From positions 13,058-46,285 of the forward strand of contig JAHEEM010000003.1 in the NCBI GenBank assembly GCA_024640695.1: DNA of 33,228 nt, given 5' to 3'. The translations under genes and the position numbers were made by a program. Positions 1 through 33,228 of this stretch are shown here, one piece after another. Within the stretch, counting starts at the first letter, position 1, and each line of letters opens with the position of its first letter. The notes beneath the pieces were generated by a model, which was not told where the DNA came from, did not search any database, and worked only from the letters and a program-made list of their open reading frames with translations. Source of the DNA: Rhodospirillaceae bacterium (lineage in GTDB: Bacteria > Pseudomonadota > Gammaproteobacteria > Steroidobacterales > Rariloculaceae).

Positions 1-797
1 AACAAGGTATCCAACATGTAACCGGCAAGGTGGGCCAGCGTCGGTACATCTCCGGGCTCACCCTCGGGCGGCCGTCTGTCGGGGTGCTCATCGCGCACGC
101 CGACCACGAGAATCCGGTCGGCACCGAGATGGATCGCCGGGCTCAGCGGCACGCGCTGGCGCATCGCACCGTCGCCGTAATATTCACCGGCAATGGGCAC
201 CGGCGAGAATACGAACGGCACCGCCGAGCTCGCCATGAGGTGATCCAGATTGATCCGTGTCGGCACGCCGGCGCGACGGACCCGTGACCAGGGCTGATAC
301 CCGGGCGCGCCTTGATAGAACGTGACCGAGCGCGCCGCCGAATAAGCCGACGCGGTCACTGCCAGCGCTTTGATCTGATTGCGATCGATTGCCCGCTGAA
401 TGCGATCAAAATTGATATTTCTGGACAGCAACTCGCGCAGCGGCCTGGCGTCGAGCAGAAATTCGGGGTTGCGCACGCCGAGCCCACCGAATACGAGCGC
501 CGCGAACCAGTGCAGGCTCGATTTCAGCATTGTCCAGCCGTCCGCGCGATAAACCTGCTCGGCGTGAAAGTTCGCCCAGACACGCTCTAGCTCACCGACT
601 CCGACGCTGAAGTTAGCGGCCCGGGTTGCGAGCACGGTCGCGCTGATCGCGCCAGCCGAGGTTCCGGCAATAACAGCGAACGGATTGGGTGCGTTCTTCG
701 GCAACACGCGCGCAATCGCCTTGAGCACTCCGACCTGATAAGCACCGCGGGCTCCTGCGCCTGGCAGGATCAGGGCTTTGGAGAGACCTTCAGCCAA
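1..797 (-). CDS. Patatin-like phospholipase family protein (3' end outside window)
   Basis: Predicted serine acyl hydrolase of the patatin/RssA type, cleaving acyl esters of lipids with a Ser-Asp dyad. The first 265 codons are visible. They show the oxyanion-hole loop PGAGARG near residues 12-18, the nucleophile elbow GTSAG (Ser47) and the dyad Asp in GDGA (Asp209). I chose the TTG at 797 because GGAGG lies 5 bases upstream. An in-frame ATG at 818 has AGGAGG directly abutting it, which is too close. Either start lies inside the 3' end of pyk, so translation is probably coupled to pyk. No signal peptide is seen, so it is likely cytoplasmic or peripheral to the membrane. The substrate is unknown. 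Family assignment is firm; the start is uncertain. Confidence 0.87.
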   Translation of the reverse strand, partial: MAEGLSKALILPGAGARGAYQVGVLKAIARVLPKNAPNPFAVIAGTSAGAISATVLATRAANFSVGVGELERVWANFHAEQVYRADGWTMLKSSLHWFAALVFGGLGVRNPEFLLDARPLRELLSRNINFDRIQRAIDRNQIKALAVTASAYSAARSVTFYQGAPGYQPWSRVRRAGVPTRINLDHLMASSAVPFVFSPVPIAGEYYGDGAMRQRVPLSPAIHLGADRILVVGVRDEHPDRRPPEGEPGDVPTLAHLAGYMLDTL

Positions 798-2277
798 GAC
801 AGCCTCCGCTGGCTGCATCCTCCTGCGGCACCTCGATGATCTGCAGGGTGTTCGTCTGTCCCTGCACGCCACGCATCTCACCCGTCGTGAAAAGCACGAG
901 ATCACCGCCGGCAATGACGCCCTCCTCGCGCAGCACCTTGAACGCCTCCAGATGCACGGTCGCGGCATCAGTGTGCACGATGTCGAACGGCGCTGGATAC
1001 ACGCCACGATATAGCCGCACGCGATTGCGAGTCGCCTCGTGGCGCGTGAACGCATAGATGGGGATATCCGATCGCACCCGCGACATCCACAGTGTCGTGG
1101 CGCCCGACTCGGTCAAGGCGATGATCGCCTTCACCCTGAGATGGTTAGCGATATACATCGACGCCATCGCAATAGCCTCGTCCACACGCTCGAAAACGTC
1201 TTCGAGCCGGTAGTTCGTCGCGCGGCGGAAGCTCTCGTGCTTCTCGGCGCCGACACAGACCTCGCTCATGGTGCGCACGGCCTGCACCGGGTAGTTACCC
1301 ACGGCCGTCTCGGCCGACAGCATCACGGCATCCGTTCCGTCCATGACGGCATTGGCAACATCGGATACCTCCGCACGCGTCGGCGATGCGTGGTTAATCA
1401 TCGACTCGAGCATCTGAGTTGCTGTTATCGACACTTTATTGCGCATTTTCGTCCGCCGAATTAGCCCCTTTTGCAGGCCCGTCAGCGCCGCGTAACCAAC
1501 CTCCACTGCAAGATCGCCTCGGGCGACCATGATCACATCACTGGCGTCGATGATCCCGTTGATATTCTGCACGGCCTCGGCACGCTCTATTTTCGCCACA
1601 AGATGGGCATGCCCGTCGGCAGCTCGCAGCAACGTGCGGGCTTCATTGATGTCCTCGGCACTGCGTGCAAACGACACCGAGACGAAATCGAAGCCAAGCT
1701 CGGCAGCAAGCTTGATGTCGGCACGATCCTTGTCCGTCAGTGCTGGCGCTGACAATCCGCCGCCCTGCTTGTTCAGCCCCTTGTGATCAGCAAGCTCACC
1801 GCCTTCACGAACGATGCACTGCACGCGGCTGTCGCTGACCGCCTCGACCTCGAGGACGATCTGTCCATCGTCGAGCAATAGCAAGTCACTGGGCTTTACA
1901 TCCTTGACCAGCCTGCGGTAAGCGACGCCGACAGTCTCAGCGGTGCCGGCGAGCGGGTCCATGTCGGTGTCGAGCACGAATGGCTGCCCTGGCACGAGCG
2001 AGACGAAGCCGTTGACAAAGGATTCGATTCGAATCTTCGGCCCTTGCAGGTCGCCCATAATCGCGACATTTTGGCCGACACGTCTACCCGTATCCCGCAC
2101 TCTCGCGACGCGCTCCCGCTGCTCGTCGGCATCACCATGCGAAAAGTTGATCCTCAAAACGTCGGCGCCCGCGGCAATGAGCTTTTCGAGTACCGCGGGC
2201 TCATCTGTAGCGGGTCCCAGCGTCGCCACAATCTTGGTTCGGCGACGTCGCGTCGCCCCTTCCTTGGTGATATCCAC
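790..2277 (-). CDS. pyk: Pyruvate kinase
   Basis: Converts phosphoenolpyruvate and ADP to pyruvate and ATP, the last step of glycolysis. The 495-residue length is close to the usual size. Visible motifs are KIVATLGPAT near the N-terminus, the substrate-site RINFSHG (42-48), GDLQGPKIRI, the catalytic Lys and Mg ligand in KIER (229-232), MVARGDLAVEVG (250-261) and ITATQMLESM (284-293). A C-terminal allosteric-type domain follows. The start is GTG with GGAG 7 bases upstream. That ribosome site lies in the last codons of gckA, which ends 4 bases before, so the two are probably coupled. It is fifth in the tkt-gapA-pgk-gckA-pyk run. Nothing is missing from the active site. Confidence 0.97.
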   Translation of the reverse strand: MDITKEGATRRRRTKIVATLGPATDEPAVLEKLIAAGADVLRINFSHGDADEQRERVARVRDTGRRVGQNVAIMGDLQGPKIRIESFVNGFVSLVPGQPFVLDTDMDPLAGTAETVGVAYRRLVKDVKPSDLLLLDDGQIVLEVEAVSDSRVQCIVREGGELADHKGLNKQGGGLSAPALTDKDRADIKLAAELGFDFVSVSFARSAEDINEARTLLRAADGHAHLVAKIERAEAVQNINGIIDASDVIMVARGDLAVEVGYAALTGLQKGLIRRTKMRNKVSITATQMLESMINHASPTRAEVSDVANAVMDGTDAVMLSAETAVGNYPVQAVRTMSEVCVGAEKHESFRRATNYRLEDVFERVDEAIAMASMYIANHLRVKAIIALTESGATTLWMSRVRSDIPIYAFTRHEATRNRVRLYRGVYPAPFDIVHTDAATVHLEAFKVLREEGVIAGGDLVLFTTGEMRGVQGQTNTLQIIEVPQEDAASGGCLG

Positions 2278-2281
2278 TGCT

Positions 2282-3595
2282 CTACTCCGAGTTCGAGGCG
2301 TTGACGAGAATCAAACGGAAGTCGTTGACATTGGTTCGCGTCGGACCGACCTTTAGTAACAGCTTACACCGATCAAAATAATCGTAGGTACAGTTGCTCT
2401 TGAGCGCGATCTCCAGATCAGCGCCCAGTGCCCGGCCGCGCTCCAGAAGACCGGGCACGACGAGTCCGCCAGCGTGATCGCCATTGCCGTCGATGCCGTC
2501 TGTATCCGCCGCGAGCGCGAATACCCTGGGGCATCCCGCGAGAGTCAAAGCCAGGCTACTCAGATATTCCAAGTTGCGTCCGCCGCGCGCGCCAGGGTTG
2601 CCGACGACGACGCTCGTCTCACCACCCGACAGAAACGCATGCCGGCCGCCGTCGCGCGCGGCCGCTAGCACCAGTCGGGCGTGCGCGGCACCGAGCTCCC
2701 GGGCGGGCTCGGCAAGATCGTCGCCTAGCCGGCTGACGCCGAAGCCGCTCGATACCAGCCAGGCCTCGGCGGCATCTAATGCGGTCCCAGCATTGGCGAT
2801 GATCTCGCTCCGATCCCGCACAAACTCAGCGTCGCCGGGTTTGGGCGTCTCATTCCCGGGCGCGCTCAAGACAGCGTGCAGGCTGGCGTCTATCGGGCAC
2901 TGAAAACGTTTCAAGACGGTAATCGCATCGGCCTGCGTCGTCGGATCTGGGATCGTGGGTCCCGAGGCGATATCGGCGAGGCTATCGCCGGGGACGTCCG
3001 ATATCGCTAGGGTATGCACGCGAGCCGGGTGCGCGAGCTGCGCGAGCCGACCGCCTTTGATGGCCGAGAGGTGCTTGCGGACGGTATTGATCTCGCGTAT
3101 GTCCGCGCCGGCGTGCATGAGCCTCTCGGCGATACCGCGTTTCCGACCCAGTGTAATGCCCGGTAGCGGAGCGGCCAATAAAGCAGACCCCCCGCCCGAC
3201 ACCAGAAACCACAACGTCTCATCAAGACGCAACGAGCTCGCGAGCGCAATCATTCGCTCAGCAGCGACGCGGCTCGCAGAGTCCGGCGCCGGATGGCCGG
3301 CCTCGAGCACCTCGATCGCGCCGGCACTCTCACCAGCTTCGAGCCCATGCCCGTAGCGCGTGACAACAAGCCCGCGCGCGTTACCACCCGCGGCGGCGTT
3401 GAAGGCCAGCGCCATCTCCGCCGCAGCCTTACCGGCACCGAGCACGAGCGCGCCGCCGGCGCCCGGCTCGCCTGGCCGCAGGTGCAGGCAGCGAAGCGCC
3501 GAGGCCGCATCGACCGCCCGCTCGAATGCGCCCAGGAGAACCCGGATTTCTGGAACAGCTAGATCGGTGGCCGCTAGATCGGGCTTAGCGCGCAT
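2282..3595 (-). CDS. gckA: Glycerate 2-kinase (GckA/TtuD type, DUF4147-MOFRL)
   Basis: Phosphorylates D-glycerate with ATP to 2-phosphoglycerate, which enters lower glycolysis at enolase. The 437 residues carry the family hallmarks: VLGAGKAA (51-58), the HPAPDSAS segment (101-108), SGGGSAL (133-139) and late in the protein SGGETSV followed by GARGGRNLE, typical of the C-terminal MOFRL domain. Older annotations call this family hydroxypyruvate reductase, which is generally regarded as an error. It lies between pgk (138 bases upstream) and pyk (4 bases downstream), which fits a job of feeding glycerate carbon into PEP and pyruvate. A GGAG lies about 13 bases before the ATG, far for a ribosome site, so the exact start is less sure. 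Confidence 0.93.
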   Translation of the reverse strand: MRAKPDLAATDLAVPEIRVLLGAFERAVDAASALRCLHLRPGEPGAGGALVLGAGKAAAEMALAFNAAAGGNARGLVVTRYGHGLEAGESAGAIEVLEAGHPAPDSASRVAAERMIALASSLRLDETLWFLVSGGGSALLAAPLPGITLGRKRGIAERLMHAGADIREINTVRKHLSAIKGGRLAQLAHPARVHTLAISDVPGDSLADIASGPTIPDPTTQADAITVLKRFQCPIDASLHAVLSAPGNETPKPGDAEFVRDRSEIIANAGTALDAAEAWLVSSGFGVSRLGDDLAEPARELGAAHARLVLAAARDGGRHAFLSGGETSVVVGNPGARGGRNLEYLSSLALTLAGCPRVFALAADTDGIDGNGDHAGGLVVPGLLERGRALGADLEIALKSNCTYDYFDRCKLLLKVGPTRTNVNDFRLILVNASNSE

Positions 3596-3733
3596 GTTGC
3601 AGCGTAACTCCGGGGTCGCGAGTGATTAGCTGAATCACACCGCACAGCACAGTCCTTGGGACGCCGACCTCGGGCCTTCCTGCCGCAGGCACGACGCCCA
3701 GAGCGCGGCGAGCGACTGTTCAGAGATGCCGGC

Positions 3734-4909
3734 TCATGCACGCGCCTCGAGAATCTCAACAGCCGGGAGCTTCTTGCCTTGCAGATACTCGAGAAAAGCG
3801 CCGCCGCCGGTCGAGACATAAGAGATGCGATCGGTCACTCCGAACTGCTCGATGGCCGCTAAGGTATCGCCGCCGCCCGCAATCGAGAACCCAGGGCTTG
3901 CAGCGACGGCTTCGGCGATGCGCTGCGTGCCCGCCGCGAACTCGGGGTGCTCGAACACGCCAACAGGACCGTTCCACAGTATCGTCCCGGCGCTACCGAG
4001 CAGGTCCGCATAGCTCGCCGCAGTCGTGGGGCCTATGTCGAGGATCATGTCGCGGTCGCGGACCTCCCCAAGGGCTCTGATCGCGCCCTTGACCTGCTCG
4101 TCAAGGCTAGGTCCCACCACTAGATCTGTCGGCAGGGGCACTTGCGCGTCGCCGAACTCCCCATCCAGGAGCTGGCTCGCGAACGCCAGCATGTCCGCTT
4201 CGTACAGAGAGTTCCCGACGTTAGTCCCGCGGGCCGCCAGTAGCGTATTGGCTATGCCGCCTCCAGGAATCAAAATATCCACCTTGGACGCGAGCGCGCT
4301 CAGAATCTCGAGCTTGGTAGAGACTTTCGACCCACCCACAATTGCGACCACTGGGCGGGCGGGATTCTTGAGCGCGCGGTCGAGTGCCTCGAGCTCACCG
4401 ATCAGAAGCGGCCCCGCGCAGGCAACAGGCGCGAACTGGGCGACACCGTAGGTACTGGCCTGCGCGCGATGCGCCGTGCCGAAAGCGTCCATAACAAACA
4501 CGTCGCAAAGCGCAGCAATGCGGCGTGCGAGCTCCTCGTCGTTTGCCTTTTCGCCGACCTCGAAGCGTACGTTCTCGCACAGCACGACCTCTCCAGGCGC
4601 CGGCGGGCCGGCGTGCAGCCAGTCCTTCACCAGCGGCACCGGGCGGCCGAGCAACTCTGTCAGCGCCGCGGCGATCGGCGCGAGCGAGTTGGCAGCGTCG
4701 AACACGCCCTCCCTGGGGCGGCCCAGATGAGAAAGCACCATGACTCGCGCGCCGGCGGCGGCAGCGCGCGCTATCGTCGGCAGCGCCGCACGCAGGCGCT
4801 TGTCGCTTACTACGCGGCCGTCCTTGATGGGCGCGTTGAGATCCTCACGTATCAGGACTCTGAGGTCGGCGAGATCCAGGTCCGCCATGCGCTTGACAGC
4901 CAGCGTCAT
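3734..4909 (-). CDS. pgk: Phosphoglycerate kinase
   Basis: Transfers the acyl phosphate of 1,3-bisphosphoglycerate to ADP. The 391-residue protein is normal length. Motifs seen: REDLNAP near residue 21 (usual form R-x-D-x-N-V-P), the basic-patch [15 protein letters not shown], the PGGGIANT loop and [13 protein letters not shown] near the C-terminus, which binds the nucleotide phosphate. The ATG has GGAG 9 bases upstream. It sits 64 bases downstream of gapA, the enzyme making its substrate, in the same direction. The 138-base gap to gckA holds a short CCTGC/GCAGG hairpin and no gene. Confidence 0.98.
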
Positions 4910-4973
4910 TTATCGTGTCTCCGGGATGCGCCGAAGGGCAACGGGCCCACACAGAGCTAGGGGCATGTCGCCG

Positions 4974-5987
4974 CTAGCGCGCATTGAACAGCGCCAGCGC
5001 GGTGTCGAGCATACGATTGGAAAATCCCCACTCGTTGTCGTACCAGGCGCAAACCTTGACCAGCTTGCCGTTCAATACTTTCGTAAGTCCGGCATCGTAG
5101 GTCGAGGATGCCGGATTGTGATTGAAGTCGATCGATACCAGCGGCTCGTCGGTGAACGCAAGCACTCCTTTCAAAGGTCCGTCGGCAGCAGACCGAACGG
5201 CCGAGTGAATCGCCTCCACGGTCGTTGACTTGGAGGCCGTGAAGGTCAGGTCAACAACGGATACATTGATCGTCGGCACCCGAATCGCGAAGCCATCAAG
5301 GCGGCCGTTGAGCTCGGGCAACACGAGGCCGACAGCTGCGGCGGCGCCGGTCTTGGTCGGAATCATCGACTGGGTCGCTGAGCGCGCCCGGCGCAGATCC
5401 GAGTGATAGACATCGGTGAGCACCTGGTCGTTAGTGTAAGCGTGGATCGTGGTCATGAGGCCTTGCTCGATGCCGACCTCTTCGTGCAGGACCTTGGCAA
5501 GCGGCGCGAGGCAGTTGGTTGTGCACGAAGCGTTGGAAATCACTTCGTCACTGGCCTTCAGCACCGTGTGGTTGACGCCATAGACGACCGTCGCGTCGAT
5601 ATCTTTACCCGCCGGCGCAGAAATGACGACCTTGCTCGCACCTGCCTTGAGGTGGCCCGACGCTTTCTCTTTCGTAGTGAACAGGCCCGTGCACTCCATC
5701 ACGAGATCTACCCCGAGCTCCTTCCAAGGCAGCTTGGAGGGATCGCGCTCAGCGCAGACTCGGATGCGATCTCCGTCGACGATTAGCTCGTTGTCACCAA
5801 CCTCTACATCGAAAGGAAACGGCCCGTGCGCCGTATCGTAGCGAGTCAAGTGAGCGTTGGTCTTGGCATCGCCGAGGTCATTAATCGCTACAACGGCAAG
5901 CTCGCCGCGACGCTGACCCTCGTACAAGGCCCGCAGCACCATTCTGCCAATTCGGCCGTAACCATTGATCGCTATCTTAATTGCCAT
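4974..5987 (-). CDS. gapA: Glyceraldehyde-3-phosphate dehydrogenase, type I
   Basis: NAD(P)-dependent oxidation and phosphorylation of glyceraldehyde 3-phosphate to 1,3-bisphosphoglycerate. With the start at 5987 it has 337 residues, the normal size. The N-terminus reads [15 protein letters not shown], a standard Rossmann start. The catalytic Cys is in [12 protein letters not shown] near residue 150. The C-terminal [12 protein letters not shown] is canonical. An upstream ATG at 6029 would add 14 residues not typical of the family. The ATG at 5987 has AGGAG about 6 bases upstream, which decides the start. It lies between tkt and pgk in the glycolysis run. The residue deciding NAD or NADP preference cannot be assigned safely by eye. 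Confidence 0.98.
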
Positions 5988-6048
5988 CTGAGTCTCCTGA
6001 GTCAAATAGTTGCTGCGTCCATGCGGCACCCCACCGCAGACACTAGCA

Positions 6049-8046
6049 TCACGCGAGCAGCTCGCGGGATGCCGCGCTGACCGCCTCGGCCGTGATGCCG
6101 TAATACTCGAACAAAGTCTTTGCGGGTGCGGACTGGCCGAACCGGTCGATCCCGATCACGCGGCCGTTGCCCCCAATGTAACGCCACCAGCTGTCGCTCG
6201 TCGCGGCTTCTATCGCTAACCGCGCTCCGCCACTAGGTAAAACGTGGGCACGATAAGCGGCATCCTGGCGGTCGAAAACCTCGGTGCACGGCATTGCAAC
6301 GACGCGAACGCGGCGACTTTCCGCGTGCAGTTGCCGCGCCGCCGCGACAGCCAGACCGACCTCCGAGCCGGTGGCTATCAGTATGAGCTCAGGGTCGCCA
6401 TCGACATCCAAGAGCACATAGCCACCGCGCGATATCGCATCGATCTGATCCGCCGTGCGCGGCATATGCGGCAGATGTTGCCGACTCAGAATCAAGCTTG
6501 TCGGCCCGTCCCTGCGCTCGATCGCAGCGCGCCATGCGACAGCGGTCTCCACAGCGTCACACGGCCGCCAGACGTGCATATTGGGCATCGCGCGCAGACT
6601 AGCGAGGTGCTCGATCGGCTGGTGTGTCGGACCATCCTCGCCGAGCCCGATAGAATCGTGGGTGAGCACAAGAATCGACTGCGCCTTCATAAGCGCGGCC
6701 ATGCGCAGCGCGTTGCGCGCGTAGTCCGAGAAAACCAGGAACGTCCCGCCATACGGAATAAATCCGCCGTGCAGACCAAGCCCGTTCATGATCGCAGCCA
6801 TGCCGAATTCGCGGACACCGAAATGAATATAGTTGCCCGCCGGGTCTGAACCAGTGATCACCTTCGAGCCGGAATGATAGGTATTGTTTGAGCCGGTCAA
6901 GTCCGCTGAACCGCCGATGAGCTCGGGCAGTCGTGGCGCGTAGCCCTCGAGCGCGCGCTGCGAGGCTTGCCGAGTCGCGGTGCCTTTGGCCTCACCTGCT
7001 ACGCCCGCAACCAGCTCCGCGGCCAGCGGCTGCCAGTCAGACGGCAACTCGCCGCGCATCCGCCGCTCGAACTCGGCTGCCAGATCCGGGAACTTGGCCC
7101 GATAACCATCGAAAATCACCTGCCACTCGGCCTCGAGCCGCTGCCCTCGATCTCGCGAATCCCAGGCGGTCTTGATCTCCTGAGGAATCACGAAAGGCGG
7201 GGATTGCCAACCGATGTTCGCGCGTGTCGCTGCAATTTCTTCCGCACCCAGCGGAGCACCGTGGGCGGCTTCACTGCCTTGTTTGTTGGGCGCTCCCCAG
7301 CCAATGACTGTCTTACAGCAAATCAGCGTCGGCCGGACCCGTTCTGCCTGCGCGGCATCGATGGCGCGCGCGACGGATTCAGCATCGTGGCCGTCGACCG
7401 CATCGATCACGTGCCAGCCATACGCGCGGAAACGGGCTGGCGTATCGTCCGAGAACCAACCCTCAGTGTTCCCGTCGATGGAGATGCCGTTGTCGTCATA
7501 AAAGGCAATCAGCTTGCCAAGCTTGAAGGTGCCGGCCAGCGCACACGCTTCGTGCGACACGCCTTCCATCATGCAACCGTCACCAAGGAAGACGTAGGTG
7601 TAGTGATCGACGATCTCCGCGCCGGGCCGATTGAAAGTCGCCGCGAGGACCTTTTCTGCAAGCGCCATACCAACTGCGTTGGCCATGCCCTGGCCGAGTG
7701 GACCGGTCGTCGTCTCCACACCAATATCCAGATCGCGCTCGGGGTGCCCTGCGGTCCGCTGACCGAATTGACGGAAGTTCCGCAGCTCATCGATGCTCAA
7801 CGGATAGCCCGACAGATGCGCAACTGAATACAGCAGCATCGAGCCATGACCGTTGGAGAGCACAAAGCGATCACGGTTATGCCAACGCGGATTGGTCGGA
7901 TTATGCTTGAGGTAGTCGTTCCAGAGGACTTCGGCAATGTCAGCCATGCCGAGCGGCATTCCAGGATGGCCTGAGCGGGCTTGCTCCACAGCATCCATGG
8001 ATAGGGCCCGGATCGCGTTCGCAAGACGCCGCCTTGGCGGCCTCAT
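6049..8046 (-). CDS. tkt: Transketolase
   Basis: Thiamine-diphosphate enzyme moving two-carbon units between sugar phosphates in the pentose phosphate, Calvin or RuMP pathways. The 665 residues match bacterial transketolase. Seen are [12 protein letters not shown] (substrate His), [11 protein letters not shown], the ThDP/Mg site [13 protein letters not shown] followed by [10 protein letters not shown], and the pyrimidine-domain segments [14 protein letters not shown] and [16 protein letters not shown]. An in-frame TAA just upstream fixes the ATG as the first possible start. It is first of the six-gene run; the divergent cpdA-like gene starts 193 bases away, so the run's promoter should lie in 8047-8238. 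I could not pick a convincing -35/-10 pair there. Confidence 0.98.
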
Positions 8047-8238
8047 GGCGTCCGCCGATTGTGATTAGTCAGCGACATGGGGTATTACGATGGTGGAGGT
8101 AAATTCGAGGCCGGAATTGTCTCTCAGCGGGGTCACTCTCCGCAACTGCCGGCAGAAGCGGCTGATCTGTGAGCCAGTGCCGTCCGCCTCATATGATTTT
8201 ACGTATCATCACTGCATTCAGCTACTTACCGGCGAATA

Positions 8239-9024
8239 ATGAAGACTGAGGAAAGCAAAGCTGCCGCAGCCGTGCTGCTACAGATTACCGATCCGCACCT
8301 GCATGCGAATGCTGCTGCCAAGATGCGTGGCGTGAATACCTATGAGACGTTTCTTGCCGTGCTGGAGCAGGCGCGGGCGGGTGGCCTTTGGCCTCCGGAT
8401 GCGATTGTGGCCACAGGCGACCTGGTTCAAGACGAGAGCCGCGAAGGCTACGAGCGTTTCAGATCGTGCCTCGACGCGCTCGAGGTCCCAGTGTTGTGCA
8501 TCCCCGGCAATCACGACGATCCTGCGCTCATGGCCGAGGTGCTCGCCGAGCCACCCTTTCAAGTCTGCGGCGATACAGCACTCGGCGCCTGGCGGGTCGT
8601 CCTGCTGAGCACATTCGTCAAAGGCGAGGACACCGGCGCGGTTGGCGGGCTCGGACTCTCCGAGCTCGACCGAACGCTCCGCGCTCATCCCGATGAGCCG
8701 ACGCTCATCTGCATGCACCACCAGCCGGTTCCGATGGGAAGCGCATGGTTGGATGGCGTCGGCCTCATCGACGCCAAGGAGTTTCTTGAGCTTACCGATC
8801 GGCATTCACAGATACGCGGCATTATCTGGGGACACGTTCACCAGGCCTCGGATCGAACTCGCGGCGACGTGCGCCTGCTCAGCGCACCCTCAACGTGTGC
8901 CCAGTTCCTACCCGGTAACGAATTCTTCGCGCTAGACAACGCTCCGCCTGGCTGCCGCTGGCTGAGCCTGCATCCCAACGGACGAATCGAAACGACACTG
9001 GACTGGCTGAAGTCGCGGGGCTGA
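8239..9024 (+). CDS. cpdA: Metallophosphoesterase, CpdA (cyclic-AMP phosphodiesterase) type
   Basis: Calcineurin-fold metallophosphoesterase, probably hydrolysing 3',5'-cyclic nucleotides like CpdA/Icc. The 261 residues contain the whole metal-site set in order: ITDPHL (Asp18, His20), GDLVQDE, GNHDD, HHQPVPMGS and GHVHQ. HHQPVPMGS and the spacing resemble CpdA more than general phosphoesterases. It heads a plus-strand pair with the TraB/GumN gene 3 bases downstream, and is divergent from tkt. No signal peptide, so cytoplasmic. The fold is certain; the cAMP substrate is inferred from family resemblance only. Confidence 0.86.
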   Translation: MKTEESKAAAAVLLQITDPHLHANAAAKMRGVNTYETFLAVLEQARAGGLWPPDAIVATGDLVQDESREGYERFRSCLDALEVPVLCIPGNHDDPALMAEVLAEPPFQVCGDTALGAWRVVLLSTFVKGEDTGAVGGLGLSELDRTLRAHPDEPTLICMHHQPVPMGSAWLDGVGLIDAKEFLELTDRHSQIRGIIWGHVHQASDRTRGDVRLLSAPSTCAQFLPGNEFFALDNAPPGCRWLSLHPNGRIETTLDWLKSRG

Positions 9025-9027
9025 CCG

Positions 9028-9897
9028 GTGCGCTTGCGACACCTCATCGCCGCAACGCTATTAATCGCTGCCAACGCCCAAGGCGACCCGGTCGCGTGGA
9101 AGATCTCCACGGATTCTGCAACCCAGATTTGGCTGCTCGGCTCCGTGCACTACCTCCGTGAGCAGGACTACCCGCTACCGGCGATCATTGACGAGCTCTA
9201 CGATCAGGCCGATGCGCTCGTCATGGAGATCGATCTCGATGACTTGGATCCGGCTATCGTCCAGACGCGCTTTCTGCAGGCGGCAATGCTGCAAGGAACC
9301 GAACCGCTCAGCAGCGTGCTCGACGCGGACGTCTATGCGGCTACTCAGACGACGGCGCGCAGCCTCGGCCTCGACCTTGCAGCATTCGAAGGCTTCGAGC
9401 CGTGGCTAGTTGCGCTGACCCTCATGGACCTCGGCATGGCGCGCCTCGGCTTTCGTGCGGAGCAGGGCCTGGAGCAGCACCTGCTGCAGCGCGCTAGCAA
9501 AGATGGCAAAGACGTGCGCGGCCTCGAGACGCTCGCCGCTCAAATCAGTGTATTCGACGAGTTGACGCTCGCCGAGCAGCAGGCACTACTCGCGCAAACA
9601 CTCGAAGAAATCCGTTCGCCCGAAAGCGACATGGGCGAGCTGATCGCGGCGTGGCGCAGCGGAAGTCTCGACACACTCACGGGAAAACTTTCCGCATCGT
9701 TTAGCGAGTTTCCGGGCCTATATGAGACGCTGGTCGTCGAGAGAAATCGGCACTGGGCCGCCGAGCTCGAGCGGCTTGCCGATGAGCCGGGACGCTATCT
9801 CGTGGTTGTCGGCGCCCTGCATCTGATCGGCGCAGACAACGTCATCGGCCTGCTGCGCGCACGCGGCATCGATGCCGTGCCAATAGCAGCGCGTTAA
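9028..9897 (+). CDS. TraB/GumN family protein, exported
   Basis: Member of the TraB/PrgY/GumN (Tiki-like) family, a fold proposed to include metal-dependent proteases; the bacterial function is poorly known. The 289 residues begin with a likely signal peptide (MRLRHLIAATLLIAANA, cut near residue 17). The first family motif follows as LLGSVHYL, then an EGFEPWLVAL segment, and the C-terminal VVVGALHLIGADNV. Conserved Gly-x-x-His pairs at both ends are the family signature. It starts at GTG 3 bases after the upstream stop, so it is likely co-transcribed with the phosphodiesterase. It converges on rubredoxin with only 12 bases between stops and no evident terminator. Confidence 0.88.
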   Translation: MRLRHLIAATLLIAANAQGDPVAWKISTDSATQIWLLGSVHYLREQDYPLPAIIDELYDQADALVMEIDLDDLDPAIVQTRFLQAAMLQGTEPLSSVLDADVYAATQTTARSLGLDLAAFEGFEPWLVALTLMDLGMARLGFRAEQGLEQHLLQRASKDGKDVRGLETLAAQISVFDELTLAEQQALLAQTLEEIRSPESDMGELIAAWRSGSLDTLTGKLSASFSEFPGLYETLVVERNRHWAAELERLADEPGRYLVVVGALHLIGADNVIGLLRARGIDAVPIAAR

Positions 9898-9909
9898 GCG
9901 TCGGTCAGC

Positions 9910-10095
9910 TCAAATCTCGGTAAGCTCGAAATCTTCCTTGCCTGCGCCGCAGTCTGGGCAACGCCAGGATAGCGGGATATCTTCCCAACGCGTGCCTGGC
10001 GCGATGCCTTCCTCGGGAAGCCCCTCGGCCTCGTCATAGATGAAGCCACAGATCAGGCACATGTATCGCTTCATTTGCTCGCCGGTCATAGTCAT
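9910..10095 (-). CDS. Rubredoxin
   Basis: Small one-iron electron carrier. The 61 residues hold the two Cys pairs of the Fe(SCys)4 site, [13 protein letters not shown] and [13 protein letters not shown], with the typical aromatic positions and [10 protein letters not shown] second in-frame ATG at 10074 gives [10 protein letters not shown], closer to the usual 54-residue form; neither start has a strong ribosome site. It is last in the minus-strand run membrane protein-mpl-lonN-rubredoxin, 9 bases after the LonN gene. The partner (alkane hydroxylase, rubrerythrin or oxygen reductase) is not in the window. Confidence 0.95.
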
Positions 10096-10104
10096 CGGTC
10101 GCTC

Positions 10105-10686
10105 TTAGCTCGGTGTGGATTCGATCTGCCCGAGATGCGGCGGCAGCAGCTCTAGACGCTGCCGGGCATCCGTAATCTCGAGCAATGATTGTTTGGTCTG
10201 CGCCGGAATCGGCAGAATCTCCGCTAGGCGATATCCAACCCAAGTGGCGTCATCGAAGAACTTCGGTATGCGCTCATACTGTGCGCCGAGATCCTCGATG
10301 AGCTCCTCGAGCAATCGGCTCAAAAAGCGAAACTCCTCGGGCATTGCCAACCTGGGCTCGGCCTCGAGCACATCGAGCTCGCCGAGGTAAAGGCGATCCG
10401 CCTGCTGCCGCCAGCGTCGTATTCGAAAGCGTTCGCGGCCTTCAGCCGCAATGCCGAGCAAGCCGTCGTGGCCCTGGCTCCAATCGACGATCTCCGCGAC
10501 GGTGCCCGTCGATACGAAATTAGCCGCACCAAGCTCAGACCCAGCGTCGATTAAAACGACACCGAATCCGTGCGCTTCGCGCATGCAGCGGCTGATCATG
10601 CTGAGGTAGCGAGGCTCGAAGATCCGCAGCTGCAAGGGACCTCCGGGAAACAGAATCGTGCTAAGCGGAAAAAGCGGCAGCTCCAT
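10105..10686 (-). CDS. LON N-terminal substrate-binding domain protein
   Basis: Stand-alone LonN (PUA-like) domain protein with no ATPase or protease domain. The 193 residues begin MELPLFPLSTILFPGG, followed by LQLRIFEPRYLSMI, both diagnostic of the Lon N-domain, then GFGVVLI and GTVAEIVDW. The role of such orphan domains is not established; substrate or adaptor binding is an inference. I chose the ATG at 10686 because homologous domains begin at this point. Upstream in-frame starts (GTG four codons earlier, ATG at 10743) would add a non-conserved arginine-rich stretch, and the latter would overlap mpl. It lies 28 bases after mpl. Confidence 0.88.
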   Translation of the reverse strand: MELPLFPLSTILFPGGPLQLRIFEPRYLSMISRCMREAHGFGVVLIDAGSELGAANFVSTGTVAEIVDWSQGHDGLLGIAAEGRERFRIRRWRQQADRLYLGELDVLEAEPRLAMPEEFRFLSRLLEELIEDLGAQYERIPKFFDDATWVGYRLAEILPIPAQTKQSLLEITDARQRLELLPPHLGQIESTPS

Positions 10687-10714
10687 CGTGATCACGATTC
10701 CGGCGGCTCTATGC

Positions 10715-12103
10715 CTATGCCTGCACCGTGTCCGGGCGGTCACTCTTAAGTGCTTGCTGGAGCAAACGCGGCACTCCTTTGAAATCGCCGTTTGACATAA
10801 ATACGACCTGATCGCCGCTGACTAGGTGAGCGAGCAGCATCGAGAGCAGCTCATCTGCATCCGACGCGACGCTGAGCTTGGCACCCAACGGCGCAAGCAC
10901 CGACTCCGGATTCCAGGACAGGTCCTTGGAAGCCAGCACGAATACACTGTCCGCATCATCGAATGCCTTGCGCAACGCATCTCTATGCACGCCGAGACGC
11001 ATGGTGTTGGAGCGCGGCTCGACGACGGCAATGATGCGCTGATCGGTCTTCTGGCTCCGCACCGCCTCCAAGGTCTTCACTATTGCGGTCGGATGATGTG
11101 CGAAGTCCTCGTAGAGAGTAATGCCTTCGATGACAGCACGCTTGTCCAGGCGACGCCTCACGCCCTGGAACTGCGCCAGGGCCTCGAGCGCGACGTCTAT
11201 GCTAACTCCCGCATTAACCGCTGAGCTGATCGCCGCTAGCGCGTTCTCGAGATTGTGCCTGCCGAGTAATGCCCAGTCGGTTTGCCCGACCACTTCGCCG
11301 CGATGGGCCACGCTGAATCTCGACTTAACGCCTATGAGATCGTAATTCGCTGACCAGGTAGCAGCGCTGTCGTCCGCGCTGAAAGTCTCTACAGGAGTCC
11401 ATACGCCACGGTCGAGCAGCGTATCGATGTTGGCATCCCCGCCGTGCGTGGTGATCAGGCCTTCGCCGGGAACGGTCCGGACGAGCTGATGAAACTGCCA
11501 GATAATGGCATCCAGATCCGGATAGATGTCGGCGTGATCGTACTCGAGATTCGTGATCGCCAAAGTCTTGGGCCGATAATGGACAAACTTGGCTCGCTTG
11601 TCGAAGAATGCCGTGTCGTACTCATCCGCCTCCACGACGAAGTACTTCGACTGCCCGAGCCGCGCGGATATCTTGAAGTTGTTCGGAACACCGCCGATCA
11701 GAAACCCCGGCGACAAGCCCGCGTAGTCAAGGATCCAAGCGAGCATGCTCGCAGTCGTCGTCTTACCGTGTGTGCCTGCGACACCAAGTACCCACTTACC
11801 CTTGAGCACGTTGTTGGCGAGCCACTCCGGACCCGAGTAGTACGGCAGGCCCGAGTTCAGCAAGGCCTCGACTGCCGGGTTCCCGCGCGCCATGACGTTG
11901 CCGACGACTACGCAATCCAGATCGCCCTCGATCGATCGGCCGTCATAGCCCTGATGCAGCTGGATACCAAGCTTCCTTAGCTGCGTGCTCATGGGCGGGT
12001 AAACGTTCTCGTCGGAGCCCGAGACCTGATGGCCGGCTGCCTTCGCAAGGGCGGCGATCCCGCCCATGAACGTGCCGCAGATTCCGAGTATATGAATACG
12101 CAT
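10715..12103 (-). CDS. mpl: UDP-N-acetylmuramate:L-alanyl-gamma-D-glutamyl-meso-diaminopimelate ligase
   Basis: Peptidoglycan recycling ligase that attaches recovered murein tripeptide to UDP-MurNAc in the cytoplasm. The 462 residues are the usual size and start MRIHILGICGTFMGG, the Mpl/MurC nucleotide-sugar binding loop. The ATP P-loop GTHGKTTT is at 110-117, followed by the Mur ligase centre VVEADEYDTAFFDKR and the C-terminal YEDFAHHPTAI. The frame is open far upstream, but ATG 12103 matches the family N-terminus and overlaps the upstream stop as TAATG, a classical coupling site. The LonN and rubredoxin genes follow. Confidence 0.97.
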   Translation of the reverse strand: MRIHILGICGTFMGGIAALAKAAGHQVSGSDENVYPPMSTQLRKLGIQLHQGYDGRSIEGDLDCVVVGNVMARGNPAVEALLNSGLPYYSGPEWLANNVLKGKWVLGVAGTHGKTTTASMLAWILDYAGLSPGFLIGGVPNNFKISARLGQSKYFVVEADEYDTAFFDKRAKFVHYRPKTLAITNLEYDHADIYPDLDAIIWQFHQLVRTVPGEGLITTHGGDANIDTLLDRGVWTPVETFSADDSAATWSANYDLIGVKSRFSVAHRGEVVGQTDWALLGRHNLENALAAISSAVNAGVSIDVALEALAQFQGVRRRLDKRAVIEGITLYEDFAHHPTAIVKTLEAVRSQKTDQRIIAVVEPRSNTMRLGVHRDALRKAFDDADSVFVLASKDLSWNPESVLAPLGAKLSVASDADELLSMLLAHLVSGDQVVFMSNGDFKGVPRLLQQALKSDRPDTVQA

Positions 12104-12618
12104 TAGTTGGGGGACGGAAAGAGGAATTCGCCGAGCATCATCGAGCTGACGACATACCCTATCATGATCATTACGCCCACGATATATGGACGATCCAGGG
12201 CTCGTGCCAACACGAATCCCGCGATGTCGATCGACCATAGCAAAATCAGCAGCAGTACCGAGGTCGCCAGCACCTCCGACGCAGTGCCGTCGGACTCGGC
12301 CGACCGGGTCAGCAGCAACGGCAAGGCAAGGCAGCTCAGAAAAGTCTCTGCGCCGAGCACCGCGGTCACGGTCTGCCAGAAGCGACCACTCCGGCGCACG
12401 ACCCGCAGCACGATGCCGAAAAACGCCAGATACAACGCGACGTCGACAATCATCGCGCTCATCGCGCGGCTCAGCGGCCAACTGATTTGCAGCGCCAGCA
12501 CGCTTACGGTCAGATAGCTCGCGAGGACGATACCGAAAAGAAACCGCGACGCCGGCAGCGCATCGGGACCCTTTCGATGTAAAGCAATATCAACGAAAAT
12601 TAAGGCGAGCCTGCTCAC
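12103..12618 (-). CDS. Inner-membrane protein of unknown function, about five helices
   Basis: I do not recognise a named family with certainty. The 171 residues contain about five hydrophobic segments, near 25-45, 51-72, 82-105, 118-140 and 145-166, with a short basic N-terminal stretch. This resembles small Yip1-like multi-pass proteins. It begins at GTG with GGAG about 9 bases upstream. Its stop shares a base with the mpl start (TAATG), so it is translated with mpl. The link to a peptidoglycan recycling enzyme suggests an envelope role, but that is only context. It is divergent from rnd, 84 bases away. Confidence 0.8.
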   Translation of the reverse strand: MSRLALIFVDIALHRKGPDALPASRFLFGIVLASYLTVSVLALQISWPLSRAMSAMIVDVALYLAFFGIVLRVVRRSGRFWQTVTAVLGAETFLSCLALPLLLTRSAESDGTASEVLATSVLLLILLWSIDIAGFVLARALDRPYIVGVMIMIGYVVSSMMLGEFLFPSPN

Positions 12619-12702
12619 TCCGATATACTCCTGCCGCGCCGACCTCTAGAACTCGGCCGTACGATCATAAACCACGGTTACGCTCACTCACTAAGCACGC
12701 AC

Positions 12703-13788
12703 ATGCAGGAACTGTATATCGATAACAACGCCGCGTTGCGCGACTACCTCGTGTCGATCGCGAGCGCGACGACGCTGGCGATCGACACCGAGTTTGTCCG
12801 GGAGAAGACCTATTATCCTCAGCTTTGTCTCGTGCAGATCGCAACCCCAGACTCGATTGCATGCATCGACTGCCTCGCGCCCATCGATCTCCCGTCTTTC
12901 TACGACCTACTGCTACGCGAGGGCTGCACCTGGATCGTGCACAGCAGCCGCCAGGATCTCGAGGTCATTTATCAGCACACGCAGCGCCTACCGGACCGGC
13001 TCATCGACACACAGATTGCCGCGGGTCTCGTCGGCTACCCGCCACAGATCGGCTTACAGGACGTGCTCGCAAAGCAGCTCGGCGTCGAGCTCGCCAAGGA
13101 ATACACGCGGACGGACTGGAGCCGCCGGCCGCTGCCCGAGGCAGCAATTGCGTATGCGCGCGACGACGTCCGCAGCCTCCACGCGTTGTGGTCGGCACTC
13201 GCAGCGACGCTTGAGGAACTCGGGCGCCTCGAGTGGCTCGAGCAGGACTGCGCGCAGTTGACGAGCCAAGCACCAATCACGCCGCCAGAGCAAATCTGGG
13301 CGCGCCTCAAAAGCCTGCGTAGGCTCGACGTGGCAGGGCGTAGCGCCGCGCTCGTGCTAGTCGAGTGGCGCGAGCGCCGCGCACAGTCGCGTGATCGACC
13401 GCGTCGCTGGATGCTCGGTGACGAGCAGCTAATTGCAATCGCGCGCGCGCGGCCCGGCTCACTCGACGCCCTGCGCGCCGTGCCCGATCTGCCTCCTCGG
13501 CTCATAGAGCACGCCGGCGCAGAGCTGCTGGCAGCGCTTGCCGAAGCCGATACGCCCGCCAACCGAGCGCGGGCGGAGCTTATCGCCGACGACGAGCCGC
13601 CCGACAAGCGGCGGCTTCGAGAGCTGCAGGCGACGGTCAAGGACCGCGCCACAAGCCTCGGGATCAATCCGGAACTCTTGGCCACGAAACAGGAACTGCT
13701 CGAAGTGTTGTTTGGCCGACTGCCGGTTCGCATCGCCTCGACCTGGCGCGCCACTGCGCTGCGCGGGCTACTGGACGTTAATGCCTAG
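12703..13788 (+). CDS. rnd: Ribonuclease D
   Basis: 3'-5' exoribonuclease trimming tRNA precursors and other small RNAs. The 361 residues have the DEDDy exonuclease motifs: Exo I IDTEF (Asp28, Glu30), Exo II HSSRQDLEV near residue 81, and Exo III IAYARDDV near residue 148 with the Tyr that marks the DEDDy class. An HRDC RNA-binding domain follows from about residue 205 to 285. The ATG lacks an obvious ribosome site. Its last 21 bases overlap the end of adk on the other strand, so the two transcripts have complementary 3' ends. Length is typical. Confidence 0.95.
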   Translation: MQELYIDNNAALRDYLVSIASATTLAIDTEFVREKTYYPQLCLVQIATPDSIACIDCLAPIDLPSFYDLLLREGCTWIVHSSRQDLEVIYQHTQRLPDRLIDTQIAAGLVGYPPQIGLQDVLAKQLGVELAKEYTRTDWSRRPLPEAAIAYARDDVRSLHALWSALAATLEELGRLEWLEQDCAQLTSQAPITPPEQIWARLKSLRRLDVAGRSAALVLVEWRERRAQSRDRPRRWMLGDEQLIAIARARPGSLDALRAVPDLPPRLIEHAGAELLAALAEADTPANRARAELIADDEPPDKRRLRELQATVKDRATSLGINPELLATKQELLEVLFGRLPVRIASTWRATALRGLLDVNA

Positions 13789-14421
13789 GGCGGCGAGAAA
13801 GCGAGCGTAGACTTCCTCGACACTGCCCCGAGCTTCGACTACTCGCAGCAGTCCCGCGTCGCGATAGTGGTCTACGAGAGGCGCCGTCTCACTGTCATAA
13901 ACCTTGAGCCGCCGACCGATCGTCTCTTCGTTATCGTCGTCGCGCTGCAGCAGCTCGCCGCCTGCGGCGATGCACTCATCCAGCTCCGCCTTGCTCGAGA
14001 AATAAACGTTGAGGACTTTGCCCGTCTTCGAGCATGTCCGCCGCCCGGTAAGGCGCTTCATGAGAATCTCGAAATCCACTCGCATGAGCACGACCGCGTC
14101 CAGCGCTTGACCAAGCTCGGCGAGCATCGCCTCCAAGGCGCGCGCTTGCTCGAGATTCCGCGGAAACCCGTCCAGCACGTAGCCTGCAGCTGTGTCCGGC
14201 TCGGCAAGCCGCTCGCCTATCATGCCGAGAACAATTTGATTCGACACCAACGCCCCGGCGTCCATTGCAGCTTTGGCCTCTAGCCCAAGTGCCGTGCGTT
14301 GCGCAACGGCCGAGCGCAGCAAATCGCCAGTCGAAAGCTGCGTGAACCCGTGCTCGGCTTGCAGCCGCTGCGCCTGAGTGCCCTTACCCGACCCGGGCGC
14401 TCCTAGCAAAACGATTCGCAT
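13768..14421 (-). CDS. adk: Adenylate kinase
   Basis: Interconverts AMP and ATP with two ADP, setting the adenylate pool. The 217 residues are full length: P-loop GAPGSGKGTQ (7-16), STGDLLR, the AMP site DGFPRNLEQA, and a LID domain opening GRRTCSKTGK and closing QRDDDNEETI. The LID has a single Cys in its first half, so it is not the four-Cys zinc type. The frame is open upstream to 14559, but ATG 14421 has GGAG 7 bases upstream and gives the invariant MRIVLLGAPG start. It is divergent from the PPi-PFK gene and convergent with rnd, overlapping it by 21 bases. Confidence 0.97.
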   Translation of the reverse strand: MRIVLLGAPGSGKGTQAQRLQAEHGFTQLSTGDLLRSAVAQRTALGLEAKAAMDAGALVSNQIVLGMIGERLAEPDTAAGYVLDGFPRNLEQARALEAMLAELGQALDAVVLMRVDFEILMKRLTGRRTCSKTGKVLNVYFSSKAELDECIAAGGELLQRDDDNEETIGRRLKVYDSETAPLVDHYRDAGLLRVVEARGSVEEVYARFLAALGINVQ

Positions 14422-14444
14422 AACATTTCTCCAACGGCGCGTGA

Positions 14445-14474
14445 TTGATGCGCGGCGGACGCGTAAACTATATC
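14445..14474 (+). promoter_or_regulatory. Candidate promoter for pfp-hppA, overlapping the adk promoter
   Basis: TTGATG (14445-14450) and TATATC (14469-14474) lie 18 bases apart on the plus strand, each matching 4 of 6 consensus bases. It occupies the same DNA as the divergent adk promoter. If both are real, the two would compete for RNA polymerase. Confidence 0.3.
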
Positions 14475-14493
14475 GTGGTACACGCACCGTCAA
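14467..14493 (-). promoter_or_regulatory. Candidate sigma-70 promoter for adk
   Basis: On the minus strand TTGACG (14493-14488) and TATAGT (14472-14467) each match the consensus at 5 of 6 bases, with a short 15-base spacer. Transcription would start about 40 bases before the adk ATG. The short spacing lowers confidence. Confidence 0.45.
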
Positions 14494-14551
14494 ACTGGCG
14501 ATAATGGCAATCGTGCGCATCACGCTCAACGTACCAGCGGAGAAGACTAGA

Positions 14552-15814
14552 TTGACCAAGAATGCCTTCTATGCTCAATCCGGCGGCGTTACAGCAGTCA
14601 TCAACGCCACAGCCTGCGGAGTGCTCGAGTCAGCGCGCAAACATAAGAACAAGATCGGCAAGGTGCTTGCCGGCAGGAACGGCATCCTCGGCGCCCTGAC
14701 CGAAGATCTCATAGATACGAGCAAGGAATCGGCGAAAGCGATCGCCGCGCTGCGCCACACTCCGGGCGGCGCTTTCGGCTCGGCGCGCTACAAGCTCAAA
14801 GGCCTCGAGGAGAACCGCGCCGAGTACGAGCGCCTCATCGAAGTCTTCCGGGCGCACGACATCGGGTACTTCTTTTATAACGGCGGCGGCGACTCAATGG
14901 ACACCGCGCATAAGGTATCGCAGCTCAGCAAGAAACTCGGGTTTCCCATCACCTGCATTGGTATCCCCAAAACGGTCGACAACGACCTGGCCGTTACCGA
15001 TGTGTGTCCGGGCTTCGGATCGGTCGCAAAGTATGTCGCCGTATCAACATGCGAGGCCGCGCTCGATGTTGCGTCTATGGCCAAAACCTCGACTAAGGTA
15101 TTCATACTCGAGGTCATGGGCCGGCACGCAGGGTGGATCGCTGCAGCAGCTGGACTCGCAGGGACGACGCCCGCGGAGCCGCCGCACGTGATCTTGTTCC
15201 CCGAGTCGCCGTTCGACGAGCGCGCCTTCCTGACACGTGTGAAGCACAGTGTCCAGCGATACGACTACTGCGTCATCGTGGTCTCCGAAGGCGTGCGCCA
15301 TCCGGACGGGCGCTTTCTCGCCGAGTCCGGGAAGCGCGATGCGTTCGGCCACGCCCAGCTCGGCGGCGCTGCAACTACGGTCGCTGCCATCGTCCAGGAT
15401 CATCTCGGCTACAAATACCACTATGCGATTGCTGATTATCTGCAGCGCTCGGCACGCCACATCGCTTCGAAGGTCGACGTCGAACAAGCGTATGCAGTAG
15501 GCCGGCGCGCTGTCGAGCTCGCCCTGGCTGGAGAAAACGCTGTCATGCCCACGATCATCCGCGAATCTGACGCGCCCTATCGCTGGAAGCTCGGTCACGT
15601 CGCCCTCGGCAGGGTAGCGAATCGGGAGAAGAAGCTGCCCCGCAGCTTTATCAGCAGGGACGGTTTCGCCATCACGCCCGCGTGCCGACGCTACTTGCAG
15701 CCGCTGATCGTAGGCGAGGACTATCCGCCCTACCGCAATGGGCTGCCCGCTTATGTAGCCCTCAAAAACAAGTCCGTGGCGCGACGGTTGAAAAATAAGT
15801 TTGTGCTAACATAG
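14552..15814 (+). CDS. pfp: Pyrophosphate-dependent 6-phosphofructokinase
   Basis: Reversibly phosphorylates fructose 6-phosphate using PPi. The 420 residues have the PPi-type signatures: GGGDSMDTA (111-119) with Asp114 where ATP enzymes have Gly, and PKTVDND (139-145) with Lys140 in place of the Gly of PGTIDND. MGRHAGW binds the sugar phosphate. The usual GGDDS reads GGGDS here, a variation discussed in the findings. I chose the TTG at 14552 (GGAG 9 bases upstream) because homologues begin almost at KNAFYAQSGG. ATG 14504 is the alternative and would add 16 residues. It is 146 bases upstream of hppA, whose product uses or makes PPi. Enzymes of this group in methanotrophs also act on sedoheptulose phosphates. 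Confidence 0.92.
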   Translation: MTKNAFYAQSGGVTAVINATACGVLESARKHKNKIGKVLAGRNGILGALTEDLIDTSKESAKAIAALRHTPGGAFGSARYKLKGLEENRAEYERLIEVFRAHDIGYFFYNGGGDSMDTAHKVSQLSKKLGFPITCIGIPKTVDNDLAVTDVCPGFGSVAKYVAVSTCEAALDVASMAKTSTKVFILEVMGRHAGWIAAAAGLAGTTPAEPPHVILFPESPFDERAFLTRVKHSVQRYDYCVIVVSEGVRHPDGRFLAESGKRDAFGHAQLGGAATTVAAIVQDHLGYKYHYAIADYLQRSARHIASKVDVEQAYAVGRRAVELALAGENAVMPTIIRESDAPYRWKLGHVALGRVANREKKLPRSFISRDGFAITPACRRYLQPLIVGEDYPPYRNGLPAYVALKNKSVARRLKNKFVLT

Positions 15815-15960
15815 CGCCCGCCGCTCGGCCAGTATCCGGCTGTGGGGTTTAATCAAGACAGGGCTTGTGGACGTCGTTCATCTCTGTCGGCTGTTTGCCG
15901 GCACGGCGCCCATAGCGTGCGACTGCATTCAATGCGGCGGTCAACTGGGAGAAGAAAAAA

Positions 15961-17973
15961 ATGAATCCTGAACTTGCTTTGTGGCTGTGCTTAGGCGCGG
16001 CTCTGCTCGCTGTGGCATACGGCATGGTTTCAGTCACCTGGATCCTCGGCCAGTCGGCCGGTAATGAGCGTATGCAGGAGATCGCCGCGGCCATCCAGGA
16101 GGGCGCCAAGGCCTACCTGGACCGACAGTACCTGACTATCGGCGTCGTAGGCGTGATCCTGTTCGTCGCGCTCGGCCTGGCGCTCGACTGGCTGACCGCC
16201 GGTGGCTTTGCAATCGGTGCGGTGTTCTCCGCACTCGCCGGCTATATCGGCATGTTCGTCTCCGTTCGCGCCAACGTGCGCACGGCTCAAGCCGCAACGA
16301 TCGGCGTCAACCCGGCCCTGCGGCTGGCATTCCGCGGGGGCGCTGTCACGGGCATGCTCGTCGTAGGGCTCGGCCTGCTCGGTGTCGCTGGTTACTACAG
16401 CGTACTGCAGGCTGCGGGTGTCGCTGAGGATACGGCTCTAAAAGCGCTCGTTGGCCTGGCCTTCGGCGGCTCGTTGATCTCCATTTTCGCGCGTCTCGGC
16501 GGCGGTATTTTCACGAAAGGGGCGGACGTCGGCGCCGATCTCGTCGGTAAAGTCGAGGCAGGCATTCCCGAGGACGATCCGCGCAACCCAGCGGTTATTG
16601 CAGATAACGTCGGCGACAACGTCGGCGACTGCGCAGGCATGGCCGCGGACCTCTTCGAAACCTATGCCGTCACGCTGATCGCCACGATGCTGCTAGGCGG
16701 ACTCACAATCGAGACGCTCGGCGCCAACGCCGTGCTCTACCCGATGGTCCTCGGCGCGGCATCTATCGTCGCCTCGATCATCGGCACATTCTTCGTGACG
16801 ACATCGTCGGGCAAGATCATGGGCGCGCTGTACAAGGGCGTAATCGTGTCGGGTGTATTGGCGGCCATCGCGTTCTATCCGATCACAATGGGCCTCATGG
16901 GTGAGAGCGCCATTAATCTGTACTTCGCGGCACTGATCGGCCTCGCGCTCACAGCCGCCATGGTCGTTATTACCGAGTACTACACGGGCACCGAGTACGG
17001 TGCCGTAAAGAAGGTCGCCGCAGCGTCTACCACAGGACATGCAACGAACATCATTGCGGGCCTTGGTGTGTCAATGAAGGCCACGGCCTTGCCAGTGCTT
17101 GCGGTGTGCGCGTCAATCTGGGGCGCGTATGAGCTTGCAGAGCTCTATGGCATCGCGATCGCAGCGACGAGTATGCTCTCGATGACCGGCATGATCGTTG
17201 CGCTGGACGCTTTCGGACCGATTACGGATAACGCCGGCGGCATCGCGGAGATGTCCGAGCTGCCCTCCGAAGTCCGCAACGTCACCGATGCACTCGACGC
17301 CGTAGGCAACACGACAAAAGCCGTCACTAAGGGCTACGCAATCGGTTCTGCAGGCCTTGCCGCGCTCGTGCTGTTCGGGGATTACACCCACAGCCTCGAA
17401 CAGGCCGGCTTCGAGGGGCTGCGTTTCGACCTCTCGGACCATCGGGTAATTATTGGCCTTTTCCTCGGTGGCCTCGTGCCCTACCTGTTCGGCGCGCTGG
17501 CCATGGAGGCCGTTGGCCGCGCCGCAGGCGCGGTCGTCGAGGAAGTCCGCCGGCAGTTCCGCGAGATTCCCGGGATCATGGAGGGCACGACCAAGCCGAA
17601 GTATTCGACCGCCGTCGATTTGCTGACCAAAGCAGCCATCAAGGAGATGATCATTCCTTCGTTGCTGCCGATCCTCGTGCCAATCATCGTCGGCACCGTG
17701 CTCGGCCCCGAGGCGCTCGGGGGCTTGCTTCTCGGTACGATCGTCACGGGCCTCTTTGTCGCCATCTCGATGACGACGGGAGGCGGCGCATGGGACAACG
17801 CCAAGAAGTACATCGAAGACGGCAATTTCGGCGGCAAAGGCTCCGAAGCGCATAAGGCAGCCGTCACGGGCGACACCGTCGGTGACCCCTATAAGGATAC
17901 GGCCGGACCTGCGATCAACCCGTTGATCAAGATTATCAACATCGTCGCGTTGTTGATCGTCCCGCTGCTGTAG
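15961..17973 (+). CDS. hppA: Membrane-bound H+-translocating pyrophosphatase, K+-independent type
   Basis: Inner-membrane pump coupling PPi hydrolysis to proton export, or the reverse. The 670 residues are almost entirely membrane helices. The PPi/Mg site is clear: [16 protein letters not shown], then [18 protein letters not shown] and [13 protein letters not shown]; the C-terminal partner is [20 protein letters not shown]. The segment [14 protein letters not shown] has Lys453 at the position where K+-dependent enzymes have Ala, so the K+-independent proton-pumping class is expected. A strong GGGAGAAG ribosome site precedes the ATG. Linkage to a PPi-dependent PFK is known in methanotrophs. 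A terminator hairpin follows. Confidence 0.98.
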
Positions 17974-17979
17974 TTACTG

Positions 17980-18008
17980 GCGCGGCCGGCACCGTGCGCC
18001 GGCCGCGC
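17980..18008. terminator. Bidirectional terminator hairpin
   Basis: A perfect 11-base-pair GC stem (17980-17990 with 17998-18008) has a 7-base loop and lies between the convergent stops of hppA and the GGDEF-EAL gene. The plus side is followed only by TCCTTC, so the U-tract is weak. Position and stem strength still argue for a shared terminator. Confidence 0.75.
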
Positions 18009-18020
18009 TCCTTCAAACGA

Positions 18021-20333
18021 TCAATGCAGGGCCGGCAGCGGGTGCGGGCGCTCCACGATATAGCCTTGCACGAAATCCACGCCGAGCCGGCGCACGGTGT
18101 CGAAAGAATCCCGATCCTCGACCTCCTCGGCAACAATTCGGAAATCCAAGGTCCGAGACAGCTCGATTATCGCGGACACCATCGCGTAATTGATGCTGTC
18201 CTTAGAGATATTGCGGGTATACGTGCCGTCGATCTTGAGGTAGTCGATCGCAAGCTCCTTTAGGTTTGCGAACGAACCGATGCCACTGCCGAAATCATCC
18301 AAGGCAAATCGACAGCCGATTCCGTGCAGCACGCTGATAAACCGGCGGGCGTGCTCGATATTCCCCACGACGGCGGACTCTGGAACCTCGAAACAAAGCT
18401 GCCCCGGATCGACGCCGGTGTGATCCAGAGCGTCGACGACGAAATCGAGAAAACCCTCGTCACCGAGCGTCTGACCCGAGAGATTCACGCCGCAGCAGCG
18501 CCCATCGGGAACACGTATCGAGCCACTGCTCAGAGCCGTCAATGTTGCCTGGACTACCCAGCGGTCAATGCTTCCCATGAGCTGATAGCGCTCGGCTGAC
18601 TGCAGAAACTGCGCCGGCGAGGTGAGGCCGCCCTCATCGTCTCGTAGCCGCAGCAAGACCTCCACGGCGGGGCCAGAGTCAACGCGCCCGGCCACGGAGA
18701 CGATCGGTTGCAGGTAGAGCTCAAAATGATTCTCTTTAAGAGCCCGCTGCAGGCGCTGCAGCCACTGTATCTCGCCGCGCTGGCGCGCCACGATCTCGTC
18801 CCGAGCTGAGTAAACGTGGACCCGCCCCCGGCCATGCTGCTTCGCGACATAGCATGCGGAGTCGGCCGCGCCCAGCACGGTCTCTGGCGAGCCGCTCTCA
18901 TGAGCGATCTCAACGACACCGATGCTCACACCGACATCGAATATCTGGTCGCGCCAGACGAATCGGTGATCGGCAACAGCCTCGCAAATGTCGTCCGTAA
19001 TCTGCCTGGCCTTCTCGAGCGGACAACCGACCAATAACAAGCCGAACTCGTCGCCGCCGAGGCGTGCAACCGTGTCGGAGTCACGGACGCGCTCGCGCAA
19101 CAGCGCCGCGATCTCCCGCAGCAAATTGTCTCCAGCAAGATGACCGCAAGTGTCATTGACGGCTTTGAAGCGATCGAGATCCAGATAGCAGACGGCGTGC
19201 CCGGTGCCATCGCCGAGTCGAACCAACTGCAGCGCGGCCTCGAGTCGGCTCTCAAACTCGGCACGGTTGACGAGACCTGTCAACGCATCGTGGCTTGCCT
19301 GATAGGACATCTCCCGAGTCAAGCCTCGGAGCTCTGAGACGTCGTGGAAGATCACGACGCAGCCGGCGATAATTCCATCCGGAGCTCGGATGGGTGAGGC
19401 CGTAAGCTCAATCGAGCGCTCGCTGCCGCCATGCTTACTCAGCAACAGTGCCCGACGGCCGAGGCTGACGCGCTTTCGCTCCGCAAGGCAGCGTGCAATC
19501 GGATCGCCGAGTGATTCGCGATCGATCTCATCGACGAGTGCGATCAGGTCCGTGAGACGCTTCCCGAGACCCACGCTTCGTGCCGACCCCGTAAGCTGCT
19601 CGGCCGCTGCGTTCATATAGTCGATGTTGCCCGCCACATCGGTCGTGATCACACCTTCTCCGATGGACTCCAGCGTAATCCGAGCCTGTAATTTTCCCCG
19701 TCCGAGCGAGGCCTCCATGCTCTTGCGGTGCGTGATGTCTTTCGCAACGGTCAGCAGCGCCGGCTGATCCTCGAATTTGACCGCACTCGAGTGGAGTTCG
19801 GCCCACAAGCCGTGCTCTTCGCCCGTGATGAGCTGCGCTTCGATCGGGATGCCAGGCTCCACGGCTTCCTCGAGAAAATCTGTGACGTACCTGCGCAGCT
19901 GCGAGCGGTAGGCCGGTCGAACGAGGTCTGTGATCGGCTTACCGATCAGAGCGGCCGGCTCGAGTCCGAAAAGATTGCCGGCGGCTTTGTTGGCATAAAG
20001 GATGACATCGGTATGCACGAGCGCGAGCTCCGGCAATAGCACGGTGAGTGCTTCGAACAGAGTCTGCTCCTGGTGCACCGGCACGGCGCGGCGCTCGAGC
20101 AAGCGGTTCACGCTCGCTGCGAGGTCGGCGAGCTGTGCTGGACGGTCGGCGGTGTCGAGACGCTCTTGTGGCCCGGCCTTCTCGAGCGCCTGTAGTTGGT
20201 CGCTTAATTGTGCCGTCGCATTCAAAGCGATGCGGCGGGATCGCAGCGCCGCCAACCATGCAATCAGCAGCGCGCCCGCAGCTGCGAGTACTAGCCAATT
20301 GTACTGCGATATCAGCTCCACGCTCCGGCCCAT
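18021..20333 (-). CDS. Membrane-anchored PAS-PAS-GGDEF-EAL cyclic-di-GMP signalling protein
   Basis: Makes and/or breaks cyclic-di-GMP in response to a PAS-sensed signal. The 770 residues have one N-terminal membrane helix (about 12-30), a linker, PAS domains (about 85-200 and 210-330), GGDEF (426-430) and a C-terminal EAL domain. The inhibitory I-site RDSD (417-420) is intact, five residues before GGDEF. The EAL signature reads EVL (558-560), but the metal-binding Glu is kept and other catalytic segments remain: NLSGQTL, FEVPESA, ALDDFGSG, YLKIDG and FVQGY. The usual AEGVE reads AEEVE. Both activities are thus possible. GGAGG abuts the ATG too closely; GTG four codons on is an alternative start. 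The gene stands alone. Confidence 0.94.
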   Translation of the reverse strand: MGRSVELISQYNWLVLAAAGALLIAWLAALRSRRIALNATAQLSDQLQALEKAGPQERLDTADRPAQLADLAASVNRLLERRAVPVHQEQTLFEALTVLLPELALVHTDVILYANKAAGNLFGLEPAALIGKPITDLVRPAYRSQLRRYVTDFLEEAVEPGIPIEAQLITGEEHGLWAELHSSAVKFEDQPALLTVAKDITHRKSMEASLGRGKLQARITLESIGEGVITTDVAGNIDYMNAAAEQLTGSARSVGLGKRLTDLIALVDEIDRESLGDPIARCLAERKRVSLGRRALLLSKHGGSERSIELTASPIRAPDGIIAGCVVIFHDVSELRGLTREMSYQASHDALTGLVNRAEFESRLEAALQLVRLGDGTGHAVCYLDLDRFKAVNDTCGHLAGDNLLREIAALLRERVRDSDTVARLGGDEFGLLLVGCPLEKARQITDDICEAVADHRFVWRDQIFDVGVSIGVVEIAHESGSPETVLGAADSACYVAKQHGRGRVHVYSARDEIVARQRGEIQWLQRLQRALKENHFELYLQPIVSVAGRVDSGPAVEVLLRLRDDEGGLTSPAQFLQSAERYQLMGSIDRWVVQATLTALSSGSIRVPDGRCCGVNLSGQTLGDEGFLDFVVDALDHTGVDPGQLCFEVPESAVVGNIEHARRFISVLHGIGCRFALDDFGSGIGSFANLKELAIDYLKIDGTYTRNISKDSINYAMVSAIIELSRTLDFRIVAEEVEDRDSFDTVRRLGVDFVQGYIVERPHPLPALH

Positions 20334-20718
20334 CCCTCCGTGCCCATTGCCGCAACCTCACGCAGGAGAAACGCCGAGCGGCAAGCTGTCTGCTCGGAGC
20401 ACTCGCGGGATCCAGTCGGCTTCTTCCCTGTATTCACTGGGCAACACGCCCTTGATCGCTTCGTTGCGCTGTGGCGAGGTTATTATCAATCGCATCGCAG
20501 ATGCCTGGGCGTTTGCCCGACCGGCTGCGGGGCTCATTAATTTGCTTCCTCGACGATTAAGATACCCTATCCGACAGGCCCGGGTCCCTGGCTATTCACC
20601 ATAATCCCCACGAGATCGTCTTGTACCTCCGGGCTAAACTCCGTAACCTACGCCGCGTGTCCAGCTGGCCCGGTGCCGGCTCCGGATTATGGCTATACCC
20701 CGCTTAGAACGGCTCATC
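20334..20718. other. Intergenic region between divergent genes, no gene seen
   Basis: 385 bases separate the GGDEF-EAL gene (minus) and the PIMT-like gene (plus). I see no convincing open frame, tRNA or known riboswitch. A 6-base-pair hairpin with 12-base loop lies at 20374-20397 (CCGAGC/GCTCGG). A GATAAT on the minus strand (20487-20482) could be a -10 for the GGDEF-EAL gene, leaving a leader of roughly 140 bases; no good -35 accompanies it. No cyclic-di-GMP riboswitch core was found. Confidence 0.5.
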
Positions 20719-21369
20719 ATGAACCTCGAATATGCGCGCAATCAGATGCTTCGCCAGCAGGTCAGAGCCTGGGAAGTGCTCAACGATCGCGTGCTTCAGG
20801 TTCTCGGGGCCGTGCCGCGTGAGCAGTTCGTGCCCCCGGCCTATCATGACGTCGCCTTCGGTGACTTCGAGATCCCGATCGGCCACAACCAGGTCATGAT
20901 GACCCCTATGGTCGAAGGACGACTACTGCAGTCGCTGCAGGTCGAGCGCGCAGATCGGGTGCTGGAGATCGGCACCGGCAGCGGCTTCCTGACGGCGTGT
21001 CTCGCGAGGCTTTGCAATTCGCTGGTTAGCATCGATATCGTCCCGGAGTTCGTCGACTCAGCTAAACGCAAGCTCGAGCATATTGGCATCAATAATGCTG
21101 AGCTGAGCGTCGCCGATGCATTGGAGCTCGAGCGCAATGACGAATTCGATGCGATCGCCGTGACCGGCTCGCTACCGGAGCTCAATGAGCATTTCATTCG
21201 AATGCTGCGACCAGGCGGCAGGCTGTTCGTCGTCACCGGACGCCCTCCGATCATGGAGAGTCAGCTTATTACCCTGCATGCGCCCAACAACTGGTCTGTG
21301 CAAAGCCTGTTCGAGACGGTGCTGACGCCGCTGATCAATGCCGAGAAGCCTGCGCCGTTCGTCCTCTAG
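20719..21369 (+). CDS. Protein-L-isoaspartate O-methyltransferase family protein
   Basis: S-adenosylmethionine-dependent methyltransferase of the PIMT family, which methylates isoaspartyl residues in damaged proteins. The 216 residues show REQFVP near residue 35, the SAM loop LEIGTGSGFLTA (about 86-97) and MLRPGGRLFVVTG. The DNQxxTxP-like segment is replaced by HNQVMMTP, so this belongs to a PIMT-like branch found upstream of tolC in several gammaproteobacteria and may not be a true repair enzyme. I chose ATG 20719, which gives MNLEYARNQMLRQQV as in homologues; an ATG at 20689 would add ten residues. Rhodanese and tolC follow in the same direction. Confidence 0.88.
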   Translation: MNLEYARNQMLRQQVRAWEVLNDRVLQVLGAVPREQFVPPAYHDVAFGDFEIPIGHNQVMMTPMVEGRLLQSLQVERADRVLEIGTGSGFLTACLARLCNSLVSIDIVPEFVDSAKRKLEHIGINNAELSVADALELERNDEFDAIAVTGSLPELNEHFIRMLRPGGRLFVVTGRPPIMESQLITLHAPNNWSVQSLFETVLTPLINAEKPAPFVL

Positions 21370-21373
21370 CTGA

Positions 21374-21709
21374 GTGGCGGGCATCGTCGAGGAGCTGTCG
21401 CCTAGGGCGTTCTGTGAGCGCTGGCCCGAGGAGCATCCGGATCGAGTTCAGCTGCTGGATGTGCGGGCGCCAGAGGAGCTCGCGCTCGTTTCTTTACCGC
21501 GCGCCGCACACATTCCCATGATGGAACTTCCCGCTCGCCTCAACGAGCTCGATCCCACGCGGCCGGTCGTGGTCATGTGCCACTCAGGCCAGCGTAGTAG
21601 ACACGTCGCAGCCTTTCTGTTAGCAAATGGGTTCGAGCAGGTCTATAACCTCAGCGGCGGCATCGACGCGTGGTCAGCAGAAATCGATCCCGGGCTGCCG
21701 CGATATTGA
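21374..21709 (+). CDS. Single-domain rhodanese-like sulfurtransferase
   Basis: Small cytoplasmic sulfur-carrier or transferase domain. The 111 residues include LLDVRAPEEL, HIPMMELPAR and the active-site loop CHSGQRS with Cys69, matching the C-x-x-G-x-R loop of active rhodaneses. GTG start, 4 bases after the stop of the PIMT-like gene, so co-transcribed. The TolC-family gene begins 43 bases after its stop. The physiological sulfur donor and acceptor are unknown; conservation next to tolC is a recurring arrangement without an established functional link. Confidence 0.93.
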   Translation: MAGIVEELSPRAFCERWPEEHPDRVQLLDVRAPEELALVSLPRAAHIPMMELPARLNELDPTRPVVVMCHSGQRSRHVAAFLLANGFEQVYNLSGGIDAWSAEIDPGLPRY

Positions 21710-21752
21710 AAATGCCTTTTTCCACTTATCCGACATTAATGACAGGTCCGCC

Positions 21753-23183
21753 ATGAGCATGAAACGTCTTTGCATACTGGGCACGGCTTTCGCAACCGGT
21801 CTCGGTGCAACAAACGCTGGCGCGGAGAATCTGATGGAGATCTATCAGCGGGCGGTACAGAGCGATCCGCTCATCCGCCAGGCCGAGGCCGTCTATCTGG
21901 CGAGCTTGGAGGCCAGGCCGCAGGCGCGTAGCAGCGTCCTGCCTTCGCTGAACTTTTCAACTGCCACAAGCACCGCCAACTCTAAGGATCCCAACCGACC
22001 GGTGAACTTCGCAACAGGTGTCGTCGACCCGAACATTCTCTCGACGGAGGTCGATCGGGATAACACGAACTGGTCACTGAACCTGACGCAGACCGTATTC
22101 GACTGGGGGCAGTTCGTGCAGCTCAAACAGGCCGATAAGGTCGTCGCTCGGGCCGAGGCCGACTACCAGATCGCGAAGCAGAATCTGCTCGTGCGAGTGG
22201 CGAGCACTTACTTTCTTGTCTTGGCTGCCGAGGACACGCTCGCCTCCGACCAAGCCGCGCGCGAGGCCGTCAGCCGCCAACTCGAGCAAGCGCAACGGCG
22301 TTTCGAGGTTGGCCTCATCGCAATCACCGACGTTCAGGAAGCCCAGGCAGGCTACGATCTAGCGGTAGCCACGGAGATTGGCTCTCAGCAGAACGTGGCC
22401 ACGACGCAGGAATTTCTGCGCGAAATTATCGGCGAGTACGTCCGGGACCTCGCACCACCCGTTGCCGACATTCCGCTGCTGAGTCCACAGCCCGCGAGCG
22501 TCGAGGCCTGGGTTGATCAAGCGCTGGAGCAGAACCTGTTGTTAATCACCGGCCGCTTGTCGTCTGAGATCGCGCGCGACAATATTTCCATCCAGCGTAG
22601 CTCCCGGCTGCCGAGTATCAATCTGTCGGGCTCCTTGTCCCAGTCCGGTTCCGATACCGTGCGCTATAACAACCTCATCACAAACCCGCCCTGTCTGCAG
22701 GACCCCCCCTGCCCCCCAACACAAACCCCATCGCGGAGCGACTCGGAGAGCTACAGCTTCGCGCTTAACCTGCGCGTGCCCATCTATACCGGCGGCTTCA
22801 ATTCATCGCGCATTCAACAGGCTGTCTACGAGCACCGCGGCTCCATCGAGGCCTTGGAACGTATCGCGCGCCAAACGGAGCGCGAAGCACGAGACGCTTA
22901 CCTGAGCGTGATTTCAGAGATCTCTCGCGTGCGCGCATTGGCGCAAGCGGTCCAATCCACGCGGACGGCGCTCAGAGCGACCGAGGCGGGTTTCGAGGTC
23001 GGCACGCGCACGACTGTCGACGTCCTGACCTCGCAAAACACGCTTCGAAGAGCAGAAACAACGTTTGCGCGAAGCCGTTATGACTATATTCTCAACGTGC
23101 TGCGCCTGAAGCTCGCAGCGGGCAGCCTGTCGATCGCCGACCTCGAAGAGGTCAATGGCTGGCTGGAGACTCCCAGCAGCTAG
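21753..23183 (+). CDS. tolC: TolC-family outer membrane efflux/secretion channel
   Basis: Outer membrane trimeric channel working with inner-membrane pumps or type I secretion systems. The 476 residues begin with a signal peptide (cut after TNAGA, about residue 22). Mature sequence starts ENLMEIYQRAVQSDP, the TolC hallmark. The two internal repeats are visible: LTQTVFDWGQ in the first and LRVPIYTGG in the second, each followed by long helices. The two loops expected at the cell surface are long. The second contains PPCLQDPPCPP, with two Cys and runs of Pro encoded by poly-C. The ATG at 21753 has ACAGG 6 bases upstream; ATG 21759 is also possible. It converges on hldE. Confidence 0.96.
   Translation: MSMKRLCILGTAFATGLGATNAGAENLMEIYQRAVQSDPLIRQAEAVYLASLEARPQARSSVLPSLNFSTATSTANSKDPNRPVNFATGVVDPNILSTEVDRDNTNWSLNLTQTVFDWGQFVQLKQADKVVARAEADYQIAKQNLLVRVASTYFLVLAAEDTLASDQAAREAVSRQLEQAQRRFEVGLIAITDVQEAQAGYDLAVATEIGSQQNVATTQEFLREIIGEYVRDLAPPVADIPLLSPQPASVEAWVDQALEQNLLLITGRLSSEIARDNISIQRSSRLPSINLSGSLSQSGSDTVRYNNLITNPPCLQDPPCPPTQTPSRSDSESYSFALNLRVPIYTGGFNSSRIQQAVYEHRGSIEALERIARQTEREARDAYLSVISEISRVRALAQAVQSTRTALRATEAGFEVGTRTTVDVLTSQNTLRRAETTFARSRYDYILNVLRLKLAAGSLSIADLEEVNGWLETPSS
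22703..22717 (+). repeat. Poly-C runs inside tolC
   Basis: Seven C (22703-22709) and six C (22712-22717) are separated by TG, with another four-C run at 22727-22730. They encode the Pro/Cys-rich stretch of the second predicted surface loop. Such homopolymers can slip during replication and shift the reading frame. Confidence 0.9.
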
Positions 23184-23232
23184 GCCGGCGGGGTCAGCAG
23201 GCGGATGCGGCCGCCCTGAAGAGCGCAGCCAA

Positions 23233-24654
23233 CTAACGCTGGCGAATCGCCTCTATGACCGCGGTCGTCGAGCGACCCTCGCGAAAGCTTAATATTCGAA
23301 CTTCCCCGCCGTTGGCTATCACGGCTTTGGCGCCGGCGATGTCCTCCGGACGATAGTCGCCACCCTTGACGAGCACATCCGGCAGCAGCCGGCCGATCAG
23401 ATCGGCTGGCGTGTCGTCGCCGAACGGCACGACCCAGTCAACCGCAGCCAGCCCGGAGAGCACAGCCAAGCGGTCCTCGAGAGGGGTGATCGGGCGCCCA
23501 CTGCCCTTGAGCCTGGCCACGGATGCGTCGTCGTTGACGGCGACGATGAGGCGGTCGCCGAGGTTCTTGGCCTCTTCGAGATAGGCAACGTGACCTGCAT
23601 GCAAAATATCGAAGCAACCGTTGGTCATGACGATGCGTTCACCGCGCGACCGGGCCTGCGATAGAAGCACTTCGATCTCGGCTGCGCTGACTAGACCGCG
23701 ACCACCCATCCCGCGACGGTGCAGTGCGAGCCGCAGCTCTGCCGGAGTTACGCTCGCCACACCGATCTTGCGCACGACGAGGCCGGCCCCGAGATTGGCA
23801 AGGGCAGATGCAGACTCGAGGCTAAGGCCGCCGCCGAGACCTGCGGCCATGAGCGCGATCACCGTGTCGCCGGCGCCACTGACGTCGAATACCTCGCGGG
23901 CCTCGGCGGGTAGAGAAATGGGCGGCTCGCCAACGACAAATAGCGTCATGCCACGTTGGCCGCGAGTTACGAGCAGCGCCTCGAGCTCGAGCTCTTCGCG
24001 TAGGCGGTTGCCGCGCACCTGGAAGTCTTCTTCGCCGTCCCAGGTCCCGACAACGGCTTCGAACTCGCGCCGATTCGGCGTAATCAGACTCGCGCCCCGA
24101 TATCGGGAGAAATCGATGCCTTTAGGATCAACGAGGACACGCTTGCCTTCGCGCCGACAGCTCGCGATGAGGGCTTCGACGTCGCTCAGGGTGCCTTTGC
24201 CATAGTCAGACAACACGACGATGTCTGCAGCTGCAACAAGCTCTGCGCAGTGCGCGGCAAACGCCGGACCGTGCGCTGCAAGCGGCTCCTCGTAGTCAAG
24301 ACGTATGAGCTGCTGGTTGCGCGACAGGACCCGCAGCTTGTGGATCGTCGGACGCTCGGTGAGGCGCTGGAGTCGGCAGTCCACGCCCTGTGCGGCCAGC
24401 AGGTCATTTAGCGCTCGGCCTCTGTCGTCGGCACCGACGAGCGCCGCGAGACTGGCCTGCACCCCCAGCGTGGCGAGATTGAGCGCGACATTTGCAGCAC
24501 CACCCGGGCGCTGCTCGGTTCGCGCGGTTCTGACGACGGGGACCGGCGCCTCCGGTGAGATTCGGTCGGTCTCGCCGAACCAATACTCATCGAGCATGGC
24601 GTCACCGGCCACTAGGACCCGTAGACTCGAGAAGTCGGGGATTCTGATTGTCAC
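23233..24654 (-). CDS. hldE: Bifunctional heptose-7-phosphate kinase / heptose-1-phosphate adenylyltransferase
   Basis: Makes ADP-heptose for the lipopolysaccharide inner core: an N-terminal PfkB-type kinase and a C-terminal nucleotidyltransferase in one 473-residue chain, the full-length fused form. The kinase shows AGDAMLDEYWFG, GGAANVALNLA and the catalytic DVSGAGDTV (Asp263). The transferase starts near residue 340 with TNGCFDILHAGH, containing the H-x-G-H motif, and later GDDTPADLI and VKGGDY. GTG start. It points toward tolC with 49 bases between stops. The upstream nrdJ transcript ends at its own terminator, so hldE has its own promoter in 24655-24720, not identified. Confidence 0.97.
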   Translation of the reverse strand: MTIRIPDFSSLRVLVAGDAMLDEYWFGETDRISPEAPVPVVRTARTEQRPGGAANVALNLATLGVQASLAALVGADDRGRALNDLLAAQGVDCRLQRLTERPTIHKLRVLSRNQQLIRLDYEEPLAAHGPAFAAHCAELVAAADIVVLSDYGKGTLSDVEALIASCRREGKRVLVDPKGIDFSRYRGASLITPNRREFEAVVGTWDGEEDFQVRGNRLREELELEALLVTRGQRGMTLFVVGEPPISLPAEAREVFDVSGAGDTVIALMAAGLGGGLSLESASALANLGAGLVVRKIGVASVTPAELRLALHRRGMGGRGLVSAAEIEVLLSQARSRGERIVMTNGCFDILHAGHVAYLEEAKNLGDRLIVAVNDDASVARLKGSGRPITPLEDRLAVLSGLAAVDWVVPFGDDTPADLIGRLLPDVLVKGGDYRPEDIAGAKAVIANGGEVRILSFREGRSTTAVIEAIRQR

Positions 24655-24723
24655 TGAAACGCCTGACGTGCTACCACGCTGACCTTCATTCTAGCGTGTT
24701 TTCCGCGGTCCCCAGCGCTGCCG

Positions 24724-24767
24724 AAAAAAAGGCCCGCTCCCGATCACTTAAGACCGAGGAGCGGACC
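24724..24767 (-). terminator. Rho-independent terminator of nrdJa-nrdJb
   Basis: Read on the minus strand, CCGCTCC (24764-24758) pairs with GGAGCGG (24740-24734), with a further two pairs beyond a mismatch, and is followed by seven T (24730-24724). It lies 55 bases after the nrdJb stop and before hldE. Confidence 0.88.
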
Positions 24768-24821
24768 AACGGCGGACTGTTGCGAAAGTTCCGGCCTAGC
24801 CTGGCGCTGATTCGCCAGGTA

Positions 24822-25529
24822 TCACCCGCACTTCGAGTAACCGCAATTCAAACAGGTCATGCAGCCATCGAGCTTCACCGCGGCCGCGGTGCTGCACTTA
24901 GAGCAAAGCTGCGCCCCTTCTGGAAAGGCCTGTTCTGCGAAAGCATCCTGCTGCCCCCCGCGCGCTTCGAACTCTGCGCGCTTGCTGGCGAGCACACTCT
25001 GATGCTCCTCTGTCAGGGCCAGCGGCTTTAGCAGCCCGATCTGTAACAAGTGCTTCTCGACGATATGTCCGAGCTCGGCAATGATCGAGGGCATGAATTT
25101 TCCGCCCGGCTGCCAGTAGCCGCCTCGTGGGTCGAACACTGCCTTTAGCTCGTCGACCAGAAAAGTTACGTCGCCGCCTTTTCGAAACACGGCCGACATT
25201 ATGCGGGTCAGCGCAACAATCCACTGATAGTGATCGAGATTCTTAGAGTTGATGAAAATCTCGAACGGTCTGCGCTGCTCGTGCGGCGTTCCTTCGTTGA
25301 GGAGGATGTCATTGATTGTCACGTACATCGCATGATCCGACACGGGTGTCTTGACCTTATACGTCGAGCCTATGAGCATCTCCGGACGCTCTAGCTTCTC
25401 GTGCATCCGGATAACCTTGGCCTCCTCGGCGCGCGGTTCGATTCGCGTGACGACCGGTGCGCTGGCTTCGGCATTACCCGTTACCACACTGTACTTGACG
25501 ATTTTGCTTTCCATTGTTATTCGTGCCAT
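24822..25529 (-). CDS. nrdJb: Class II ribonucleotide reductase, NrdJb (C-terminal TSCPD) subunit
   Basis: Second polypeptide of a split adenosylcobalamin-dependent ribonucleotide reductase. The 235 residues carry the TSCPD-type domain (MYVTINDILLNEGTP, FEIFINSKNLDHYQW, LTRIMSAVFRKGGD) and a Cys-rich tail, CSKCSTAAAVKLDGCMTC followed by CGYSKCG. These tail cysteines are expected to re-reduce the active-site disulfide in NrdJa. ATG 25529 has GAAGAG about 8 bases upstream; ATG 25514 is a weaker alternative. It lies 168 bases after nrdJa with a terminator-like hairpin between. The two-gene arrangement matches Pseudomonas NrdJa/NrdJb. Confidence 0.93.
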   Translation of the reverse strand: MARITMESKIVKYSVVTGNAEASAPVVTRIEPRAEEAKVIRMHEKLERPEMLIGSTYKVKTPVSDHAMYVTINDILLNEGTPHEQRRPFEIFINSKNLDHYQWIVALTRIMSAVFRKGGDVTFLVDELKAVFDPRGGYWQPGGKFMPSIIAELGHIVEKHLLQIGLLKPLALTEEHQSVLASKRAEFEARGGQQDAFAEQAFPEGAQLCSKCSTAAAVKLDGCMTCLNCGYSKCG

Positions 25530-25638
25530 CTGCGTTATCTCTTCAATGTCTTGGATCCAGCCGCTGCTCGGCCGGCTCTAGATTGGACCATCACCCGCAA
25601 GGCTTTTAGCCACCGCGACGAAGAACCGTCGACCTGCC

Positions 25639-25657
25639 AAAAGGCCGCACCGCGGCC
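25639..25657 (-). terminator. Terminator-like hairpin between nrdJa and nrdJb
   Basis: On the minus strand GGCCGC-GGT-GCGGCC is a perfect 6-base-pair stem with 3-base loop followed by four T. It lies in the 168-base gap between the two subunit genes and may lower readthrough to nrdJb. The short T-run suggests partial termination or an RNA-processing signal rather than a full stop. Confidence 0.5.
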
Positions 25658-25697
25658 GCGCCATTTTTCGAGCTTTGATTCGCACGTTACCATCTAC

Positions 25698-27845
25698 TCA
25701 CAGCTTCCCGTAATAGCCTTCCTTGAGAGCATCGAACAAGTTCGCGGCGGTATGAATCTCGCCGTCGTAATCGATCTCATCGTCCCCCTTCGCCTCGATA
25801 ACGCTGCCGTCGTCGAGCGTAAACCGATAAGTAGTGTTCTTGAGGTCCTTCTCTTTGACGAGCACACCTTGAAATGCCTCCGGGTTGAAGCGGAATGTCG
25901 TACAGCCCTTGAGTCCTTTCTCGTGAGCGTAGAGATAGATGTCCTTAAACTCCTCGTAGGGATAATCGGTCGGAACGTTAGCGGTTTTGGAAATAGACGA
26001 ATCGATCCAGATTTGCGCGGCCGCCTGTATATCCACATGTTCGCGTGGCGAGATGTCCTCGGAACTCACGAAATAATCCGGCAGGCGCTCGGATGGGGAC
26101 TCGCAGTCCGGTCGCGCCTTCGGGTTCACGAGCTCTCGATAAGCGAGCAGCTCAAACGAAAATACGTCGACTTTCTCCTTAGTTTTCTTGCCTTCCTGAA
26201 TGACGTTGCGGAAGTAGTGGTGAGCGAACGACGGCTCGATACCGTTACTCGCGTTGTTAGCCAGCGATAACGCAATGGTGCCCGTCGGCGCGATCGAGCT
26301 GTGATGCGTAAAGCGCGCGCCCTCCTCGGCCAGCTGCGACACGAGCTCTGGCGCAACGCTCGCCAAGCGCTGCATATAACGACTGTACTTCGCATGCAGT
26401 GTCCGCCCAGGAATACTGTCGCCGACACTCCAGCGATCCTCGATCATCTCTGGACGCTTGCGCAACATTTCCTCGGTCACAGTGAAGCTCTCCGTGAGGA
26501 TCGGGGCCGGCCCCTTCTCCCGAGCGAGCTCGAGACCCATTTCCCAACCTGCAATTGCGAGCTCGCGCGAAACGTCCTCGGTGAATCGAACCGACTCCGG
26601 CGAACCGTAACGCATGCCGAGCAATGTGGTCGCCGAACCCAAGCCTAAGAACCCCATACCGTGCCGCCGCTTGCGCTGGATCTCCTCGCGCTGCTTGGCG
26701 AGTGGCAGGCCGTTGATCTCCACGACATTGTCGAGCATGCGTGTGAACACGCGCACGACTTCGCGGAACTCTTCCCAATCGAAGCGCGCATCGTCACAGA
26801 AAGGATCGATGACGAATTTGGTCAGATTGATCGAGCCGAGAAGACATGCCCCATATTCCGGCAGCGGCTGCTCGCCGCAGGGGTTTGTCGCGCGAATGGT
26901 CTCGCACCACCAGTTGTTATTCAGATCGTTGACCCGATCGATCAGCACGAACCCGGGTTCGGCGAAGTCGTAGGTCGAAGACATGATCATGTCCCAGAGC
27001 CGTCGCGCCGGAAGCTCTTTGTAGACTCGACAAGCGACAAGTCCGTCTTCGTTGCGCACATACGCATTCTTGGCCGGCCAGTCTCGCCATGTGACCTGCG
27101 CCGGATCGTTCAAATCTATGCCATCCTCGTCAACCTCGCGTTGCGTCATCGGAAAAGCTTGGAACCAGTTGCGGTCTTCCCGGACCGCCTGCATGAACTC
27201 GTCCGTGATCAACAAAGAGAGATTGAAGTTTCTGAGACGACCGTCTTCGCGTTTGGCGCGAATGAACTCCATCGCATCGGGATGACTGATGTCGAAGGTA
27301 CCCATCTGGGCGCCGCGCCGTCCTCCGGCCGAAGATACCGTGAAACACATCTTGTCGTAGATATCCATGAAGGAAAGCGGACCCGACGTGTGGGCTCCCG
27401 CGCCCGAGACATAGGCACCCCGTGGGCGCAGTGTCGAGAACTCGTAGCCGATCCCGCAGCCTGCCTTGAGCGTCAAACCGGCTTCATGGACTTTCTCGAG
27501 TATGTCGTGCATCGAATCCTTGATCGCGCCGGAAACGGTGCAGTTGATCGTCGAAGTCGCGGGCTTGTGCGCCTCGGCGCCGGCATTGGACATGATGCGC
27601 CCCGCGGGTGTCGCGCCGCGCTGCAGCGCCCAGACGAACCGCTCATACCAATATTCACGCTTGATCGGATCCTCGATGTTTGCCAGCGCCTCGGCTACTC
27701 GCTCAAAAGTACCCTGAACGTCTCGATCGACAGGCTGCCCAGATTTGCTCTTGAGTCGATATTTTGTGTCCCAAATGCTCCACGATGCTTCCTGTAACGG
27801 CAGCTCCGAGACCTTAGTAGCTTTGAGTTCAAGCGCTGTTTTCAT
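25698..27845 (-). CDS. nrdJa: Adenosylcobalamin-dependent (class II) ribonucleotide reductase, NrdJa catalytic subunit
   Basis: Reduces ribonucleotides to deoxyribonucleotides with a radical from coenzyme B12, with or without oxygen. The 715 residues hold the disulfide-forming Cys in INCTVSGAI, the loop TLKAGCGIGYEF, the catalytic NPCGEQPLPEYG with thiyl Cys and Glu, and TGTIALSLANNASNG. The thiol-rich tail is absent here and present in nrdJb. I chose ATG 27845. An in-frame TTG at 27917 would add 24 residues but lacks a ribosome site. The leader carries a dyad and an NrdR-like box, and a TTGACA promoter lies upstream. No B12 riboswitch box was found in the leader. Confidence 0.95.
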   Translation of the reverse strand: MKTALELKATKVSELPLQEASWSIWDTKYRLKSKSGQPVDRDVQGTFERVAEALANIEDPIKREYWYERFVWALQRGATPAGRIMSNAGAEAHKPATSTINCTVSGAIKDSMHDILEKVHEAGLTLKAGCGIGYEFSTLRPRGAYVSGAGAHTSGPLSFMDIYDKMCFTVSSAGGRRGAQMGTFDISHPDAMEFIRAKREDGRLRNFNLSLLITDEFMQAVREDRNWFQAFPMTQREVDEDGIDLNDPAQVTWRDWPAKNAYVRNEDGLVACRVYKELPARRLWDMIMSSTYDFAEPGFVLIDRVNDLNNNWWCETIRATNPCGEQPLPEYGACLLGSINLTKFVIDPFCDDARFDWEEFREVVRVFTRMLDNVVEINGLPLAKQREEIQRKRRHGMGFLGLGSATTLLGMRYGSPESVRFTEDVSRELAIAGWEMGLELAREKGPAPILTESFTVTEEMLRKRPEMIEDRWSVGDSIPGRTLHAKYSRYMQRLASVAPELVSQLAEEGARFTHHSSIAPTGTIALSLANNASNGIEPSFAHHYFRNVIQEGKKTKEKVDVFSFELLAYRELVNPKARPDCESPSERLPDYFVSSEDISPREHVDIQAAAQIWIDSSISKTANVPTDYPYEEFKDIYLYAHEKGLKGCTTFRFNPEAFQGVLVKEKDLKNTTYRFTLDDGSVIEAKGDDEIDYDGEIHTAANLFDALKEGYYGKL

Positions 27846-27898
27846 GTTCGTATCATGCCCCCCTAGAGTTCCGGACTCGTGCGGCTCGCCCGCAAATC

Positions 27899-27916
27899 TG
27901 ACCGGAATATCGGTCA
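27899..27916. promoter_or_regulatory. Inverted repeat in the nrdJ leader
   Basis: TGACCG and CGGTCA flank a 6-base spacer, 54 bases before the nrdJa ATG. It could be an operator or a small RNA hairpin. I do not recognise the regulator. Confidence 0.5.
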
Positions 27917-28002
27917 AAAACTTAATAAGTCTCGAGCCAAGCGACCCCCCGCGGGCATGCCGATAGCCGCCCGTTGTCCTTGATTCGTAATTAAAAGTCG
28001 CG

Positions 28003-28018
28003 ACACAAGATATTGTGC
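28003..28018. promoter_or_regulatory. NrdR-box-like site
   Basis: ACACAAGATATTGTGC matches the NrdR consensus form ACACWATATNTWGTGT closely, differing in two or three positions. It lies just downstream of the predicted nrdJ transcription start, where bound NrdR would repress. NrdR is the known regulator of ribonucleotide reductase genes and senses ATP/dATP. Confidence 0.75.
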
Positions 28019-28030
28019 CGATGTCGACGT

Positions 28031-28059
28031 AGACTAGAACTCTCGATCGCCTCTGTCAA
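28031..28059 (-). promoter_or_regulatory. Candidate promoter of nrdJa-nrdJb
   Basis: On the minus strand a perfect -35 TTGACA (28059-28054) is followed after exactly 17 bases by TAGTCT (28036-28031), a poor -10. Transcription would begin near 28024, six bases before the NrdR-like box, leaving a leader of about 180 bases. Confidence 0.55.
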
Positions 28060-28078
28060 GACCTCACGGCAGGCGCGA

Positions 28079-28150
28079 GATAGATTAAAAATACATTATA
28101 AACAAATGGTTATAATATTTTTATAAAAATTTCTCGAAATATTTTTTCCT
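28079..28150. other. AT-rich tract
   Basis: About 72 bases are nearly all A/T in a GC-rich window, with several TATAAT-like words on both strands (for example 28111-28116 plus and 28100-28095 minus) and A/T runs. It may act as promoter, curved or easily melted DNA. No gene is seen in the 489 bases from 27846 to 28334. Confidence 0.85.
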
Positions 28151-28169
28151 GTTTACTGAAACTATCTGC

Positions 28170-28257
28170 TTTTCCACCGACTACTATATGTTGTGCTCGC
28201 TTATCCCCCTCCAATACCTATTTTATCCACAGGCCGTCCACAGCTGAACGTCCACAG
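28170..28257 (+). promoter_or_regulatory. DnaA-box-like cluster
   Basis: One perfect DnaA box TTATCCACA lies at 28223-28231. Weaker same-orientation relatives are TTTTCCACC (28170-28178), CCGTCCACA (28234-28242) and ACGTCCACA (28248-28256). The last two lie in a 10-base direct repeat, CGTCCACAGC, at 28235 and 28249. DnaA control of nrd genes is known in E. coli. The AT-rich tract lies alongside. Confidence 0.55.
28181..28196. promoter_or_regulatory. Second NrdR-box-like site
   Basis: CTACTATATGTTGTGC matches about 13 of 16 positions of the NrdR consensus. It is 178 bases from the first site, close to 17 helical turns, rather than the usual three turns between paired boxes. A TAAAAT on the minus strand about 25 bases upstream might be the -10 of a second nrdJ promoter. 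Confidence 0.5.
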
Positions 28258-28263
28258 CATCGA

Positions 28264-28291
28264 CTTGAAAACAAACTTGCGGGCCCCATTT
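28264..28291 (+). promoter_or_regulatory. Sigma-32 (heat shock) promoter of hsp20
   Basis: CTTGAAA (28264-28270), a 13-base spacer and CCCCATTT (28284-28291) match the RpoH consensus (CTTGAAA, CCCCAT-N-T) essentially perfectly. The predicted start lies near 28298, giving a short leader of under 40 bases before the hsp20 ATG. Confidence 0.92.
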
Positions 28292-28334
28292 CCTAGCCCA
28301 CTAGCATCATCCAACACGATGGAGACACGACGCC

Positions 28335-28781
28335 ATGAACGTAATTCACTATAGCCCGTGGGGCAAAATGGGCCGGCTGCACCGCGACGTGGATCGGCTG
28401 TTCTCGGCACGGCTGCTATCCGAGCAGGATGAAGAGTCCAGCCAGGCCGGCAGTTGGCTCCCTGCCGTGGATATCAAAGAGGAAGACAACCGCTTCCTGG
28501 TTCGCACCGATGTGCCGGGGGTCGCTGCCGAGGATCTTGAGGTGACGATGGAGGACGGGCACGTTTGTATTCAGGGTCACCGGGATACCGAGGTCGACAC
28601 CGCGCAGGATGGCTGGCGCCGTGTGGAGCGCGTCACCGGCCGGTTCTATCGGCGCTTCTCGCTGCCGGACACCGCAGATGCCGAGGCCATCAAAGCAGAG
28701 TGCAGGAACGGCGTGCTCGAGATCTCGATCCCGAAGCAAGCCAAGAGTTTGCCTCGGCGCATCCAGATCCAGACGAGCTGA
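28335..28781 (+). CDS. Small heat shock protein, Hsp20/alpha-crystallin family
   Basis: ATP-independent holdase that binds unfolding proteins. The 148 residues show the alpha-crystallin domain from about residue 45: VDIKEEDNRFLVRTDVPGV, a DLEVTMEDGHVCIQG strand pair, the FYRRFSLPD segment, NGVLEISIPK, and a C-terminal IQI (I-x-I) motif for oligomer assembly. The N-terminus (YSPWGKMGRLHRDVDRLF) is typical. A GGAG lies about 10 bases before the ATG, and a sigma-32 promoter sits just upstream, which supports heat-shock control. It is followed by a protease gene of the same stress theme. Confidence 0.96.
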   Translation: MNVIHYSPWGKMGRLHRDVDRLFSARLLSEQDEESSQAGSWLPAVDIKEEDNRFLVRTDVPGVAAEDLEVTMEDGHVCIQGHRDTEVDTAQDGWRRVERVTGRFYRRFSLPDTADAEAIKAECRNGVLEISIPKQAKSLPRRIQIQTS

Positions 28782-28785
28782 AGCA

Positions 28786-28826
28786 GCGCGAGCCGGCCGC
28801 GGCAGGATGTCGTCGCCGGCTCGCGC
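28786..28826 (+). terminator. Hairpin after hsp20, probable terminator
   Basis: A perfect 12-base-pair GC stem (28786-28797 with 28815-28826) and 17-base loop starts 5 bases after the hsp20 stop. There is no T-run, so it may be a Rho-assisted stop or a stabilising 3' end. The rest of the gap to 29044 holds a small GTACGG/CCGTAC hairpin (28955-28969) and no recognised gene. Confidence 0.5.
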
Positions 28827-29044
28827 ATCCACCAGCAGTGCGACGCAGAAGCGTTCTCGGGCATCTTATGCGGCAGGACCCGTATCGGATCGGCAAGAGG
28901 CGCCTGCTCCGGATTAGACTCACTGCACGATGGCAACGCATATACCAAATTTCTGTACGGGGGCCGTACGCTGATACTCTTTGCGGTCGCGGCAACGGGC
29001 GCGATGGCCGCCCCCCCATGTAGGGGTTTCTCAGGAGGACTGAA

Positions 29045-30448
29045 ATGATCGAACATCGAGCCCGCCCAATGACGCTTCGACTCGGCGATTCGCGCTGGCT
29101 GCTGACAGCAATTCTTATCGCGATTACCGCAGCTTATCTACCGGCGGGACAGTCGGTCGCCCAGCTCGCGCGCACCCCCGAGCTACCAACGCTTGCGCCC
29201 GTCATCGACGCTGTCGGGGCCGCGGTGGTCAACATCTCGGTGCGCGGCAGTGTCGAGGTCGATAACCCGTTGGCCAATGACCCGTTTTTCCGGCGTTTCC
29301 TGCCGCCGAACGGCGAGCGGCGGGAATTCCGCAGCGCGGGCTCCGGCGTCATCGTCGATGCCGCACAGGGCTACATTCTCACCAACCATCACGTCGTCGA
29401 GAATGCCGAGGAAATCACCATCACACTGGTCGACGACCGCAGCCTGCAGGCAGAGGTCATTGGCTCCGATGCGGGCTCGGATATCGCCGTTCTGCGTGTC
29501 GAGCCGGACAGCCTCTCCGAGATGCCGCTCGGCGACTCCGAAGCCGTCCGGGTCGGTGACTTCGTACTCGCGATAGGCAACCCGTTCGGGCTGCAGCACA
29601 CGGTCACTTCCGGCATCGTCAGCGGGCTCGGGCGCACGGGCATCAATCCCGAGGGTTACGAGGACTTCATCCAGACCGATGCCTCGATCAACCCGGGCAA
29701 CTCCGGCGGCGCGTTAGTAAATCTCAACGGCGAGCTCATCGGCATCAACTCGGCAATCCTGTCGGGCTCGGGTGGCAACATCGGCATTGGCTTTGCGATA
29801 CCCGTCAACATGGCGCGCAGCATCATGGATCAAATCGTCGACTACGGCAGCGTGCGGCGCGGCCTGCTCGGCGTCAACATCGCTCAGCTCACGCCCGAGA
29901 TCGCAGAGGACTACGAGCTCGAGACCACGTCCGGCGCGCTCGTCACGGCCCTAAGCACAGGCTCGGCCGCGGAACGCGCAGGGCTGCAGATCGGTGACAT
30001 CATCGTCAGCGTCGACGACGAGCCGGTTGCCGACCCGCTGTCGCTGCGCAATGCGATCGGCCTGAGGCGACCAGGGGACCGCGTGCAGGTTGGCTATATC
30101 CGCGACGGCCGGCGCCGCACGGTCGAGGCCGTGCTTGGCGAGGCGGAAGCGCCCGCGGTCGCCGCGGGCGAACTCGACGAGCTCGACGAGCGGTTTCAAG
30201 GCGCCGAGTTCGCAACCAGCAACGAGCAGCGGCCGGACTATAGCGGCGTACCGGGCGTCCTCGTGACAGCCGTCGAGCAAGGCAGCCCAGCGGCACAGCG
30301 GGGCTTGAGGACCGGCGACATCATTACGCACGTCAATCGGCAGCGGGTCAGGTCCCTCGCCGATGCGCGCATGATCATCGAGAACTCGCGCTCCGTCGTG
30401 CTGCAGATTCAACGCGACAACCGCAACCTGCTCCTACTCATGCCCTAA
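29045..30448 (+). CDS. degQ: Do-family periplasmic serine protease/chaperone (DegQ/DegP)
   Basis: Periplasmic quality-control endopeptidase degrading misfolded envelope proteins. The 467 residues have a signal sequence (helix near 18-32, likely cleavage after VAQ or nearby), a trypsin-like domain with His116 (TNHHVV), Asp146 (SDIAVLRV) and Ser220 (NPGNSGGA), then two PDZ domains near 258-345 and 390-465. The missing long LA loop and the length favour DegQ/MucD over DegP. AGGAGG 6 bases before the ATG gives a strong ribosome site. It follows hsp20 by 263 bases and probably has its own promoter; I could not find a convincing sigma-E site. Confidence 0.95.
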   Translation: MIEHRARPMTLRLGDSRWLLTAILIAITAAYLPAGQSVAQLARTPELPTLAPVIDAVGAAVVNISVRGSVEVDNPLANDPFFRRFLPPNGERREFRSAGSGVIVDAAQGYILTNHHVVENAEEITITLVDDRSLQAEVIGSDAGSDIAVLRVEPDSLSEMPLGDSEAVRVGDFVLAIGNPFGLQHTVTSGIVSGLGRTGINPEGYEDFIQTDASINPGNSGGALVNLNGELIGINSAILSGSGGNIGIGFAIPVNMARSIMDQIVDYGSVRRGLLGVNIAQLTPEIAEDYELETTSGALVTALSTGSAAERAGLQIGDIIVSVDDEPVADPLSLRNAIGLRRPGDRVQVGYIRDGRRRTVEAVLGEAEAPAVAAGELDELDERFQGAEFATSNEQRPDYSGVPGVLVTAVEQGSPAAQRGLRTGDIITHVNRQRVRSLADARMIIENSRSVVLQIQRDNRNLLLLMP

Positions 30449-30530
30449 GTCGCCGCACCAGCCAGGCCCCGGTCATCCTGCCGAGGCGCTAGGTATAATG
30501 TGGTTGTCAGGGATACGGGGTGGAAAAGCT

Positions 30531-31508
30531 TTGGTCAAGGCAGTTGGAACGGCGCGCACGATCTGTGTGCTTGGCGGCACGGGTTTCGTCGGGGAGCGCT
30601 GCACGAGCGCGCTCGTGCAGCGAGGCTACAGGGTCCGAATACCAACGCGGAATCGCGAACGACACCGCCGATTGCTCGTGCTTCCGGGGGTCGAGCTCGT
30701 CAATGCGGATGTGCATGACCTAGGAACGCTGCGGCGACTCATGCAGGACTGCAACGCCGTCATCAATCTGGTCGGCATCCTCCACGAGCGCCCGCGTAAT
30801 GGCAGCGGTTTCAAGAAGGCGCATGTCGAGCTCGTCGAAAAGGCGCTCGAGGCCTGCCTGGATTGTGGCGTAGAGCGCTTTATCCAAATGAGCGCGTTAA
30901 AGGCCAATGCCGAGCATGGTCCGAGCCACTATCTGCGCAGTAAGGGCGCTGCCGAGCGGGTCATCAATAACCTCGCAGGCGAGCACATCAAATTTACGAT
31001 CCTCCAGCCCTCGGCGATTTTTGGCCCGGGCGACTCGTTTACAAACTTGTTTGCCAGGCTCGTACGCTTGTTCCCGGTCATCCCACTCGTCAAGCCGGAC
31101 GCGCGGCTTGCGCCCGTGTACGTTGGCGACGTCGCCGAGGCGGTGTGCGCGGCGGTTGACGACATTACCACCGCAGGCAACGCCTATCAGCTCTGCGGCC
31201 CTGACATCTTCTCGCTGCGCGAGATCATTGCGGAAATCGCCAAAGCCCTCGGCAGGAAACGCGTCATCATCGGACTGCCGGATTCCTTGGCCCATGCCCA
31301 GGCCTGGCTCATGGATTACGTGGTGCCGGGCCGGATCCTGTCGGTTGACAGTTTCAAGTCGCTGGCTGTTGCGAGCGTCTGCACCGAGAACGGTCTTGCT
31401 GCACTCGACATCCGGGCTACGTCGATGCGAATCATGTTGCCAACCTATCTTGGACCTGAGGACCACCAGCGCGTGCTGTCGGGCTACCGCCAACACGCGA
31501 ATCGCTAA
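30531..31508 (+). CDS. NAD(P)-binding short-chain dehydrogenase-like protein, NDUFA9 family
   Basis: Extended short-chain dehydrogenase fold related to the complex I NDUFA9 accessory subunit and to atypical sugar epimerases. The 325 residues open with the NAD(P) loop GGTGFVG (15-21). HYLRSKGAAE has a Tyr-x-x-x-Lys-like pair, and FTILQPSAIFGPGDSF is a family hallmark. In bacteria its function is not established. I prefer the TTG at 30531 (GGGGTGG upstream). The ATG at 30498 overlaps TATAAT (30494-30499), a likely -10. Its stop overlaps the stop of the facing aminopeptidase gene in the four bases 31505-31508. The start choice is uncertain. Confidence 0.86.
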   Translation: MVKAVGTARTICVLGGTGFVGERCTSALVQRGYRVRIPTRNRERHRRLLVLPGVELVNADVHDLGTLRRLMQDCNAVINLVGILHERPRNGSGFKKAHVELVEKALEACLDCGVERFIQMSALKANAEHGPSHYLRSKGAAERVINNLAGEHIKFTILQPSAIFGPGDSFTNLFARLVRLFPVIPLVKPDARLAPVYVGDVAEAVCAAVDDITTAGNAYQLCGPDIFSLREIIAEIAKALGRKRVIIGLPDSLAHAQAWLMDYVVPGRILSVDSFKSLAVASVCTENGLAALDIRATSMRIMLPTYLGPEDHQRVLSGYRQHANR

Positions 31509-32638
31509 CCGCGGTCAATCTGCAAGCTCCGCCCGGCGCGCGACGCGAATGCCGCCTCGCTGAGCCAGGCCTCCAGGCGCTGCTCACGCGCATCCTGCGA
31601 CAGCGCCTCGAGCATGCTCATCTGCGCGTAAAGCCCCTCGAGCCCGTAACGATCGAGGTACCACAGCATGCCCGGGAGCCAGCGCCTGTAGGTCGTTACC
31701 GATGCGATCTGGGCATTGTTGAGCGGCTGCCCGAACCAGGCGTCGTAGTCGCTTACGCCACCCCAAGACTCCCGGTAACGCGCGTACTCCGCACGCATCT
31801 GCTGGAAAGCGGCAATCTTTGCAGCCCGCATGGTCTGCGCTGAGGACCCCGACGCATAGATCGTCGCGAGGCGTTCGCGTTGCGCGGCGATCAGCGCTGT
31901 GAAGTCCGCCTGCCGGTCTAGGCGGCGGCGGAATGCCTCGAGATCGGACGCCGATCCGCGACGCATGAGCCACAACTGCGTGCCGTATTGCTGCACGGCA
32001 GTCGCAAACGCCTCGTTGAGATCGCTCTCGCCTTTCAAATAGAACTTCTGGTGCGCGAGCTCGTGAAACAGGATACCGCTAATATAAGCCTCACCGCCCG
32101 CGAGCATCGTGTTGAGAACGGGGTCGGCGAAATAGCCCAGCGTCGAATAGGCGCTGGCTCCGGCGATGTAAGTCTCCAATCCATCCGCACGCAGCGATGC
32201 GGCGAAGTCGTCCGCGTCCTCGCGCGCGAAGTAACCGCGATAACTCACACAGCCCAGCAGCGCAAAACACCACTGCTTCGCATCCACCGCGAACTCTTCT
32301 GCCGCCACAACGTTCCAGACGACATACGGGCGGTCTAGATCGACATAGCTGCGGTAGCTCTTGTTGTCCGGCAACGCGAGCTCCTCGACGGCGAACCGCC
32401 GCATGTCGAGAACCAGCAGCAGCGTCTCTTTTACGGAGGCTGTTTGCGCCGGGTCCTCGAGGATCCTCTCGATCGGCACGCGCTTGCGAATCAGATCGAG
32501 ATGCCCGGTGGCCGCCTGCCAGTAATAAGGCAGGGTGCAGCCCGACGTGGCCGCGAAACACACGACGCAGACCATCAGACGAATGCATCCGCCGAGCCGA
32601 CAAAACTGGCGGTGAATTGTGCCGGCTCGCGTGCGCAT
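31505..32638 (-). CDS. Predicted zinc aminopeptidase, lipoprotein-like
   Basis: Resembles the putative aminopeptidase family of COG4324. The 377 residues have an N-terminal hydrophobic segment ending TSGC (Cys34), a possible lipobox although the -3 residue is Thr instead of the usual Leu. The zinc motif is HELAH at 192-196, followed 17 residues on by NEAFAT, where a Glu could be the third ligand as in gluzincins. ATG 32638 has AAGG 8 bases upstream; ATG 32662 is possible. Activity and substrate are inferred from the motif only. It is divergent from cca and shares stop bases with the facing gene. Confidence 0.85.
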   Translation of the reverse strand: MRTRAGTIHRQFCRLGGCIRLMVCVVCFAATSGCTLPYYWQAATGHLDLIRKRVPIERILEDPAQTASVKETLLLVLDMRRFAVEELALPDNKSYRSYVDLDRPYVVWNVVAAEEFAVDAKQWCFALLGCVSYRGYFAREDADDFAASLRADGLETYIAGASAYSTLGYFADPVLNTMLAGGEAYISGILFHELAHQKFYLKGESDLNEAFATAVQQYGTQLWLMRRGSASDLEAFRRRLDRQADFTALIAAQRERLATIYASGSSAQTMRAAKIAAFQQMRAEYARYRESWGGVSDYDAWFGQPLNNAQIASVTTYRRWLPGMLWYLDRYGLEGLYAQMSMLEALSQDAREQRLEAWLSEAAFASRAGRSLQIDRG

Positions 32639-32648
32639 GAGCCGCACC

Positions 32649-32676
32649 TTAGCACGGCACATCGCTACGGTATGAT
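32649..32676 (+). promoter_or_regulatory. Candidate cca promoter
   Basis: TTAGCA (32649-32654) and TATGAT (32671-32676) lie 16 bases apart; the -10 matches 5 of 6 and the -35 4 of 6 consensus bases. The expected start site falls on the cca ATG. Confidence 0.5.
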
Positions 32677-32682
32677 GCAGCC

Positions 32683-33228
32683 ATGGAGATCTTCGAGGTT
32701 GGCGGCGCGGTCAGAGACAGGCTGCTCGGACGCGATGCTCGGGAACGCGACTGGGTCGTCGTCGGGGGCAGTGCCGAGGAGCTGCTCCAGCTTGGCTATC
32801 GGCAAGTCGGTAAGGACTTTCCTGTATTTCTCCATCCCTCGACCGGCGAAGAATACGCGCTCGCTCGCACTGAAAAGAAGGTGGGTCCCGGCTACCACGG
32901 TTTCACGGTGCAGGCGACAGCCGACGTCACGCTCGAAGAGGATCTCGCCCGGCGCGATCTGACCGTCAACGCAATCGCGCGCGACTCCGCCGGCAACCTC
33001 ATCGACCCGCATGGCGGCCGTCGCGATATCGAGAACCGAGTGCTGCGCCACGTGTCGGCAGCCTTCGTCGAAGACCCGCTGCGCGTGCTGCGGGTAGCAA
33101 GGTTCCTTGCTCGTTTCGGCGAGCTCGGCTTCACGGTCGCGCCTGAGACGCTCGACCTCATGGCCGGGATCGCCAGATCCGGCGAGCTCGCGGCGCTGCG
33201 CCCCGAGCGCGTCTGGCAGGAAACGGAG
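32683..33228 (+). CDS. cca: CCA-adding tRNA nucleotidyltransferase, N-terminal part
   Basis: Adds or repairs the CCA end of tRNAs without a template. The visible 182 codons, cut by the window edge, hold the class II head: [12 protein letters not shown] (Gly-Gly loop at 7-8), the catalytic RERDWVVVG with Asp residues, [10 protein letters not shown], and [17 protein letters not shown] in the neck. RPERVWQE at the end is also typical of the class. Whether the C-terminal HD domain of the multifunctional form is present lies outside the window. No ribosome site is seen, and a promoter ends six bases before the ATG. Confidence 0.96.

Follow-up and report, generated by a model that had tools for sequence, protein, structure and literature searches.

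The gene examined here, tolC, lies on the plus strand of a 33,228-nucleotide stretch of DNA, which was analysed as a whole and is referred to below as the window. It encodes an outer membrane efflux or secretion channel of 476 residues. Translation was taken to start at the ATG at position 21753, the longest open frame beginning at 21627. The product matched the Pfam OEP profile PF02321 (E-value 1.2e-57; 195.2 bits for a cut-off of 22) and scored 309.1 bits against TIGR01844, above the cut-off of 225.15, which places it in the TolC family. Its best solved relative was E. coli TolC (phmmer E-value 2.6e-64). An AlphaFold2 model built from 36 sequences (mean pLDDT of 87.1) displayed strands and helices in the order found in TolC, i.e. 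four strands plus long helical hairpins, and was matched by Foldseek to E. coli TolC 1ek9 with TM-scores of 0.77/0.85 and 35% identity. The TolC-like channel proposed by the initial annotation was therefore supported by Pfam OEP, TIGR01844, phmmer, and Foldseek. The score against NF007002, the profile of the E. coli-type TolC equivalog, was 369.1 bits, under the cut-off of 495, indicating that the window protein is a relative of E. coli-type TolC and not that equivalog. Scans of the window with Rfam and for tRNAs detected nothing. The features of the gene are as follows.

21753..23183, plus strand: tolC, outer membrane efflux/secretion channel, 476 residues (Pfam OEP PF02321, TIGR01844, E. coli TolC structures)
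21990..22034, plus strand: first extracellular loop as modelled, residues 80-94, without Cys, between model strands 65-79 and 95-116
22677..22718, plus strand: second extracellular loop as modelled, residues 309-322, holding the Cys pair, between model strands 288-308 and 323-341
22692..22694, plus strand: Cys314 codon, TGT, from the reading frame
22703..22709, plus strand: C7 run, formed by the last base of Asp GAC and Pro CCC CCC
22710..22712, plus strand: Cys320 codon, TGC, from the reading frame
22712..22717, plus strand: C6 run, formed by the last base of Cys TGC, Pro CCC, and the CC of CCA

The initial annotation drew attention to runs of seven and six C two bases apart, and both are present at 22703-22709 and 22712-22717, separated by TG. 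The surrounding loop 2 sequence is NPPCLQDPPCPP, and the frame opened by the ATG at 21753 reads N-P-P-C314-L-Q-D-P-P-C320-P-P across the runs. Placement of the runs in the second extracellular loop, also proposed at the outset, fits the AlphaFold2 model, in which residues 309-322 connect two strands; by TolC topology, this modelled segment is the second extracellular loop. Residues 311-320 of the loop were modelled at low confidence (pLDDT of about 54). The prediction that slippage would truncate the channel also held, since frame +1 stops after 338 residues and frame -1 after 383.

To obtain an expectation for C and G runs, a first-order Markov model was derived from the dinucleotides of the window. 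Two C-runs of at least 7 were present (at 22703 and 29011) for 1.4 expected, and no G-run of at least 7 for 0.75 expected. Contingency loci are recognised by tracts that are longer or commoner than chance predicts, and the single C7 run was at chance level. In the entire assembly, C7 or G7 gave 100 overlapping matches, which were merged by hand into 71 runs, the longest of 10. The arrangement of a C7 run followed, after 1 to 6 nucleotides, by a C6 run occurred once in the whole assembly and is thus uncommon, the chance figures above referring to single runs. CCC accounted for 99 of the 389 Pro codons in the 21 window genes, and the C7/C6 pair arises from coding Pro-Pro-Cys-Pro-Pro at this level of CCC use, which will occasionally produce such runs. 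The second C7 run of the window, at 29011-29017, is located approximately 28 bases upstream from a gene for a trypsin-like/PDZ protease (29045-30448) and is possibly a chance occurrence. The longest C-run of the assembly, a C10 at G000:C78:610-619 (four overlapping matches), is a more promising slippage candidate than the C7 run of tolC.

Relatives of the window TolC were compared by tblastn. Matches at an E-value of 1e-30 or better were obtained for 189 of 194 loci, corresponding to 156 distinct proteins. One of them, an 86-residue C-terminal piece (L120, from genome G015), has no loop, leaving 155 loop-2 sequences; loop 1 is missing from the same piece and from three pieces of genus g31, leaving 152 loop-1 sequences. 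The TolC rows were not selected by Cys number, but the sample is not random, since many rows from outside the family were picked for a good loop-fragment score, which can inflate the Cys-bearing share. Within the family, 21 of the 22 genomes had a TolC match (G012 had none) and 20 full-length TolCs were obtained. A tree of 155 rows was built from alignments excluding the loop, by a quick method that gives weak support in places. A class-wide search matched 37 of 369 genomes. Among the 30 loci listed, one was the window's own; 26 of the other 29 were alignable as TolC, none of these with a loop Cys, and four of the 29 came from genomes already covered by the order-level search.

Two TolC orthologues from the same genus were 79% identical to the window TolC. 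Alignment of the loop with relatives, suggested initially as a check, revealed that the run was absent from both (no C or G run longer than 4 in the loop region, n = 2), whereas the Cys pair was kept. The two loops, NAPCFQAPPCPP and NPPCAILPTLCPP, are in frame. Among the 12 TolCs of the family that contain the Cys pair, a C-run of at least 7 was found at these codons in three, the window protein and two species of genus g10, and was absent from the remaining nine. The two g10 proteins (L010 and L011, from species G018 and G014) are encoded with an in-frame C8 at the matching Cys-Pro-Pro codons (TGC CCC CCC CAA), whereas their neighbour L009 has TGC CCA CCC CAA, indicating that such runs form and vanish by synonymous codon change. 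The 156 TolC coding frames contained 32 runs of at least 7 of any base, 27 of which were runs of A or T. All 20 full-length TolCs of the family were in frame, with no broken copy among them, and the stops flagged in six family rows were ordinary C-termini. On this comparison of sequences, the C-runs seem to be a consequence of encoding many prolines in this loop, and not a genetic switch.

The distribution of the Cys residues of the loop was all-or-none. Loop 2 contained no Cys in 137 of the 155 distinct sequences, one in none, and two in 18. Co-occurrence of Cys without singletons is the pattern by which a disulfide-bonded loop of an outer membrane protein is recognised. Other uncommon residues of loop 2 were mostly single, unlike Cys: sequences with 0, 1, or 2 copies numbered 141, 13, and 1 for Met, 101, 49, and 5 for His, 109, 36, and 10 for Lys, and 99, 46, and 7 for Tyr. 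Loop 1 was devoid of Cys in all 152 sequences, and three of the 137 TolCs lacking loop-2 Cys had a Cys elsewhere in the mature part. In the 18 paired loops, the two Cys were spaced by 5 to 15 residues, and a Pro preceded the first Cys or followed the second in every case. Twelve of the 20 full-length TolCs of the family had exactly two loop-2 Cys, these being the only Cys of the mature part. By genus, the pair was present in 3/3 (g1), 7/7 (g10), 1/1 (g6), and 1/1 (g7). It was also present in six of the eight TolCs read in genus g31, which belongs to another family, f15 (three of the six being C-terminal parts). The possibility that the pair is a quirk of one genus was ruled out by its occurrence in g31. 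The paired loops of g31 (L141, L142, L144, L173, L175, and L176) sit in different sequence surroundings.

On the tree, the Cys state changed at least four times, by gain or loss, across two families; the principal clade of paired loops within the family had a support value of 8. Both Cys changed together in 4/4 independent contrasts (sign test, p = 0.125, a test that cannot reach 0.05 because there were only four contrasts). One g31 species (L156) is devoid of both Cys and of the intervening segment, its loop comprising 24 residues versus 38-46 in Cys-bearing relatives. The pair was associated with long loops. The mean length of loop 2 was 41.6 residues with the pair versus 25.3 without it; loops of at least 36 residues accounted for 17 of the 18 paired sequences versus 10 of the 137 others (tree set), and all 15 loops of more than 38 residues had the pair. 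The link between the pair and a long loop held in three of the four contrasts on the tree and was absent from the fourth.

The finding of loop-2 Cys only as a pair in the TolCs read indicates that the loop is probably pinned by a surface disulfide. The initial annotation had mentioned that the two Cys could form such a bond; all-or-none pairing over 155 loops makes this probable, and Cys314 and Cys320 of the window protein are, judging from sequence, probably bonded to each other. Taken as a whole, we consider it likely that the feature is an ordinary TolC loop 2, with Cys314-Cys320 most likely forming an intra-loop disulfide and with poly-C runs that do not act as a contingency switch.

TolC, an exported protein, folds via the periplasm, where DsbA and DsbB oxidise Cys pairs. 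The DsbA/DsbB system would oxidise Cys314 and Cys320 before or during insertion into the outer membrane. The bond would close a small Pro-rich ring that holds in place the tip of loop 2, which is long, variable, and situated at the mouth of the pore; the likely effect of the bond would be a stiffer and smaller tip. Matches to PF01323 (DsbA family) were detected in 22 of the 22 family genomes and DsbB in 20 of 22. The best PF01323 match of the source genome was modest (E-value 2.8e-12) and, as this profile is broad, the hit is only a putative DsbA. Since Dsb genes are also present in species without the Cys pair, and since no DsbB match was found in G021, a pair-bearing genome that is 86% complete, the distribution of the Dsb genes provides, with so broad a profile, permissive evidence only. 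In the available extracts of one study, Cys pairs engineered in E. coli outer membrane transporters were cross-linked in vivo unless the Dsb system was disabled (PMC10288552). Together with the presence of Dsb genes in the family, this observation makes the oxidised Cys314-Cys320 ring the expected state.

Other explanations were considered for the runs and for the Cys. Slippage in the C7 run, the C6 run, or both might switch TolC on and off and thereby alter susceptibility to phages, antibodies, or drugs. The locus resembles contingency loci with poly-G/C tracts described in Campylobacter and Neisseria in that slippage in an intragenic C-run would frameshift a surface protein: the C7 and C6 runs do exist and lie within the gene, gain or loss of one base in a run truncates TolC, the C7/C6 pair is unique in the assembly, and C8 occupies the corresponding codons in two other species. 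The C7 run also reaches the lowest cut-off (at least 7 G/C) of a Campylobacter phase-variation survey, as given in the accessible part of that paper (PMC6321876). However, the same part reports that phase-variable G/C tracts peak at 9-10 (PMC6321876), and Neisseria G/C tracts of at least 8 are described as predominantly variable in an extract from another study (PMC5084427). The tolC run is shorter than these common lengths, has the abundance expected by chance for a single C7, and is not kept in the orthologues of its genus, and 20/20 full-length TolCs of the family are in frame. A switch of this type is therefore extremely unlikely, and the phase-variation layout described initially was abandoned, the chance-level run being absent from both same-genus orthologues and from nine of the 12 Cys-pair TolCs. 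Since tolC had a single match within the source assembly, a cell in the off state would have nothing closely similar to replace it. Among the paper titles returned by a search for tolC combined with homopolymeric phase variation, none concerned a phase-variable tolC.

With respect to the Cys, two closely spaced residues on a flexible loop, present in three copies per trimer, might serve as a binding site for a metal or cofactor at the mouth of the pore. This is highly improbable, as the spacing ranges from 5 to 15 with differing residues between the Cys, and CxxC or CxxCH spacing was found in none of the 18 paired loops. The Cys might also bridge neighbouring protomers instead of pairing within one loop, since the loops of the three TolC protomers meet at a single pore mouth. 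Such bridging appears quite unlikely: the 18 loops always contain two Cys, down to 5 residues apart, and L156 lacks both Cys along with the segment between them, which a bridge between protomers would not need. Pairing of Cys314 with Cys320 within the loop remains our preferred reading.

The window protein and E. coli TolC (PDB 1ek9 and 5ng5) share the family, the fold, and two extracellular loops per protomer, but the E. coli stretch aligned with loop 2 by phmmer is shorter and devoid of Cys. TolC is the channel used by some E. coli phages and bacteriocins. The benefit of a bond is a guess: it might stiffen the loop or shield it against proteases, phages, or bacteriocins. According to the extracts available from PMC7260982, E. 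coli mutations that confer phage resistance but leave tetracycline resistance intact fall within the surface loops of TolC or close to them, making shielding or a change in the receptor a reasonable benefit, again as a guess in the present case. A long loop proposed to act as a disulfide-bonded scaffold has been modelled in other outer membrane proteins, in ECL4 of the FadL-like TP0856 and TP0858 of Treponema pallidum, which differ in that they belong to a 14-stranded FadL-type family and that ECL4 is Cys-rich rather than holding one pair (PMC8407342, accessible part). A native loop disulfide in TolC was not mentioned in the portions of open-licence papers retrieved by a literature search on TolC. 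A weak lead on phase variation is thus replaced by a testable structural trait, a repeatedly changing surface loop with paired Cys. We tentatively raise the possibility, which we regard as doubtful, that uncultured Gammaproteobacteria have, on several occasions, both acquired and lost a disulfide-closed loop-2 cassette as one unit, and that this cassette may act as a modular lid or decoy, with sequence free to vary inside a fixed staple, so that the channel mouth could evade phages or bacteriocins while efflux is retained.

Elsewhere in the window, positions 24822-27917 of the minus strand encode the large chain of a ribonucleotide reductase followed by a separate gene for a TSCPD-domain protein, an organisation that looks like that of a split B12-dependent enzyme.
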